This document shows, piece after piece, positions 1 to 64,000 of a DNA stretch of 64,000 nt (the first letter of the stretch is position 1; every line of letters begins with the position of its first letter). The position numbers and the translations under genes are program-made. The stretch is taken from assembly GCF_004339595.1 (NCBI RefSeq), contig NZ_SMFU01000008.1, positions 434,001 to 498,000 of the forward strand, in the 5' to 3' direction. The notes under the pieces were generated by a model. It did no database searches. It saw only the letters and a program-made list of their open reading frames with translations, and had not been told where the DNA came from. Source of the stretch: Marinobacterium mangrovicola. GTDB taxonomy: Bacteria; Pseudomonadota; Gammaproteobacteria; Pseudomonadales; Balneatricaceae.

Positions 1-2
1 TT

Positions 3-1136
3 CTATGTCAAAATAATGAGAGTGATATAGGGTTTAAAATATTTGATGAGGTTTCCTTTATTGACCCCGCTTTGATTGTGAACGAATTTGATACAGTTAA
101 TTCGTTCGCACAAAAAAATGATGATTATGCCTGTTTCTTTCCATGCTTTTTTCCAAGAAACTCTTACCTTAAGTCCATTGCAAGTGATAGCGGTTCAGGT
201 TATCAAGACTCTCTAGAAATAAAGAGGCTAGTTAGCACTGTAAAAGATTATGAGATTTTTTTGAGAGGCTGTTCTGATCAAGAAATAGTAAAAAAAGACG
301 ATTGCTTTTATCTCTGGATAGGTATTACGGGCCAAAAAAGATCTTGGGTTGAGCAGAGCTCTGGTTATGCACAGATTATCAATTATCTTAGTAATTCGAT
401 CGATAAAAAATTGGTCGTTTTTGTTGATGGTTGGACAGCTGTTCATGGCTCAAAAGCTCAAGGACAAGTTTGTGATGAAGATAATGCCGTAGCTTCAGAG
501 ATATTTTTAAATCTTAATTGCCATGATAAGGTAGAGTTTGTTTCTTTGGTGGGGTTCGATTACGCATCCAAGATATCTGCGAGTAAAGTGGTCGATTTTT
601 TTATATCGAATGGCGGGGCTGGTGCGACCGTTCCACTGAGAATCGCGCAGCTGCCTGGTGTTATTCATTCTAATTCTAGCCTGTTTACATTTCCTGATAA
701 TTATCCCAGCAGTATTAAAATTATTAATAAGCCGCCTTTAGTTTCTGATTTGGTGGGGGAAGATAATTTGATTTCAGATAAAACATCTTACTCTATAGCA
801 TGGGATGTTGTTTTAAATAAGCTTCTTGATGCTATTTTTGAACTTAGAGGTGAGAGTTTTATCAATAGAGATTTAGAGGAATGTAAAGCTAGGTCGATCG
901 AATTTATAGAATCTAGGCTAGGAAAATCAATAGGATACTTTCCCGATATCTTTCGGACGATTGCTGTTTTTTTTGAAATGCGAAAAGATATGTTTTGGGC
1001 TTATAAAGCGATCTCTTTAGCACATGAAGCGCGACCATCAGGGGATTTCTTGATTAATAAAAAGAAAAAGTATTGTAAATACCTCGATTTTGAAATTATT
1101 TCCTATCAAGACTATAAAAGAAGGCACAGTGCATGA
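3..1136 (+). CDS. Polysaccharide-locus protein of unknown function, 5'-truncated
   Basis: The reading frame is open from the first bases of the window, so the gene starts upstream; a TTG at 72 is only an internal codon. About 377 residues are visible. I do not recognise the family. A segment around window positions 600-690 (NGGAGATVPLR, then LPGVIHSN) has the glycine-rich look of a nucleotide-sugar loop in GT-B glycosyltransferases, and the C-terminal 50 residues look helical. The DNA is clearly more AT-rich than the next gene, which suggests acquisition from another source. It overlaps the next gene by 4 bp (ATGA), so the two are translationally coupled. A glycosyltransferase role is inferred mainly from context. 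Confidence 0.6.
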   Translation, partial: LCQNNESDIGFKIFDEVSFIDPALIVNEFDTVNSFAQKNDDYACFFPCFFPRNSYLKSIASDSGSGYQDSLEIKRLVSTVKDYEIFLRGCSDQEIVKKDDCFYLWIGITGQKRSWVEQSSGYAQIINYLSNSIDKKLVVFVDGWTAVHGSKAQGQVCDEDNAVASEIFLNLNCHDKVEFVSLVGFDYASKISASKVVDFFISNGGAGATVPLRIAQLPGVIHSNSSLFTFPDNYPSSIKIINKPPLVSDLVGEDNLISDKTSYSIAWDVVLNKLLDAIFELRGESFINRDLEECKARSIEFIESRLGKSIGYFPDIFRTIAVFFEMRKDMFWAYKAISLAHEARPSGDFLINKKKKYCKYLDFEIISYQDYKRRHSA

Positions 1137-2731
1137 GGCTACTCGATTGTACGTTTAGGGATGGTGGTTACTATAACTCCTGGGATTTCTCCACTGATTT
1201 AATCCACCAGTACCTTGAGGCTATGTATTCTGCTGGGGTGGATGTGGTCGAACTTGGCTTTCGTACGCTCAAGAATAATGGATTTCAGGGCCCTTGTGCC
1301 TTCACTACCGATGAGTTTATCCGCAGCTTGACGATACCGGACGGGCTGAAGATTGGTGTCATGGTCAATGGCAACGAGCTGGTGGGTGGGATGCCTCAGC
1401 AAGAGGCGCTGGCACGGCTATTCCCCGATGCAGCGGCGGATTCCCCGGTGGATCTGGTACGTATTGCATGCCATGTGTATGAATTTGAGCAAGCACTTCC
1501 TGCCGTTACCTGGTTGAAGGAACGCGGCTACCAAGTTGGTTTTAACCTGATGCAGGTGGCGGATCGCACCGAAGACGAGGTTAAGGCGCTCGCTCGTCTG
1601 GCCTCAGCCTACCCGATGGATGCGCTCTACTTCGCCGACAGTATGGGCAGCATGAACCCTGGTCAGGTTGCACAGATTATTCATTGGTTCCGCAGCGAGT
1701 GGACCGGCGCCATGGGCATCCATACCCATGATAATTTGGGGCTGGCGCTCTCCAATACCCTCCGGGCGCTGGATGAGGGCGTAACCTGGGTCGACTCCAC
1801 TGTCACTGGGATGGGCCGTGGGCCGGGCAATGCCCGCACTGAAGAGCTGGCTATCGAGATAGCCGCACGGAGCGGCAAGTCGGCCAATATGGTGCCGCTG
1901 ATGGTGCTGCTGCGTGAGCACTTCAAGCCGATGCAGGCCCATTATGGCTGGGGCTCCAATCCCTACTACTACTTGGCGGGTAAGTACGGCATTCACCCTA
2001 CCTATATTCAGGAGATGCTCGGCGACTCTCGCTACAGCGAGGAAGATGTTTTGGCGGTAATCGAGCATCTACGAGTGGAGGGTGGCAAGAAGTTTAATCT
2101 TAACACCTTGGATGCAGCACGACATTTCTACCGGGGCGAGCCAAAGGGACGCTGGACTCCCAAGGAGCGATTTGCCAGACGTGAAGTGTTGTTATTGGGT
2201 ACTGGTCCAGGTGTGGCCCGGCACCGTAGCGCGTTGGAGCGCTATATCCGCGACAAGAAGCCGTTAGTGTTGGCCCTCAACACCCAGAGCGCTATTGATG
2301 CGGAATTGATAGATCTTCGCGTAGCCTGTCATCCAGTTCGCTTACTGGCAGACTGTGAGGCTCATACGCGGCTGCCTCAGCCGCTGATTACTCCTTACAG
2401 CATGCTGCCGCCAGACGTCCGTGACTCACTTGGGAATAAGGAGGTGCTGGATTTCGGACTAAAAGTGCAGGCTGATAGCTTTGTGTTTAAGGATAAGCAC
2501 TGCACCTCGCCCACCTCGCTGGTCGTGGGCTATGCGCTCGCGGTAGCTACTAGCGGTAATGCCTCTCGCATCCTGATGGCCGGCTTCGACGGCTATAGTG
2601 CAGACGATCCGCGTAGTCGCGAGATGCACCAGCTCCTGGAGCAGTACCAAGATTCTGAGGGGGCTCTACCGATTAAGTCCATCACTCCGACACGGTATGG
2701 GGTACAGAGCGAGTCGGTTTACGCCCTTTAA
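1133..2731 (+). CDS. HMGL-type pyruvate aldolase fused to a C-terminal Rossmann-like domain
   Basis: The protein has 532 residues. Residues 1-330 form an HMGL/DmpG-type TIM-barrel aldolase: the N-terminus has DCTFRDGGYY (metal Asp and Arg) and residues near 195-200 have the HTHDN metal-binding signature. Such enzymes join or split pyruvate and an aldehyde. Residues from about 349 begin a second domain with LLLGTGPG, and near 460 it has TSPTSLVVGYALA followed by ILMAGFDGY. That pattern resembles DUF115/MptE-like and GT42 sialyltransferase folds. The gene is followed by a cytidylyltransferase and a HAD phosphatase, so I infer it makes a ulosonic acid (a sugar acid built from pyruvate) for the capsule. 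The aldolase fold is well supported; the substrate is not known. Confidence 0.8.
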   Translation: MRLLDCTFRDGGYYNSWDFSTDLIHQYLEAMYSAGVDVVELGFRTLKNNGFQGPCAFTTDEFIRSLTIPDGLKIGVMVNGNELVGGMPQQEALARLFPDAAADSPVDLVRIACHVYEFEQALPAVTWLKERGYQVGFNLMQVADRTEDEVKALARLASAYPMDALYFADSMGSMNPGQVAQIIHWFRSEWTGAMGIHTHDNLGLALSNTLRALDEGVTWVDSTVTGMGRGPGNARTEELAIEIAARSGKSANMVPLMVLLREHFKPMQAHYGWGSNPYYYLAGKYGIHPTYIQEMLGDSRYSEEDVLAVIEHLRVEGGKKFNLNTLDAARHFYRGEPKGRWTPKERFARREVLLLGTGPGVARHRSALERYIRDKKPLVLALNTQSAIDAELIDLRVACHPVRLLADCEAHTRLPQPLITPYSMLPPDVRDSLGNKEVLDFGLKVQADSFVFKDKHCTSPTSLVVGYALAVATSGNASRILMAGFDGYSADDPRSREMHQLLEQYQDSEGALPIKSITPTRYGVQSESVYAL

Positions 2732-2794
2732 TATCTCCTATTTCTCGATAAGCTTTTTTGCTATCCGGTGCAATTTGTTAAACAAGAGGTTTGT

Positions 2795-3541
2795 ATGCGC
2801 ACTGTCGTTATTATTCCAGCCCGCTATGGTTCCAGCCGCTACCCGGGCAAACCTTTGGTTTCATTACTGGAAAAACCGATGGTCCTCTGGGTGGCCGAGC
2901 TGTCGGCAAGAGCCGTAGGCGTCAAGAACGTTTATGTTGCTACCGAGGACTCTCGTATCGCAGAGGTTGTTGAGGCCGCTGGTTTTCAGGCAGTAATGAC
3001 CACCGACGATGCTCTTACTGGCACCGACAGGCTGGCTCAGGCGGCCGAGCAGGTCGAAGCGGATATCTACATTAATGTGCAGGGCGATGAGCCGTTGGCT
3101 GATCCTGCTGATATTTTAAAGGTGCGCGACGCTAAATTGGCCCACATGGACGCTATTATCAACGGTTTCAGTTGGGTAGGCGATAACGAGGATCCGCAAA
3201 GCGTTAACATTCCCAAGGTGATTACCAACGAGCGCGACGAGCTGGTTTACATGTCCCGGACGGCCTTGCCGGGGTTTAAGGACGCCAAGTGCGCGCCTAG
3301 CCGCTACAAGAAACAGGTCTGCATCTACGCCTTTACTCGGGAGGAACTCGCCGCCTTTCGTGCCTTTGGCCGCAAAAGCGAGCTGGAATATTCGGAAGAT
3401 ATCGAGATCCTTCGTTTCCTAGAACTAGGCACAAGCATCCGCATGGTTGAAACCCGACCGGGCAGCCTCGCAGTGGATGTACCTGAGGATGTCGCCAAGG
3501 TTGAGTCTGCACTGCGCCAGGCCATCGAGGTGCAGGTATGA
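2795..3541 (+). CDS. CMP-Kdo synthetase-like cytidylyltransferase (KdsB/KpsU family)
   Basis: This 248-residue protein would transfer CMP from CTP to a 3-deoxy-ulosonic acid such as Kdo. It has the family N-terminus IPARYGSSRYPGKPL that binds CTP, and NVQGDEPL, the Mg-binding segment. Length matches KdsB and capsule-specific KpsU (about 246-250). I chose the ATG at 2795 because AAGAGG lies 5 bases upstream and the protein then begins exactly as the family does; a GTG at 2768 would add nine residues. It sits between the aldolase and the HAD phosphatase, and overlaps the latter by 4 bp. The substrate could be Kdo for KpsC or a variant acid made by the neighbouring aldolase. Confidence 0.88.
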   Translation: MRTVVIIPARYGSSRYPGKPLVSLLEKPMVLWVAELSARAVGVKNVYVATEDSRIAEVVEAAGFQAVMTTDDALTGTDRLAQAAEQVEADIYINVQGDEPLADPADILKVRDAKLAHMDAIINGFSWVGDNEDPQSVNIPKVITNERDELVYMSRTALPGFKDAKCAPSRYKKQVCIYAFTREELAAFRAFGRKSELEYSEDIEILRFLELGTSIRMVETRPGSLAVDVPEDVAKVESALRQAIEVQV

Positions 3542-4203
3542 GGTCTTCGGTAAACCTCTACACCACGCTGGTCTTCGACTGCGACGGAGTAGTGTTGAAC
3601 TCCAACAAAGTCAAGACCGAGGCGTTCTATCAAGCAACGTTACCCTTCGGGCAAGCCGCAGCTAGTGCCATGGTCGACTACCACGTCGCTAACGGAGGAA
3701 TCTCTCGCTACAAAAAGTTCGCCCACTTTCTTGAGCAGATTGTGCCAATTCATGCCGAGCATCAAGGGCCTGATATCGACGGTTTGCTGCAGGCTTATGC
3801 CAGTCATGTGCGTGAGGGGCTGCTGAGCTGTGAGTTGTCCCCGGCGCTTGAAATGTTGCGCCGGCAGATCCCGGATACGCGCTGGTTGATCGTTTCCGGC
3901 GGTGACCAGACCGAACTACGCGATGTGTTTACCCAGCGAGGCATTGCCGATTGGTTCGACGCTAGTATATTCGGCAGTCCAGACACCAAGGATGAGATCC
4001 TGGCGCGGGAGCTCGCCTCTGGCAACATCCGGCAACCGGCTCTGTTTCTTGGTGATAGCAAGTATGATTACAAGGCTGCCACTGCTGCCGGGCTGGATTT
4101 CGTGTTTCTGAGTGACTGGAGCGAGGTGGTTGATTGGCATGCTTGGGTTGCTGAACAGGGTATAGATTCGGTCAACTCTATTCAGTCATTGGCGGAAATT
4201 TGA
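3538..4203 (+). CDS. HAD-superfamily phosphatase, phosphoglycolate-phosphatase-like
   Basis: The protein has 221 residues. Motif I is FDCDGVVL (Asp14 nucleophile, Asp16), motif II is the SGG segment near residue 122, and motif IV is LFLGDSKYD near residue 167. The cap between them is helical. It starts inside the stop of the cytidylyltransferase (ATGA overlap). By position it could remove a phosphate from a ulosonic acid phosphate before CMP activation, the role KdsC plays in Kdo synthesis, although it looks like the beta-phosphoglucomutase/Gph branch rather than KdsC. The HAD assignment is firm; the substrate is inferred. Confidence 0.82.
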   Translation: MRSSVNLYTTLVFDCDGVVLNSNKVKTEAFYQATLPFGQAAASAMVDYHVANGGISRYKKFAHFLEQIVPIHAEHQGPDIDGLLQAYASHVREGLLSCELSPALEMLRRQIPDTRWLIVSGGDQTELRDVFTQRGIADWFDASIFGSPDTKDEILARELASGNIRQPALFLGDSKYDYKAATAAGLDFVFLSDWSEVVDWHAWVAEQGIDSVNSIQSLAEI

Positions 4204-4210
4204 GCGATAA

Positions 4211-6550
4211 ATGACCAAAACATTACCGTTGCAAGAAGCTGCTCATGCTATTGCTAAGGCGTCTGTTCTGGCAGGACGCAAGGATGTCTCAAGTAACTTG
4301 AAGCACTTGCTCGATAAATTGGGGACCGGCGCAGACGAATCTTGGAACGCTGAAGTTGCAGGGAGCGATATTTGTGAAGAGTTTTTTGAGCTGCAGTCCC
4401 GCGTCTGCTTCCCTATTGGACTGTCGGCCTGGTACGCCTTTGATGAAGGGTTAGGAGTTTACCATCGAGAATCTTTGGCGGAATTTACATATTCTGACGG
4501 CGATGAAGTAGAAGACCGCATCTTTAACGCCGTTAAAAGTGCGGAGCAGGTGGGTTTATATTCCAAAGAATTGCTGAAACACCAGATCGACTGGCCTTCG
4601 GAGTACCATCTTTCGGCAGATAGGGCTAATCTGCTTCGACCGTTCGCGAATCAACTTGCTTTTGGCCATGTTCTTGAACTCGGGTGCGGTTGTGGTGCTG
4701 TTACCCGTTACCTCGGGGAACTAGGCGCTCGCGTGACTGCGGTCGAGGGGAGTCCCAGGCGTGCAGCCATTGCTGCTGAGCGCTGTCGGGACCTTGCGAA
4801 TGTTCAGGTGGCGGTTGATAAAATTGAAAGCTTCCCGATCCAGGGCAAATATGATGTGGTTACCCTCATCGGGGTGTTGGAGTACTCTCGTGTGTATGTT
4901 GAGGGGGATGATCCGGTTCAGCAGGTACTGGAGCGTGCGCGAAGTTACCTTAAACCTGGGGGGGTACTGATTGTTGCCATCGAGAATCAGCTTGGTCTGA
5001 AATACTTCGCTGGTGCGCCAGAAGACCACGGTGTTGGCGTTATGTCGGGCATCAATGACTTGTACACTAATGATTCGCCGGTCACCTTTGGTCGTTTGGA
5101 ACTGGAGCAGCGCGCCGCTAGCGCTGGTTTCAGCCACGCAGAAACCTTTTCTCCCTTCCCTGATTACAAGCTCCCGAACTTTATTGTTGCTCCCGAGGCG
5201 GCTGAAAAAGCACCGCATACTTGGAACCTCGGCACTTTATTGGCGAGTTCCGTGTCTGCAGACCGGCAGCGGAATAAGAATTCACTGTTTTCTCTGCGCC
5301 GAGCTTGGCCGTTGGTGGCGAAGAATCGTTTAGTGGAAGACCTTGCCAATTCTCATTTGATGTTGGCCCATACTCAACCTGGCAATACCTGGCAGGAAAA
5401 AGATTCACTCGCTTATTACTATTCCCCGAAAAGAGGTGCTTCGACGAGCCAGGAATTAGCGTTCCATAAGAACACGTCAACAGAATCAGGCATATCCGTT
5501 TGGCGCCGGAATATTGGCAATACTCTACTTACCGCCGGGGATGCCGGGTGGCGAGAAGAGCCTTATCAACCCGGTGAGGTCCACAGCGACCTATTGCAGG
5601 CTGTTTTGCAACGCCCGGGTTGGACATTGGACATGGTATGCGAGTGGGCAGAGACCTGGATTACCAGCTTGCGGCGAGCAGTAATGCCAGAATGCGTTGA
5701 GGGACTGGTGCCTGAAGGGTGGCAAGGCTATCAGACATGGCTCCCTGCGCACTTTCTGGATGCAGCACCCCGAAATCTTATAATTAAGCCGGATGATTCA
5801 ACTGTATGGATTGACCTGGAATGGAAGCGGGAGCATCCGTTACCGATTGAGCTGGTTGTGTTCCGGGGATTGTTTGTGACGTTTTACGGTATAAAAACTG
5901 TAGCTGCACCAGCCAATACGGAATTGCTGGATGGCAATGTGTTGTTGCACCGGGTAATGGAACATTTCGGCTACAAGGCGACTGCCGGCGACTTACGGCT
6001 GTTTTCGAAAGTCATGCACAGTATCGCGTGCCATGCGGAAGGCCGAGTGCCGAGTGAGGGGGGGGCTTCGCTCGATTCTGTGAGATTGCCGGTTTGGAGT
6101 ACCAGAACCCTGAAGCCAACGCTCACCGCAGATTGCACGGTTTATTGGCGTGCCCAGAAGCAAGGGTTCAGTGAGGAGCGCAGTTGTCACCACCCGCTTG
6201 CGCTGGATGGCAATAAGTATACGTTTGGTCTGCACCTGCCTGAAGCCTTAGGCGAGGGAGGTGAGCTAAGACTGGACATATCCAATCGTCCCGGTGTTTT
6301 TTTGGTGGACGCGCTAGAGTTAGTGAATGCAGATGGAAACTGTATCTGGCAGTGGGCACATGATGGTGAGGGCATGACAGGCGTCGCTCAAATGAAATTA
6401 CTTCCCGGGCAGGGCGGTTCCACTTCTGTCTTCCTGTCTGAAGGGTATGATCCCCAGTGCATTCTGCGCATACCTGAGCCTGTTTTTGAACAGTTGGCTG
6501 CTGGCACGGTGTTACGCTTGGTAGTGGCTGGTGCGTCCTTTCAGTTGTAA
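4211..6550 (+). CDS. Large SAM-dependent methyltransferase with kinase-like and beta-rich C-terminal regions
   Basis: This 779-residue protein has a class I methyltransferase domain at about residues 130-330: VLELGCGCGAVTRYL binds SAM, and AVEG and LIGVLEY follow in order. A middle part near residues 515-540 has DAAPRNLI then WIDLEW, like the catalytic loop and metal-binding acidic pair of the APH/choline-kinase fold. The last 150 residues look like a beta-sandwich, with LRLDISNRPGVF resembling accessory modules of polysaccharide glycosyltransferases. A methyltransferase plus kinase in one polypeptide recalls WbdD, which caps O-antigen chains. That comparison is inference from architecture. 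It follows the HAD gene by 7 bp in the same transcription unit. Confidence 0.78.
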   Translation: MTKTLPLQEAAHAIAKASVLAGRKDVSSNLKHLLDKLGTGADESWNAEVAGSDICEEFFELQSRVCFPIGLSAWYAFDEGLGVYHRESLAEFTYSDGDEVEDRIFNAVKSAEQVGLYSKELLKHQIDWPSEYHLSADRANLLRPFANQLAFGHVLELGCGCGAVTRYLGELGARVTAVEGSPRRAAIAAERCRDLANVQVAVDKIESFPIQGKYDVVTLIGVLEYSRVYVEGDDPVQQVLERARSYLKPGGVLIVAIENQLGLKYFAGAPEDHGVGVMSGINDLYTNDSPVTFGRLELEQRAASAGFSHAETFSPFPDYKLPNFIVAPEAAEKAPHTWNLGTLLASSVSADRQRNKNSLFSLRRAWPLVAKNRLVEDLANSHLMLAHTQPGNTWQEKDSLAYYYSPKRGASTSQELAFHKNTSTESGISVWRRNIGNTLLTAGDAGWREEPYQPGEVHSDLLQAVLQRPGWTLDMVCEWAETWITSLRRAVMPECVEGLVPEGWQGYQTWLPAHFLDAAPRNLIIKPDDSTVWIDLEWKREHPLPIELVVFRGLFVTFYGIKTVAAPANTELLDGNVLLHRVMEHFGYKATAGDLRLFSKVMHSIACHAEGRVPSEGGASLDSVRLPVWSTRTLKPTLTADCTVYWRAQKQGFSEERSCHHPLALDGNKYTFGLHLPEALGEGGELRLDISNRPGVFLVDALELVNADGNCIWQWAHDGEGMTGVAQMKLLPGQGGSTSVFLSEGYDPQCILRIPEPVFEQLAAGTVLRLVVAGASFQL

Positions 6551-6592
6551 GTCTAGGTTACGCGGTAATTCCTTTTGGAGAAAGTAAACCAC

Positions 6593-7597
6593 ATGAAAGT
6601 TCTTGTTGTAGGCGGTGCCGGCTATATCGGTTCCCACATGGTCAAGCGGCTAGCCCGGTCTGGCCATGAGGTGGTTGTTCTCGATAATCTCACCACAGGA
6701 CGTCGGTCACTTGCCCAATATGGCAAGCTTATTGTAGGTGATCTTGGTGATCCTGCTTTATTGGAAAGGTTGTTTCGGGAATACGAGTTTGATGGGGTGA
6801 TGCACTTTGCGGCCAGCAGTCTGGTTGGCGAGTCGGTTTCAGATCCTTCAAAGTACTATCAAAATAATGTGGCGTGCACGATAACTCTGTTGGATGCCAT
6901 GGTTCGCAATGGCATAAAACACTTTATTTTCTCTTCCACTGCTGCGACCTTTGGTGAGCCTGTATACACACCGATTGATGAGGCCCATCCCCAGGAGCCG
7001 ATTAATCCCTACGGCGCCAGTAAATTGATGCTCGAGCGCATTCTGAAAGATTACGCTTTTGCTTATGGCCTTAATTCTGTGAGTTTGCGTTATTTCAATG
7101 CCTGCGGTGCTGACCCGGATGGTGAGCTTGGCGAATGTCATGATCCTGAGACTCACTTAATTCCGTTAGTGCTGCAAGCAGCATCTGGCCGTCGCAAGTC
7201 GATCACGGTTTTTGGCCGAGATTACGCCACTGAGGATGGTACTTGTGTTCGCGATTATATCCACATCGAAGATCTGTGTTCAGCCCATGCCCTGGCGCTT
7301 GAAGCGCTAGTGTCTGGAAAGAAAAGTGGTGCCATCGCTTATAACCTTGGGAATGGCTCGGGTTATTCGGTTCAGGCGGTTATTGATGCAGCTCGTCAGG
7401 TCGTCATAAAAACAGGCCATACATTCATTGTCGAAGAAGGACAGCGTCGGCCCGGAGACCCTGCGATCCTAGTCGCTGACGCGGGCCGGGCCAGGACAGA
7501 ACTGGGCTGGTACCCGCAGTATGAGGATCTTCAAACCATCATTGAGCACGCTTGGCATTGGGAACAGAAGCAAGCGTCTGATGTGCTCTGTAATTAA
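6593..7597 (+). CDS. galE: UDP-glucose 4-epimerase
   Basis: The 334-residue protein interconverts UDP-glucose and UDP-galactose with bound NAD. It begins with the Rossmann motif GGAGYIGSHM and has the SDR catalytic serine/threonine region (FSSTAATFGEP) and YGASK (Tyr and Lys). The C-terminus has RPGDPAILVAD, the UDP-sugar-binding part typical of GalE. I chose the ATG at 6593, with GGAG 12 bases upstream, because it puts MKVLVVGG at the N-terminus as in the family; a TTG at 6575 would add six residues. It supplies galactose-type precursors to the polysaccharide locus. Confidence 0.94.
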   Translation: MKVLVVGGAGYIGSHMVKRLARSGHEVVVLDNLTTGRRSLAQYGKLIVGDLGDPALLERLFREYEFDGVMHFAASSLVGESVSDPSKYYQNNVACTITLLDAMVRNGIKHFIFSSTAATFGEPVYTPIDEAHPQEPINPYGASKLMLERILKDYAFAYGLNSVSLRYFNACGADPDGELGECHDPETHLIPLVLQAASGRRKSITVFGRDYATEDGTCVRDYIHIEDLCSAHALALEALVSGKKSGAIAYNLGNGSGYSVQAVIDAARQVVIKTGHTFIVEEGQRRPGDPAILVADAGRARTELGWYPQYEDLQTIIEHAWHWEQKQASDVLCN

Positions 7598-7647
7598 TGG
7601 CTAACCTGTCTACTTTTTCGGTTTAATCCTTTAGTTAAGGGGCGTTA

Positions 7648-8193
7648 ATGGATTACCAACGACTTTCAATTCCTGATGTAGTGCTGATAACTCCAAAAGT
7701 GTTTGGTGATGAGAGGGGATTTTTTCTTGAAACCTTTCGTCAAGGCGACTTTAAGGAAAACTGCGGCAACTATACCTTTGTACAGGACAACCACAGCAAA
7801 TCCCGCCAGGGTATTCTGCGTGGACTCCATTATCAGCTTGAGCAGACCCAGGGCAAGTTGGTTCGTGTGGTACAGGGCGAGGTGTTTGATGTGGCTGTGG
7901 ATCTGCGTCGAAGCTCGCCGACCTTTGGGCAGTGGGTGGGTGCTTATCTGTCAGATCAGAACAAACAGATGCTATGGGTACCTCCAGGTTTTGCACATGG
8001 CTTTTACGTAATGTCTGAGACGGCTGAATTTGTCTATAAGTGCACCGATTATTATCATCCTGATAGTGATCAGTCATTGCTATGGGCCGATCCGGAAATT
8101 GGCATCGAGTGGCCCTTGATCAATGGTGAACCGCCGATGCTGTCGGACAAAGATCGTGCAGCACAGAGTCTGTCTAACGCGCCGTGCTTCTGA
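7648..8193 (+). CDS. rfbC: dTDP-4-dehydrorhamnose 3,5-epimerase
   Basis: This 181-residue cupin epimerase converts dTDP-4-keto-6-deoxyglucose to the L-rhamno form. It shows the family segments QDNHSKS, RGLHYQ (catalytic His region), VRVVQGEVFDVAVDLR and WVPPGFAHGF. Length is normal. The usual partners rfbA, rfbB and rfbD are not in this window, so the L-rhamnose pathway must be completed elsewhere, or the enzyme serves another 3,5-epimerisation. Upstream spacing to galE is 50 bp. Confidence 0.93.
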   Translation: MDYQRLSIPDVVLITPKVFGDERGFFLETFRQGDFKENCGNYTFVQDNHSKSRQGILRGLHYQLEQTQGKLVRVVQGEVFDVAVDLRRSSPTFGQWVGAYLSDQNKQMLWVPPGFAHGFYVMSETAEFVYKCTDYYHPDSDQSLLWADPEIGIEWPLINGEPPMLSDKDRAAQSLSNAPCF

Positions 8194-8644
8194 TCCTCTA
8201 TTAGTTCTCGTTATAGGGGCGCATCCTTGACGTTAGATGATAAGAGGAACCTTTAATATTAGTTCCTGTATTGACGACGACGCAGAGTATCAGTGGTTTA
8301 CAATAGTTCGAAATGAAAAGAGCGTCGGTATTTTTTTTCAGTGTGCTTCTTGCAAGCATACATATTAGTGATTTTTTAGCTCATCAGTTGGCACTTAACG
8401 CTTTGCTTTCAGGTGAAAGCTCTAGTGCTTTAGCTTATAAATTGGGTAATGGACAGGGTCATTTGGTGCGTCTGGCTATTATAGTAGTGTAGCATGTTGT
8501 AGCAGAGGATGGCCGTAGGTATAAGGTGGGAAAAAACGAACGGTGATCTAGTGATACCTGCGGTATTTGTGGCTAATGCTGCGCTTTTTAAATACCAACG
8601 CGGATGGAACACAGCGTAAACCGAATTGGAAGTGATAATCCGTC
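8194..8644 (+). other. AT-rich intergenic stretch between rfbC and the sulfotransferase gene
   Basis: This 451-bp gap is more AT-rich than rfbC. I see no tRNA, no strong terminator and no repeat. The only coding candidate is a 59-codon open frame at 8313-8492 (listed separately). It may mark a junction between blocks of different origin in the locus. Confidence 0.5.
8313..8492 (+). CDS. Possible small membrane or secreted protein, unrecognised
   Basis: This open frame has 59 codons from ATG to TAG. It begins MKRASVFFF and continues with a hydrophobic run to about residue 17, like a signal peptide or a single membrane segment; the C-terminus is also hydrophobic. There is no clear Shine-Dalgarno sequence before the ATG. 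I recognise no family. It could be a chance frame in AT-rich DNA or the remnant of a longer gene. Confidence 0.25.
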   Translation: MKRASVFFFSVLLASIHISDFLAHQLALNALLSGESSSALAYKLGNGQGHLVRLAIIVV

Positions 8645-9787
8645 ATGCTTGGGAATGTGAATAAATGGCAGAAATTTGTGATTAAGCGTTTTATAAAGTG
8701 GCCAAAAAAAGATATATCGGTTCGGAAAAGCCTTTCGGGAATAACGACCGAGTTGTCTTGCGAACGAAAGAGAACTGAATTAGATTTGGATGTTAAACTC
8801 CCGATGGCTGAAGACATGGGAGAAGCTAAAAATACGAAGGCACTATTTTTCGTACATATTCCAAAAACAGCAGGTACTAGTTTTCGTAAAGCTGCGGAGG
8901 AATATTTTAGTTTTGAGTCTGTTTGCTACGATTACTCTCTTGATTCTGCAGAGACCTCGGATTTAGTTAGAAAGTTCATCTATGAGGAAAAGGATTATCT
9001 AGGTCTAAACACCGCTTTGTCCGAGACGGAAATTCTTTTTATTAGTGGTCATGTGCCAGCGAAAAAATATGTGCATCTGTTGGGCGCGAGCCAGTTAGTA
9101 ACATTTTTACGTGACCCGGTTCAGCGAGTTTTGTCAGAATATAACCATTTCTTGCGCCACAAAAATTACGAGGGAGATCTTCCGTCCTTTTACCGTAAGC
9201 CTCAGTTTATTAATCGTCATTCTAAGATGTTGCATGGACTCCCTATTGAAGCTTTGGGTTTTATCGGTTTAACAGAGGATTATGATGTCAGCTTAAGTCA
9301 ATTGAATGCTCTATTCGGAACAGCTTTTCAACGTCGAAAGTTGAACCAGGGACGCGAGGCTAAGGATAAAGCCTATGAAGTGCCAGATGATCAATTGAAA
9401 GAAATGCAGGAGCTGAACGCTGTTGACATTGCGCTATATCAAAAGGTGGTTGAGCTTTACAAACAGCGTTATGCCCTGTTTGTAAAGGGCTTGCCTTATG
9501 TACATGGTACTATTCAGCAACTCAACTCAAAAGTTATTAAGGGCTGGGCGTGGTATGCTCAAGGGGAGCGAGCCGTAACTATCGAGGTTTTGGTTGATGA
9601 TAAAAAAGTGGCGGATCTAGTAGCTAATGATCTGTGTCCCGGTTTATTGCATTTGTCTCCTCCACGGAACGGTTATATCGGCTTTCATTATCGCTTTAGC
9701 AAACCTTTGGGTGCTGGTGTTAATGTTTCTGTTCGTGTCTCTGAAACAGAGCAGGTTCTGGGGCAGCAAGAAGTGGTGGTTGTTTAA
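8645..9787 (+). CDS. PAPS-dependent sulfotransferase with C-terminal beta-rich domain
   Basis: The 380-residue protein would move sulfate from PAPS to a sugar hydroxyl. The 5'-phosphosulfate loop HIPKTAGTSFR is at residues 71-81, and the 3'-phosphate site LVTFLRDPVQRVLSEY is at about 151-166 (Arg156, Ser164). This is the carbohydrate sulfotransferase pattern. The last 95 residues, beginning near IKGWAWY, look like a beta-sandwich appended to several polysaccharide enzymes and may bind glycan. The DNA is AT-rich compared with pgm or kpsC. The cysD, cysNC and cysQ genes 11-14 kb downstream would supply PAPS and clear PAP. Family call firm, acceptor unknown. Confidence 0.85.
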   Translation: MLGNVNKWQKFVIKRFIKWPKKDISVRKSLSGITTELSCERKRTELDLDVKLPMAEDMGEAKNTKALFFVHIPKTAGTSFRKAAEEYFSFESVCYDYSLDSAETSDLVRKFIYEEKDYLGLNTALSETEILFISGHVPAKKYVHLLGASQLVTFLRDPVQRVLSEYNHFLRHKNYEGDLPSFYRKPQFINRHSKMLHGLPIEALGFIGLTEDYDVSLSQLNALFGTAFQRRKLNQGREAKDKAYEVPDDQLKEMQELNAVDIALYQKVVELYKQRYALFVKGLPYVHGTIQQLNSKVIKGWAWYAQGERAVTIEVLVDDKKVADLVANDLCPGLLHLSPPRNGYIGFHYRFSKPLGAGVNVSVRVSETEQVLGQQEVVVV

Positions 9788-9866
9788 TGACAACTCCGGT
9801 TGTTGGGGGCTTTCTCCGACCAAGTGAAGTAACCTCCCTTGCTAGATACTTTAGAATTACCCATTA

Positions 9867-11891
9867 ATGAATAAATTATCTCACGATACCTACAGCACCG
9901 ATCGCTGGTATCTGATCGATGCTAATTTGCCGGAAAACTGTACAACTATTAACGTCTGGGCCGTGATCCACTTCGCTACCTATGAACGCCGAATTCCTCT
10001 TCCGGCTAGCTTTAAAGGGCGTGTATTTGAACTGCTACCCCGCCCCAAAGCGTCCCATAGGTTGAGCATTGAAGCTGAATATGAGCAAGGCCCGTTATCT
10101 ATAGAGAGTCTTGATCTGCAGATTGTTTCCGGGCCGATTGCTTGGTATTGGGTGGGACGTCGTATTTTCGGGACGTTACCGAAAGTGGAAACCGCTAAAG
10201 CCGAACGCATGAAGCTTGGCTGGCGCAAGGTGCTTTCGGATCCGTTTAGCGTATATCGTTTACTTGGAAGCTTACGCTACCACTTTCCAGCTCCCGACTA
10301 CAGCGAGTGGCGAGCCCATTACTGGTCGTGTACAGATGATGTTAAGCGCCGTTTGGGCCGATACCTAAGCCACAATAGGTTGGATCAAGCCGCTGTCCAG
10401 GTGCTGGTCGATGCACGCCAATTTGGCGAGCGCAAAGTGCAAGATTTGACACTCAAGCCTGTATGTAACAGTTTACGTGAATCTGTAAGAGATCAAATTG
10501 GAGTACGAACCTCCGTTCACGTGTTGACCGAAGAAGATGATTATTGGCCTGTTGGCGACCCAGATGGGTGGGTGCTCTTTACACAGCCTGGTCATATATT
10601 GGAACCTTGGGCACTAGCATGGTTTTTGAGTGAGGCAAATAAATATCCTGATGCCAAACTGATTTACTCTGATCATGCCCATTTACAAAACGATGAAATC
10701 CCCTCCGATCCTTACTTCAAGCCGGATTGGTCGCCAGAGCTGCAGCGTGCGAGTCATTACGTAGGTGATTGTGTATTTATCAAGGCCTCGGAGCTGGATG
10801 CCGTCCGTGATCGCTTGGGCTATATGCCCAGGGCATACGAGTTAGTACTAGAGGTAGGAATATTTTCGAACGAGGAGCAGGTTCGGCATATTCCGGCCGT
10901 ACTCTTCCATCAGGCCGGTGCGAGCTCTAAGGCCTGTCCTGAGCAGCTAAGTGCGCACTTGGTACGTCACAACATTGATAGCAGGGTGATCCGGGATGGT
11001 CGTGATCAAGTGAGGGTGTGCTACGGTTTACCAGCTTCGCAGCCGAAGGTTAGCATTATTATCCCAACTCGTGATATGTTGCATTTTCTGCAGCCTTGCG
11101 TGAACAGTATTCTTAAGAAAACCACCTGGCCTAATTTCGAAGTGCTGATTCTCGATAATCAGAGCAGCTGCGCAGATACGCTAGCGTATATGGAGGCATT
11201 GTCGTCAGACCTCCGGGTTAGGGTGCTGGCCTATGATCGTCCGTTCAATTTTTCTGCAATCAATAATTTTGCAGTAGAGCATGCTGAAGGTGATCTGGTT
11301 TGTATGCTCAATAATGATACTGAAGTGATCAGCACTGACTGGTTGGATGAAATGGTTTCCCGCCTGTTGCAACCCGGTGTAGGGGCTGTCGGGGCCCGGT
11401 TGTATTTCAGTGATGGCAGGGTTCAGCATGCTGGTGATGTGATTGGCCCTGGCGGATGTGCCAATCACCTGCACGGCATTCTCGAAGCGGGTGATCCAGG
11501 CTATATGAATCGCTCGATTTTACCTCAGGAACTATCAGCGGTTACAGCAGCCTGCCTTTTAACAACACGTAAGTTATATCGGGAATTAGGCGGCTTGGAT
11601 GAGCAGAATTTGGCCGTCGCCTTTAATGATGTTGACTTTTGTTTACGCGTTCGACAGGCCGGTTATCGAGTAGTGTATACCCCTTATGCTGAGCTGTATC
11701 ATCATGAGTCAGTATCGCGGGGTAAGGACGATAACCCTGAAAAGCAGGCACGGGCTGAAAGCGAGGTTCGATACATGCGTGAACGCTGGGCCAGCGTGAT
11801 CGAGCGAGATCCTTTCTATAATCCCAACCTTAACTATGCCAAGCCGGATTTTACACTCGGCAAATATCCTCGCATCGATTGGCCTTGGTAA
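9867..11891 (+). CDS. Family 2 glycosyltransferase, two-part
   Basis: This 674-residue protein has an N-terminal beta-rich part, a middle region that looks like a degenerate GT-A domain, and a complete GT2 domain from about residue 390. The GT2 domain begins KVSIIIPTRD, has a metal/nucleotide segment LNNDTEV near 480, and has FNDVDFCLRVRQAGY near 590. That arrangement is common in O-antigen and capsule enzymes related to rhamnosyltransferases. No membrane segment is seen, so it should act at the inner face of the cytoplasmic membrane. The next gene begins 7 bp downstream. The sugar transferred cannot be told. Confidence 0.88.
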   Translation: MNKLSHDTYSTDRWYLIDANLPENCTTINVWAVIHFATYERRIPLPASFKGRVFELLPRPKASHRLSIEAEYEQGPLSIESLDLQIVSGPIAWYWVGRRIFGTLPKVETAKAERMKLGWRKVLSDPFSVYRLLGSLRYHFPAPDYSEWRAHYWSCTDDVKRRLGRYLSHNRLDQAAVQVLVDARQFGERKVQDLTLKPVCNSLRESVRDQIGVRTSVHVLTEEDDYWPVGDPDGWVLFTQPGHILEPWALAWFLSEANKYPDAKLIYSDHAHLQNDEIPSDPYFKPDWSPELQRASHYVGDCVFIKASELDAVRDRLGYMPRAYELVLEVGIFSNEEQVRHIPAVLFHQAGASSKACPEQLSAHLVRHNIDSRVIRDGRDQVRVCYGLPASQPKVSIIIPTRDMLHFLQPCVNSILKKTTWPNFEVLILDNQSSCADTLAYMEALSSDLRVRVLAYDRPFNFSAINNFAVEHAEGDLVCMLNNDTEVISTDWLDEMVSRLLQPGVGAVGARLYFSDGRVQHAGDVIGPGGCANHLHGILEAGDPGYMNRSILPQELSAVTAACLLTTRKLYRELGGLDEQNLAVAFNDVDFCLRVRQAGYRVVYTPYAELYHHESVSRGKDDNPEKQARAESEVRYMRERWASVIERDPFYNPNLNYAKPDFTLGKYPRIDWPW

Positions 11892-11898
11892 CAGCTGA

Positions 11899-12810
11899 AT
11901 GAGCTGGCTTCTGATCGAGCAGAATGAAAACCCCAGTAGTGACTATTTCGTTAAACCCGTCTTGGCAAGTGGTCGCCTGTGTGTCTGCGATTTGAATTCG
12001 TCTACTGAACCGGTTGCCGTTGAGTCTGGCACTCATCTAGCCTTTGTGCGTTACGTCACGCCTCGATGGATAAGCTGGGTGGAACGGAATCGGGCCTCTT
12101 TGGGGCGACTGGTCTTTTTCATGGATGATGACCTCTTCGACCTCAGCGCGCATCAGGGGCTCCCCCTGCGCTACCGTTGGAAGCTTTATCGCTTAGCCAC
12201 CCGCCGTAAAGCCTGGCTGCGCAGGATGAATGCAGAGCTTTGGGTCTCAACTCAGTGGTTGGCCGATAAGTACGCAGATTGGCAGCCGCGTGTATTGGAG
12301 CCTAAGTCTCCCTATGCAGGTTGTCAGCCACAAAAGACTTTTTTCTATCACGGCTCTGCCTCGCATATTGGTGAAATCCGCTGGCTGCTGCCAGTGGTTG
12401 AAGAGGTGCTGCAGCGGGACTCCTCGTTTAGTTTCGAATTGATCGGCAATGCCGAAATTCGCAAGCTGTTTTCGCATCTACCCCGTGTTCATGTTCTCCA
12501 GCCTATGAGCTGGCCTGCCTACAAGGCCTTGGTTAGCCGGCCTGGTCGTACGGTAGGGCTAGCACCGCTCCTGCCCGGCTCGTTCAACCAAGCACGTTCC
12601 GCCACCAAGTTTTATGATATTACCCAGGCAGGTGCGATAGGCATCTACGCAGACCATCCAGTGTATCGGTCGGTTGTTCAGCATGAAGAGAATGGTTTGC
12701 TGCTTCCGATGGAGCAGGTGGCTTGGGCAGAGGCGATTTTAGATCTTGGTAACAATTTGAGTAGGCGTGAAAGTATGCTTAAGCAGGCTGGAGCTGTGTC
12801 GTCTAAGTAA
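11899..12810 (+). CDS. Glycosyltransferase-like protein of the polysaccharide locus
   Basis: The 303-residue protein begins only 7 bp after the GT2 gene. It has FFMDDDLFD near residue 75, FFYHGSASHIGEIRWL near 150, and a C-terminal part with YADHPVY and ENGLLLP, which resembles the donor-sugar side of GT-B (GT1/GT4) enzymes. It is shorter than typical GT4 enzymes (350-400), and I do not see the usual EX7E motif clearly. A capsule glycosyltransferase is likely; specificity is unknown. Confidence 0.7.
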   Translation: MSWLLIEQNENPSSDYFVKPVLASGRLCVCDLNSSTEPVAVESGTHLAFVRYVTPRWISWVERNRASLGRLVFFMDDDLFDLSAHQGLPLRYRWKLYRLATRRKAWLRRMNAELWVSTQWLADKYADWQPRVLEPKSPYAGCQPQKTFFYHGSASHIGEIRWLLPVVEEVLQRDSSFSFELIGNAEIRKLFSHLPRVHVLQPMSWPAYKALVSRPGRTVGLAPLLPGSFNQARSATKFYDITQAGAIGIYADHPVYRSVVQHEENGLLLPMEQVAWAEAILDLGNNLSRRESMLKQAGAVSSK

Positions 12811-12893
12811 TACTAAGCTTACTGGCATACATTTATATAATTGGTCGTCTTTAAGTATCGGCGAGTTTTTAATTCAGTATTAAAGGTATCGTT

Positions 12894-14468
12894 TTGCAGC
12901 AGATTTCAGAGTTAATTTCCGCATATTCTCAGACTCAACCTGATCCCAGTAATTCTGGCCAACGTGTAAGCTTCGGTACCTCTGGCCATCGAGGTTCAGC
13001 CCTCAAGTCCACCTTTAACGGAAATCATATTCTGGCAATCACTCAGGCCACGGTGGATTACCGCAAGGAGCAGGGTATATCAGGGCCACTGTTTATTGGC
13101 ATGGACACCCACGCGCTGTCTCAGCCTGCGTTCGAAACCGCAGTCGCTGTGCTGGCTCCCAATGGTGTGCGGGTGATGGTCGATTCGGCAGGTGGTTTTA
13201 CCCCAACCCCTTTGGTGTCCCGGGCGATTTTGGCGTGGAATGAAGGGCGTTCGGAAGAACTCGCTGATGGTTTAATTATTACGCCATCCCATAACCCGCC
13301 GGAAGATGGCGGTATCAAATACAACACTCCCGACGGCGGACCTGCGGACGCTGTGGTGACCGGTTGGATCGAGAAGCGTGCTAACGAGTTGCTGCAATCG
13401 GGTCTTGAGGGTATCCAGCGTCTGCCATTCGATGAGGCTCGTCAGAAAGCTGAGCAGTACGATTATGTGGGCGAGTATGTGGCGGCGCTGGCGTCAGTTG
13501 TCGATATGGATGCCATAAAGGCGGCCGATATTCACATTGGTGCTGACCCGATGGGAGGCACCTCGCTGGCAAGCTGGGATGCGATCGCTGCTAAGTTTGG
13601 CCTAAATATCGAAGTAGTTAACCGTGAGCAGTCGCCGGACTTCGGATTTATGCCGCCGGATCACGATGGCAAGATTCGCATGGATTGCTCCAGTACCGCA
13701 GCGATGGCTAACCTGCTGAAGATCCGTGAGCGCTTTGATCTTGCATTCGGTAACGATCCCGACGCGGATCGCCACGGTATCGTCGACGCCGGCGGGCTGA
13801 TGAATCCCAACCATTACCTCGCTGTGTGTATCGATTACCTGCTTTCGCATCGTCCGCATTGGCCTGCAGAGCTGGCTATCGGCAAGACACTGGTATCTTC
13901 TTCAATGATCGACCGGGTTGTCGCAGGTCAGCAGCGGGAGCTTTATGAGGTACCGGTGGGCTTTAAGTGGTTTGTGCCTGGTCTTCATGGCGGTAAACTC
14001 GCCTTCGGTGGTGAAGAGAGTGCCGGTGCAAGTTTCCTGACTCGCGATGGCAAGGCGTGGAGCACAGATAAGGACGGCATTATCCTTTGCCTGCTGGCGG
14101 CAGAGATTCTTGCTGTAACCGGTAAAACGCCGTCTCAGTATTATGCGGAGCTGACTCAGCGTTACGGTGCGCCGGTCTATAAGCGAATCGACAGTCCGGC
14201 CACTGCTGAGCAGAAGGCGAAGTTGAAGGCGCTGACATCCGACGATGTTAACGCTGACACCCTGGCAGGTGATCCTATTATCGGCTGCTTCACCGAAGCT
14301 CCGGGTAACGGAGCGGCCATCGGTGGGCTTAAAGTAGTTACGGAGAATGGCTGGTTTGCCGCGCGCCCCAGTGGCACTGAAGACCTGTGTAAGGTCTATG
14401 CAGAAAGCTTTAAGGATGAAGCGCACCTGGAAGCCATCCTTAGCGAAGCGCAGCTGCTGGTAGGGTGA
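12894..14468 (+). CDS. pgm: Phosphoglucomutase, alpha-D-glucose phosphate-specific
   Basis: The 524-residue enzyme interconverts glucose-1-phosphate and glucose-6-phosphate and so feeds UDP-glucose and GalE. It has FGTSGHRG near the N-terminus, the phosphoserine loop TPSHNPPEDGGIKY, the metal loop NDPDADRHG, the sugar loop GGEESAGAS, and the phosphate-binding RPSGTED. It aligns in the mind's eye along its whole length with E. coli Pgm, with a shorter N-terminus. The start is a TTG with AAAGGT about 7 bases upstream; no ATG is available before the conserved part. Confidence 0.95.
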   Translation: MQQISELISAYSQTQPDPSNSGQRVSFGTSGHRGSALKSTFNGNHILAITQATVDYRKEQGISGPLFIGMDTHALSQPAFETAVAVLAPNGVRVMVDSAGGFTPTPLVSRAILAWNEGRSEELADGLIITPSHNPPEDGGIKYNTPDGGPADAVVTGWIEKRANELLQSGLEGIQRLPFDEARQKAEQYDYVGEYVAALASVVDMDAIKAADIHIGADPMGGTSLASWDAIAAKFGLNIEVVNREQSPDFGFMPPDHDGKIRMDCSSTAAMANLLKIRERFDLAFGNDPDADRHGIVDAGGLMNPNHYLAVCIDYLLSHRPHWPAELAIGKTLVSSSMIDRVVAGQQRELYEVPVGFKWFVPGLHGGKLAFGGEESAGASFLTRDGKAWSTDKDGIILCLLAAEILAVTGKTPSQYYAELTQRYGAPVYKRIDSPATAEQKAKLKALTSDDVNADTLAGDPIIGCFTEAPGNGAAIGGLKVVTENGWFAARPSGTEDLCKVYAESFKDEAHLEAILSEAQLLVG

Positions 14469-14571
14469 GGCGTTGCCTATAGTAGGCTTTATTGTGTTAT
14501 GCGCTCCGGTTTTGCATCCTGAGGTGAAGGCCGGAGCGTAGTTATCTTCGATTGGCTTCCTGGAGAGAGGA

Positions 14572-15621
14572 ATGCAGCAAGCAAAGTCGGTAATCGGTCG
14601 CGTTTTGCGTTACCCGTACTGGTTTATTGAGCTTTTTACCTGGGCAAAAAGCTTTAAGCAAAACCCGATCATAGGTAGTTACTGGCTTAATCGCTGCGGG
14701 CTACATGTAGCCCGGGTTGTGGTCTCTCAGGGGTTATTCCGTTTCCGTCTGTTGCTCTTGGCGCCATTGGTGGCGAAAGAGGATCGACGGGATTTTCTGC
14801 GTAATGGTTATATCCTCAAAAAGGACTTTCTCGAGCCTGAGCAGTTTGCTCGTCTGAAGGCGGAAGCAGAGGGCTATCAGGGATTGATCCGTGAGTTCGT
14901 TGAGGGAACGACGCTGACCCAGCGCGCCTTTCTGACCCAGGATAAACGCGCAGACCTGCCGGCCATTAGTGCGTTTACCGATGGTTCACGACTGGATAGG
15001 TTGATGCGCTGGGCTTCATCGAAGAACCGGCCGCCGTTTTTCTTCATCGAGAACCTCTGTAACCACGCCAATGTGGCACCTCAGCCGGACCCGCAAAGGG
15101 ATTTCCATACCGATACTTTTCACCCCTGCGTAAAAGGCTGGCTGTTTATCGATGCAGCCGATAATCGCAACGGGCCTCATGTTTATGTGCCCGGTTCCCA
15201 CCGCTTAACCTGGCGGCGCTTGAAGTGGGAATACCGTGAAAGCCTGGAAGCTTCCAAGCAGGGTGAAAGGCGACAGCCAGGACGTTACTGGGATGGCTCA
15301 TTCCGTGCCAGTGAGGCAGACCTTGCCCAAATGGGGTTCGAACCGAAGGCTCTGCATGTGCCGGAAAATACGCTGTTGATTGGCAACGTCTATGGGTTTC
15401 ATCGCCGTGGTGTCGCAGAACAGCCCAGTCGGCGCATGACAATCTGGATGCAGTCCCGGGATAATCCCTTTAATCCGCTGTTCACGCCTTTCCCTCGAGC
15501 GACAGCCTGGTTGTTTGAAAAGGTCTGGCAGCGAGAGCTTGAAAGTCAGGATCCCAAGAAAATAGCAGCAGGCACTCAGCGCAATCAAACGGGCTCGTTT
15601 GACAGGAATTGCGTTAACTGA
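14572..15621 (+). CDS. Phytanoyl-CoA dioxygenase (PhyH) family oxygenase
   Basis: The 349-residue protein is a Fe(II)/2-oxoglutarate-type dioxygenase. Candidate iron ligands are His179 and Asp181 (DFHTD) and His277 (GFHRRG); Arg288 is placed to bind 2-oxoglutarate. The segment GPHVYVPGSHRL is typical of PhyH. It lies between pgm and kpsC, 2 bp before the latter, so it is probably part of capsule synthesis, perhaps hydroxylating a sugar or lipid part. That role is inferred. The ATG at 14572 has GGAG 7 bases upstream. Confidence 0.82.
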   Translation: MQQAKSVIGRVLRYPYWFIELFTWAKSFKQNPIIGSYWLNRCGLHVARVVVSQGLFRFRLLLLAPLVAKEDRRDFLRNGYILKKDFLEPEQFARLKAEAEGYQGLIREFVEGTTLTQRAFLTQDKRADLPAISAFTDGSRLDRLMRWASSKNRPPFFFIENLCNHANVAPQPDPQRDFHTDTFHPCVKGWLFIDAADNRNGPHVYVPGSHRLTWRRLKWEYRESLEASKQGERRQPGRYWDGSFRASEADLAQMGFEPKALHVPENTLLIGNVYGFHRRGVAEQPSRRMTIWMQSRDNPFNPLFTPFPRATAWLFEKVWQRELESQDPKKIAAGTQRNQTGSFDRNCVN

Positions 15622-15623
15622 GT

Positions 15624-17603
15624 ATGCGAGTTGGTTTCATGGTAAAGGGGCTGGGTCAGACTCCTTGGCTGGCCGAGTTTCTGGAAGCGCCCTGTGCACG
15701 GATTTCTGGCTGGTCAAGCCTTTATCGATTCACCCATGTTGCTGGGTGGGGCTTGAAGCCCAGTGCGATTAGGGCGCGGGAGTGTGCTCAGAAACTGAGT
15801 GTGCCCTATCTGTCCCTGGAGGATGGCTTCCTGCGCTCTCTGGGGTTGGGCGTTGACGGCGCTCCTCTCCATAGTCTTATCGTTGACAGTAGTGGTATCT
15901 ATTACGATGCCACTCGCCCTTCCGATCTTGAAACGCTGATACGCGAGCAGGCACCGGACCCGATTCAACTGCAGAGGGCCGGTGATTGCATCGATATGTT
16001 GAAGCGCTATCGCCTCTCCAAATATAACCACGCGCCAGATCGATCGCCGGCTGAACTGGAAACCAAGCAGTCCAATGTCTTGGTCGTGGATCAAACCGCG
16101 GGTGATGCCTCCATAGAGTACGGCTTGGCCAGCGCGGCCTCCTTCAGTGAAATGCTTAATGCGGCCGTTGCCGAAAACCCGGGTGCTGAAGTGCTGGTTA
16201 AGGTGCATCCGGATGTGATTGCTGGCAAAAAGCAGGGGCACCTGCTGGAGCAGGCACGCGCCTTGGGCTGCCGCTTGATTGGGGATGACCTTAATCCCTG
16301 GGCATTACTGGATCTTGTAGATCGTGTCTATGTCGTGACCAGTCAGCTCGGTTTTGAAGCGCTGCTGGCCGGCAAAAAGGTGCATTGCTTCGGGATGCCT
16401 TTCTACGCGGGTTGGGGCCTGACTACAGATCGGCAGAGCTTGGAGCGTAGGGGCGTCAAACGCAGTCTTGAAGCCCTCTTTTATGCTGCCTATCTGCAGT
16501 ACTGTCGCTATATCAACCCTTACACCGGGAAGCGATGCGAGTTTGAGGATACGGTTGCCCTGATCGCTGATCAAAAACGCGCTCGGGATCGCTTCGCTGG
16601 TAGCTGGGATGCGATCGATTTTGCAGGGTGGAAGCGTGCGTTTATCGGTCGGTTTCTTGGGCTGGGTGCTCAAGTGGAGTGGCGGCAGCCGGCTTCGGAA
16701 GTGTCGGCACCCAAAGTGTTAGCCTGGGCCTCCAAGCTGGATTCGGCGCTTATTTCCGGTTGCCGGGAGCGGGGGCAGGAACTTTGGCGGATAGAAGACG
16801 GTTTTATCCGCTCAGTGGGGCTGGGTGTGGATTTGGTCGATCCGCTATCGCTGGTGATCGATTCTCGCGGTATCTACTACGATGCATCTGCCCCCAGTGA
16901 TCTGGAGTATATGCTGGAACATGATGAGTTCTCGCCGGATCTGTTGCGACGGGCTGCGAGGCTGAGGCAGCGCCTCGTTGCATTGAAAATGTCCAAGTAC
17001 AATGTGGGGATTCAACAGCAGTTGGATCTACCGAAAGATCGCAGGATTGTGCTGGTGCCGGGGCAGGTGGAAACCGATGCATCCATTCGCACCGGTTCTC
17101 CCCAGATGCAGACGAATCTGGAGTTGCTGCGCGCCGTGCGGCACGCCTGCCCGGATGCCTATATCATCTATAAACCTCATCCGGATGTGGTATGCGGTGG
17201 CCGCAAAGGCGAGATACCCGGGCAGGACTATTTTGATCTTGAAGTTCAGGATCTGGCGATGCCGGACCTGCTGGAGCAGATCGATGAGGTACACACACTC
17301 ACTTCACTGACCGGGTTTGAAGCGCTGCTTCGCGGTATTCCCGTTCATGTCTGGGGGCTGCCTTTTTATGCGGGCTGGGGGCTGACAGAGGATCATATTG
17401 ACTGTCCGCGTCGCACTCGCCGCCGCACTCTGGATGAGCTGGTGGCCGCAACGCTGATCCGCTATCCGCTGTATGTCGATCCGGATAGCGGGGATCAGGT
17501 CAACGCTGAAACCGCGGTGGATATTCTTCAGCAGCACCGGCAAAAGAAAAGAAAAACGTCCTTAAGAACCCATGTCTGGCGCCGGATTCGGAAACGGGTT
17601 TAA
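15624..17603 (+). CDS. kpsC: Capsule beta-Kdo transferase KpsC-type, two tandem domains
   Basis: The 659-residue protein matches KpsC, which adds alternating beta-Kdo residues to lysophosphatidylglycerol to build the lipid anchor of ABC-exported capsules. It is an internal duplication: SLEDGFLRSLGLGV then YYDAT in the first half, and RIEDGFIRSVGLGV then YYDAS in the second. Each half also has KVHPDV or KPHPDV and a PFYAGWGL motif. Full KpsC is about this length. CMP-Kdo would be the donor. No kpsS or kpsMTED gene is present here. Its stop overlaps by 4 bp the stop of the opposite-strand permease gene. Confidence 0.93.
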   Translation: MRVGFMVKGLGQTPWLAEFLEAPCARISGWSSLYRFTHVAGWGLKPSAIRARECAQKLSVPYLSLEDGFLRSLGLGVDGAPLHSLIVDSSGIYYDATRPSDLETLIREQAPDPIQLQRAGDCIDMLKRYRLSKYNHAPDRSPAELETKQSNVLVVDQTAGDASIEYGLASAASFSEMLNAAVAENPGAEVLVKVHPDVIAGKKQGHLLEQARALGCRLIGDDLNPWALLDLVDRVYVVTSQLGFEALLAGKKVHCFGMPFYAGWGLTTDRQSLERRGVKRSLEALFYAAYLQYCRYINPYTGKRCEFEDTVALIADQKRARDRFAGSWDAIDFAGWKRAFIGRFLGLGAQVEWRQPASEVSAPKVLAWASKLDSALISGCRERGQELWRIEDGFIRSVGLGVDLVDPLSLVIDSRGIYYDASAPSDLEYMLEHDEFSPDLLRRAARLRQRLVALKMSKYNVGIQQQLDLPKDRRIVLVPGQVETDASIRTGSPQMQTNLELLRAVRHACPDAYIIYKPHPDVVCGGRKGEIPGQDYFDLEVQDLAMPDLLEQIDEVHTLTSLTGFEALLRGIPVHVWGLPFYAGWGLTEDHIDCPRRTRRRTLDELVAATLIRYPLYVDPDSGDQVNAETAVDILQQHRQKKRKTSLRTHVWRRIRKRV

Positions 17604-19333
17604 GACGCATTAAACGGAAACACCAGTGGCGTAAGAGTAAGCACTGTTGCGGTATAGACCAGGCTCACCGGCAAACCTGTTTTCAGGTAATCCGATAGGC
17701 GGTAACGTCCGGGCGAATAAACCATCAGGTGGGTCTGATAACCAAATGGGATCAGGAAGCAGGCGCTGGCACCGTAAGCCACCGCCATGATGAAAGGCAT
17801 GGGATCCGCGTTGAATGCTTGTGCTGTGGACAGTGCAATCGGAAACGCCAGTGCCGCTGCGGCATTGTTAGTGACGGTCTCCGTCAATACCAGTGTCAGC
17901 AGGAAAATGCCGACGAAGGCTGCATAGACGCCATAGCCGTTGAATAGCGCCTGCATCCCTTCTGCGACCAAGCCTGCAGCGCCTGATGCGCTCATACCCT
18001 TGGCGATGGTCAGGGCCGAGCCGATCACCAGAAACAGTTCAAACGGGAAGCGGCGTCTCATTTCATTAACGCTAAGCAGGCCCCCCAGCAGAAAGAGCCC
18101 CAGCAGGCAGAGCAATGCCTCGAACAGGGTTGTGATACCCAGCGACGCACTCAAAATTGCTGCGGCGAAGCCTCCAAGCGCTGTCAGGCTCTGTTTCATG
18201 CTTAGACGAGGGCGTTGCAGGGTGCCACTGAGTAGATGAAAGTTTCGGTCCAGGTTTCTATGCTGGCTGAAGTCGCCACCGACAGCGAGCAGAAGGCTGT
18301 CGCCCACGCGCAGCGGGATTCGACCCAGCTGCCCCTCAAGTCTTCTCTCTCCGCGCCGTATCCCCACCACACCTGCGTTAAACGTGGTGCGGAAATCCAT
18401 ATCTTGCAGGGTGCGGTTCGCAAGCTCCGATTCGTTTGAGATCACCACTTCCACCAGGTTGCTGGCGAGCAGGTCGTCGGCATCCTCTCCCATCAGTTTC
18501 AGGCCCTGAAAGCGTTGCAGTGCCTGTACCTTGTTGACCTCTCCGGTAAATATTAGCAGGTCTCTGGCCTGCACCACCTCGTCGGGCGTAACCGGGCTGA
18601 TCAGACGGCCATCACGTTCGATTTCCAACAGATACAGGCCATCCAGGTTACGCATGGCATTGGCTTCAATGCTTTTTCCCACCAGCGGTGAATCAGGCGC
18701 CACCTCTGTGGTCAGGAAATAAGACTGGCGGCTATCCCTGCTCGTGTTGCTGTTGTTTGGCAGGTAGCGGGCGCTAAGCATCAGTGCGCCAAGGCAGACC
18801 AGAGCGACGGGTATGCCTACCAAGCTGAACTGGAACATGCTGAGTTCGGGTATCCCAGCATCAACGGCGAAGGAGCTGACCACCAGGTTGGTGGAGGTGC
18901 CGACCAGCGTCGTAATACCGCCCAGTATGGAGGCATAGGATAGAGGTATCAGGAGCCGGGAGGCGGGAATGCGGGTTTGCCGTGACAGTGTGCCGAGAAA
19001 GGAGGCCACAATCGCAGTGTTGTTCAAAAAGGCTGATAGCACCGCGCTGGTAGTCATCAGTTTGAGCAGAGCCGACGACTGGCGGCCGGAGACGATCTTG
19101 TCGGAAATCTGATCGAGCAGCGGAGAGCGCTCCAGAGTCAGAGATATCAGCAACAGCAAAATAAGGGTAGCCAGGGCCGGGTTGGCAAAGCTGCCGAGCA
19201 GTTCGGGCAGGTCGACCAGGCCTGTTAGCAGGTAGCCGCAGGCAAGAGTCACAAAGGCGGTGGCCGGTTGTATTCGTCCGCTCGCCAGTACCGCCAGCAG
19301 GGCAACAACCGATGCAAGAACTCCCCATTCCAT
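17600..19333 (-). CDS. SLC13/DASS-family permease with two TrkA-C domains, candidate sulfate transporter
   Basis: This 577-residue membrane protein has about 10-12 hydrophobic segments split by a soluble middle part (residues 200-370) that looks like two RCK_C/TrkA-C domains (LVGKSIEANAMRN and LANRTLQDMDFR begin the two). The membrane part has FLNNTAIVASF and VGTSTNLVVS near residues 105-150, a signature of the divalent anion:sodium symporter family. Family members carry sulfate, dicarboxylates or other anions. Being next to cysDNC-cysQ favours sulfate. A GGGAG lies 7 bases before the ATG. Family firm, substrate inferred. Confidence 0.85.
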   Translation of the reverse strand: MEWGVLASVVALLAVLASGRIQPATAFVTLACGYLLTGLVDLPELLGSFANPALATLILLLLISLTLERSPLLDQISDKIVSGRQSSALLKLMTTSAVLSAFLNNTAIVASFLGTLSRQTRIPASRLLIPLSYASILGGITTLVGTSTNLVVSSFAVDAGIPELSMFQFSLVGIPVALVCLGALMLSARYLPNNSNTSRDSRQSYFLTTEVAPDSPLVGKSIEANAMRNLDGLYLLEIERDGRLISPVTPDEVVQARDLLIFTGEVNKVQALQRFQGLKLMGEDADDLLASNLVEVVISNESELANRTLQDMDFRTTFNAGVVGIRRGERRLEGQLGRIPLRVGDSLLLAVGGDFSQHRNLDRNFHLLSGTLQRPRLSMKQSLTALGGFAAAILSASLGITTLFEALLCLLGLFLLGGLLSVNEMRRRFPFELFLVIGSALTIAKGMSASGAAGLVAEGMQALFNGYGVYAAFVGIFLLTLVLTETVTNNAAAALAFPIALSTAQAFNADPMPFIMAVAYGASACFLIPFGYQTHLMVYSPGRYRLSDYLKTGLPVSLVYTATVLTLTPLVFPFNAS

Positions 19334-19468
19334 TGTGTTACTCCCTGAATGTCGGCCGTAAAAGGTTGAAATTCTATAGAAAGCTTTAATAAACTGTCTA
19401 TGTGAATAACCGTATTTTTATCTATATTTGTTTTTTATTCCTTATAAAACAATATATTAAAGAGGTTT

Positions 19469-20245
19469 TTGGCTATTAAGGATTTATCGCCGAAGAATCT
19501 GGAAAAAGCTCGTGTAAGGGCTGTTCAGCTTCGAATATCAGGCTATACCCTGGCGGAAACCTCTGCCCAGACCGGACTTTCTGTGCCTACGATTACCAAG
19601 GTGTTCAAGGCATTTGAAAGCGGTGGTTGGGCTGCGATAAAGCCGGCGCCAAGAGGGCGCAAGGCCGGAGAGGGAAGTGGTCTCTCTGCAGAGCAGCAGC
19701 AACAGTTGCGTGAAAGATTGCTGGAGCCGCCGGTAACGGGCTTATGGAGTCGCGAAGCGGTGGCTACAGAAGTCGCTAGACTGCTCGGTGTGCAGGTCTC
19801 CGAGAGAGCCATATCGCGGTTACTGGACGAGTGGCATTTAGATTGCCCTGCGCTCAAAGTGCGCAAACCCAAAGGAGTGCGTAACACGCCTGCCCACTGG
19901 TACCGGCATGAGTATGAGCCTTTGCTTGCCTGGGGCGAGCAGCATCAGGCATCTCTGCTGTTGGCATTCTGCCGGCCAGCCCGTCGTTCCCCTGATACGT
20001 TTCAGTTATCTCTCCAAACGTCTCTGCGCAAGCAGCTTTGGCTGGAGAGTTCTCACTGGCCGACCGAAAGCTGGCTGATCCAGGTGCTGGAGCGACTGAT
20101 AGCCCAGAAAAAGACGCCGCTGGCGCTGTGTCTTGCAGGCCTGGATCTCAGGCGGGCTGATCGGCTTTGGGCTTGGCTCAACGAACATGAAACACAGATT
20201 AAGTTGATTGCAGTGCCGCCAGAGGTGGAACTGCGCTCATCCTGA
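19469..20245 (+). CDS. IS630-like winged-helix DNA-binding protein without a visible DDE domain
   Basis: The 258-residue protein begins like the DNA-binding half of IS630-type transposases: a helix-turn-helix near residues 25-50 (ISGYTLAETSAQTGLS) followed by a basic RGRKAGEG segment and a second winged helix (residues 70-130) with SERAISRLLDEW. The remaining 125 residues do not show the DDE-nuclease motifs of IS630, and I do not recognise them. No terminal inverted repeats are seen. It may be a domesticated transposase acting as a regulator of the cys genes that start 62 bp downstream. The start is TTG after AAAGAGG, with unusually short spacing. Confidence 0.7.
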   Translation: MAIKDLSPKNLEKARVRAVQLRISGYTLAETSAQTGLSVPTITKVFKAFESGGWAAIKPAPRGRKAGEGSGLSAEQQQQLRERLLEPPVTGLWSREAVATEVARLLGVQVSERAISRLLDEWHLDCPALKVRKPKGVRNTPAHWYRHEYEPLLAWGEQHQASLLLAFCRPARRSPDTFQLSLQTSLRKQLWLESSHWPTESWLIQVLERLIAQKKTPLALCLAGLDLRRADRLWAWLNEHETQIKLIAVPPEVELRSS

Positions 20246-20307
20246 CTTTAGGTAAATGATTTTAGATAACTGGCTTTTTATAAGCACAGACTGGTTGAAG
20301 GAACTCT

Positions 20308-21207
20308 ATGTCTCTTACACATTTAAAGCGCTTGGAAGCGGAAAGCATCCACATCATGCGCGAAGTCGTGGCTGAAGCGGAAAATCCGGTGATGCTGTAC
20401 TCAATCGGCAAAGACAGTGCGGTGATGCTGCATCTGGCTATGAAGGCATTTGCTCCTTCCAAGCCGCCGTTCCCGCTTTTGCACGTGGATACCCGCTGGA
20501 AGTTCCGCGAAATGTACGAGTTCCGTGATCGCATGGCGGAAGAGTTGGGCCTGGACCTGATAGTCTATGTTAACCCGGAAGGTGTGGAAAAGGATGTTAA
20601 CCCCTTTACCCATGGCTCCGCGCTGCATACCGATATCATGAAAACCGAGGGCCTGAAGCAGGCTCTGGATAAGTACGGTTTCGATGCGGCCTTTGGTGGT
20701 GCCCGTCGTGATGAAGAGAAATCCCGTGCCAAGGAGCGTATCTTCTCGTTCCGTACGGCCCAGCATCGCTGGGACCCTAAGGGTCAGCGTCCTGAGCTCT
20801 GGAAGCTTTACAACGCGCGTAAGCAAAAGGGCGAGAGCATGCGCGTATTCCCGCTGTCCAACTGGACCGAGCTGGATATCTGGCAGTACATCTATTTGGA
20901 GAATATCCCCATCGTGCCTCTTTACTACTCCGCAACCCGCCCGGTGGTGGAGCGTGATGGCACCCTGATCATGGTGGACGACGAGCGTATGCCGCTCAAA
21001 GAGGGCGAAGTGCCGATGATGCGCAAGGTACGTTTCCGTACCCTGGGCTGCTACCCGCTGACGGGTGCCGTTGAGTCCGAAGCGGACACCTTGCCGTCAA
21101 TCATTCAGGAGATGCTCCTGACCAACACCTCAGAACGCCAGGGGCGAGTGATCGACCACGATTCCGCCGCCTCCATGGAGAAGAAAAAGCAGGAGGGCTA
21201 TTTCTGA
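20308..21207 (+). CDS. cysD: Sulfate adenylyltransferase subunit 2
   Basis: The 299-residue catalytic subunit makes APS from sulfate and ATP together with CysN. It has the PP-loop SIGKDSAVM near residue 32, [15 protein letters not shown] and [12 protein letters not shown], all diagnostic of CysD. The stop codon shares one base with the start of cysNC (TGATG), so the pair is coupled. A GAAGGAA precedes the ATG. In this context it would serve both cysteine synthesis and polysaccharide sulfation. Confidence 0.97.
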
Positions 21208-23117
21208 TGGCACACGTATCCGATCTGATTTCCAGCGATATCGAACAGTATCTGAAACAGCACGAGAACAAAGGCCTGCTGCGCTTTATCACTTGCGGCA
21301 GCGTAGACGACGGCAAGAGTACGCTGATCGGGCGCCTGCTGTTTGACTCTAAAATGCTGTTCGAAGACCAGCTTTCCGCAATTGAGTCTGACTCCAAGAA
21401 GTACGGCACCCAGGGCGAAGATATCGATTTCGCACTGCTGGTTGATGGCCTGGCAGCAGAGCGCGAGCAGGGTATCACCATCGATGTAGCCTACCGTTTC
21501 TTCTCCACCGATCGTCGCAAGTTTATTGTTGCCGATACCCCGGGGCACGAGCAGTATACCCGCAACATGGTTACTGGTGCTTCCACTGCAGACGCGGCCA
21601 TTCTGATGGTCGATGCGCGCAAGGGAATTCTGACTCAGACCCGTCGTCACAGCTTCCTGATGTCCCTGATCGGTATCCGCAATATAGTGGTAGCGATCAA
21701 TAAGATGGACCTTATGGGCTATTCCGAAGAGGTCTTTAACCGGATCCGTGACGAATACCGCGAGTTTGCCAAGAATCTCGATCTGGATGAGATTACCTTT
21801 ATCCCGATGTCGGCGCTTAAAGGGGATAACATCACTTCTCTGAGTGATAGCACCCCTTGGTATCACGGCACTACGCTGATGGGCTACCTGGAAACCGTTG
21901 AGGTGGATGACGATCGCCTGCAGCGTAATCCTTTCCGCATGCCGGTGCAGTGGGTTAACCGTCCCAACCTGGACTTCCGAGGCTTTTCGGGAACCCTGGC
22001 CAGTGGTGTGATCCGCCCGGGCGATGAAATCCGTGTCCAGCCTTCTGGTAAAACCAGCCGTGTGGCAAGCATCTACACCTATGACGGTGATCTGGAAGAG
22101 GCGGTAGCTGGCCAGTCCGTGACCCTGACGCTGGCCGATGAGATCGACATCTCCCGTGGCGACGTGATTTCCACCACCGAGCAGCCGGCACAGACAGCGG
22201 AACAGTTCGAAACCACCATCGTCTGGATGCACGACGAGCCACTGCTGCCGGGGCGTCCTTATCTGTTGAAACTGGGGACTCAGACCGTTACCGCGACCGT
22301 CACTGCCATCAAGTACCAGGTGAACGTGAATACTCTGGAGCATACCGCGGCGAAGAACCTGGCCTTGAACGGTATTGGCATCTGTAACATCAGTCTGGAC
22401 CGCTCGGTTGCCTTTGATCCCTACAAGGAGAACCAGGACACCGGTGGCTTCATTCTGGTTGACCGCATGAGCAACAATACGGTTGCTGCGGGCATGATCC
22501 ACTTCTCCCTGCGTCGCAGTCAGAACATTCATATGCAGCATGTGGATGTGGATAAGGCGGCGCGTGCAGTTGCCAAGAACCAGAAACCCAGCGTGTTATG
22601 GTTGACGGGGCTTTCCGGCGCAGGCAAATCCACCATTGCCAACCTGGTCGAGAAAAAACTGCACGCTATGGGCCACCACACCTATCTGTTGGACGGTGAC
22701 AACGTTCGTCATGGCTTGAACAAGGATCTTGGCTTTACCGACGGCGATCGGGTGGAAAATATCCGCCGTGTAGCTGAAGTGGCTAAGTTGATGGTGGATG
22801 CGGGTCTTATTGTAATCACCGCTTTCATCTCTCCGTTCCGCTCCGAGCGCGCCATGGCGCGCGGTATGGTCGAGGATGGCGAGTTTGTTGAAGTATTCGT
22901 TGATACACCGCTGGAAGTGGCGGAAGACCGTGATCCGAAAGGTCTTTATAAAAAGGCGCGTCGCGGCGAGTTGAAAAACTTCACCGGTATAGACTCCGTC
23001 TACGAGGCACCGGAAGCGGCTGAAGTTGTGCTGGATACAACACGTAGCACCGCTGAAGAAGCTGCAGATCAGGTGATCCGTCAGCTGCAGGCGCGAGGCA
23101 TCGTACCTACGCTTTAA
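21207..23117 (+). CDS. cysNC: Bifunctional sulfate adenylyltransferase subunit 1 / APS kinase
   Basis: The 636-residue fusion has an EF-Tu-like GTPase (residues 25-450: [23 protein letters not shown]), which drives APS synthesis, and an APS kinase (from about 455: [12 protein letters not shown]-loop, [25 protein letters not shown]), which makes PAPS. The fused form is common in Pseudomonas and marine gammaproteobacteria; E. coli has two separate genes. It makes PAPS, the donor for the sulfotransferase at 8645-9787. Confidence 0.97.
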
Positions 23118-23184
23118 GTTTTAACGTATGCAAGGCAGTGGCCCCAAAAGAGAGGGCTGCTGTCAGCAATAGCAGGAATTTAAG

Positions 23185-23967
23185 ATGACCGATATTTCAC
23201 TGCCGGTACTGATGGATCAGGTAGAGCAGATCGCTCTCAAAGCGGGCGAGGCGATCATGGCGATTTATAGCCGTGAGTTCACCATTGAAGAGAAAGAGGA
23301 CAAGTCGCCTCTGACCGAAGCGGACAAAGCTGCTAATAGCATCATTGTTGCAGGCCTTGAGGCTCTGCCGGTGTCTATACCGGTGCTGACCGAAGAAGCC
23401 GTAGAGGCTTTTGACGGCGCGGACGATAACGGGCGCTACTGGCTGGTAGATCCCCTGGATGGCACCAAAGAGTTCATCAAGCGTAATGGTGAGTTCACCG
23501 TAAACATCGCCCTCATCGAACAGGGGCGGCCGGTGTTGGGTGTGGTCTACGCACCTGCACTCGATATCACTTATCTCGGTGCCGAGGGCGTGGGTGCTTT
23601 CAAGGCTGAAGGCAAAAACGAACGACAGCCGATCGAAGTGGCTGTGCATGCAGGCGATACTGCATGGCGTATCGTCGGCAGCCGCTCCCACGCCAGTCAG
23701 GATACGCTGGATTGGTTGAAGCCGCTGGGTGAGTACGAACTGGTACCCATGGGCAGCTCGCTGAAGATATGCCTGGTTGCAGAGGGTGCTGCCGATCTAT
23801 ATCCGCGCCTTGGTCCCACCTGTCTGTGGGATACGGGAGCGGCCCATGCAGTGGTTAATGCTGCTGGCGGCGCCATCGAAACACCTGAGGGTGAGGTGCT
23901 TGGTTATGCCAATACGGCAGAAACCCTGAACCCCTGGTTTGTTGTTTACGGCGGTAGCCGGCCTTAA
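23185..23967 (+). CDS. cysQ: 3'(2'),5'-bisphosphate nucleotidase
   Basis: The 260-residue, metal-dependent phosphatase removes the 3'-phosphate of PAP, the by-product of PAPS use. It has the inositol-monophosphatase fold signatures EEKEDKSPLTEAD, WLVDPLDGTKEF and CLWDTGAAHAV. It follows cysNC by 67 bp and is closed by a strong terminator, so cysD-cysNC-cysQ is likely one operon that both makes and recycles the sulfate donor. Confidence 0.95.
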   Translation: MTDISLPVLMDQVEQIALKAGEAIMAIYSREFTIEEKEDKSPLTEADKAANSIIVAGLEALPVSIPVLTEEAVEAFDGADDNGRYWLVDPLDGTKEFIKRNGEFTVNIALIEQGRPVLGVVYAPALDITYLGAEGVGAFKAEGKNERQPIEVAVHAGDTAWRIVGSRSHASQDTLDWLKPLGEYELVPMGSSLKICLVAEGAADLYPRLGPTCLWDTGAAHAVVNAAGGAIETPEGEVLGYANTAETLNPWFVVYGGSRP

Positions 23968-23990
23968 CGGTTCACAGTCGACGCTAGACA

Positions 23991-24024
23991 AAGGGTTGGA
24001 CTCTACGGGTTCAGCCCTTTTTTT
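23991..24024 (+). terminator. Rho-independent terminator after cysQ
   Basis: An 11-bp stem (23991-24001 with 24009-24019, two G-U pairs) has a 7-base loop and is followed by a run of seven T (24018-24024). It lies 23 bp past the cysQ stop and should end the cys operon. Confidence 0.9.
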
Positions 24025-24230
24025 GGCTCAGATAGTGCTGCTGGCCTTGTTGCGGCGGCGATCCCATCAGGATGCCCATCGGAGTTCTGAATCACCGCCG
24101 TGCCGGCCTTAATCGACACGATGGTGGGCTTCCCACATAGGGGATTCTTTCACTACAGGCCCGTCGCAGATGCCCCGGCTTGATGAACTATACTCAAACA
24201 GCGAAACATCACTCTAATGAGAGGTGGATC

Positions 24231-24491
24231 ATGTCTAGAGTAAAATCCGCAATTTTTACTGCAGTGCTGGCGTCGGCCTTTTCTGTATCGGTCCTGGCAG
24301 GCCGCTGCCCCATGGATGCCAAGGCCGTCGAAGAGGGGCTTGCCAGTGCTGAGATTAGTGATGAAGCACGCAGCAAAATTATGCAGCTTCACGATGAAGG
24401 GCTGGCCGCGCACAATGCGGGTAATCACGCCGAAGCGGAAGAAAAGCTCGGCGAAGCGCTGAGGATGCTGTCGAACCCCTCTGATATGTAG
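24231..24491 (+). CDS. Small secreted protein of unknown function
   Basis: The 86-residue protein starts at the ATG at 24231, with AGAGGTGG about 5 bases upstream. It has a signal peptide (MSRVKSAIFTAVLASAF, likely cleaved after VLAG or VSVLA). The mature part is helical and acidic: RCPMDAKAVEEGL, then LHDEGLAAHNAGNHAEAEEKLGEAL, which resembles one TPR-like helix pair. A single cysteine remains. I recognise no named family. It is transcribed alone between two terminators. The 206 bp upstream hold no clear gene. Confidence 0.75.
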   Translation: MSRVKSAIFTAVLASAFSVSVLAGRCPMDAKAVEEGLASAEISDEARSKIMQLHDEGLAAHNAGNHAEAEEKLGEALRMLSNPSDM

Positions 24492-24516
24492 CGTAGCGGG
24501 GCTGTACTTAACGAGA

Positions 24517-24543
24517 AAAGCCGCTCGCGATCAGAGCGGCTTT
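24517..24543. terminator. Bidirectional terminator between the small secreted protein and helicase genes
   Basis: The hairpin has arms AAAGCCGCTC and GAGCGGCTTT around a 7-base loop, with A-rich and T-rich flanks. It can end the plus-strand small gene and the minus-strand helicase gene, whose stop is 43 bp away. Confidence 0.85.
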
Positions 24544-24585
24544 ATATTTCTGCGCGAGGTAAACAGGATCGCTGAGCCAGGGTAA

Positions 24586-27500
24586 TTATGTCGCTGCTGT
24601 TTTGAGTCGCCAAACCACGCTCATCGGTTTAGCGCCTTCGTGGCTCTGATAACTCACTTCGCCATAAAAGCGGAAAGGAGCAGCTTTGCCGTTATCCAAC
24701 TTATGTTCACGCACGAAAAGATAGACCCGGGTGCCTAATTTTTCATGCTGAATAATTTCACGACCGCGTTTGTTGTCCGGGCTCGTGCTGTTCTGAGACT
24801 GCCAGTGGAAGTGGGTGCCGTCGATGAAATAGTCATGGTACTGATGATCGCTGGCTTTGCCCTGCTTGTTCAGTGTTACCAACAGAACCTGTACCTGTTG
24901 GTCTTTCAGCACAACGTGGCCGGATTGCCAGTTGCCCTGATTGAATTCTGCGCCAAACAGCGGTGGGATCTCTTCCCGCATAAAACTCTGTCCCACACTT
25001 AGTTCGAGCGGGTCTACTTTGCCCCTAAACCGGGCGAAGGTCACCATGCTTTCGTCGGCTGTCAGGTCTTCATAATCTGGATTGTTGGCTCTGAGGGTGT
25101 AGCTGCCATCGGAATTCTTTAGCACCCGTCGCAGCAGGTACTGGTTATCGCCAGCGCTGTCCTGACGCTCTATCGCCAGAGTGTGGTTGCTGATACTGCC
25201 TGCGCTGCCGGGAGTGATCTGCTCCAGTATGAGGTAATCGCCATCGTAGATGGGGTTCTTGCCGCCGTTCATGGAGTTGCCAGAAGCACGGGCGATGAAG
25301 TGGCGCTGCGGGGAAAGATCGCCAAACCCGGTAGGAGCGGGCAGGTATTCCTCCAAATCGGCTTGGCCGGTTTTAAAATGCCCACAGGCGATTTTGATAT
25401 TAGGGAAGAAGGGGAGTTGCGTTACGGGTTCAGCCGGCGGCATATCGGTCATGGCCGAGATCGCTGTTGGTGCCGATGAAAGCCGGTCTTGAGCGTACTT
25501 TTCCAATCGCCAGGTCAGTATTTCCTGTGTCATTGCGCTAAACGTCGGAAGCTCCGCCGCACTCAGGCTCTGCTGATAGTGAAACTGCATTCCATCCTGA
25601 GCGAACCACTGGATCCTGGAGCCCTGTTCCTCTGTGCACCAATGGTGAATGGGCATTTTTCGCCAATGGTTAAGCCAGGTGTTGTCAGTGACGGTGGGCA
25701 GAGGTTGCAAGGTCTGCGGTAGGTCTGTTATCCAGTCGGGGCGAGCCAGAAACCAGTCTTTGGCCCAGGCTGCCAGTTCCTGCACCGCAACTGGCTGGTT
25801 CAGGGCTTGCTGCTCAAGCAGCGTCTGCAGCAACACCAGCTTGTAGGACTTGGAGGTTTTGCTGATGCTCAGATCGCGAAACCACTGCGCATGCTGCTCC
25901 AGTACCTGCAATTCATCGGCCGAAGCGTCTCCCTGTTCATCGATAAATTCCCACCAGCTGCCGTAGTTACGGCGTAGTTGGCTGAGGTTGGCACCGCTAT
26001 TCCAAAACTCCTTCAGTGTTGGTCGCCGTTTCAGACTTTGCTTGAGTTTGCTGTAATGGGCATCGAGCTTGTCGCCCACCAGGCTATCCAGGAACTCGAT
26101 AAACCCCAGGTCGTAATTGATATAGCAGCCATCCGGCAGCAGCTCGGCGGGGTTCTTTGCCGCCTGGACCAGTTGCCTGCGGCCCGGTTTGTTATCGAAC
26201 GCCGATCCCAGCAGCATCTCCGGGCGGTTCAGAAAGCTGTGATGATTACCGACGAAATCCAATACCACCAGTTTCTCTTTGCCAGGGTGCAAACGCAGAC
26301 CTCGGCCAAACTGCTGCAGGAAGAGTATTTTTGATTCGGTGGGGCGCAGCATCATCACAGTATCGATCTGCGGCAGGTCGACACCCTCGTTAAACAGGTC
26401 CACCGAAAACAGTACCGCCAGTTGGGCTTTCTCCAGTTGTTCGAGCGCCTCTGAACGGGTCAGTGCGGATTCGGTATGCACGCTGGCGGCATTGATACCT
26501 GCTCTGGTGAAGAAGTCGGCCATGTAATCCGCGTGACGGCGGGAGGCGCAGAAAGCGAGGGTTCGGGCCTGGGCCTTGTTGCGCCATTCTCTCAGGGCGT
26601 GGCGAGCACGACCGCGAGTGGCGAGCTGGGTGGATAACCTGTCCGGATCAAAACGTCCGTTACGCCAGGGGATCTGCTCATAGTCGACTTCGGTGTCGAA
26701 AATACCGAAATAGCTGAATGGACAGAGTTGTTGATCGCTGATGCCGTCAAACAGGTCCCGGCGGTAAACCAGATTGTGGTCGCACAGCCGCAAAATGTCT
26801 GAGCCATCGGTTCGGTCTGGCGTTGCCGTGAGGCCCAGTAGAAACCTGGGCTGAAAATACTCGAGCAGGCGCTGGTAGCTCCCGGCCGAGGCGTGATGAA
26901 ATTCATCCACCACGATGTAGTCGAAATAATCCCGGTTGAAGCGTTCCAGGTGAGCGGTACGGCCCAGCGTTTGAATTGATGCGAAGAGCAGGTCGGATTC
27001 AACGTCTTTCTGTTGGCCGGTATAACGGCCCACCCGCTTGTGCGGCAAAATTGCGAGAAAACTCTCTTCCGCCTGTAGCAGTATCTCCTCACGATGGGCG
27101 ACAAATAGCACCCGCCCGGCTGCCATCTGGGCTGCGTCAAAAGCTGCCAGGTAGGTTTTGCCCATGCCGGTTGCCAGCACAACCAGGCCTTTTTGCCAGC
27201 CACGTTGGCGGGTTGTGACTAAAGCCGCCAGCGCCTCAGCCTGATGAGGCTTGGGTGTAGGGCGTGCTGGTTCAGGCTCCTGCTCATCCATCTTGGCGGT
27301 ATGGATAGACACCACTTTGCGTGCCTGCGCATAGCGTTGTTCGTAGCTCTCGATCCACGGATGGCTCAGCGTTTTGACCTGCGGTTGCTGCAACAGGTGC
27401 TGGAACTGCTGGCGCACCTCATCCAGTCGCTGGGCGGCCAGGGAGTCCTGCTCGTTGGGGTAATCCAGGTGATAGTTCCACTCCAGTCCATCAGTGAGTG

Positions 27501-27897
27501 CTTTGGCACTGATATTACTGGAGCCCACAAAGGCATCCGCGCTGATCAGATCACCCTGCTCGGAACGAACGAAGATATAAGCCTTGAGGTGAAAACTGTC
27601 GGCGGAACCTGTTTCGAAAACATGGATATCCGCGCCCCGTTCCGCCAGCAGCATCAGCTTCTTCAAAGCGGTCGGATCGGTAATGCACATATAGTCGCTG
27701 GTCAGCAGTGTTAGACGCACCTGGCGTGTCTCGGACTGCAAAGCGGCTTCCAGGTCGCCGAAGATAAGGTTCAACCCGGTGGAGCGGATAAAGGAGACCG
27801 CGATTTCAATATCGCTGGCGTGGGTCAGCGCGCGACGCAGGGCCGGCAGCAGTTGGCGGTTCTCTCCGCCGGTCAGCAGATACTGTTTTGCGCTCAC
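24586..27897 (-). CDS. PLD-domain / SF2 helicase / S24-like / DUF3427 fusion protein
   Basis: This 1103-residue protein has four parts. Residues 1-190 are a phospholipase-D-like nuclease domain (His103, Lys105, then GSSN at 125-128). Residues 215-550 are an SF2 helicase: ATGMGKT (242-248), DEFH (331-334), GLTATP (355-360), QFGRGLRLHPG (529-539). Residues 600-830 are helical and unrecognised. Residues 865-945 match the LexA/S24 fold, with ASGNSM placing Ser875 as the nucleophile, but Arg923 stands where LexA has its catalytic Lys. The end (from 990; HWQSQN near 1031) matches DUF3427. One PLD motif suggests it acts as a dimer. The gene overlaps the upstream methyltransferase gene by 4 bp. A role in phage defence or DNA repair is inferred from the domains. 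Confidence 0.88.
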   Translation of the reverse strand: MSAKQYLLTGGENRQLLPALRRALTHASDIEIAVSFIRSTGLNLIFGDLEAALQSETRQVRLTLLTSDYMCITDPTALKKLMLLAERGADIHVFETGSADSFHLKAYIFVRSEQGDLISADAFVGSSNISAKALTDGLEWNYHLDYPNEQDSLAAQRLDEVRQQFQHLLQQPQVKTLSHPWIESYEQRYAQARKVVSIHTAKMDEQEPEPARPTPKPHQAEALAALVTTRQRGWQKGLVVLATGMGKTYLAAFDAAQMAAGRVLFVAHREEILLQAEESFLAILPHKRVGRYTGQQKDVESDLLFASIQTLGRTAHLERFNRDYFDYIVVDEFHHASAGSYQRLLEYFQPRFLLGLTATPDRTDGSDILRLCDHNLVYRRDLFDGISDQQLCPFSYFGIFDTEVDYEQIPWRNGRFDPDRLSTQLATRGRARHALREWRNKAQARTLAFCASRRHADYMADFFTRAGINAASVHTESALTRSEALEQLEKAQLAVLFSVDLFNEGVDLPQIDTVMMLRPTESKILFLQQFGRGLRLHPGKEKLVVLDFVGNHHSFLNRPEMLLGSAFDNKPGRRQLVQAAKNPAELLPDGCYINYDLGFIEFLDSLVGDKLDAHYSKLKQSLKRRPTLKEFWNSGANLSQLRRNYGSWWEFIDEQGDASADELQVLEQHAQWFRDLSISKTSKSYKLVLLQTLLEQQALNQPVAVQELAAWAKDWFLARPDWITDLPQTLQPLPTVTDNTWLNHWRKMPIHHWCTEEQGSRIQWFAQDGMQFHYQQSLSAAELPTFSAMTQEILTWRLEKYAQDRLSSAPTAISAMTDMPPAEPVTQLPFFPNIKIACGHFKTGQADLEEYLPAPTGFGDLSPQRHFIARASGNSMNGGKNPIYDGDYLILEQITPGSAGSISNHTLAIERQDSAGDNQYLLRRVLKNSDGSYTLRANNPDYEDLTADESMVTFARFRGKVDPLELSVGQSFMREEIPPLFGAEFNQGNWQSGHVVLKDQQVQVLLVTLNKQGKASDHQYHDYFIDGTHFHWQSQNSTSPDNKRGREIIQHEKLGTRVYLFVREHKLDNGKAAPFRFYGEVSYQSHEGAKPMSVVWRLKTAAT

Positions 27898-28514
27898 GCT
27901 TCTGCCTCTGGCGGATGCTGGATGCAGACTGTCTGCCAGCTCACATCACTGCGCTGAAGCAGGTCGGCAGACTTGTTATCCCTGATGGTTTGCATCTGCA
28001 GACCTTCTCGGTTGGCTAAGTCTTTCAATTCATCAGTACTGACAGGAAACATCGGACGTGCCGGATCTGATGGGCCAAAGCGGAGAGTGATGACCAGTAG
28101 GCCGGTTTTGCCAAGTAGTTGTGACAGCCTATGGAAAGCGAGCGGGCGCTCACTGGACGGCAGGTGCATCCACACGGCCGAAAGTAGAATCAAATCATAG
28201 CCCGAGGCCGGAGGTTCAACGTCTGTTAGGTGTGGCAGGCTGGCATCGACCCAGCGAACGCAATCGCCAGTCGTACTCAGCCCGAGTTCGCGCAATGCTC
28301 TCGCTGGCTCGACTGCGGTAACCTGACAGCCCAGTGTCGTCAGCCAGAGTGCATCTCTGCCGCTGCCTGCCCCCACATCCAATGCATTGGCGGGTGTACG
28401 ATGCGCCAGAAGTGAGATCCAGTCTGCGTGAACATTATGAGCCGCGACCGAATCATATTGCTTCTGATAGCGCTCGGCATGCTGGTGATAGTGCTTGATG
28501 GTTTGACCCGGCAT
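27894..28514 (-). CDS. Class I SAM-dependent methyltransferase
   Basis: The 206-residue protein has ALDVGAGSGRDALWL (SAM motif I, near residue 42), TAVEPA (motif II), DLILLSAVWMHL (motif IV) and LLVITLR (motif V). This is the UbiE/TehB-type small-molecule or protein methyltransferase pattern; it lacks the DPPY or NPPY motif of DNA adenine methyltransferases, so it is not a standard modification enzyme. Its end overlaps the start of the helicase gene by 4 bp, so the two are one operon with this gene first. Partner role unknown. Confidence 0.85.
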   Translation of the reverse strand: MPGQTIKHYHQHAERYQKQYDSVAAHNVHADWISLLAHRTPANALDVGAGSGRDALWLTTLGCQVTAVEPARALRELGLSTTGDCVRWVDASLPHLTDVEPPASGYDLILLSAVWMHLPSSERPLAFHRLSQLLGKTGLLVITLRFGPSDPARPMFPVSTDELKDLANREGLQMQTIRDNKSADLLQRSDVSWQTVCIQHPPEAEA

Positions 28515-28716
28515 AACCGTCCTTTGCTGGTGTCACTTCCTTAGATACCTTCGGAGTATACCTAATGCATCCAGCGATCCCAGGGTGCCTGAAGAGTCTG
28601 TAATGAACTCTTCTTTTCCCAGGGCCTTTGGCGGTGTTTCTCTCTCGAAAAGAGGCGCTGGTTTTCATCGAATGCAGTTGGAAAGTTGAGTATAAATAAA
28701 AAATAGGATTTAGGGT

Positions 28717-28745
28717 TTGACAGGGTGCAGGGGCGAATGTATAGT
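28717..28745 (+). promoter_or_regulatory. Sigma-70 promoter of the initiator tRNA gene
   Basis: TTGACA (28717-28722) and TATAGT (28740-28745) are separated by exactly 17 bp. The expected start is near 28752, about 7 bases before the mature tRNA. The -35 box is a perfect consensus, and the -10 box differs by one base, as expected for a stable-RNA gene. Confidence 0.85.
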
Positions 28746-28758
28746 TTGCCCACGTTGA

Positions 28759-28835
<77 letters not shown>

Positions 28836-28845
28836 AATTTAAGAG

Positions 28846-28879
28846 AGGCAGATCAGCTACTTAGCGATCTGCCTTTTTT
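28846..28879 (+). terminator. Rho-independent terminator after tRNA-fMet
   Basis: GGCAGATC and GATCTGCC (28847-28854 and 28866-28873) form an 8-bp stem around an 11-base loop, followed by six T. It lies 10 bp past the tRNA. Confidence 0.9.
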
Positions 28880-29007
28880 GTTTCTGGCTTATAGCAGCCG
28901 CAATACAGTCATGCTGCGGCCGGCAGAACCCGATTGATAAATTCTCGCCTTTATTCGGGCGCGCTTACATCTCACCGACGCGCTGTTGGCGACCCGCCGA
29001 TTTTACT

Positions 29008-30555
29008 TCATGCTTTTTGGATTGTTTCTTGAGGCGCTTCGTCGGATCTCGGTAGCATCACGCTTCGATTGCGTCCGTCACGTTTAGCGCTGTAAAGCGC
29101 TTTGTCAGCGCCACAGATGGCGATATCGATACTTTCAACATTGCCGCTGGCTATGCCGATGCTGAGGGTTATCGCTTCTCCTGAGGGGAGGAGTGATAAT
29201 TCTTCGATCTTCTGGCGCAAGGATTCTGCGATCTCGATCGCCTGCTCAGGGCTGACGGAGACCAAAATCAGCAAAAACTCCTCACCGCCCCAGCGAACAA
29301 GCAGATCGTTTGTGCGTATGTTGTCTTTCAGGCATTGAGCAATGGCGAGTAGCACATGGTCGCCACGTTCGTGACCGAAGCGATCGTTGACCTGTTTGAA
29401 GTGGTCAATATCGATCATCAGTACACTGAGCGTTGTCGATGCGTTGTGTAATCCGATCCACTCGTTGAACAGCATCCGGTTGCCGACACCGGTCAGCGGG
29501 TCTCTACTGGCCATGCGCTTCAGCTCCTGGTTTGCCAGCTCAAGGGCTGCCGTGCGTTCAGCGACGAGAAGTTCTAGCCCCTCGTTGGCTTTTTCAAGCT
29601 CACGGGAGGTTTGTTCCAGGCGCTGTTCAAACTCCTTACGCATGCTGATATCGCTCATGCTGCCAACCATGCGGCTGGGGTTGCCGTCCGCATCGTATTC
29701 CATGACCCGGCCACGGTCATATACCCAGATCGCTTCGCCGTTACCGACCAGCATCCGGTGTTCATGGCGGTAGTGGCCGTTTCCGTCAAGTGCTTCCTGA
29801 ATAGCGCCCATGACCTCCTCGCGATCATCTGGATGGAGAAGGCCTGAGAGTACATCCATATGGTGTTCGGACATCTGGTCATCCAGGCCGAGTAACTGAC
29901 ACCATTTTGCGTTATGGGTGACCCGGTTGTTCGGGATATCCCAGTCCCAGATGCCGACGTCGGCGGCGTCCATAGCATAGGAGTAGCGTTTTTCCTTCTC
30001 CTCGATCTCCTGATGAGCTTGGGTGAGTTCGGTAATATCGTGGGCAATGACGAGAATTCGGTCGCTGCCGTCGGGCCCCTTGAGCGGCTTTTTGATCGAC
30101 TGGTAGTAGCGTTCTTCGCCGGTGATCGAGTCGGTTGAGTGTTCGTAAACAACCTGGGTTTCTCCTGAGCGCATAACCGCCTGGACATTCTTTAGATAGA
30201 AATCGACCTGCTCTTGGTTCGGGTTGAAGTCGGCGTCGCTTTTGCCAACCATCTCTTCCGGCGTGGAATCATAGAGCTTTGCCAGGGTGTCGTTGCAGAG
30301 CAGGAAGTTTCCTTCCCAGTTTTTCAAAATGATGATGTCGGGAGATTCATCGATCACCGTGCGGAGCAGGCTATCCCCTTCAGACTGAAGCACGGGATCC
30401 TTGCAGAGAGGTGTGCGTGGCCCTCGTGCGCCGCAGCTGTTACAGCCCAGGAACTGGGTCGCTTCATCCCATTTCTGGATCTGAAGCGCAGAAGCGCCAC
30501 AGTAAGAGCAGATCAGATCGGCGGTTTTAGTTGCTGTTTTCAAGCCTGACTCCAT
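29008..30555 (-). CDS. Diguanylate cyclase with Lar-like zinc ribbon and two PAS domains
   Basis: The 515-residue protein makes cyclic di-GMP. Residues 12-45 form a zinc ribbon (Cys16, Cys19, Cys38, Cys41, then GARGP), very like the phage Lar restriction-alleviation fold. Two PAS domains follow (about 65-180 and 190-315), each ending in the usual ITE or ISM segment, then a coiled-coil linker (315-350), then a GGDEF domain with RWGGEEF. RTND, five residues before GGEEF, is the product-inhibition I-site. No membrane segment or signal peptide is seen, so it is a cytosolic sensor. The ribbon may bind DNA or a partner; its ligand is unknown. Confidence 0.92.
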   Translation of the reverse strand: MESGLKTATKTADLICSYCGASALQIQKWDEATQFLGCNSCGARGPRTPLCKDPVLQSEGDSLLRTVIDESPDIIILKNWEGNFLLCNDTLAKLYDSTPEEMVGKSDADFNPNQEQVDFYLKNVQAVMRSGETQVVYEHSTDSITGEERYYQSIKKPLKGPDGSDRILVIAHDITELTQAHQEIEEKEKRYSYAMDAADVGIWDWDIPNNRVTHNAKWCQLLGLDDQMSEHHMDVLSGLLHPDDREEVMGAIQEALDGNGHYRHEHRMLVGNGEAIWVYDRGRVMEYDADGNPSRMVGSMSDISMRKEFEQRLEQTSRELEKANEGLELLVAERTAALELANQELKRMASRDPLTGVGNRMLFNEWIGLHNASTTLSVLMIDIDHFKQVNDRFGHERGDHVLLAIAQCLKDNIRTNDLLVRWGGEEFLLILVSVSPEQAIEIAESLRQKIEELSLLPSGEAITLSIGIASGNVESIDIAICGADKALYSAKRDGRNRSVMLPRSDEAPQETIQKA

Positions 30556-30746
30556 GGCGAAGCGGTAAGCGTGTTTTAACTTATCTTAATATTCCTTTTT
30601 GGATATTTCCTGTCCATACGGTTAACAAGATTTTGGTGGGGTATTTTCAGCCTGTTAGACGCAACTCTTGGTAAGGAAGGGGCTGTGGGTGTGGTGCCAG
30701 TGTGGTGAATGTTAGGCCGTTGTTTGACGGGTTCAGAATGTGTAAG

Positions 30747-30777
30747 CGAGCAACCGTCTCAGTGGGACGGTTGCTCG
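30747..30777. terminator. Hairpin after the dctM gene, terminator-like without T run
   Basis: A perfect 12-bp stem (30747-30758 with 30766-30777) and a 7-base loop lie just past the dctM stop on the minus strand. There is no U-tract on either side, so it may protect the mRNA 3' end rather than end transcription by itself. The rest of the 229-bp gap to the cyclase gene holds no gene. Confidence 0.5.
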
Positions 30778-30784
30778 TCAGTCA

Positions 30785-32080
30785 CTAGTTGTTCATCACC
30801 ATAACGATTTCAGGTACGCCGATTACCAGTGCGACGACCACGAGGTCTGCTACCAGGAAGATCGCTACCCCCTTGAAGATATCCACCAATGAGGCGTATT
30901 TACCGGCAACGCCACGGATGACGAAAATGTTCATCCCCACAGGAGGGGTGATCATGCCGATCTCCAGCAGTTTCACCAGCAACACGCCGAACCAGATCAG
31001 GTTGATGTCATAGACCTCGAAGATCGGCAGCAGCACCGGCAGAGTCACCAGCATGGCGCCGAAGGGCTCCATGAACAGGCCCAGGATCAGGTAGATGATA
31101 ACCACGACGAGCATCAGCTGTAGATATGAGGGATCCCAGCCGGAGACGGCGGAGGTCAGCACATCGGCGATGCCGCTGAGGCTCAGGAAAAGCGTAAACA
31201 TGCTGGCACCGATACCAATAATCAGCAGTGACGACGTGGTCGCCAGTGTTTCCAGAAACGCTTTTTTGGCGCTGGCCCAGTTGAGTTTGCGCACGGCGAT
31301 GGAGAGTATCAATGCTCCGGCAGCGCCGACGGCACCTGCTTCCGTTGCGGTGAAGAAGCCGCTGAACATACCGCCGAATACCAGCAGAGCCAGCAGCAGA
31401 ACCGGCCATACATCCAGCAGCGCACGGGTAGGGTCGATATTCTCGGCGTCCTTGGCCACGCGGGGCACGATATCCGGGCGCAGCCAACTGACCGCCAGAA
31501 TGATCATCGCGTAGCTGACGGCCGTGAGCAGACCGATGGTGATACCGCCGAGGAACACCTGAGTAATAGATACCTGGGCAAAGACGCCGTAAACGATCAT
31601 AAGAATGCTGGGCGGAATCAGTGCACCGATGGTGCCGCCGGCCGCGATGGTGCCGCAGGCGAAACTCGGTTTATAGCCGCTTTTGACCATCTCAGGGATG
31701 GCGATACGTCCCATAGCGGCTGCGCAGGCGACACTTGAGCCGCAGACGGCGGCAAAGCCTGAGCTGGCGAACACGCTGGAGATCGCGATGCCACCGGGCA
31801 GCCAGCGGAAGAATACCTTGGCGGCGTTGAACAGCCCGGAGGTCAGACCCGAGTGGTAGCAGATGAACCCCATCAGCAGAAACATGGGCACTGCGCTGAG
31901 GGTCCACTTGGAGACAAATTCGTAAGGCTTGGATGCCAGTAGGCTGATAGCGGTATCCCAGCCGAACATCAGGCTGATACCGCCGAGTGATACAGAGATC
32001 AGCGCCAGTGCGATCGGAATTCGTACCACCAGCAGAACGATGAGCAGTGCTAGCCCTGCAAAGCCGATTTCGATACCCAT
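30785..32080 (-). CDS. dctM: TRAP transporter large permease (DctM family)
   Basis: The 431-residue membrane subunit carries the sodium-driven transport step of a TRAP system. It has about 12 hydrophobic segments, with GALIPPSILMIVYG and PVGMNIFVIRG, which are family signatures. I chose the ATG at 32080, with GAGGAG about 10 bases upstream, so that the protein begins MGIEIGF; the longer frame would overlap dctQ. It starts 7 bp after dctQ. The substrate cannot be told from this subunit. Confidence 0.95.
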   Translation of the reverse strand: MGIEIGFAGLALLIVLLVVRIPIALALISVSLGGISLMFGWDTAISLLASKPYEFVSKWTLSAVPMFLLMGFICYHSGLTSGLFNAAKVFFRWLPGGIAISSVFASSGFAAVCGSSVACAAAMGRIAIPEMVKSGYKPSFACGTIAAGGTIGALIPPSILMIVYGVFAQVSITQVFLGGITIGLLTAVSYAMIILAVSWLRPDIVPRVAKDAENIDPTRALLDVWPVLLLALLVFGGMFSGFFTATEAGAVGAAGALILSIAVRKLNWASAKKAFLETLATTSSLLIIGIGASMFTLFLSLSGIADVLTSAVSGWDPSYLQLMLVVVIIYLILGLFMEPFGAMLVTLPVLLPIFEVYDINLIWFGVLLVKLLEIGMITPPVGMNIFVIRGVAGKYASLVDIFKGVAIFLVADLVVVALVIGVPEIVMVMNN

Positions 32081-32087
32081 GGTCCGG

Positions 32088-32585
32088 TTACTCCTCTCGG
32101 TCCTTGGTAAACAACAGCGGGATGCGGGCCAGGGTGACCAGCGTGGACAGGCCAAAAGCGACCGGTAGAATCAGGTAGGTGGGCCAGACCGGCATCGGGA
32201 AATTCAGCGACATGACGTAGGAGCCGATATCGTACTGCTCCATCGCTTTGTCCCAGGTGGCGACGGTGAGAATGGCGTATACACTGGCGGAAAACAGCGC
32301 TACGAAGCAGTCCACAAAGCGCAGACCGCGGCTGCCGAAGAGGCCACTGAACGCTTCAACGAAAATCATGCTGCGTTTGCGCTCAACCCAGGCCAGCGGC
32401 AGCAGGGCCAGTGTCACCATGTAGTAGCGGGTCACCAGTTCCTGAGTTGCCGGTATTGAAAAGGAAACCGAGCTTCTTAGAAAAACATCCAGCGTGATGT
32501 GAACCATCATCGCCAGAATGCCCAGGGCACCGAGAAGCGCCACGCCCTGAGCTGTGCGATCAAGCCAACGCTCTAGCAGTTTCAT
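32088..32585 (-). CDS. dctQ: TRAP transporter small permease (DctQ family)
   Basis: The 165-residue protein has four hydrophobic segments and the central ATQELVTRYYMVTLALLPLA region typical of DctQ, which joins DctM in the cytoplasmic membrane. It lies between dctP and dctM in the order dctP-dctQ-dctM (minus strand), the standard arrangement. Confidence 0.9.
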   Translation of the reverse strand: MKLLERWLDRTAQGVALLGALGILAMMVHITLDVFLRSSVSFSIPATQELVTRYYMVTLALLPLAWVERKRSMIFVEAFSGLFGSRGLRFVDCFVALFSASVYAILTVATWDKAMEQYDIGSYVMSLNFPMPVWPTYLILPVAFGLSTLVTLARIPLLFTKDREE

Positions 32586-32663
32586 AGCAACTCTCTTGGA
32601 TAATTATGGGGGCCAAGGATGGAAGCCCGACGGCAGATCGCCGGGCTTCCGGGTTGAGACGGA

Positions 32664-33797
32664 TCAGATACCGTAGGTGCTGAAATCGACTTTGGACCAG
32701 ATCTCGCTGTTCATCGCATCGGCGACGGCGGCAGGATCGTTGTTGGCCGAGTCGGCGATACCTTCCCACTTGGTGACAAGCTCCTGGAAGCGGGCAAGCT
32801 TGGCATCTGCATTCTCGATACCGTAGCGTTCACCTGCCTGTGAGGCAGCAGTTTTCAAGTCTTCCTCAACGAACGCCTGTGTCGCGTCAATTAGACCCTG
32901 GCTCGGCTGCAGCACCTCAACGCCCGCTTTGGCGGCCATGCCCATGCCCTTGTCGGAGATGGTCGCCCAGCGGTCTGTGCACAGAGTGCTGGCCAGGGAA
33001 GAAACCTCGATCAGTGCCTTGCGGTCTTCGGTCGAGAGGCTTTTCCAGGTGTTCAGGCTGACCGCGTGAGAGATGTCGGAGAAGAAGGTGCCCAGCGGGA
33101 CTTCGGTGACATACTTGATCGCATCATCCAGGCGGAAGGAGACGATGTCGGCTGTGGAAGCCAGAGTCCCATCGATAACGCCCTGTGACAGGGCTTCGAA
33201 CTGCTCGCCAACCGGAATGCTCGCCGGCGCGGCGCCCATCGCTTCAGCCCAGCGTGAGTACTGAGGTCCGCCGGCGCGCAGGCGCAGACCCTTGAGGTCT
33301 TCCAGCTCGGTAACCGGCTTGTTGCTGAGAATCTGGTAGATGTTGGTGGAGTGAGCCGAGGTGAAAACCACGCCCAGCTTTTTCAGCTCTGCCTGACAGT
33401 CTGCACAGGTGACGATGTACTCGGTCAGCGCTGCACCCATCGCCTGAGGGTTGGCACCGAGGAAGGCCATATCGCCCACCAGGTTGAACTCCGGGAGATC
33501 TGCGGGGAAATAGGCGGAGAGGAACAGGCCTGCGTCTACCAGGCCGCTTTTGATGCCGGTACGCATCTCGCTCAGAGAGGCGATCTCGGGGCCAAGCAGC
33601 TTGGCGGTCAGGCGGCCATCGGTGGCTTCCGGCAGCTTTTCCTGCAGAGTGGTGTACAGCGGATCGGTAGCGGGGTGAGCCGGCGGAACGCCCGGTGCAA
33701 TGCGTAGTTCCTTGGCCGTGACAGCCTGGCCGTAGCAGGCCGCGAGGCCAATAGCGATGGCGATACCTTTGGTAAGGCTCTTCTTGATAGTTAGCAT
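32664..33797 (-). CDS. dctP: TRAP transporter substrate-binding protein (DctP family)
   Basis: The 377-residue periplasmic protein captures an organic acid and gives it to DctQM. A signal peptide is clear (KSLTKGIAIAIGLAACYG, cleavage near AVTA-KE). The family segment DLKGLRLRAGGPQYSRW holds the conserved Arg that pairs with the ligand carboxylate. Four cysteines are present, including a CADC pair near residue 135. Its length is slightly above the usual 330. The 257-bp gap upstream is shared with the divergent SDR gene and contains a palindromic element. Confidence 0.93.
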   Translation of the reverse strand: MLTIKKSLTKGIAIAIGLAACYGQAVTAKELRIAPGVPPAHPATDPLYTTLQEKLPEATDGRLTAKLLGPEIASLSEMRTGIKSGLVDAGLFLSAYFPADLPEFNLVGDMAFLGANPQAMGAALTEYIVTCADCQAELKKLGVVFTSAHSTNIYQILSNKPVTELEDLKGLRLRAGGPQYSRWAEAMGAAPASIPVGEQFEALSQGVIDGTLASTADIVSFRLDDAIKYVTEVPLGTFFSDISHAVSLNTWKSLSTEDRKALIEVSSLASTLCTDRWATISDKGMGMAAKAGVEVLQPSQGLIDATQAFVEEDLKTAASQAGERYGIENADAKLARFQELVTKWEGIADSANNDPAAVADAMNSEIWSKVDFSTYGI

Positions 33798-33927
33798 TTT
33801 TGGACCCTTATAATTATTAGATTTGCCGTATTTGCTGCAGACCCCGTCCTTCGCTTGGTGTCATGTGAGGGTTAGCCGCATGCACGCTTACCGAGGAATG
33901 CGGCTACCATAATAATTAGATGAGTAG

Positions 33928-33939
33928 ATTGTATGCAAT
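33928..33939. promoter_or_regulatory. Palindrome in the dctP-SDR divergent region, possible GntR-type operator
   Basis: ATTG-TATG-CAAT is a small dyad 131 bp upstream of dctP and 116 bp upstream of the SDR gene. It resembles sites of FCD-type GntR regulators, which often control TRAP uptake systems. No such regulator gene is in the window, so this is a guess from shape only. Confidence 0.3.
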
Positions 33940-34054
33940 ACTATTTGTTTAGCAGTAAACATAACCCGGTTCGTCCGGGATGAGTCGAGTGAAATACTTC
34001 AAATAAGAAAAGAGCGGTGCCCCTGGCGGCGCCCTCAAACAGGATGGGAAAAGT

Positions 34055-34795
34055 ATGCGTCTGCAGGACAAGGTGTGCATCGTCACCGGATCGGCCAATG
34101 GAATAGGGTTGGCGACCGCGAGGAAGTTCGTCAGCGAGGGAGCTGTTGTTATCCTCTGTGATCTGGATATTGATCAGGTGGAGGCGGTGAAGCAGGAGTT
34201 GCACGCTGAGGGTGGAAGGGCCGAAGGCTTTCGGGTTGATGTCAGTGACAGGGCCAGTGTTGATGCGATGGTATCAGCCGTCCGCCAGCAATATGGGCGG
34301 ATCGATGTGTTGGTAAATAACGCCGGTATTACTCAGGATGCGAGCCTGCTGAAGATGGAAGAAGCGCAGTTCGATGCCGTCATCTCGGTGAACCTTAAAG
34401 GTACGTTTAACTGTACTCAGGCTGTCGCTGCATCCATGGTGGAACAGGGCGCTGGCGCGATTATCAATACCTCCAGTATTTCCGGGGTTTACGGTAACTT
34501 CGGCCAGACCAACTATTCTGCGTCAAAGGCAGGGGTTATCGGTATGACCAAGACCTGGGCGCGGGAGCTCGGGCCCAAGGGTGTGCGTGTGAACGCTATC
34601 ATCCCGGGCGCTGTTGCCACCGATATTTTGAAAACCGTGCCGGAAAAAATTTTGCAGCAGGTGGAGAGTGCCTGTTGGCAGCGTCGTATCGGTCAGCCGC
34701 AAGAGCTGGCCAACGCCTATGCGTTTTTTGCCAGTGATGAGGCCAGCTATATTAATGGCGCCACGCTGGAGGTCAGTGGCGGTGTGTCTGCCTGA
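34055..34795 (+). CDS. Short-chain dehydrogenase/reductase, FabG/PhaB-like
   Basis: The 246-residue NAD(P)-dependent oxidoreductase has TGSANGIG (cofactor loop), NNAGIT, the catalytic Ser in NTSSISG, YSASK (Tyr and Lys), and a PGAVATDI segment. It looks most like 3-oxoacyl-ACP or acetoacetyl-CoA reductase. It stands alone and is divergent from the TRAP genes, so it may act on the imported compound instead. The substrate is undecided. Confidence 0.88.
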
Positions 34796-34919
34796 ATAGC
34801 AGGCTGATGATCCTGAGGCGGCGCGGGTCGTCTCTTCTGCTTATCGTTCTCGTGGGTGCATCCGCTGGCGAAGCTTGTTAGGCTCCTCTCTCATTCTGAG
34901 CCATCAATAAGTTCGCGCT

Positions 34920-35768
34920 GTGCCTGATCCCGATTACTACATTGGTCTCCCGCAATGGAATCATCCCGCCTGGCATGAGCATCTTCTCGCCAGTGATGAC
35001 TCCACCCCTCTAAAGGGCTATGCCGGCAGCTTTAATTCGGTAGAGGGCAACACCACGTTTTACGGTTTGCCCTCCGCCGATGCAGTCACTCGATGGCGTT
35101 ATGAAACCGGTCGGGATTTTCGCTTCTGCTTCAAGTTTCCTTCCGAGCTCAGTCACCAGAATGGCCTGGCCCACGGGGATGAAGTCCTGCTCGGCTTTAT
35201 TCGTCGTCTCTCATTGCTTGAAGAGAAGCTGGGCATGCTCTGGCTGCAGTTGCCGGCGGCCTTTGGACCCGCTCAGCTGGACCTGTTAGCGCAGTTTCTG
35301 ATGCAACTGCCGGCAGGCTTTCGTTATGCGGTGGAGGTTCGCCATCCGGCATTTTTTGAGCGCGGAGATGCCGATAAGCGCCTGACCGATCTGCTTGCCC
35401 AGGCCGGCGTTAATCGGCTGGCTTTTGATACACGGGTACTGTTTCGACATCCGGCGGATGATCATGTCACCCGCGAGGCATTGAAGGCCAAGCCGAGGTT
35501 GCCGCTCCGCCCGGTAGCGACGGCAGGTAATCCGATGCTGAGATTTATTGCACCACTGGACAGATCGCTTGCGGAAGATGCGCTTGATTATTGGGCGGGC
35601 CGGGCGACGAAATGGATAGAGGAGGGGCGTACTCCCTGGCTGTTTTTTCACACGCCGGATAACGCTCATGCACCGCTGCTGGCACAGCGTTTTGCAGAAA
35701 AGATGTCTGGGTTTCGGGGCTTTACCCCCTGGCCAGAGCCATCTCTGGCACAGGGTGGTTTGTTTTGA
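34920..35768 (+). CDS. DUF72-family protein (YecE-like)
   Basis: The 282-residue protein has the DUF72 TIM-barrel features: YYIGLPQWNHPAW near the N-terminus, FNSVEGNTTFYGLP, FCFKFP, LWLQLPAAF and YAVEVRHPAFF. The biochemical role of the family is not established. The start is a GTG at 34920. It is separated from the SDR gene by 124 bp and converges on apaG with 26 bp between the stops. Confidence 0.88.
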   Translation: MPDPDYYIGLPQWNHPAWHEHLLASDDSTPLKGYAGSFNSVEGNTTFYGLPSADAVTRWRYETGRDFRFCFKFPSELSHQNGLAHGDEVLLGFIRRLSLLEEKLGMLWLQLPAAFGPAQLDLLAQFLMQLPAGFRYAVEVRHPAFFERGDADKRLTDLLAQAGVNRLAFDTRVLFRHPADDHVTREALKAKPRLPLRPVATAGNPMLRFIAPLDRSLAEDALDYWAGRATKWIEEGRTPWLFFHTPDNAHAPLLAQRFAEKMSGFRGFTPWPEPSLAQGGLF

Positions 35769-35794
35769 AGCGGTAGCCTGGGAGCCTAATTCCT

Positions 35795-36181
35795 TTAGTG
35801 CAGTGCGTTCGGCTGGGCCAGGGTAAAGGCAGGTATAGGCGCGATGAAGGATTCTTCATCTTCGGTCTGCATCTGGTAGTGTCCCTGCATGCTGCCGACC
35901 TCAGTGGCCAGCACGGTACCGCTGGTGTAGCTGAAGCTCTGGTCCGGCTCGATCACGGGCTGCTCGCCGACAACACCCTCGCCTTCAACTTCCTGAACCT
36001 GCTCGTTGCCATCGGTGATGACCCAACGGCGGCTGACCAGCTTGACCGGGTCCGGATTGTGGTTGGTCACGGTGATCTGGTAGGAAAACACGAAGCGGTG
36101 AGCCTCCGGGTCCGATTGCTCGGGCAGGTAGGAGGTCAGTACATCAATTTCTATATTGCGGCCGTATTCAAAAGGGTCCAT
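35795..36181 (-). CDS. apaG: ApaG protein
   Basis: The 128-residue protein is a single fibronectin-III-like beta domain. It shows FSYQITVTNHN, SRRWVITDGNG-type sequence (here WVITDGNEQVQEVEG), GVVGEQPVI, and MQGHYQM, all usual ApaG features. Its function is unclear (linked to cation effects and Ap4A levels in other species). It lies 5 bp after rsmA, as in many gammaproteobacteria. Confidence 0.95.
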   Translation of the reverse strand: MDPFEYGRNIEIDVLTSYLPEQSDPEAHRFVFSYQITVTNHNPDPVKLVSRRWVITDGNEQVQEVEGEGVVGEQPVIEPDQSFSYTSGTVLATEVGSMQGHYQMQTEDEESFIAPIPAFTLAQPNALH

Positions 36182-36186
36182 GCGAT

Positions 36187-37002
36187 TCAGTGTTCCTCTT
36201 GGTCAGTGTCGCTGAGGGCATCGCTGATCCGCACAAACTCTGCAAGCGTCAGGCGCTCGGGGCGAAGCTGCGGATCAATCCCCAGTGTTTCCAATGTGGC
36301 GGCATCGATCAACGGTTTCAAGTTGTTGCGCAAGGTTTTACGTCGCTGACTGAAGGCGGTACGCACCACATCCTGCAATTTTGTTACATCTTTAGCCGGG
36401 CAGGGGAGGGTTGCATAGGGGGTGAGGCGAACGATCGCCGAGTCGACCTTGGGCGCTGGGTTAAATGCGCCGGGCGGGACGATAAACAGCTTCTCCACCT
36501 CGCAGTAATACTGCGCCATGATGCCCAGGCGTCCGTAGTGGTTCTCACCCGGTTGCGCCGCCAGTCTGTCTACGACCTCGTTTTGCAGCATGAAGTGCAT
36601 ATCGCTGACCCGGCCGCTGAAGCTCAGCAGGTGGAAGATCAACGGAGTCGAGATGTTGTAAGGCAGGTTGCCGACGATGCGCAGTGGTTGATCATTTGTG
36701 CACAGCGAGGCGAAGTCGAACTTGAGCGCGTCTGCTTCATGGATGCGGAAGTTGTCTTCATAACGGAAGAACTTGGTGCGCAGTACTGGAATCAGGTCCC
36801 GGTCCAGCTCGATGGCATCCAGCGCCCCGGCTTCACTCAACAGCTCTTCGGTGAGGGCGCCCAGGCCAGGCCCGATCTCCACCAGGTGGTCTTCAGGCTT
36901 GGGGTGAATGGCGCGGACGATGCGGCGAATGATGCCGGCATCGTGCAGGAAGTTCTGGCCAAAGCGCTTGCGCGCCTTGTGCGCTATCGGTTTCTTGCTC
37001 AT
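36187..37002 (-). CDS. rsmA: 16S rRNA (adenine1518/1519-N6,N6)-dimethyltransferase
   Basis: The 271-residue enzyme (KsgA) dimethylates two adenines in helix 45 of 16S rRNA late in 30S assembly. It has [20 protein letters not shown] (SAM site), the catalytic NLPYNIST and the C-terminal [12 protein letters not shown]. It overlaps pdxA by 4 bp, within the classical surA-pdxA-rsmA-apaG string. Confidence 0.97.
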
Positions 37003-38006
37003 GAAAGTTTGCTGTTGTCCTGTCTGCAGGCCGCCATGTTGGCAGCATAGTCGATCGCGGTGCGCAGGGAGCCGGTGTCTGCCAGCCCGGTGCCGGCCAG
37101 ATCCAGCGCTGTGCCGTGATCCACCGAGGTGCGTATGATCGGTAATCCGAGAGTAATGTTAACGGCGTTGCCGAAGCCCTTGTATTTCAGCACCGGCAGC
37201 CCCTGATCGTGATACATCGCCAGCACCGCGTCGGCGTTGGCCAGGTATTTTTCGGTAAACAGGGTATCGGCGGGCAGAGGGCCGATAAGCTCGACATCGG
37301 CGTTAGCGTAGCTTTCCATTACCGGCTCGATCACGTCGATCTCTTCACGTCCCAGATAGCCGCCTTCCCCCGCATGGGGGTTCAAGCCGCATACGAGCAC
37401 GCGTGGCCGTGCACAGCCAAAATACTTTTTCAGGTCGGCGATCAGTACATCGATCACTTCATGCAGCAGGGGGGCGGTAATGGCCGCCGGAACCCGTGCC
37501 AACGGCAGGTGAGTGGTAGCCAGTGCGACCCTCAGTCCTTCGGTGGCCAGCATCATAACGACCTTGTTGGTCTTGGTCAGAGCTTCAAGAAACTCGGTAT
37601 GGCCACTGAACTCGATTCCGGACTGGTTGATAACGCCCTTATGCACCGGTGCGGTGACCAGTGCGTCGTAGTCACCAGACTGACAGCCCAGAGTTGCCAG
37701 GGTTAGCGTTTCCAGCACGTAGCCAGCATTGGCCAGGTCGAGCTGGCCAGCTACAGCGGGCGCAGCCAGTTTGACCGGCTGAATAAACAACTCGCCAGGC
37801 GCGGCGGGCTGTGCCGGTTGCATCAGGTCGATGGTATGCAGCTGAATATCAAGGCCCAGCTCTGCAGCCCTGGACTGCATAAGCTCAGGGTCTGCAAAGA
37901 CTACCAGCTGATGCGCCTGAGGCTGTTGAGCAATCGCCAGGCACAGGTCGGGACCTATGCCGGCGGGTTCACCCGGTGTAATCGCAATCCGAAGTGTGCG
38001 GCTCAC
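36999..38006 (-). CDS. pdxA: 4-hydroxythreonine-4-phosphate dehydrogenase
   Basis: The 335-residue enzyme works in pyridoxal phosphate synthesis. It has the N-terminal [28 protein letters not shown] (metal His), [11 protein letters not shown] and [16 protein letters not shown] (metal His). The stop and start overlaps with rsmA and surA are 4 bp each, so translation is coupled across the operon. Confidence 0.97.
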
Positions 38007-39298
38007 AGGTCGTCCAGGTTTTTACGCTCGATATAGGCCTGGGCGCGGATTTCACGCAGCCAGTTATCCAGCTCTTCGTTGTACTTGCGTTTGCGAATCG
38101 CGTTGCGAGCGGTGCTTTCACGCATCTCGTCGGCGAAGTCCTGGGTACGGCGCTCTTCAACCTGGAGGATGTGCCAGCCAAAGCGAGACTCGAACGGCTG
38201 GCTGATGCTGCCTGCGGCGGTGTCATCCATTACCTGCTCAAACTCAGGCACCATCTGGCCAGCCTGGGTCCAACCCAGCTCGCCCCCCTGGGAGCCGCTG
38301 GCGGGGTCGTCGCTGTATTGACGAGCCAGCTCATCAAAGGATTCGCCGTTCTGGAGTCGGTTATAGAGCTCCTGCGCGAGCTGCTGAGTCTGGGATTCGC
38401 TACGCACTTCGCTGGGTGAGATCAGGATATGACGTACCTTGGTCTGTTCGACCAGCGTTTCCTGTTCGCCCCGTTTGTCGCGCAGCTGCAGAATATGAAA
38501 ACCGGCCGGTGTGCGCACCGGTGCGCTGACCTGGCCATTCTGCAGAGAACCGATTGCGCCGGCAATATCGGTAGGGAGCTCGGTACGCGCACGCCAGCCC
38601 AGGTCGCCGCCCTGCAGGGCGTTCGAAGCATCGGAGTTGGCGGTGGCGAGCTGCTGGAAGTCAGCACCATCACGCAGCTGCTGGTAGAGGCTGTCCGCTT
38701 CATCCTGGGCGCGCTTGATCAGCTCGGGAGAGGCGCTCTGCGGGATTGAGATCAGAATATTGCTGAGCAGGTACTCAACCTTGTCGGAGGCCTGATTATT
38801 CGCCAGGAAATTCCTGATCTCCTGTTCGGAGACGTTGATCCGGCGGTTGACGTTGGCCTGCTGAACGCGGGAAAGCAGGATCTCCTGACGGATCTGCTCG
38901 CGAGACTGAGCGTAGTCTCGACCCTCTGCAATCAGAGCTTCACGGAACTGAGCCAATGACATGTTGTTCTGGTCGGCAATCCGCTGCATGGCTGCATTAA
39001 GCTCCTGATCGCTGACGCGGATACCCTGACGATCACCGATCTGCAGCTGGATACGATCCATGATCAGTCGTTCGAGTACCTGCTGGCGCAGCACATCAAT
39101 AGCCGGGGCCTGAGCGCCCTGGGCTTCAATCTGCTCCTGAACCAGCGCAGTGCGCTCTTCCAGCTCGCTTTGCAGCACAATATCATCGTTAACGACGGCG
39201 ACCACCTGATCAAGCAGCTCGGCTGCCTGTGCCTGCTGCAGGGTGAACAGGGTCATTACCAGTAGCAGTTGGCGTTGAACAAACCGCTTAAAACGCAT
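38003..39298 (-). CDS. surA: Periplasmic chaperone/peptidyl-prolyl isomerase SurA
   Basis: The 431-residue protein folds outer-membrane beta-barrels. It has a signal peptide ([14 protein letters not shown], cleavage near AQAAE), a SurA N domain ([14 protein letters not shown] onward), and two parvulin domains (ILISIPQSA region near 175, and [10 protein letters not shown] near 285, the latter with GGELGWTQ). I chose the ATG at 39298 because GAGG is 9 bases upstream; an ATG at 39307 abuts it. It overlaps lptD by 11 bp, and LptD is a known SurA client. Confidence 0.96.
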
Positions 39299-42113
39299 TT
39301 CGAGCATCCTCTTCCTTGCCAGTGATATCTTCCAGGAATTCACGACCGCCGGACTGGCCGAAGGAGCCCAGGCCGCGGAGTACGAATTCAAAGAAGATAC
39401 CGGTGTCGGTCTCTATATCTTCGATATTATCGGTGTCATCTACCCACTGGCGTCCAGTGACTCGGATCTTCCAGCAGCAGCTGGTGTATTCAACACCCAG
39501 CAGGGTTTCGATGTTCTCATCCCTGAGCAGATCTTCCTGCCAGCGGCCGATCATGCCCCATTGGTCCGAGATCGGCCAGCGGAACGCAAAATCAGTTTGG
39601 CGAATTTCGTTTTCATCCTTGTCCCGTTGAGAATCGAAACGGGAGCCCGAGTTGTCACGGTAACTCAGATAGATCAGCCTGGATTCATCAGGCTGGTAAC
39701 TGAGTCGATAGTTCTGCTGGACCATTTGCAGATTGTCAGAGTCATCAAGCTCACTGTCGTGAGCGAAGCGCAGCTCCGGCGTGATATTCCAGCTGGCCAG
39801 AACCGCCAGGTTGGAGCGGCTTTCCGTGCCATCCACATCACCCGGTCGGAAGCCTGTTTCTTCATCCCTGTCTTCGAAATAGTAGGCCTGGGCTACGCCA
39901 ACCCGGGCTCGTTCCAGACCTGCTTGGGAGTAGAACGCGCTGCTTAAACCAACTGTCGCTTGGCTGGTGCCTGCGACTTTATCGTTGCCGCTATAGCCGG
40001 TTTCGTTGAACAGGTTGTAGTAATTTAAATCCAGTCTTTCTGAATCGAAGTTAGGTATCTCCGATTGATCTTCGCTGGCCGTGTGAATCAGTTTGATACG
40101 TGGCTCAAGGGTTTGGGTCAGATCAGCACCGTAGCCACGTTCGAACTTAAGGGTTGAGTCGAGACTGGCAATGGGGATGCCCAGGCTTGGTGCTTTGGAC
40201 CAGTTTTCAGGCTGGTCGGAAAGATCGTATTGGGAATACCAGTAAGTAAGTCTGGGCTTGACTGAAGCCCAGGGTCGATCCCAGCTGTAGCTGATGCTGG
40301 GGCGAACATGGAAACGGCTGCCGATCACTCTTTCCTCTTCGGTCAGCCTGGTGTCGTCGTTATCGCGGTCGAAATAGGTGTACTCCGCCTGGTAGGCGAA
40401 CAGCGCTGTATTGGCGATAACTTCCTGGCCGGTCAGAGCAAATTGGGGCACCTGCTCGTAAGGCTCCCGGCCCCCGTCAATGGTCTGGTATTTATGTACT
40501 TTTCCGGTGAAGGTCCAGCCATCACCCTCGTAGCGAGCCATGGCTATCTGATCAAGATCGTCTTCTTTAGCGATTTCCAGGTTGGTCGTATCCAGATCAT
40601 CCAGGTAATCGTCGTCACTGATGCGGCGGTAGTCGATCCGGGTAAACCAGTTGTCCGCCGGGTTGCCATTATGCTCGATGCCCAGTGCCCAGCGGCTATC
40701 GCCATAAAGGTCATCATCATTGATGTAGGCGGTGCTTAGAGTGTTCATGGACCAGGTGTTCATGTACCGGAACTCGTTTTCCAGCACCAGACCGCGCTCG
40801 CTTACGTAGCGCGGTGTGAACGTGTCATCGTAGTTCGGCGCCAGATTGAAGTAGTAAGGCGTCGCGATATCAAGGCCGTCGGTATCCGAGTATCCGACGC
40901 TTGGATAGAGAAAGCCTGAGCGACGGGTGTCGTCGATCGGGAAGTAGAAATAGGGCAGGTACAGTACCGGGATATCCGCAACTTCAAAGGTCGCGTGGCG
41001 AGCCTCGCCGTAGCCTTCCTCGGTGTGGATCTCCAGGTCGTCTGCTGCGATCGCCCAGTCGTTGTTACCCGGCTCACAGAAGGTGATACGGCCATCGTTC
41101 ATAACGACACGGGCATCGACGAAACGTTCGATCGAGTTAGCGCTGCCGCGCAGATGCTCCTGGTGCATCACATACTCGGCGTTATGGAAGCTGGTATGGC
41201 CGGCGTTAAGATCAGCGCGGGCACTTTCACCCACCATCAGCAGGCCGGGTTCCCGGTACGTGACCTTGCCATCCAGAGAGGCTGTCTGACTTTCGGCGTC
41301 GTATATTGCTTCGTCACTGGTCAGCAGGCGCTGGCCCTGGCGCATATTGATGCCGCCTTGGAGCTGGGTGGTGCCACCAAGGACAGTGGACGAGCGCAGC
41401 GCCTCCAGGAAAATGGTCTGCTGCTCTTCCAGTGTCTTTGCCTCGCCCAGGTTCAGTGCGGGCTCGCGGTACTCACCAGCGCAGGCGCCGCCGAAACCCT
41501 CTTCACCGGGGGTGTAGCGATACCAGTCAAGGTAGGCGTAATTTTGCGCTACCGCTTTGGCACCTGCTGCAGGGGCTACGCTAGAACGGGCGACCGGGTT
41601 CTGCGTGCAGACCCACTGACCGTTGTCGACGGTACAGGCAAACTGGTCATAGCGGTCACCGGCTGCTACCTGCTGAGTCGTTACCTGACGAGAGGTCGAT
41701 TCAGCGCTAGGCTCCGAGCTTTCGTTGGCGCGAGCTGCCGGTGCGGCGGTTTCTGTGCGGGATGCCGTCGATCGGGAAGCCGGTGCTGGCGCGGAAGCCT
41801 GTGGTCGCGGCGCCGCTGGGGGGGCAGCCCCAGTCACTTTTTGTGGCTCGGAAGGCTTTTCCGCCTGGGAGCTGGATGCTGTAGCAGTGTTTTCTGAGGG
41901 GGTAGTAGAAGCAGAAGAGCGGGCTTCGGGTGCAGCAGTGGCACCAGCCTCCTGCATCAAGGTTTCATTAACCTCACAATCCCACTCGCCGGATGAACTG
42001 GTATTGCAGTTCCAGAGTCTTTGGTCATCTTGTGCGGCTGCCTGTGACGCGGATAAAGCTGCTGCAACCGCTAGCATCAGCTTGAAAGAGTGGGCTCTTT
42101 TAAAGGGCATCAA
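39288..42113 (-). CDS. lptD: LPS-assembly protein LptD
   Basis: The 941-residue outer-membrane protein inserts LPS into the outer leaflet. A signal peptide (FKLMLAVAAALSA) leads to two short Cys-containing repeats (WNCNTSSSGEWDC and FACTVDNGQWVC) joined by a 90-residue Ala/Pro/Ser/Thr-rich linker, then the OstA jellyroll (DEAIYDAESQTASLDGKVTY) and the beta-barrel. The conserved CC pair is in EYTSCCWKIRV. It is longer than E. coli LptD (784) and near the Pseudomonas length. The ATG at 42113 is followed by a second ATG. Confidence 0.96.
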   Translation of the reverse strand: MMPFKRAHSFKLMLAVAAALSASQAAAQDDQRLWNCNTSSSGEWDCEVNETLMQEAGATAAPEARSSASTTPSENTATASSSQAEKPSEPQKVTGAAPPAAPRPQASAPAPASRSTASRTETAAPAARANESSEPSAESTSRQVTTQQVAAGDRYDQFACTVDNGQWVCTQNPVARSSVAPAAGAKAVAQNYAYLDWYRYTPGEEGFGGACAGEYREPALNLGEAKTLEEQQTIFLEALRSSTVLGGTTQLQGGINMRQGQRLLTSDEAIYDAESQTASLDGKVTYREPGLLMVGESARADLNAGHTSFHNAEYVMHQEHLRGSANSIERFVDARVVMNDGRITFCEPGNNDWAIAADDLEIHTEEGYGEARHATFEVADIPVLYLPYFYFPIDDTRRSGFLYPSVGYSDTDGLDIATPYYFNLAPNYDDTFTPRYVSERGLVLENEFRYMNTWSMNTLSTAYINDDDLYGDSRWALGIEHNGNPADNWFTRIDYRRISDDDYLDDLDTTNLEIAKEDDLDQIAMARYEGDGWTFTGKVHKYQTIDGGREPYEQVPQFALTGQEVIANTALFAYQAEYTYFDRDNDDTRLTEEERVIGSRFHVRPSISYSWDRPWASVKPRLTYWYSQYDLSDQPENWSKAPSLGIPIASLDSTLKFERGYGADLTQTLEPRIKLIHTASEDQSEIPNFDSERLDLNYYNLFNETGYSGNDKVAGTSQATVGLSSAFYSQAGLERARVGVAQAYYFEDRDEETGFRPGDVDGTESRSNLAVLASWNITPELRFAHDSELDDSDNLQMVQQNYRLSYQPDESRLIYLSYRDNSGSRFDSQRDKDENEIRQTDFAFRWPISDQWGMIGRWQEDLLRDENIETLLGVEYTSCCWKIRVTGRQWVDDTDNIEDIETDTGIFFEFVLRGLGSFGQSGGREFLEDITGKEEDARNAF

Positions 42114-42333
42114 GTCGCTTTCCGTTTGCGCGTGTAGGCGGCCTGTTTCTTGCCACCCCCGAAGTCGAGTACCATACCGAGCTGTGCATGATACAGCGGT
42201 TAGCGGCGCTAAGGCCAGACCTGAGGCGAGAGTCTGCGGGCGCTCTTAGCCCGAGTGTGATTGAGAATTAACCCAGGCTCAAAGTCGGTGAGTAAGAGCA
42301 CTGCAGACCGAGCCAGAAGGAGCCAAAAAACTG

Positions 42334-43383
42334 ATGGATGTTCGCCTGCAGCAGCTGGAGCAGTGGGTGTCGACAATAGCTGCAGAGCAGGGGCTCGCAC
42401 TTAGCTCGGACACCCTGATCCCCGTATCCGGGGATGCAAGCTTTCGACGTTATTTCAGAGCGTCTGGAAAGCAAGTTAACTGGATCGCTGTTGATGCCCC
42501 GCCAGAGAAAGAAAACAGTGCTCCATTTGTTACTTTAGCCAGAGACTGGTTCAGCCGTGGCGTCAGGGTGCCGGCGATACTGGCAGCTGATCTGGAGCTC
42601 GGATTCATGCTGCTGGAAGACTTCGGGGATCGCTTGCTATTGCCGGAGCTGGTGCCAGAAAGTGCCGATCGTCTTTATGGGCAGGCGCTCGAAACCTTAT
42701 TACAGATACAGCAGATTCCTGCCGATGACCTGCCGCCCTACGACGAAGCGCTCCTGCGTCGTGAGATGGGGCTGTTTGATGAGTGGTTTCTCGACCGTTT
42801 GTTGGGTGTGCAGCTCGGTGACGATGAGCAGCAGTTGCTGGCCGGCATCAAGACGCAGCTGGTTGAATCATCCCTGTCCCAACCGCAGGTTACCGTGCAC
42901 CGGGATTACCACTCCCGTAACCTGATGCCGCTGCCCGATGGTGGTCTTGGCGTTATCGATTTTCAGGATGCGGTACGAGGAGCGTACACCTACGATCTTG
43001 TTTCTCTGTTTCGTGACAGCTACATCCGCTGGCCCGATGAACGCGTTCGTGGCTGGGTAGAAGAGTTTCGCTGCGCCTTGCAAGCTGCAGGCGCTGATGT
43101 GGCAGAAAGTGATCAATTTCTGCGTGATTTCGACTGGATGGGTATGCAGCGTCAGTTGAAAGTGCTGGGGATCTTCTCCCGATTGTCATTGCGAGATGGT
43201 AAAGATGGTTATCTCGCCGATATGCCAAGAACACTGGGTTATCTGCTGCGTGCAGCGGCTCGCTATTCGGAAACTCAGCCTTTCGCTCATTGGCTTGAGC
43301 AACGCATAGTGCCTGCCATGAGCGCACATCCCTTATTTAATAAAGGGGTTGATGCGGATGCTTTAGCCCGGGAGCTTGATTAA
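42334..43383 (+). CDS. amgK: N-acetylmuramate/N-acetylglucosamine kinase
   Basis: The 349-residue APH-family kinase phosphorylates MurNAc and GlcNAc at the anomeric position in peptidoglycan recycling. It has SGDASFRRYFR near residue 32, MLLEDFGD, the catalytic VHRDYHSRNLM and VIDFQDAVRG. The next gene, murU, follows by 3 bp; the amgK-murU pair is diagnostic. It is divergent from lptD across a 220-bp gap that should hold both promoters. This route bypasses fosfomycin-sensitive de novo synthesis in Pseudomonas. Confidence 0.94.
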   Translation: MDVRLQQLEQWVSTIAAEQGLALSSDTLIPVSGDASFRRYFRASGKQVNWIAVDAPPEKENSAPFVTLARDWFSRGVRVPAILAADLELGFMLLEDFGDRLLLPELVPESADRLYGQALETLLQIQQIPADDLPPYDEALLRREMGLFDEWFLDRLLGVQLGDDEQQLLAGIKTQLVESSLSQPQVTVHRDYHSRNLMPLPDGGLGVIDFQDAVRGAYTYDLVSLFRDSYIRWPDERVRGWVEEFRCALQAAGADVAESDQFLRDFDWMGMQRQLKVLGIFSRLSLRDGKDGYLADMPRTLGYLLRAAARYSETQPFAHWLEQRIVPAMSAHPLFNKGVDADALARELD

Positions 43384-43386
43384 ACC

Positions 43387-44076
43387 GTGCGTGCGATGAT
43401 TCTTGCGGCCGGGCTGGGTACCCGGATGCGCCCGCTGACACTGAAAACCCCCAAGCCGCTGCTGACCGCGGCGGGTAAACCGCTGATCGTATTCCATATC
43501 GAACGTCTTGTAGCCGCCGGTGTGGAGCGGATCGTGATCAATCACGCCTGGTTGGGTGAGCAGATAGAGTCGGCCCTGGGCGATGGTGCCCGCTTCGGCG
43601 TGGAGTTGCTCTATTCACCCGAAGGTCAGCCTCTGGAAACGGCAGGGGGGATCCGTCAGGCGTTACCGCTGCTGGCCGACCGGGAAGGCGACAGTTTTCT
43701 AGTGGTCAATGGCGATGTCTACTCGGATATAGAGCCTGGTCGTCTGAAAAGAATGGAACTGAACCCGGATAGCGACGCTCACTTGTTACTGGTTGATAAT
43801 CCCAGCTGGCATCCGGGAGGGGATTTTCACCTGGCCGCGAGCGGTCGGGTTTTGGATAGCGGCGATTCCAGGCTGACCTTTTCCGGGATCAGTATGCTGC
43901 GAGCGTCTCTGTTTACCGGGTTGGTCAGTGGTGAGCCGGCAGCACTGGCACCGATTCTACGCCAGGCCATGAGTGCTGGTCGGGTCAGTGGGGAAGCCCT
44001 GGATGCTTACTGGGATGATATAGGAACCCCGGAGCGGTTGAGTGCGCTGGATAAGCGCCTGAAAGGAGAGAGTTAA
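43387..44076 (+). CDS. murU: N-acetylmuramate alpha-1-phosphate uridylyltransferase
   Basis: The 229-residue nucleotidyltransferase makes UDP-MurNAc from MurNAc-1-phosphate. It begins MRAMILAAGLGTRMRPLT with the GxGTRxxPLT loop, then LKTPKPLLTAAGKPL and VVNGDVYSD (metal Asp). The start is a GTG at 43387, 3 bp after amgK. Confidence 0.95.
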   Translation: MRAMILAAGLGTRMRPLTLKTPKPLLTAAGKPLIVFHIERLVAAGVERIVINHAWLGEQIESALGDGARFGVELLYSPEGQPLETAGGIRQALPLLADREGDSFLVVNGDVYSDIEPGRLKRMELNPDSDAHLLLVDNPSWHPGGDFHLAASGRVLDSGDSRLTFSGISMLRASLFTGLVSGEPAALAPILRQAMSAGRVSGEALDAYWDDIGTPERLSALDKRLKGES

Positions 44077-44077
44077 G

Positions 44078-44905
44078 ATGGCAAATGCGGAATCCCTGGG
44101 TCAGAAGCTGTACCGACACCGGACAGGTCTGGGCGTGGGCGCATTGATTGGTCTTTTCAGTGGTGGTCCTGTTGGGTTGTTTCTCGGCGGAGCACTGGGG
44201 TATTGGGTCGATAGTGCGTTGAGAAAAACCGCTTCTACCTATAATCCGCAGCAGCTGTTTTTCCGTGCGACCTTCTGTGTCATGGGTAAGGTGGCGAAGG
44301 CGGACGGTCGCGTGACCGAGGTCGAAATCGACTTTGCCCGTGAAGTGATGGCGCGGATGAATCTGAGCGAGGAGAAGCGCCGCGAAGCGATTGAATGTTT
44401 CTCCGAGGGCAAAGCGCCTGACTTTGATATCGCCAAGGTGCTGCTGCCTCTGTCTGCGTTAATGCGCAACCGTAGTTCGCTAAAGCTGATGTTTGTCGAA
44501 ATTCAGCTGCAGGCGGCCATGGCTGATGGTCAGATCAGTGCCAATGAGCAGGCGCTGCTGCAGCAGATCTGTCAGCAGCTGAACTTTACCCAGAGAGAAG
44601 TGCAGGCCCTGCTGGCCAGGATGCAGGCGGAGCAGGCGTTCCGCGAGCAGGCTTACCGTTCGCATGCGCAGCAGGAAAATTATTCAGCGGCATCGCTGGA
44701 TCAGGCCTACGGCGTACTCGGGATCGAGCCCTCGGCCAGCGATGCTGAGGTCAAGCGCGCCTGGCGCAAACTGATGAGCCAGCATCACCCGGACAAGCTG
44801 GTTTCCAAGGGGCTGCCGGAGGAGATGATTCAGCTGGCCAAGGAGCAGACTCAGGAGATCCAGGCGGCTTATGACCATATCCGCAAATCCCGCGGCATGC
44901 GCTAG
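44078..44905 (+). CDS. djlA: Membrane-anchored DnaJ-type co-chaperone DjlA
   Basis: The 275-residue protein has a glycine-rich N-terminal membrane segment (GLGVGALIGLFSGGPVGLFLGG), a TerB domain (about 60-175; KADGRVTEVEIDFAR), and a C-terminal J domain (from 208: YGVLGIEPSASDAEVKRAW, with the HPD motif in QHHPDKL). DjlA stimulates DnaK and is tied to envelope stress in E. coli. It begins 1 bp after murU. A Gln-rich stretch joins TerB and J. Confidence 0.95.
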   Translation: MANAESLGQKLYRHRTGLGVGALIGLFSGGPVGLFLGGALGYWVDSALRKTASTYNPQQLFFRATFCVMGKVAKADGRVTEVEIDFAREVMARMNLSEEKRREAIECFSEGKAPDFDIAKVLLPLSALMRNRSSLKLMFVEIQLQAAMADGQISANEQALLQQICQQLNFTQREVQALLARMQAEQAFREQAYRSHAQQENYSAASLDQAYGVLGIEPSASDAEVKRAWRKLMSQHHPDKLVSKGLPEEMIQLAKEQTQEIQAAYDHIRKSRGMR

Positions 44906-44948
44906 CTCCGCTTTGTTGTTTATGCTGCTAGATGGATTTGTTCCAAGA

Positions 44949-44976
44949 AGAACCCGGCTATTAGAGCCAGGGTTCT
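44949..44976 (+). terminator. Stem-loop after djlA
   Basis: AGAACCC-GGCT and AGCC-(A)-GGGTTCT pair around a 5-base loop with one bulged base, 43 bp past djlA. No T run follows, so termination strength is uncertain. Confidence 0.4.
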
Positions 44977-45022
44977 GCGACCGCAGCACACTCGATGATA
45001 ACTCGAACTACTAGCAAGTCTC

Positions 45023-46078
45023 TCAGTTGCGGGGCATACCGGGTGGGTTTTGTGTTTGGGCTGCTTGCGCTTCCTGCTGCTCTTTTTCCTTTTCCTCGGC
45101 GATGGGGGCAAGGATTCCGGACTGTATCAGTCCTCTTACCTTGGCCGTTAGCCAGGGCATCTCATCATGCCAACCGGTGAAGGGGCCGGCAGCTCGCACC
45201 TGCAGATAATTGGGCAAGCCCTCGCGGCGGGCCTGGCCTTTGCGAATGCGGGCGTCGGGAGCGGCCTGTGGATAACCCGGTAGCGGTGAATGGTAGATAT
45301 CGACGATGCGCGTCTCATCCAGTCCAGCCCATAGGGTGGTAAAGAGCGGTGCGTCGGCGGACTGATCTGGTATCGGGTCGATCATGACCAGTGAAAGGCG
45401 CTGCTCTGCTTGTTGGTTCAGATAGTCCATCACCCAGGGAGTGGCGCGGCCGAATGCGATAACCACGACAGGCTCCAGGGAATCGGCCGTTAACTGCTCC
45501 AGCGCCAGGTCCATGCGTTCAGCAAAGCGCTCTGCAAAGGGGGCGAGAGGTGCCTCGGGCTGTTCGTCGCTGACGCTGTTCCCAGTGTTTGTTTCCTCTG
45601 CCTCATTGGCTGCGGGTTCTGCTGCCGAGGCTGCGCCCGATGCGAAACTCTGCATTACCGGCAGGGTACGCTCCGGCAGTGGCTGCTCATCGGGCTGGGG
45701 AGGCTCCAGTGCAAGCGTCAGCCAGCCTTTTTGAGCCAGGTCGAACCTCAGTGCTTCAACCTGTTGTACCCAGGCGGTGCCAATCGCCGGGTCGGGGACC
45801 AGCAGCAAACCACCCACCGGTTCCTCTCTGTCAGCCTCCTGGCGCAGAGCGTGGAAGCGCTGCTCTCCAATTTCCATGGTCAACACCACCGTGTCGGCTG
45901 GCAGAAGTTGGCGCAGCTTGGAGTCCAGGGGAAGGTTGCCAGCACTGCTACGTTCGACATTATAAAGCTCGGCCATGTCGAAACTGGGGGCTGCGGCCGA
46001 CGCCGTGCCTTCCGTTTCTTCGGATGCCTGGGTCGCAAGGGGAATAGCAAACGCCAATAGCAGAAGGCTTGTTTTCAT
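45023..46078 (-). CDS. DUF3530-family periplasmic alpha/beta-hydrolase-like protein
   Basis: The 351-residue protein starts at 46078 with a signal peptide (MKTSLLLLAFAIPLATQA). It has GLLLVPDPAI, WLTLALEPPQPD and VVVIAFGRATPWV, which resembles the DUF3530 hydrolase-like fold; the usual GxSxG is not clear (GRAT takes its place). A Glu/Ala/Pro-rich low-complexity insert lies near residues 140-175, and the C-terminus is Gln-rich. No good Shine-Dalgarno precedes the ATG; an alternative ATG at 46111 would give a longer leader. Function unknown. Confidence 0.78.
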   Translation of the reverse strand: MKTSLLLLAFAIPLATQASEETEGTASAAAPSFDMAELYNVERSSAGNLPLDSKLRQLLPADTVVLTMEIGEQRFHALRQEADREEPVGGLLLVPDPAIGTAWVQQVEALRFDLAQKGWLTLALEPPQPDEQPLPERTLPVMQSFASGAASAAEPAANEAEETNTGNSVSDEQPEAPLAPFAERFAERMDLALEQLTADSLEPVVVIAFGRATPWVMDYLNQQAEQRLSLVMIDPIPDQSADAPLFTTLWAGLDETRIVDIYHSPLPGYPQAAPDARIRKGQARREGLPNYLQVRAAGPFTGWHDEMPWLTAKVRGLIQSGILAPIAEEKEKEQQEAQAAQTQNPPGMPRN

Positions 46079-46216
46079 CGCTGAGGATGTGAGGCTGCTC
46101 AATAAGGTCATGGCGCCGATTATCGGCGTCGCAGCGTTTGCGGGCAAGGCTGAAACCCGCGGCTTGCTTTTGTACAATAGCGCACCACCTATCTAATCCT
46201 TGCGGTAGATTACCTG

Positions 46217-46888
46217 ATGACAGATTTCAAAATTGCCCCTTCGATCCTTTCCGCCGACTTTGCCCGCCTGGGCGAAGAGGTTGAAGCGGTGCTGAGTGCC
46301 GGTGCGGATATTGTTCACTTCGATGTGATGGACAACCATTACGTACCCAATCTGACCATCGGGCCGATGGTCTGCAAGGCGCTGCGCAAGCACGGCATCG
46401 AAGCGCCCATCGATGCGCACCTGATGGTTAAGCCGGTTGACCGAATGATCGGTGATTTTATTGAGGCTGGCGCCACCTATATCACCTTTCATCCGGAGGC
46501 CTCGGATCATATCGATCGCTCACTGCAGATGATCCGCGATGGCGGCTGCAAGTCAGGACTGGTGTTCAACCCGGCGACCCCACTGCACTACCTGGATCAC
46601 GTCATGGATAAGGTCGATATGATTCTGCTGATGTCGGTAAACCCGGGTTTTGGTGGGCAGAAGTTTATCCCGACGACGCTCGATAAGCTGCGCCAGGTGC
46701 GTCAACGCATCGATGAAAGCGGCCTGCCGATCAGGCTCGAAGTCGACGGCGGTGTAGGCATTGGTAATATTCGCGAGATTGCTGAAGCCGGTGCGGATAC
46801 CTTTGTGGCGGGCTCGGCGATTTTTAACACCGATGACTACCGTGCCACCATCGACAAAATGCGCGCAGAACTGGCCCTGGTGAAATGA
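46217..46888 (+). CDS. rpe: Ribulose-phosphate 3-epimerase
   Basis: The 223-residue TIM-barrel enzyme of the pentose phosphate pathway has [29 protein letters not shown] (metal ligands), [20 protein letters not shown] and LEVDGGVG. It overlaps gph by 4 bp. The rpe-gph pair is a common gammaproteobacterial operon. Confidence 0.97.
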
Positions 46889-47562
46889 TGGCAGTGGCCG
46901 GAACGCCCAAGGCGGTGCTTTTCGATCTGGACGGTACGCTGGTTGATAGCGTGCCGGACCTGGCACGGGCGGTGGACCAGATGCTGGAAGCGCTGGGCCG
47001 CAGCGCGGCAGGTGTGGATTCGGTGCGCCAGTGGGTGGGTAACGGCGCTGATATGCTGGTTAAGCGTGCCCTTAGCGGAGATATGGCAGGGCTGCTGAAT
47101 GGCGATGATGTCGAGCTTTTCCCTGTCGCCAGGGATCTGTTCTTTGGCGCCTATGCCCAGGCGAACGGTCGTAATAGCCAGATCTATGCGGGCGTTCAGG
47201 TTGCGCTGGATCGTTATCGTGAAGCGGGCATGCCCATGGCCGTAGTGACCAATAAACCCGCTGCTTTTACCGATCAGCTACTGACCCAGCTTGGGCTTGC
47301 TGGTTATTTTTCGGTGGTGGTGGCAGGCGATACTCTGGCGGAGAAGAAGCCCTCTCCGGCACCGCTGCTTTATGCTTGTGAAAAGCTGGGCAGTGAGCCT
47401 GCCAGCTCTCTGATGGTGGGCGATTCCTCGGTGGATGTAGCAGCTGCCCGTGCCGCTGGATGTGCGGTGGTGTGTGTCAGCTACGGTTACAATAAAGGCG
47501 CGCCAATCGCTGAGGCCGGTGCAGATCGGGTAATCGATTCGCTGGCTGAATTAATCGTCTGA
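46885..47562 (+). CDS. gph: Phosphoglycolate phosphatase
   Basis: The 225-residue HAD phosphatase removes 2-phosphoglycolate. Motif I is [15 protein letters not shown], motif II is VVTNKPA, and motif IV is [16 protein letters not shown]. Its last 12 bases overlap the stop end of the opposite-strand regulator gene. Confidence 0.94.
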
Positions 47563-48492
47563 TTTCGTTTCTTGCTCCAAATCCTGTTCTGTTTCCAGAA
47601 GCAGTTCCCGAGCCCTGTGCGTGATCGCCTGCACGCCGGGGTGGCGGATCTGCCGCTCCAGAGAAATGGCGTAGTAGCGCTCCCTGATTCCCTCCAGGCG
47701 ACCGAGGGTTTCGACGCTATGCTGTCGCTGCAGTTCGCTTTCCAGGACTGAGGGGCCGCAGAACAGTCCGGTTCCAGCCTGGCCGAAAATATCGATCAGG
47801 GCGGAGTCTACGCACTGTACCCGGATTGCCGGCTCGATATGACGGGCCCGGAACCACTTCATGATATTCGCTCCGGCAACGGTGTCATCCGTAGGTAGCA
47901 GAAGCGGAGCTCCATTCAAGCCTTCAGGAAAGTTCGGTCGGTATTGCTGTGCCAGTTCGGGGCTTGCGAACATGCTGATGCCGGTTTCGCCAAGCAGATG
48001 GTTGTAGGCGCGTACATGGGTGCTGGCATCGATGGGGCGATCCGCCAGGATGAGGTCCACGCGGTTGGCAATCAGGTCGCCCAGCAGGGATTCCATCGAG
48101 CCTTCACGGCACTCCAGGTGTACTGGTTCTTCCAGCTCCAGCGCCGGCGCAAGCAGTTTATAAGCGATGCTCTTCGGGACGACATCCGCGATCCCGACAG
48201 CACAGTTAATGCGACTGCTGCCGGCATGGTGCAACTGCAGTTGCATCGCCTCACCCAGGTTGAATATCTCCTCCGCATATTCGAGCGCCTGGCGGCCGGC
48301 GTCCGTTAAATCAAGGCGTCGGCCGTGGCGCTCGAACAGCTCTATCTCCAGCATCTCTTCAAGCACTTTCAGCTGTCCGGAGATGGTTTGTGGAGTGAGG
48401 TTGAGTCGCTTGCTGGCGCGCGCAATGGTGCCTTCCTGGGCGACGACCATGAAGTAGCGTAGATGACGGAAGTTGAGGTTATGAATATGCAT
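47551..48492 (-). CDS. nhaR: LysR-family regulator, NhaR-like
   Basis: The 313-residue protein begins with a LysR winged helix (NFRHLRYFMVVAQEGTIARASKRL) with TPQTISGQLKVLEE as recognition region. The rest tracks E. coli NhaR closely in pattern: VHLECREGSMESLLGDL, DLILADRPID, and a near-end HPGVQAI. NhaR activates the Na+/H+ antiporter gene nhaA in response to sodium; no nhaA is next to it here. The ATG has no clear Shine-Dalgarno, and a palindrome begins inside the start codon, so autoregulation is likely. NhaR identity is by recollection of the family. Confidence 0.82.
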   Translation of the reverse strand: MHIHNLNFRHLRYFMVVAQEGTIARASKRLNLTPQTISGQLKVLEEMLEIELFERHGRRLDLTDAGRQALEYAEEIFNLGEAMQLQLHHAGSSRINCAVGIADVVPKSIAYKLLAPALELEEPVHLECREGSMESLLGDLIANRVDLILADRPIDASTHVRAYNHLLGETGISMFASPELAQQYRPNFPEGLNGAPLLLPTDDTVAGANIMKWFRARHIEPAIRVQCVDSALIDIFGQAGTGLFCGPSVLESELQRQHSVETLGRLEGIRERYYAISLERQIRHPGVQAITHRARELLLETEQDLEQETKSDD

Positions 48493-48507
48493 TCGAAATT
48501 TTCGAAT
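48491..48507. promoter_or_regulatory. Palindrome overlapping the nhaR start, candidate operator
   Basis: ATTCGAAA-T-TTTCGAAT is a perfect 8-bp inverted repeat that includes two bases of the nhaR start codon. A third TTCGAA lies at 48523-48528. Its place suggests binding by NhaR itself, or another regulator, to control nhaR and the opposite-strand transcript. Confidence 0.45.
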
Positions 48508-48562
48508 ATTGGTGAGATTAAATTCGAATTTTATATCGGTTTGGAAGGACTATACTCGAACT

Positions 48563-48668
48563 TGCTCATGCAGTCTCTCCCCGAGACTGAATTGCTCTGT
48601 TCCGGTATGTGGACAGACATTGGCTTTATCACACACATATTTACCCGCCGCCCTGGCGGGTTTTTTTT
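48563..48668 (+). ncRNA. Candidate small RNA between nhaR and bfr
   Basis: A TATACT box at 48551-48556 precedes about 105 bases with no convincing reading frame and two stem-loops: AGTCTC/GAGACT near 48573-48589 and the terminator at 48644-48668. No protein gene on this strand ends within 1 kb upstream, so the terminator needs a transcript. The -35 region is poor, so the promoter may need an activator. I match it to no known family. Confidence 0.4.
48644..48668 (+). terminator. Strong Rho-independent terminator
   Basis: CCCGCC and GGCGGG form a 6-bp G/C stem with a 5-base loop followed by eight T (48661-48668). It is the probable 3' end of the candidate small RNA. The 146 bp from here to the terminator at 48815 hold nothing else I can name. 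Confidence 0.88.
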
Positions 48669-48814
48669 GCCCGGGAGGCGCCAGGCTGGGCAGCTCGAGC
48701 GTTGGTTTTTTCAGCCTGCTTCCGCTCGCATTTACGGCCTGCATTTCTGGCGGGGTGGTCTTTTGGCTAGCCGTTTGAATTCTATATTCGTGGTTGTTGG
48801 CTGCAGAAATGACA

Positions 48815-48840
48815 AAAGGCAGATCCGGGGATCTGCCTTT
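48815..48840 (-). terminator. Terminator of the bfr operon
   Basis: A perfect 12-bp stem (AAAGGCAGATCC with GGATCTGCCTTT) with a 2-base loop lies 27 bp past the bfr stop, with a T run on the minus strand. The core GGCAGATC/GATCTGCC is the same as in the tRNA-fMet terminator at 28846. Confidence 0.85.
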
Positions 48841-48866
48841 GCTGAGGTAGCGCGTCAGAGATGCTA

Positions 48867-49334
48867 TTACATCTGTGACTGCTGGTAGTTTTTCAGACCG
48901 ATCTTGTCGATCAGGCCCAGCTGTTTTTCCAGCCAGTAAGCATGATCTTCTTCGGTGTCTTCCAGTTGCTGGCGCAGCATCTCGCGGGTCTGGTAATCCT
49001 GCTCTTCTTCACAGAGCTTGATCACGTCTTTGAGGTTTTTGGCGACGCTGTACTCGGTGTTCAGATCGTTGCGCAGCATCTCCGGGACATCCTTACCCAC
49101 ATGGATAGGGTCACGGGTAACCAGGTCCGGAGTGCCCTCCAGGAACAGGATACGGGCGATGATCGCCTTGGCATGGCCTTTCTCGTCGTCAAACTCGTGA
49201 GCGATGCGCTCGTAGAGCTTGGTCAGGCCCCAGTCGTCGTACATTTCTGAGTGGATGAAATACTGGTCCATGGCGGCCAGTTCGCCCGCCAGGAGCTTGT
49301 TCAGGGCGTCGATGACTTTCTTTTTGCCTTGCAT
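48867..49334 (-). CDS. bfr: Bacterioferritin, ferroxidase-type subunit
   Basis: The 155-residue subunit of the 24-mer iron store keeps the di-iron ferroxidase ligands: Glu18, Glu51, His54, Glu94, then a Glu/His pair at 128/131 (one residue longer than E. coli there). Position 52 is Lys, not the haem-ligand Met, so it should not bind haem. I chose the ATG at 49334 because AGGA is 7 bases upstream and residue numbers then match the family; the codon before it is GTG. It lies 3 bp after the other subunit gene. Confidence 0.93.
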
Positions 49335-49337
49335 CAC

Positions 49338-49811
49338 TTATTCCTTTTCGATGGCGGATTGCAGGTAGTTCTCGATGCCGGTTTCCCGGATCAGATGTTG
49401 CTGGGCTTCGATCCAGTCAACATGAGCTTCTTCGCTCTCGAGAATCTCTTCGAGCAGGTGGCGGCTGACATAATCTCCACCAGCCTCGCACTCGGCAATG
49501 ACTTCGCGCAACAGGGCCAGTTGTTCCATCTCCAGGTCCAGATCGCACTGCATCATTTCAGCACAGTGTTCGCCAATACGCAGGCGCTCCAGTTGCTGCA
49601 GGTTAGGCAGGCCTTCCAGGAACAGTATGCGTTCGATCAGCTCGTCCGCCTGTTTCATATCGAGAATCGATTTTTTGTAGGCCGCGTGGTTGAGTTTTTC
49701 CAGGCCCCAGTTTTTGTACATGCGTGCATGCAGGAAATACTGGTTGATGGAGGTGAGCTCGAATGTGAGCACTTTGTTAAGCCGGCGAACTAGCGACTTG
49801 TCACCTTGCAT
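49338..49811 (-). CDS. Bacterioferritin, haem-binding-type subunit
   Basis: The 157-residue subunit has Met52, the haem ligand, but its ferroxidase site is changed: Asp51 for Glu and Gln54 for His, while Glu18, Glu94, Glu127 and His130 remain. It complements the next gene, which has the di-iron site but no Met52. The start MQGDKSLVRRL at 49811 has AAGGAG nearby; a longer frame to 49874 lacks family similarity. Mixed haem/ferroxidase shells are known from Neisseria and Magnetospirillum. Confidence 0.92.
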   Translation of the reverse strand: MQGDKSLVRRLNKVLTFELTSINQYFLHARMYKNWGLEKLNHAAYKKSILDMKQADELIERILFLEGLPNLQQLERLRIGEHCAEMMQCDLDLEMEQLALLREVIAECEAGGDYVSRHLLEEILESEEAHVDWIEAQQHLIRETGIENYLQSAIEKE

Positions 49812-49954
49812 TGAAAACTCCTTTTGAGACGTCGCATGGATAATTGACGGCTGGGCGGGTGAGCAGCCATGCAAAGGAGTATAGCGCAGATGTCCCCGCG
49901 TTGGGGACCGATGAAACTTATGGGCAAGTGGAGGGGGTGTTGCTGATTATGGAA

Positions 49955-50149
49955 TCAGGCCGGCATGGCCAGTGCCATAGCTCGCTCGGCCTGCTCGCGC
50001 TTGATTATCTGGCGCGCGGTGCAGGTGCATTTGCCACATTCACTGCCGACGCAGAGTGCGCGGTTGAGGTCCCGTACGCTGCGTGCGCCATCATCGATCG
50101 CCTGCTGAATCTCGCGTTCGGTAATGTTGTTGCAGATGCATACGTACAT
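49955..50149 (-). CDS. bfd: Bacterioferritin-associated ferredoxin
   Basis: The 64-residue [2Fe-2S] protein reduces the haem of bacterioferritin to release iron. It begins MYVCICNNITEREI, and has GSECGKCTC with the second pair of cluster cysteines. The ATG at 50149 gives the family N-terminus; longer starts do not. It lies upstream of the two bfr genes, with a 143-bp gap. Confidence 0.95.
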   Translation of the reverse strand: MYVCICNNITEREIQQAIDDGARSVRDLNRALCVGSECGKCTCTARQIIKREQAERAMALAMPA

Positions 50150-50184
50150 AAGATACCTCTGTGGATCTTTAACCAAATAATATT

Positions 50185-50203
50185 GGTAATGATAATAGTT
50201 CGT
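50185..50203 (-). promoter_or_regulatory. Possible Fur box upstream of bfd
   Basis: This stretch matches the 19-bp Fur consensus (GATAATGATAATCATTATC) at about 13 positions, with the first half near-perfect. It lies 36 bp before bfd, where repression by iron-loaded Fur would make sense, since bfd is used to free stored iron. Confidence 0.5.
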
Positions 50204-50494
50204 ATTAGATAGATTTCAACTGTTTTTTTCTCAAGATGACGCGGCCGGCTAGATCCTTGTCGCATGCACGCCCGGCGGCCTTGTCATGCTTAATCATCAG
50301 CAAAACCAGTGCCATGCGGAGAGGTTATTAGAGGCCTTTTAAAAACAGTATATTAGCGATGCTTGGAGCAGGGGGGCAGGTCTCAGGAGCGAGGATGTAA
50401 GAAAGTGAACAGCACTTTGTCATCCTTGGGGCGGAGATTTCTAACAGTAAGTATTTTGACGCAGGTTGTTTTAAAGCGAGGAGCGTACGAATAA
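50204..50494. other. Intergenic stretch between bfd and gatB
   Basis: About 290 bp hold no reading frame, tRNA or clear repeat that I can support. The part nearest the Fur-like site should carry the bfd promoter. Confidence 0.5.
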
Positions 50495-50520
50495 AAAAGG
50501 CCCGGGGTGACGGGCCTTTT
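50495..50520 (-). terminator. Terminator of the gatCAB operon
   Basis: AAAAGGCCCG and CGGGCCTTTT form a 10-bp stem with a 6-base loop, 21 bp past the gatB stop. The T run is on the minus strand, and A-rich flanks make it nearly bidirectional. Confidence 0.88.
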
Positions 50521-50541
50521 CGATGAATCCTTCGTGCCGGA

Positions 50542-51996
50542 TTAATCGCAGAGAGCGTCCAGCTTCTTCTTCAGTATGCCGGTGACGGCGCCCGGGTTGG
50601 CCTTGCCGCCGGTGGCTTTCATCACCTGGCCCATAAAGAAGCCAAGCATCTTGCCGCGCTTCTCGGGTTCTGCCGCTTTATATTGCTCGACCTGCTTATC
50701 GGCATTGGCGATCACATCATCGACGATCTTCTCGATGGCGCCGGTATCGGTTACCTGTTTCAGGCCCTTGGCTTCGATGATCTCGTCGGCGCTGCCGCCG
50801 TCGGTCCACATGGTCTCGAACACTTTCTTGGCGATGTTGCCGGAGATGGTGTCGTCCTTGATACGCTCCAGCAAGCCGCCGAGCTGATCGGCAGATACCG
50901 GGCTCTGCTTGATGTCGATATCATTTTGGTTCAGGTACTTGGCCAGTTCGCCCATGACCCAGTTTGCCGCCAGCTTGGTATCGCCGCAGGCTTTAACTAC
51001 GGCTTCGTAGTAATCCGCCTGGGCGCTGTAGCCTGAGAGTACTCCTGCATCGTAGTCGGAGAGTTTGTACTCGCTGATAAAGCGCTCGCGGCGCGCGTCC
51101 GGCAGTTCCGGCAGTGTTTCGCGAATCGCTTCGATGTAGCTATCGTCGATCACCACCGGCAGCAGGTCGGGGCAGGGGAAGTAACGGTAGTCGTTGGCAT
51201 CCTCTTTCGAGCGCATGCTGCGGGTCTGGTTCTTGTCCGGGTCGTACAGGCGGGTTTCCTGCAACACGGTGCCGCCATCTTCGATCAGATCGATCTGGCG
51301 GGCGACTTCGGTATCGATAGCGCGCTCGATAAAGCGGAAGGAGTTGATGTTCTTCAGCTCGGTACGGGTACCGTACTCTTCCTGTCCTTTCGGGCGCACC
51401 GAGACGTTGCAGTCGCAGCGCATGGAGCCTTCGGCCATGTTGCCGTCGCAGATACCCAGGGTGGTAACGATCGCATGGATCTTGCGGGCGTAGGCGGCGG
51501 CTTCCTTGGAAGAACGCATATCCGGCTCGGAGACGATCTCCACCAGCGGGGTGCCAGCGCGGTTCAGGTCGATGCCAGACATGCCGTGGAAGTCTTCATG
51601 CAGGGATTTGCCCGCATCCTCTTCCAGGTGGGCGTGGTGCAGACGCACGCGGCGTTGCACGCCTTCCTCGGTTTCGATATCCACAAAACCAGGGCCGACG
51701 ATCGGTTCCGCCAGCTGGGTGGTCTGGTAGCCCTTGGGCAGGTCGGGGTAGAAGTAGTTCTTGCGCTCAAATACGGAGCGCTTGCCGATCTCTGCGTTCA
51801 CTGCCAGGCCGAACATGACGGCCATGCGCAGGGCGTTTTCGTTGAACACCGGCAGCGTGCCTGGCAGTGCCAGGTCAACGGCGCAGGCCTGGGTGTTCGG
51901 CTCGGCACCAAAGGCGGTGCTGGCGCCGGAGAAAATCTTGGTCGTAGTGGAGAGCTGGACGTGAATCTCCAGCCCGATAACAACTTCCCATTCCAT
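50542..51996 (-). CDS. gatB: Asp-tRNA(Asn)/Glu-tRNA(Gln) amidotransferase subunit B
   Basis: The 484-residue subunit phosphorylates the mischarged tRNA and binds it. It begins [15 protein letters not shown] and has the metal site [16 protein letters not shown] and CDCNVS, plus the C-terminal YqeY-like tail domain ending [13 protein letters not shown] chose the ATG at 51996 with AGAGG about 10 bases upstream; the TTG at 52005 is too near it. It follows gatA by 14 bp. It serves a GatCAB that makes Gln-tRNA or Asn-tRNA. Confidence 0.96.
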
Positions 51997-52010
51997 CGTA
52001 GTCAAACCTC

Positions 52011-53462
52011 TCAGATGCCAGCCGGTGCCTGTTTATGCCAGTCAGTCGCCTGCTGGTACTGGTGTGCCACATTGAGCAGCTTCGCTTCGGCAAAGTGGTT
52101 GCCGATGATCTGCAGACCGACCGGCAGGCCATCAACCTGTCCACAGGGCACGGACATGCCTGGGAGACCAGCCAGGTTCAGCGACAGGGTGTAGATATCT
52201 TCCATGTACATGCTGACCGGGTCGTTGCTCTTTTCGCCGATCTTGAACGCCGGGTGCGGCGTGGTTGGCGCCATGATGACGTCGACCTCTTCCAGTACCT
52301 TGGCGAAATCCTGCTGAATCAGACGGCGGATCTGCTGCGCCTTGTTGTAGTAGGCGTCGTAATAGCCGGCGCAGAGCGCGTAGGTGCCCACCATGATGCG
52401 GCGCTTAACCTCTTCACCGAAGCCTTCGCCGCGGCTGCGCTTGTACATGTCTTCCAGGTCTTTCGGGTCTTCACAGCGGTAGCCGTAACGTACGCCGTCA
52501 AAACGGGAAAGGTTAGACGAAGCTTCAGCCGGAGCGATGATGTAGTACGCAGGGATCGACAGCTCGGTGCGCGGCAGGCTGACCTCTTTCACAGTGGCGC
52601 CCATCTTTTCGAACTCGGCCACGGCGTTGCGCACCTGTTCGGCAACCTTCGCATCGAGAGTATCGGTGAAATACTCTGCCGGCAGGCCGATCTTCAGGCC
52701 GGCCAGCGGCTCGTTCAGTGTTGCCGTGTAATCCGGTACTTCACGGTCAACGCTGGTGGAGTCCATCGGATCGAAGCCGGCCATCACGTTCAGCATCATG
52801 GCGCAGTCTTCTGCGGTGTGGGCCATGGGGCCGATCTGGTCCAGAGAAGAGGCGAAGGCCACCATGCCGTAACGGGATACGCGGCCGTAGGTCGGCTTCA
52901 GGCCGGTGATGCCGCAAAGGGCCGCCGGCTGGCGAATGGAGCCGCCGGTGTCGGAACCGGTAGCGGCCGGTGCCAGGCGTGCAGCGACAGCCGCACCAGA
53001 ACCGCCGGAGGAACCGCCCGGTACACGGTCGGTATCCCAGGGGTTACGGGCCGGGCCGTAGTAGCTGGACTCGTTGGAACCGCCCATGGCGAACTCGTCC
53101 ATATTGGTTTTGCCCAGCATGACCGCGCCGGCCTGCTTGAACTTGGCCACCATGGTGCCGTCGTAGGGGGAGATGAAGTTATCCAGCATCTTGGATGCGC
53201 AGCTGGTGCGCACGCCCTGGGTGCAGAACAGGTCCTTGTGGGCGATCGGCAGGCCGGTGAACGGGCCAGCGGTGCCGGCGGCGATCGCTTCGTCAGCGGC
53301 CTTCGCCTGTGCCAGCGCTTCCTCTTCGGTCACGGTGATGTAGCTGTTGTACTTGCTGTCTTCGGCCTTGATGCGCTCCAGCCAGGCTGTAGTCAGCTCA
53401 GTGCTGGTGAAGTCGCCGTTGCGCAGGCCTGCCGCCAGCTCGGCCAGTGTCTTATCAAACAT
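52011..53462 (-). CDS. gatA: Asp-tRNA(Asn)/Glu-tRNA(Gln) amidotransferase subunit A
   Basis: The 483-residue amidase releases ammonia from glutamine and amidates the tRNA-bound Glu or Asp. It has the Ser-cisSer-Lys triad: PIAHKDLF (Lys), [13 protein letters not shown] (cis-Ser) and [12 protein letters not shown] (Ser nucleophile). Its length is usual. It begins 31 bp after gatC. A long reading frame on the opposite strand over nearly the same bases is a codon-bias shadow. Confidence 0.97.
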
Positions 53463-53493
53463 GATTCACTATTCCTTGAAAACTGAGGCCGGA

Positions 53494-53781
53494 TTACTCG
53501 ATCACCCTGGGGACCAGGAACAGGCCGTCTTCGACCGCGGGAGCTGCCTTTTGCAGCGCTTCGCGCTGGTTACCCTCGGTAACCTCATCGGCCCGCAGAC
53601 GCTGAACCGCGTCCAGTGGATTGGCCAGAGGGGCCACGCCGCTGGTGTCCGTCTGCTGCATCTGGTCGATCAGATTAAGGATGTTGGAGAGGTTTTCGGT
53701 GTAGGCGGGGATATCGCTTTCATCGATCTGGAGGCGTGCCAGATGGGCGATACGTTCTACGTCGGATCGGTCCAGAGACAT
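53494..53781 (-). CDS. gatC: Asp-tRNA(Asn)/Glu-tRNA(Gln) amidotransferase subunit C
   Basis: The 95-residue subunit stabilises GatA. It has [12 protein letters not shown] near the N-terminus, then [11 protein letters not shown] and the [17 protein letters not shown] segment. It heads the gatC-gatA-gatB operon, divergent from mreB across a 192-bp gap that must hold both promoters. Confidence 0.94.
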
Positions 53782-53877
53782 AAGTCCGCTTCTCGCTGTC
53801 TAAACGTTCGGGATAGGAATTAGAAGCCGGTTAAGTTACCACATTTGTTCCTTGCCCAAAATCCCCGCCATTGTTAG

Positions 53878-55011
<1,134 letters not shown>

Positions 55012-55081
55012 TAACATGTGACCTGTTTTCGACTGGCCGTCGACGGGAGTGTCGGCGGCATGAAGTCAAAACCGGAGGTCT

Positions 55082-55939
55082 GTTATCAAGACTATTTTTA
55101 GAGGGGGGGCACCGCGTGCCCTCTTTGTCGTTCTGATACTGTTTGCGGTACTGCTGATTGTCTCTGACCTGAACTGGTCAAAGATGCGCGAGGGACGTGC
55201 CTGGATGTCTCTGGTGGTAACGCCGCTGCAGTGGCTGGTGGATCTGCCTTCCCGTGCGGCCGACAATCTGTCGGGCGTGCTCGTTTCCCGTACCACCTTG
55301 CTCAGCGATAACGAACGCCTGCGCACCGAAGCGCTGCAGCTGGAGCGCAAGGTGCAGCAGAACGCGTCGTTGATGGCCGAAAATATCCGTCTGCGCGAGC
55401 TGCTGGATGCCGGTCAGCGTGTCGACGAGCCGGTGCGCCTCGTGGAGCTTATCGGCGTCAATCCTGACCCCTTCCAGCATGAAGTGATCATCAACCACGG
55501 TTCTGAAGACAGTGTCTATGATGGTCAGCCGGTGCTTGATGCCGGTGGCGTTATGGGGCAGGTGGTATCGCTGTCTCACTATACCTCCCGAGTCATGTTG
55601 ATTACCGATGCTCGCGCCGCAATCCCGGTAGAGGTCAACCGAAACGGTTTTCGTGCCATTGCCCTCGGTAAGGGCGTGTTGGGTGAGCTGGAGCTTGAAC
55701 ATGTCCCTGATACGGCTGACGTTCGCGAGGGTGATCTGCTGGTGACCTCCGGGTTGGGTGGCCGATTCCCGCGCGGTTACCCTGTCGGTATCGTCGGTGA
55801 AGTCGTACGCGATCCCGGACAGCAGTTTGTCCAGGTGCGCGCACGGCCGTCTGCTCGGCTCGATAAAAGCCGTCATCTGTTGCTGGTGGGTAATAAACCC
55901 CAGGTGAAGGAGATCCCGGCGGAGGTCGCCAGTGAGTGA
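55082..55939 (+). CDS. mreC: Rod shape-determining protein MreC, no canonical start codon
   Basis: The 285-residue inner-membrane protein bridges MreB and the periplasmic wall machinery. From codon 55082 the frame reads (V)IKTIFRGGAPRALF then a membrane segment (FVVLILFAVLLIV), a coiled coil (DNERLRTEALQLERK), and the beta domain with RVMLITDARAAIPVEV. In relatives the protein starts MIK, but here that codon is GTT and the next is ATC; the first ATG is at 55184, inside the protein, after the membrane segment. GGAGG at 55074-55078 lies 3 bases before GTT and 6 before ATC. So initiation at ATC or GTT is likely, unless there is a sequence error. It overlaps mreD by 8 bp. Confidence 0.85.
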   Translation, partial: VIKTIFRGGAPRALFVVLILFAVLLIVSDLNWSKMREGRAWMSLVVTPLQWLVDLPSRAADNLSGVLVSRTTLLSDNERLRTEALQLERKVQQNASLMAENIRLRELLDAGQRVDEPVRLVELIGVNPDPFQHEVIINHGSEDSVYDGQPVLDAGGVMGQVVSLSHYTSRVMLITDARAAIPVEVNRNGFRAIALGKGVLGELELEHVPDTADVREGDLLVTSGLGGRFPRGYPVGIVGEVVRDPGQQFVQVRARPSARLDKSRHLLLVGNKPQVKEIPAEVASE

Positions 55940-56420
55940 GGAGCGCGCCGGCGGCGGGCTGATCATCTTTGGTACCTTTATTATCGGTCTGGTGCTGAGC
56001 CAGATTCCGATGCCTGACATGCTGATCTGGGCGCGGCCCGCCTGGGTGGTCCTGGTGTTGATCTACTGGGTGATGGCGCTGCCGCATCGAATCGGCGTGG
56101 GCAGTGCGTTTCTGCTTGGGTTGGTTATGGACCTGGTGCGTGGTTCGGTGCTGGGGTTGAATGCGCTTTCGATGACGATCATCGCGTTCCTGGTGCTGGT
56201 TCTGTACAAGCGGATGCGGATGTTCCCTCTCTGGCAGCAATCAGGGCTTATTCTGGTCCTGGTCGGTATCAATCAGTTACTCTTCCACTGGATGCAGGGC
56301 ATCACCGGAACAACCAGCGACTCGTTGCTGTTTTTGCTGCCCGCTGCAGTCAGTGCCCTGGTCTGGCCCTGGCTCTTCCTTTTACTGCGTAATGTTCGAC
56401 GCCTTTTCCGCATAGCCTGA
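55932..56420 (+). CDS. mreD: Rod shape-determining protein MreD
   Basis: The 162-residue inner-membrane protein has five to six hydrophobic segments and works with MreC and the RodA/PBP2 synthase. It has PAWVVLVLIYWVMALPHRIGVG and FLLGLVMDLVRGSVLG, family signatures. The start is GTG at 55932, within the mreC end. Confidence 0.92.
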   Translation: MSEERAGGGLIIFGTFIIGLVLSQIPMPDMLIWARPAWVVLVLIYWVMALPHRIGVGSAFLLGLVMDLVRGSVLGLNALSMTIIAFLVLVLYKRMRMFPLWQQSGLILVLVGINQLLFHWMQGITGTTSDSLLFLLPAAVSALVWPWLFLLLRNVRRLFRIA

Positions 56421-56457
56421 CCTCGGTCAGGGTAAGCAGAGCATCACGGAGATCAAC

Positions 56458-57051
56458 ATGGCACAGCTAATACTCGCTTCAGCTTCCCCAAGGCGCAGAG
56501 AGCTGCTGGGCCAGATCGGTATCGACCTGATCATCCAGCCGGTGGACCTGGATGAAACCCCTCGCGCAGCGGAAGCACCGCGAGATTACGTGGCGCGTCT
56601 TGCACTGGAAAAAGCGCAGGCGGGATATAGTGCTGCCGGCGTTGATCTGCCTGCACTGGGCTCCGACACCGCCGTCATTCTAGATGACGAGATTCTTGGC
56701 AAGCCCCTGAATGAAGAAGATGCAGTGCGCACCTTGTTGCGTCTCTCCGGGCGGCGCCATCAGGTGATGACCGGGGTTGCCGTTGCCCAAGGGGAACATT
56801 GCCAGGTCCAGGTCGTCACAACTGAAGTGACGTTCACGCCGATTACCGAACACCTGGCCCGCACATACTGGGCGACGGGAGAGCCCGCAGACAAGGCGGG
56901 CAGCTATGGTGTCCAGGGTCTGGGAGCCGTGTTTGTCGAGTCGATTAACGGCAGCTACTCCGCTGTGGTGGGGCTGCCATTGGCACAAACAGCGGCCATA
57001 CTAAAAGAATTCAATATAGAGATCTGGCAGAAGCCGGACGTTACTGCCTGA
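56458..57051 (+). CDS. Maf-family nucleoside triphosphate pyrophosphatase
   Basis: The 197-residue enzyme hydrolyses dTTP/UTP or modified nucleotides. It begins LILASASPRRRELLGQIG and has GSDTAVILDDEILGKP (metal Asp) and DKAGSYGVQGLGAVFVESI. By position after mreD it corresponds to YhdE of E. coli. A Shine-Dalgarno-like GGAG is 12 bases upstream. Confidence 0.95.
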   Translation: MAQLILASASPRRRELLGQIGIDLIIQPVDLDETPRAAEAPRDYVARLALEKAQAGYSAAGVDLPALGSDTAVILDDEILGKPLNEEDAVRTLLRLSGRRHQVMTGVAVAQGEHCQVQVVTTEVTFTPITEHLARTYWATGEPADKAGSYGVQGLGAVFVESINGSYSAVVGLPLAQTAAILKEFNIEIWQKPDVTA

Positions 57052-57067
57052 CGGCTAAGGGAGCGGC

Positions 57068-58546
57068 ATGGGTGAAGAGATACTGATCAACTTTACGCCG
57101 ATGGAAACACGGGTCGCCGTGATCGAAAACGGTATGCCGCAGGAGATCTACGTGGAGCGCGTCAAGCGCCGCGGCATCGTCGGCAATATATACAAGGGCA
57201 AGGTGGTACGAGTGCTGCCCGGTATGCAGGCGGCCTTTGTGGATATCGGTCTTGAGCGTGCCGCCTTTATCCATGTGGACGAGGTGGTCGATCAGAATCA
57301 GACCCCGCCGGGAGAGCCCCGTACCAATCTGTCTATCGCTCAGGTGCTGCGTGAGGGGCAGTCGCTGCTGGTGCAGGTGACCAAGGACCCGATCGGCACC
57401 AAGGGCGCCCGTTTGACCACCCATCTGTCTATCCCGTCCCGTTACCTGGTGCTGATGCCTGGCAGCTCTCATATCGGCGTATCCCAGCGGATCGAGGATG
57501 CCGAGGAGCGTGAACGCCTGCGTGGGCTGATTCAGAAACTCACCGAAGAAGATGGCAGTGATGAAAAGAGCTGCGGATTTATTCTGCGCACGGTGGCTGA
57601 ACGTATCAGTAGCGCCGAATTGTCGTCTGATATCCAGTTTTTGCGCCGACTCTGGAGCAATATCCAGGAACGGATCGAGAAGGTGCAAGCGCCGGCAACG
57701 GTATACGAGGATCTACCGCTGAACATGCGTGCCCTGCGAGATATGGCCCATGCTGGCGTAGAGCGCATCCGCATCGATTCCCGCGAGACCTTTCAGAAGG
57801 CGATCGATTTTTCCCGTTCCCTGGTGCCTGAGATCGAAGACAAGCTGGAGTACTATCCGGGCGAGCGCCCGATCTTCGACCTCTTCAATGTGGAAGAGGA
57901 GGTGCAGAAAGCGCTGGGTCGCAAGGTTGAGCTCAAATCCGGTGGTTACCTGATTTTCGATCAGACCGAAGCGATGACCACCGTGGATGTGAATACCGGC
58001 GGTTTTGTTGGGCATCGCAACCTGGAAGAGACCATCTTCAAGACCAACCTGGAAGCGGCCACCGCTATAGGGCGTCAGCTGCGCCTGCGTAATCTGGGCG
58101 GCATTATCATTATCGACTTTATCGATATGGAGGATGTGGATCATCAGCGTCAGGTGTTGCGTACGCTGGAGCGGGTCCTCGAAAAGGACTATGCCAAGTG
58201 CAAGGTGACCGGTGTGTCCGAGCTGGGCCTGGTAGAAATGACACGCAAGCGCACGCGGGAAAGCCTGGAGCAGGTGCTTTGCGAGCCCTGCCAGCAGTGC
58301 GAGGGACGCGGCTCTATCCGTACGCCCGAAACCGTCTGCTACGAGATTTTCCGCGAGATCCTGCGTCAGCACCGTGCTTATGACACCGATTCCTATCTGG
58401 TACTGGCCGCGCAGCGGGTGGTGGACTATCTGCTTGATGATGCCTCGGATCACGTGGCTGAACTGGAAATGTTTATAGGGAAAACCATCCGTTTCCAGGT
58501 TGAGCCTATGTACAACCCGGAACACTTCGACGTTGTTCTGCGCTAA
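57068..58546 (+). CDS. rng: Ribonuclease G
   Basis: The 492-residue endoribonuclease matures 16S rRNA 5' ends and some mRNAs. It begins EILINFTPMETRVAVIENG, has an S1 domain (GNIYKGKVVRVLPGMQAAFVDIG in part), catalytic DVNTGGFVG and DFIDMED with metal Asp residues, and the zinc link CEPCQQC. It lacks the long C-terminal scaffold of RNase E. It starts 16 bp after the maf gene. Confidence 0.97.
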   Translation: MGEEILINFTPMETRVAVIENGMPQEIYVERVKRRGIVGNIYKGKVVRVLPGMQAAFVDIGLERAAFIHVDEVVDQNQTPPGEPRTNLSIAQVLREGQSLLVQVTKDPIGTKGARLTTHLSIPSRYLVLMPGSSHIGVSQRIEDAEERERLRGLIQKLTEEDGSDEKSCGFILRTVAERISSAELSSDIQFLRRLWSNIQERIEKVQAPATVYEDLPLNMRALRDMAHAGVERIRIDSRETFQKAIDFSRSLVPEIEDKLEYYPGERPIFDLFNVEEEVQKALGRKVELKSGGYLIFDQTEAMTTVDVNTGGFVGHRNLEETIFKTNLEAATAIGRQLRLRNLGGIIIIDFIDMEDVDHQRQVLRTLERVLEKDYAKCKVTGVSELGLVEMTRKRTRESLEQVLCEPCQQCEGRGSIRTPETVCYEIFREILRQHRAYDTDSYLVLAAQRVVDYLLDDASDHVAELEMFIGKTIRFQVEPMYNPEHFDVVLR

Positions 58547-58561
58547 GGACGCGCTCCTTTC

Positions 58562-61500
58562 ATGATCAAAGCCTCGGTCAAACACCTGCTCTGGTGGAGC
58601 CTCATGGCAGCTATGCTGCTGGGGCTGCTATTGATCGGGCTGCGCCTGGCGCTGCCGCAGCTGGGTAGTTATCGCGAAGATATCGCTGACTATCTTGGCA
58701 GCCGGCTGGGTGTCGAATTGAGCATTGCCTCGCTTGATGCTCGCTGGGATGGTTACTTTCCCAGTGTGACCCTGCATCAGTTGCGGGTGAATAGTTCGGA
58801 AGATGCAGGGGCGGAAGTTCGTCTGGAGATCGCCCGCATCGATGTGAAGCTGGATCCCTGGCGCTCACTGCTGAGTTGGCAGCCCATCTTTCAGCAACTG
58901 GATGTTATTGCACCGCGGGGGCACTGGCGTCAGCAGGACGGTAACTGGTTACATCGGCCGGGCCTTGGCGAAACGGATAGTGCACAAGCCAGTAGTGGGA
59001 TGAGTGAGGCTGGATGGAGCAGGCTGCTTAACCTGTTGCTGAGTCAGCCGCAGGTCGGCATCCAGGATGCAAACCTGGTGTTGCAACCGGAGCAGGGGGC
59101 TCCGCGCCAGCTTAATGGCATCGATGGGTTGCTGGAAAATGTGGGCGATGAACATCAGCTTAGTGGTGGCCTTCGCATTGCTGCGTTGGGTGAGGATACC
59201 CGGCTGCAGTTTGCCGTGCAGTTTCAGGGGACGCCGACCGATCCTCTGCAGGGTGATTATCCCTTTTATCTCAAGCTGGACTCGCTCGGCCCTGAGCTAT
59301 TGACGCTGACGGAGCTAGAGTTGCCTTTGCGCCGGCTAAGGGCCGGTACCGAATTCTGGGGGCGCTGGAGTCACGGCAAGCTTAACCAACTCCAGGGCCG
59401 GCTTGCGGTAGGAGATCTTCTCTATGGTGAAGCGGAACAGGCGGTTCAGCTCAGCAACAGCACGCTGGATTTTGCCCTGCTCCCGCTTGCAGATGCTCAG
59501 TATCAACTGCAGCTGAACAATGTTCACCTGAACTCTGCCGGCAAGCAGTTCGATCTGCCGCAGTTGGCCCTGGAAGGGCGCCTTGAAGGTAAGGGTTTTC
59601 AGCCAAGCCATCTATTGATACCAGAGTTAGAGCTTGGGTCTCTGAACGCTTTGCTCGTTGAGCAGCCGATACTGCCGGAAAAGGTGGTAGAGGCGCTAAG
59701 CGAAATATCACCGGCGGGCCGTTTGGCCAATATTGATTTGAGCTGGGAGACGGGAGCACCCCTTAGGGCTTTCCAGGCAGAGGCTGACGCAGATGACTTG
59801 AGTATGCAGGCTTACTACGGAGCACCCTCTATAGAAGGGATCTCCGGTCTGGTAGAGGCAAATATCGACGGCGGCCGGGTGAGCCTGGGTAGCGATGATT
59901 TCGCGTTACATTTTCCCAAGCTGTATCAGCAGGGGTGGCGCTTCAATTCGGCACAGGGGCAGGTCAGCTGGCATCTGCGTCCCGATGGTGCCCTGATCTC
60001 CAGTGGCTTACTCCATCTCGGCGAGGATGAGGTCAGTGCTGAGGGGCGCTTCAGTATCGATATTCCCTACAGCCGTGAGGTGCAGACCGAGCTTACGCTG
60101 ATGATCGGTATGCGTGACAGTGACGGCAGTCATGCACAGCGCTTTACTCCCGCCCACGAGGTCGGACAGGGGCTGCATGAATGGCTGGGGCGGGCGATCA
60201 AGGCTGGCCACGTACGTCAGGCGGGTTTAGTACTGCATGGTGGCACTCGTACAATGGAACCGCGTCGACCACCCACAGTACAGCTATTTTTCGATATCGA
60301 TGAGGCTCGTCTGGATTATGACCCCCAGTGGCCTGAAGTCACTGATGCGGACCTCTTCCTGTATATCCATAACGGTGATCTGCGCGCAGATGTACGTAGC
60401 GGTCAGCTAATGAATACGCGTGTAGAGTCTGGCTGGGCATATAAGCCACTGCACGATGACCAGCTGCAGTTGGCGTTTCAGCTTGAAGGGCCAGCCAGCG
60501 ATCTGAATACCGTCCTGGCTCTGGAGCCACTGCGAGAAAGAATCGGTGAGGGGATGGACGACTGGCGGTTAGCGGGTGATTTATCCACAGGTTTGCGTCT
60601 TGCGGTGCCGGTGGTACATCGGGAAGGACAAAATCTGCAGCCGGGCGTCTGGGTTCAGTCCCGTCTGAGTCAGGGAGAGCTGGCGTCGAATTCGCTGCGT
60701 CTTCAACTGAGCGATCTGAGTGGTGATATCAGCTTTTCCATGGACCAGGGCCTGAATAGTGACAATCTGGCGGCACGGGCTTTTGGGCGTGATGTGAGCG
60801 GGCGGATCGACACCCGGGCAGGCATCACCACTGTGCAGGTATCCGGTGACGCTGCAATGTCCGATGTGCAGACCTGGAGCGGCGTCGGTGTCTTGGGGCT
60901 TGTATCGGGCGAGCTGAATTACGACGCTCTGCTGGTGCTCTGTAACGGTCAGCAGCAGTGCGTTAACCGATTTGAACTGACCTCTTCACTGAACGGCGTA
61001 ACGGTGGATCTGCCGGCGGAGTTTGGGCTCGCCGCAGAGGCTGAGCGTAACCTCAGGGTGAGAGTACCGCTGGCTAGTTCAGAACTCGACTTCGATTACG
61101 GTGGTCTGCTAAGCGGTGCGTTTGATCTTTCCGACGGCCCTCTGCGTGGAAGCCTGCAGTTGGGTGGGCTGGCTGAGGAGAGGCCGAGTCTCAGGCCTGA
61201 TGAGGGGCTCTATGTGGATGGTGCGCTGGAGACGTTGGCGTTTAGTGATATCAGTGAGCTGCTGGATCGCCTTGAGGCCAATGGCGGTGCTTCCACAGAG
61301 AGTGATACCGGTAGCGCGGCGAGCCCTTTACGACAGGTGGCCCTGGATATTGGTCGTTTTGAGCTGGGCGAGTTTTCCGTAACAGATGTCCAGGCGCAGC
61401 TGAAGCCCGCGGATGTGGGTTGGCTGTTGCAGCTCGCCGGCCCCGTGGTAGAGGGGCAGATTATCCTGCCTAATGATGGTCAGCCGGTGGAGGTCGCGTT

Positions 61501-62428
61501 AGAGCGTTTACGGATAGCCCTACCGGATGAGGCTGGTGTTCCCGATACGGGATCGGCGGGCGAGAGTGCGCCGGCTTTACCGCTGGATGAGCTGCCGGAA
61601 ATCGATCTGTCAGTACTCGACCTGATCTACAAAGATATGCCGATGGGGCGCTGGAGTCTGAAGCTGAGGCCGAAGGCTGGCGAAATCGAGCTGCAGGAGA
61701 TTCGTGGTGAAATGGATCAACTCAAGCTGCGCGGTGAGGTTAGCTGGGCGCAGGGCGAGGCGGAACACACTGGCCTGACGTTAAAGGTTGAAGGCCAGGA
61801 TATTGGCAGACAGCTGGAACTCTGGGGTTTGGATAAGACCCTTGATAGTCAGTTGGTTCAGTCAGATCTGCAGTTGGAGTGGCAGGGCGCCCCCTGGGGG
61901 ATTAATGCCGCAACGCTGGATGGCTCCGCTCAGCTGTTGTTGAAAGATGGTCATCTGATCGAGTCCGGCAACAGCGCTAATTTGCTGCGTGTCTTTGGCA
62001 TTCTGAACTTCAACACGCTGGGGCGTCGTCTGAGACTGGACTTTAGTGACCTGGTGGATAAGGGCGTCGCCTTTGATCGTCTTGCCGCCGATTATCGTTT
62101 CGATAATGGCGTTGCCAGCAGTGAAACGCCGCTGTTGATGGAAGGGCCTTCCGCCAACCTCCGGGCTTCCGGCAGTATCGATTTTAATAATGAAACCGTT
62201 GATAAGGATATCGACGTGGTGCTGCCGCTGACCAGTAATGTGCCGTTTGCGGCCGTGTTGCTGGGGGCGCCTCAGGTGGCCGGTGCGGTGTTCCTAATCG
62301 ACAAGCTGATTGGTGATAAGCTGGAGCAGGTGACTACACTGGGTTATCACCTGAGCGGCGATTGGGGTGACCCGAAGGTAGAGCTGGATACCGCGCCACC
62401 GCCAGAGAGGGAGATTGGCTTGCCATGA
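58562..62428 (+). CDS. yhdP: YhdP-type AsmA-like envelope protein
   Basis: The 1288-residue protein has one N-terminal membrane segment (LWWSLMAAMLLGLLLIGLRL in part) and a long periplasmic beta-rich part, as in bridge-like lipid-transfer proteins (AsmA/YhdP/TamB). The C-terminus has NLLRVFGILNFNTLGRRLRLDFSD and a closing AsmA-like segment. YhdP moves phospholipids toward the outer membrane in E. coli. It begins 15 bp after rng and overlaps nit by 4 bp. Confidence 0.93.
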   Translation: MIKASVKHLLWWSLMAAMLLGLLLIGLRLALPQLGSYREDIADYLGSRLGVELSIASLDARWDGYFPSVTLHQLRVNSSEDAGAEVRLEIARIDVKLDPWRSLLSWQPIFQQLDVIAPRGHWRQQDGNWLHRPGLGETDSAQASSGMSEAGWSRLLNLLLSQPQVGIQDANLVLQPEQGAPRQLNGIDGLLENVGDEHQLSGGLRIAALGEDTRLQFAVQFQGTPTDPLQGDYPFYLKLDSLGPELLTLTELELPLRRLRAGTEFWGRWSHGKLNQLQGRLAVGDLLYGEAEQAVQLSNSTLDFALLPLADAQYQLQLNNVHLNSAGKQFDLPQLALEGRLEGKGFQPSHLLIPELELGSLNALLVEQPILPEKVVEALSEISPAGRLANIDLSWETGAPLRAFQAEADADDLSMQAYYGAPSIEGISGLVEANIDGGRVSLGSDDFALHFPKLYQQGWRFNSAQGQVSWHLRPDGALISSGLLHLGEDEVSAEGRFSIDIPYSREVQTELTLMIGMRDSDGSHAQRFTPAHEVGQGLHEWLGRAIKAGHVRQAGLVLHGGTRTMEPRRPPTVQLFFDIDEARLDYDPQWPEVTDADLFLYIHNGDLRADVRSGQLMNTRVESGWAYKPLHDDQLQLAFQLEGPASDLNTVLALEPLRERIGEGMDDWRLAGDLSTGLRLAVPVVHREGQNLQPGVWVQSRLSQGELASNSLRLQLSDLSGDISFSMDQGLNSDNLAARAFGRDVSGRIDTRAGITTVQVSGDAAMSDVQTWSGVGVLGLVSGELNYDALLVLCNGQQQCVNRFELTSSLNGVTVDLPAEFGLAAEAERNLRVRVPLASSELDFDYGGLLSGAFDLSDGPLRGSLQLGGLAEERPSLRPDEGLYVDGALETLAFSDISELLDRLEANGGASTESDTGSAASPLRQVALDIGRFELGEFSVTDVQAQLKPADVGWLLQLAGPVVEGQIILPNDGQPVEVALERLRIALPDEAGVPDTGSAGESAPALPLDELPEIDLSVLDLIYKDMPMGRWSLKLRPKAGEIELQEIRGEMDQLKLRGEVSWAQGEAEHTGLTLKVEGQDIGRQLELWGLDKTLDSQLVQSDLQLEWQGAPWGINAATLDGSAQLLLKDGHLIESGNSANLLRVFGILNFNTLGRRLRLDFSDLVDKGVAFDRLAADYRFDNGVASSETPLLMEGPSANLRASGSIDFNNETVDKDIDVVLPLTSNVPFAAVLLGAPQVAGAVFLIDKLIGDKLEQVTTLGYHLSGDWGDPKVELDTAPPPEREIGLP

Positions 62429-63255
62429 CAAAAGCCGCAGTCATTCAGATGGTTTCCACGTCGGCATTGGCCGCCAACCTAGAGCGAGCAGCGCATTTGC
62501 TTCAGCAGGCCGCCGAGGCTGGCGCCAGGCTGGCGCTGCTGCCGGAAAACTTCGCCTTGTTTGATAGCGGCCTGGCTCGCTCTCTGGCAGAGGCAGAATA
62601 TCGTGACCAGCCGGTTCAGACCTGGCTCGCCGAACAGGCGCGCAGCCTGGGTATCTGGATAGTGGCAGGCAGCTTGCCGGCTATCGATCGTCCTGATGGC
62701 AGTTTGATCGAGGATGGCCGGGTGCGCAGCCGCATGCTGGTGGTGAATGATAGCGGAGATGTTGTAGCTCGTTACGACAAGCGTCATCTGTTCGACGTGG
62801 ATGTGGGCGACGCCCAATCTCGTTATAGAGAGTCGGACAGATTCGAGCCCGGCGATGACGTGGCGGTAGTGGATTCACCGATCGGTGTGCTGGGTCTGAG
62901 TATCTGTTATGACCTGCGTTTTCCGCTGCATTATCAGCGACTGCGCGAGCTGGGTGCCGAAGTGCTGCTGGTACCCTCCGCGTTTACTGCCGTGACCGGT
63001 GAGGCCCACTGGGAGGTTTTGCTCAGGGCCAGAGCGATCGAGACTCAGTGTTACTGCTTGGGTGCTGACCAGGGTGGCCAGCATACGCCAACACGACTCA
63101 CCTGGGGGCATTCGATGATCTTGTCCCCCTGGGGCGAGGTGCTCGGCTGTCATGAAACTGGCGAAGGCATAGTGCTCGCGGAGATTGATCTGCCCGGGCT
63201 GCATCGGCAGCGTGAGCAGATGCCGGTCTGGCAGCACCGGCGTGATCGCTGTTAA
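62425..63255 (+). CDS. Nitrilase-superfamily amidase
   Basis: The 276-residue carbon-nitrogen hydrolase has the Glu-Lys-Cys triad: LLPENFALF, YDKRHLFDVDV and LSICYDLRFP. The group it most resembles (Nit1) hydrolyses deaminated glutathione. It is coupled to yhdP by a 4-bp overlap. In Pseudomonas tldD follows this gene; here it does not. Confidence 0.92.
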   Translation: MTKAAVIQMVSTSALAANLERAAHLLQQAAEAGARLALLPENFALFDSGLARSLAEAEYRDQPVQTWLAEQARSLGIWIVAGSLPAIDRPDGSLIEDGRVRSRMLVVNDSGDVVARYDKRHLFDVDVGDAQSRYRESDRFEPGDDVAVVDSPIGVLGLSICYDLRFPLHYQRLRELGAEVLLVPSAFTAVTGEAHWEVLLRARAIETQCYCLGADQGGQHTPTRLTWGHSMILSPWGEVLGCHETGEGIVLAEIDLPGLHRQREQMPVWQHRRDRC

Positions 63256-63292
63256 TCGTTTTTGTTACTAGAGTGTTATTTATCAGGCAGTT

Positions 63293-63820
63293 TCAGCCTT
63301 TCTCGCTAAGCTCGCGCAGGTAGCGGAACAGTTTGCGTGCCTGGGCGGGCGGCTTGTTCTGCTGGCGCTCTTTTTTGGCGTTGCGCACCAGCTGGCGCAG
63401 GTGCTGAATATCAGCCTGCGGATGTTCTTCGATATAGCGTTGCAGCACATCGTTATCGCCATCGATGAGGCGATCACGCCACTGCTCCAGGGCATGAAAA
63501 TGCTGGTTGTGGGCGGATGAGGCTGAATCGAACCGTTCCAGTACTTCGGCGATCGCATCTGCATCTTCGGTACGCATCAACTTGCCGATGAACTGCAGGT
63601 GGCGCTTGCGGGCACCGTGGGCGCTGATGCGGCTCATCTCTGCTACCGCTTCTGCGAGGCGTTCTCCCATGGGAACCTGGGCCTGCTGATCGGGGCGCAG
63701 GTCGGTGATCCGTTTGCCCAGTTCCTGCAGCGCTTCCATCTCCCGTTTGACCTGGCTGCGGCTTGGGCCAAAATCCTCTTCGTCGGACTCGAAGCCCGGC
63801 TTATCGTTAACGTTGCTCAT
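63293..63820 (-). CDS. darP: Ribosome-associated protein DarP (YjgA)
   Basis: The 175-residue, highly charged, helical protein joins the late 50S subunit. It begins MSNVNDKPGFES, then RSQVKREMEALQELGKRI and the C-terminal half with RHLQFIGKLMR and ALEQWRDRLIDG. The ATG at 63820 gives the family start; the frame upstream overlaps mgtE. It is convergent with the nitrilase gene (37-bp gap). Confidence 0.93.
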   Translation of the reverse strand: MSNVNDKPGFESDEEDFGPSRSQVKREMEALQELGKRITDLRPDQQAQVPMGERLAEAVAEMSRISAHGARKRHLQFIGKLMRTEDADAIAEVLERFDSASSAHNQHFHALEQWRDRLIDGDNDVLQRYIEEHPQADIQHLRQLVRNAKKERQQNKPPAQARKLFRYLRELSEKG

Positions 63821-63824
63821 AAAC

Positions 63825-64000
63825 CTAACCAAAAAACAGGGTCGCCAGACCCAGAAATGCAAAGAAGCCCACCACATCGGTGATGGTCGTAAGTAGAACG
63901 CTGCCGGCCAGTGCAGGGTCGATGCCCGCTGATTTCAGGGCCATGGGCAACAGGGTGCCAGCCATGGCGCCGGCCAACAGGTTGATGATGATCGCCAATG
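63825..64000 (-). CDS. mgtE: Magnesium transporter MgtE, 3' end only
   Basis: The last 58 codons are inside the window; the gene continues past position 64000. The translation ends with LAIIINLLAGAMAGTLLP, then GIDPALAGSVLLTTITDVVGFFAFLG and a short hydrophobic tail, which is the C-terminal membrane core of MgtE with its Asp. Its stop lies 4 bp before darP, as in relatives. Confidence 0.88.
   Translation of the reverse strand, partial: LAIIINLLAGAMAGTLLPMALKSAGIDPALAGSVLLTTITDVVGFFAFLGLATLFFG

Follow-up and report, generated by a model that had tools for sequence, protein, structure and literature searches.

Aldolase, cytidylyltransferase and phosphatase genes of a Kps-type capsule locus in Marinobacterium mangrovicola: candidate pyruvate-dependent route to a CMP-activated ulosonic acid

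Three consecutive genes in a 64,000-nucleotide window of the Marinobacterium mangrovicola genome (the window being the whole stretch of DNA analysed) raise the question of whether a CMP-activated ulosonic acid may be built from pyruvate, and whether that acid would be Kdo. The well-known CMP-ulosonic routes, to Kdo and to sialic, pseudaminic and legionaminic acids, start with a PEP-dependent synthase. The sequence-only reading had proposed three overlapping or adjacent genes here, and the open reading frames were confirmed in an operon-like order on the forward strand: P0001 (1133-2731, 532 aa), a fusion aldolase; P0002 (2795-3541, 248 aa), a KdsB-like cytidylyltransferase of a distinct subfamily; and P0003 (3538-4203, 221 aa), a HAD-IA phosphatase. 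Its domain calls were likewise upheld, all scoring above cut-off: HMGL-like PF00682 on P0001 (100.7 bits; cut-off 29), CTP_transf_3 PF02348 on P0002 (115.7 bits; cut-off 22.6) and HAD PF00702 on P0003 (41.1 bits; cut-off 26.4). A gap of 63 bases separates P0001 from P0002, which starts at the ATG at 2795 with AAGAGG ahead of it, and P0002 overlaps P0003 by 4 bases. Upstream, P0004 (3-1136, forward strand, open at the window start) overlaps P0001 by 4 bases and probably belongs to the same operon; it could be assigned to no family, neither Pfam (E 0.1) nor NCBIfam (E 0.01) giving a match, and similar ORFs occur in 10 loci. Downstream lies a gene for a methyltransferase domain (PF08242, 58 bits) with a long C-terminal part (4211-6550, forward strand), matched among the loci compared only by the window's own copy (L002). 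A KpsC-like gene (15624-17603, forward strand; PF05159 Capsule_synth, 317.8 bits) shows that the trio lies within a capsule locus of Kps type, which holds KpsC- and KpsS-like genes and has a second PF05159 match upstream of the window at C2:403872. The Kps-type capsule that the trio would serve is probably sulfated.

The first of the three proteins opens with an HMGL-type (DRE-TIM) barrel spanning residues 1 to about 330. P0001, whose structure model has pLDDT 91.7, is closest among solved structures to 3dxi, the 'N-terminal domain of a putative aldolase', and next to chains of the DmpG/BphI 4-hydroxy-2-oxovalerate aldolase type. R9, D10, H197 and H199 are invariant in 45/45 aligned rows; we take the Asp of the RD motif (R9/D10) and the HxH pair (H197/H199) to be the metal site of 4-hydroxy-2-oxovalerate aldolases, and this invariance argues for a working barrel. 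The His after the RDG motif, presumably catalytic as part of RDGMH in those aldolases, is absent from P0001: Tyr13 aligns there, with Tyr in all 45 rows. The score on the 4-hydroxy-2-oxovalerate aldolase model TIGR03217 (102.8 bits) is far under the cut-off of 286, and to our knowledge no enzyme activity has been assigned to this aldolase subfamily. The host genome contains four further matches to the P0001 profile, all partial (45-91 bits).

Models of homocitrate synthase and of isopropylmalate synthase match the barrel too, and DRE-TIM enzymes are catalytically diverse. Both points would suit a reading in which a short 4-hydroxy-2-oxo acid is the aldolase's product, or the enzyme is a Claisen-type synthase, while the cytidylyltransferase activates a non-ulosonic compound, the genes sharing a cluster with no linear pathway; so would the nucleotidyltransferases reported in phosphonate biosynthesis in the abstract of PMC6697681. 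The best-scoring NCBIfam and solved-structure matches of P0001 are nevertheless aldolases, and gene order across relatives, considered below, also counts against this reading.

The earlier reading did not mention that P0001 has a second domain (residues about 345-532; 2165-2728, forward strand). The fold model of this C-terminal domain (pLDDT 95.5) suggests a fold similar to the MptE/Maf/sialyltransferase group: Foldseek returned SteA (6.8e-5), M. jannaschii HPPK (1.6e-3) and human ST8SiaIII (E 4.3e-3, prob 0.99, TM 0.45 by query length), with no Cst-II entry among the 50 structure matches listed. Behind GFDGY, where we would expect the catalytic His of Cst-II-type sialyltransferases, the 45 rows hold no invariant or nearly invariant His. 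The MptE-like model PF01973 matched 6/21 aligned members when E up to 10 was allowed (best 3.5e-6), the window's own domain not being among them, and a scan of the host genome with this model found nothing at E 0.001. Alignment of the domain with five stand-alone members by hhalign gave E 1.4e-4 and probability 53. In PMC11339370, Maf_flag10 (pfam01973) is described as resembling Cst-II.

The third protein, P0003, scored over the cut-off of the HAD-IA model TIGR01549 and showed no match to the KdsC-type model TIGR01670 at E 0.01. In the alignment, its family keeps the catalytic-type residues D, D, S, K, D, D of HAD phosphatases (D14, D16, S120, K151, D173 and D177, each kept in at least 56/57 aligned copies). 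A P0003-like HAD homologue occurs in 57/67 loci and was not found in the other 10 (L056, L018, L067, L060, L061, L062, L065, L030, L069 and L070), among which L030, L069 and L070 sit at contig ends.

The cytidylyltransferase bears on whether the product could be Kdo. If it were, the trio would be an ordinary CMP-Kdo supply dedicated to the capsule, like KpsU/KpsF, serving the KpsC/KpsS poly-Kdo linker, with the aldolase as a spare route to Kdo. The Kps-type locus with its KpsC- and KpsS-like genes fits this account, as does the solved structure closest to P0002, the CMP-Kdo synthetase 1gq9 (presumably KpsU). P0002 also passes the broader CMP-Kdo synthetase subfamilies NF009905 (268 vs 255 bits) and NF003952 (226.3 vs 193 bits), and in the Bacillus locus L068 the trio enzyme outscores the enzyme beside KdsA on NF009905 (289 vs 244.7 bits). 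P0002 falls under the cut-off of the kdsB equivalog TIGR00466 (128.2 vs 155.2 bits), a weak test since the L068 enzyme beside KdsA likewise fails it (134 bits). By HMM score, then, the trio enzymes cannot be told apart from Kdo enzymes.

At residue level, trio and host enzymes differ. We aligned 40 trio KdsB-like enzymes with 20 host KdsB-family sequences, the latter comprising 17/18 over-cut-off loci (all but L092, which yielded no ORF) together with L097 (under cut-off, from the Bacillus host of L043), L001 (own genome) and L068 (the Kdo-set enzyme); the other 11 under-cut-off loci were left out, those placed by coordinates being trio enzymes. R10, R15, K19, Q96, D98, R155 and D228, which we take to be the CTP/Mg catalytic residues of the fold, are kept in at least 95% of the trio and at least 90% of the host sequences. 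Position 174 is Q in 39/40 trio enzymes and H in 18/20 host enzymes, position 176 is C in 40/40 and G in 20/20, and position 205 is I in 38/40 and Q in 18/20; in P0002 itself the residues are Q174/C176/F180/I205, against H/G/Y/Q in most host KdsBs. The H-x-G-x-Y motif and the E-Q residues of the Kdo-binding domain, presumably in direct contact with Kdo, are therefore not kept in the trio enzymes. According to PMC3149649, KdsB binds Kdo through its C-terminal domain. Trio KdsB-like enzymes diverge from host KdsBs in this domain and retain the catalytic residues. The motif His is also missing from both Bacillus Kdo-set enzymes, which have F instead. The 40 trio rows group in a single clade (support 99/97), which is partly by choice, since similarity to P0002 (E under 1e-40) was the criterion for selecting them.

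The distribution of classical Kdo genes bears on the same question. The host genome has its own kdsA, a KdsB (at C1:883794), kdsC and kdsD/kpsF, apart from the trio. This complete classical set elsewhere in the genome had not figured in the sequence-only reading. Among tested trio hosts, kdsA is present in 21/28; neither kdsA nor kpsF scored over the cut-off in 6/8 Gram-positive hosts (3/3 Nesterenkonia and 3/5 Bacillales), absence being defined here by curated cut-offs on assemblies without stated completeness (L044 and L052 being MAGs). In L068, a KdsB-family enzyme, KdsA, KpsF and KdsC are encoded upstream of the trio, and in Amphritea a KdsB-family enzyme that retains H-x-G is encoded about 6 kb from the trio enzyme. 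These Gram-positive hosts, the Kdo set adjoining the trio in L068, the Amphritea pair, the Q and C replacements in the motif and the NeuA-like enzymes that occupy the cytidylyltransferase slot elsewhere (below) all speak against a capsule-dedicated Kdo supply, which we regard as quite improbable; the trio as a mere Kdo duplicate was rejected as the best reading on these grounds.

A search of genomes for the conserved trio, which the earlier reading had suggested, recovered the same genes together in relatives from other phyla, a joint recurrence that takes the trio beyond chance. The cassette occurs in distantly related bacteria, both Gram-negative and Gram-positive. In 62/67 relatives the fusion aldolase is followed, at a distance of at most 2.3 kb and in the same orientation, by a cytidylyltransferase gene (61 by script, and L011 by translation); in 56 of them it lies directly behind, starting no more than 63 bases past the aldolase end (55/61 by script, plus L011), and in 6 loci one gene intervenes. 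The slot is KdsB-like in 39 of the 62 loci and NeuA-like, for example in Nesterenkonia, in the other 23 (L011 and 22 typed by script). On the aldolase tree, built from 57/67 aldolases (those with fewer than about 480 aligned residues or no typed cytidylyltransferase being omitted), there are 10 changes of type, and well-supported branches force at least seven of them. Because the slot is filled by either family, with these forced switches between them, cytidylylation looks required after the aldolase. The one NeuA-like protein scanned, from L009, matches PseF (NCBIfam), and P0002 matches CMP-Kdo synthetase models; since both families are related to ulosonic-acid activators, different recruits seem to fill the same step. 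Two cytidylyltransferase families repeatedly replacing each other behind one aldolase is a natural case of such exchange. Beyond the trio no gene family is near-universal in the loci, the next commonest, of epimerase type, occurring in 18.

This persistence of the pair through repeated family change, together with the ulosonic-acid roles of relatives in both families, leaves the shared cluster with no linear pathway an unlikely explanation. Two loci, L008 and L038, suggest another: a second, HpaI-type pyruvate aldolase gene follows the fusion gene there and could be the ulosonate-forming enzyme in these loci, with the fusion protein acting mainly through its C-terminal domain and its barrel having another role or none. 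An HpaI homologue is found in only 2/67 loci, however, and the barrel residues R9, D10, H197 and H199 never vary in the 45 rows, so we give this very little credence. L056 lacks the C-terminal part of the aldolase, and a NeuB fusion comes after it there, which looks like the exchange of one ulosonic-acid module for another.

We modestly favour the reading that the trio is a cassette for a CMP-activated 3-deoxy-2-ulosonic acid other than Kdo. A PEP-independent pathway that starts from pyruvate and leads to an acidic sugar related to Kdo is the best reading of the three genes: the P0001 barrel would join pyruvate to an aldose phosphate drawn from central metabolism, P0003 would take off the phosphate, P0002 would make the CMP-sugar, and the sugar would enter the capsule, perhaps helped by the sialyltransferase-like C-terminal domain of P0001. 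What we infer here is which reaction each protein catalyses, which aldehyde is used, how many carbons the product has and what the fused domain does in the last step. Several results weigh against this reading: an aldolase subfamily with no activity known to us, the low TIGR03217 score, the Tyr in place of the RDG His, the overlap in HMM scores between trio and Kdo enzymes, the F at the motif His in the two Bacillus Kdo-set enzymes, the want of a near-universal fourth gene family, the lack of a conserved His behind GFDGY, the 10 loci in which no P0003-like HAD was found, the HpaI-type aldolases of L008 and L038, and the presence of kdsA in 21/28 tested hosts. Kdo itself is an unlikely product, given the host kds set, the hosts lacking kdsA and kpsF, the Kdo set beside the trio in L068 and the changed Kdo-binding domain. 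The sequence-only reading had described a possible alternative route to a CMP-ulosonic acid; the pyruvate-aldolase part stands as the best reading, carried by the 62/67 filled slots, the two families that fill them, the hosts without kdsA or kpsF, L068 and the divergent Kdo-binding domain, whereas 'alternative' is imprecise, since the host's own kdsA, B, C and D make the trio an additional pathway. More speculatively, and with considerable doubt on our part, the cassette could be a third, PEP-independent CMP-ulosonic route beside those of KdsA and NeuB, spread horizontally through Gram-negatives and Gram-positives, in which the sialyltransferase-fold domain fused to the synthase passes on its own product, one protein both starting and ending the pathway.

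If true, the pyruvate-aldolase route would be a new entry to CMP-ulosonic acids; it would predict an undescribed sugar acid in the capsules of salt-loving Gram-negatives and the surface polymers of some Gram-positives, and the trio would serve as a three-gene marker for finding it. In the titles and abstract openings returned by searches of an open-access library, an HMGL-type aldolase in ulosonic acid synthesis was not found, and it may be in print elsewhere; a passage search of PMC11766843 and PMC11641403 did not find the word 'aldolase'.

The cassette can be compared with several known systems. P0001 shares its barrel family with DmpG/BphI, but lies far below the family cut-off, replaces the His after RDG with Tyr and carries an extra C-terminal domain, and no dehydrogenase family in Pfam or NCBIfam was matched by either of its neighbours, P0004 and P0005. 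That extra domain appears similar in fold to Maf/MptE-like (PF01973) and Cst-II-type domains, yet it is fused to an aldolase, has weak sequence similarity to them and has no conserved His after GFDGY. With the nonulosonic acid pathways (NeuB/PseI/LegI, then NeuA/PseF) the cassette shares the PseF-related enzyme of its NeuA-like slot in L009 and, in L056, a NeuB fusion at the same place, whereas the trio itself has no NeuB and its condensing enzyme is of pyruvate-aldolase type. Like the classical Kdo pathway (KdsD/KpsF, KdsA, KdsC, KdsB/KpsU), the trio combines a KdsB-fold cytidylyltransferase with a HAD phosphatase and here lies in a Kps capsule locus; unlike it, the trio has a HAD enzyme of IA rather than KdsC type, an altered Kdo-binding-domain motif and no arabinose-5-phosphate isomerase, and an HMGL-type aldolase stands in place of the PEP-dependent KdsA.

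The three open reading frames claimed by the sequence-only reading were recovered on the plus strand as a fusion aldolase (P0001, 1133–2731), a KdsB-like cytidylyltransferase (P0002, 2795–3541) and a HAD phosphatase (P0003, 3538–4203), and its domain calls were borne out by Pfam (HMGL-like, CTP_transf_3 and HAD). Frames overlap by 4 bases at 1133–1136 and at 3538–3541, and the first and second genes are separated by 63 bases, with AAGAGG preceding the ATG at 2795; the trio therefore looks like one operon. The preceding ORF (3–1136), of unknown family, has similar ORFs at 10 loci (blastp, E 1e-5), ending near or overlapping the aldolase start in seven. Upstream of the window lie a Poly_export protein, an ABC ATPase, a PF05159 (KpsS/KpsC-type) gene at C2:403872, and genes to which KpsM, KpsE and rhamnose-gene names were assigned by eye; downstream, the window carries genes for a dTDP-4-dehydrorhamnose epimerase, a sulfotransferase-family protein, a KpsC-like protein (PF05159) and sulfate activation. 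These flanking export, PF05159, sulfotransferase and sulfate-activation genes indicate that the trio lies in a Kps-type locus, probably for a sulfated capsule.

Scanning genome contigs for relatives of the fusion aldolase gave 67 loci, which span Gammaproteobacteria, Alphaproteobacteria, Bacillales, Nesterenkonia, one Synechococcus, one Flavobacteriales MAG and others, with the nearest aldolase relatives in the genome collection found in Vreelandella and Halomonas. The trio is patchy in the host's family (7 of 116 genomes, host counted), and the aldolase gene seems to move between species. Among Leisingera plasmids, three match across at least 80% of the protein; one is annotated with an aldolase catalytic domain-containing protein, a 3-deoxy-manno-octulosonate cytidylyltransferase and a HAD family hydrolase, with sulfotransferases close by. 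Halomonas alkaliantarctica holds two diverged trio copies in a stretch of about 30 kb (NZ_JHQL01000003.1, 98974–112563 and 115435–129030; L006 and L012), and the aldolase gene is broken into two ORFs in Vreelandella azerica (L029) and Thiorhodospira sibirica (L057).

The trio is both conserved and modular. A cytidylyltransferase follows shortly after the aldolase on the same strand at 62 of the 67 loci (61 by script, L011 by translation), starting at most 63 bases past the aldolase end in 55 of the 61 script loci and in L011. One gene intervenes in L010, L032, L008 and L038 (in the latter two an HpaI-type aldolase), and in L063 and L064, where it is the HAD gene itself. Among the other five loci, the contig ends inside the aldolase in L030, L069 and L070, a KdsB-like gene is upstream and divergent in L062, and L056 is recombinant. 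HAD homologues occur at 57 of the 67 loci. A script rule that asks for the same strand and a start within 3.5 kb past the aldolase end accepts 53 of these; it misses L063 and L064, where the HAD gene overlaps the end of the aldolase, L027, where it is on the opposite strand, and L038, where it lies 5.4 kb off.

The slot after the aldolase is filled by a KdsB-like enzyme at 39 loci and a NeuA-like enzyme at 23, namely L011 and 22 loci typed by script, whose enzymes form one group (single linkage, E 1e-40). In a tree built from 57 aldolases, 36 with KdsB-like and 21 with NeuA-like slots, slot type switches 10 times, and well-supported branches force at least seven. Two of the 67 loci (L008:7642–9709 and L038:7617–9060) have an HpaI/HpcH-type aldolase together with a divergent NeuA-like gene after the fusion aldolase; the HpaI/HpcH call comes from a Pfam scan of the L008 copy, to which the L038 copy is 69% identical. 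In L056 (7667–9208), a 514-aa fusion whose NeuB part (residues 256–497) is preceded by an N-terminal domain carrying a GKGASV motif occupies the place where the aldolase gene is without its C-terminal part, and a NeuA-like gene comes next (by eye); in a profile comparison, that N-terminal domain matched the aldolase C-terminus too weakly for a call. The three Nesterenkonia hosts each have a NeuB match inside a 533–613 aa open frame (G001:C1:188575, G002:C2:246729, G003:C67:28236), perhaps a similar NeuB fusion.

The product of the trio is probably not Kdo. The host possesses kdsA, kdsC and kdsD/kpsF, together with a KdsB-family gene carrying the canonical motif (C1:883794). In a kdsA test that took in 28 of the 67 loci, 21 hosts had a match over the cut-off and seven had none over it (all three Nesterenkonia, three of five Bacillales and one Flavobacteriales MAG); kpsF was over the cut-off in two of eight Gram-positive hosts, the same two with kdsA. 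One Gram-positive, Bacillus sp. ISL-41 (L068), has a Kdo set amid three MptE-like (PF01973) proteins at 300–5937, in the order MptE-like, KdsB-family, KdsA, KpsF, KdsC, two MptE-like; the trio comes next, with a KdsB-like enzyme of its own. Two ulosonic-acid pathways thus seem to lie side by side. These MptE-like proteins may be the transferases of its Kdo set. Between 40 trio KdsB-like and 20 host KdsB-family sequences, catalytic positions agree, whereas the trio has Q174, C176, F180 and I205 where hosts have mostly H, G, Y and Q, within the part corresponding to the C-terminal domain, which is reported to bind Kdo in the Aquifex enzyme (PMC3149649). However, the two Bacillus Kdo-set enzymes likewise lack the His, with F in both, and the L068 trio enzyme outscores the enzyme beside KdsA on CMP-Kdo models (289 versus 244.7 bits, NF009905), so neither the His site alone nor model scores settle the substrate.

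The P0001 barrel ends near residue 330, and residues of about 345–532 gave no Pfam match at E 0.1. This C-terminal part is conserved in an alignment with 20 relatives; PF01973 (MptE-like) matches it in six of 21 members (best 3.5e-6, with E up to 10 allowed), and its profile matches M. jannaschii HPPK (8sd5) at 0.0013. A structural model of the domain (pLDDT 95.5) matches SteA (6.8e-5), M. jannaschii HPPK (1.6e-3) and human ST8SiaIII (4.3e-3). For the full-length P0001 model, Foldseek ranks PDB 3dxi first, aligned over the barrel; the title of that entry names a putative aldolase of Bacteroides vulgatus, N-terminal domain. One paper likens Maf_flag10 (pfam01973), a domain of the flagellin glycosyltransferase Maf, to the sialyltransferase Cst-II (PMC11339370). 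Together, these matches and that likeness point to a predicted fold used for handling CMP-ulosonic acids. Any catalytic role of the domain is putative, and an alignment of relatives shows no conserved His in it at the place where one is expected. That the domain itself passes on the aldolase product is unlikely. On a symbiosis plasmid of Paraburkholderia (L111:5261–10809), a stand-alone relative of the barrel has SDR genes, a phosphoserine aminotransferase and a HAD-IA gene as neighbours, suggesting another pathway using this barrel type.

We lean slightly towards a pathway in which the aldolase would join pyruvate and a sugar phosphate into a phosphorylated 3-deoxy-2-ulosonic acid; the HAD enzyme would take the phosphate off, the cytidylyltransferase would activate the sugar acid, and this would then enter the polymer. 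Conserved residues of metal-site type in the aldolase, and of HAD type, suggest from sequence that these would be working enzymes. No other gene family beside the trio is near-universal, the next commonest occurring at 18 loci. This points to an aldehyde from housekeeping metabolism, for example erythrose-4-P, ribose-5-P, glyceraldehyde-3-P or a hexose phosphate. Several points count against the proposal: no P0003-like HAD was found at 10 of 67 loci (three of them at contig ends), L008 and L038 carry the additional HpaI-type aldolase, and we know of no activity for this aldolase subfamily. Searches of one open-access library turned up no description of such a pathway. The comparison with DmpG-type enzymes also weighs against it, as these have His where P0001 has Tyr13.
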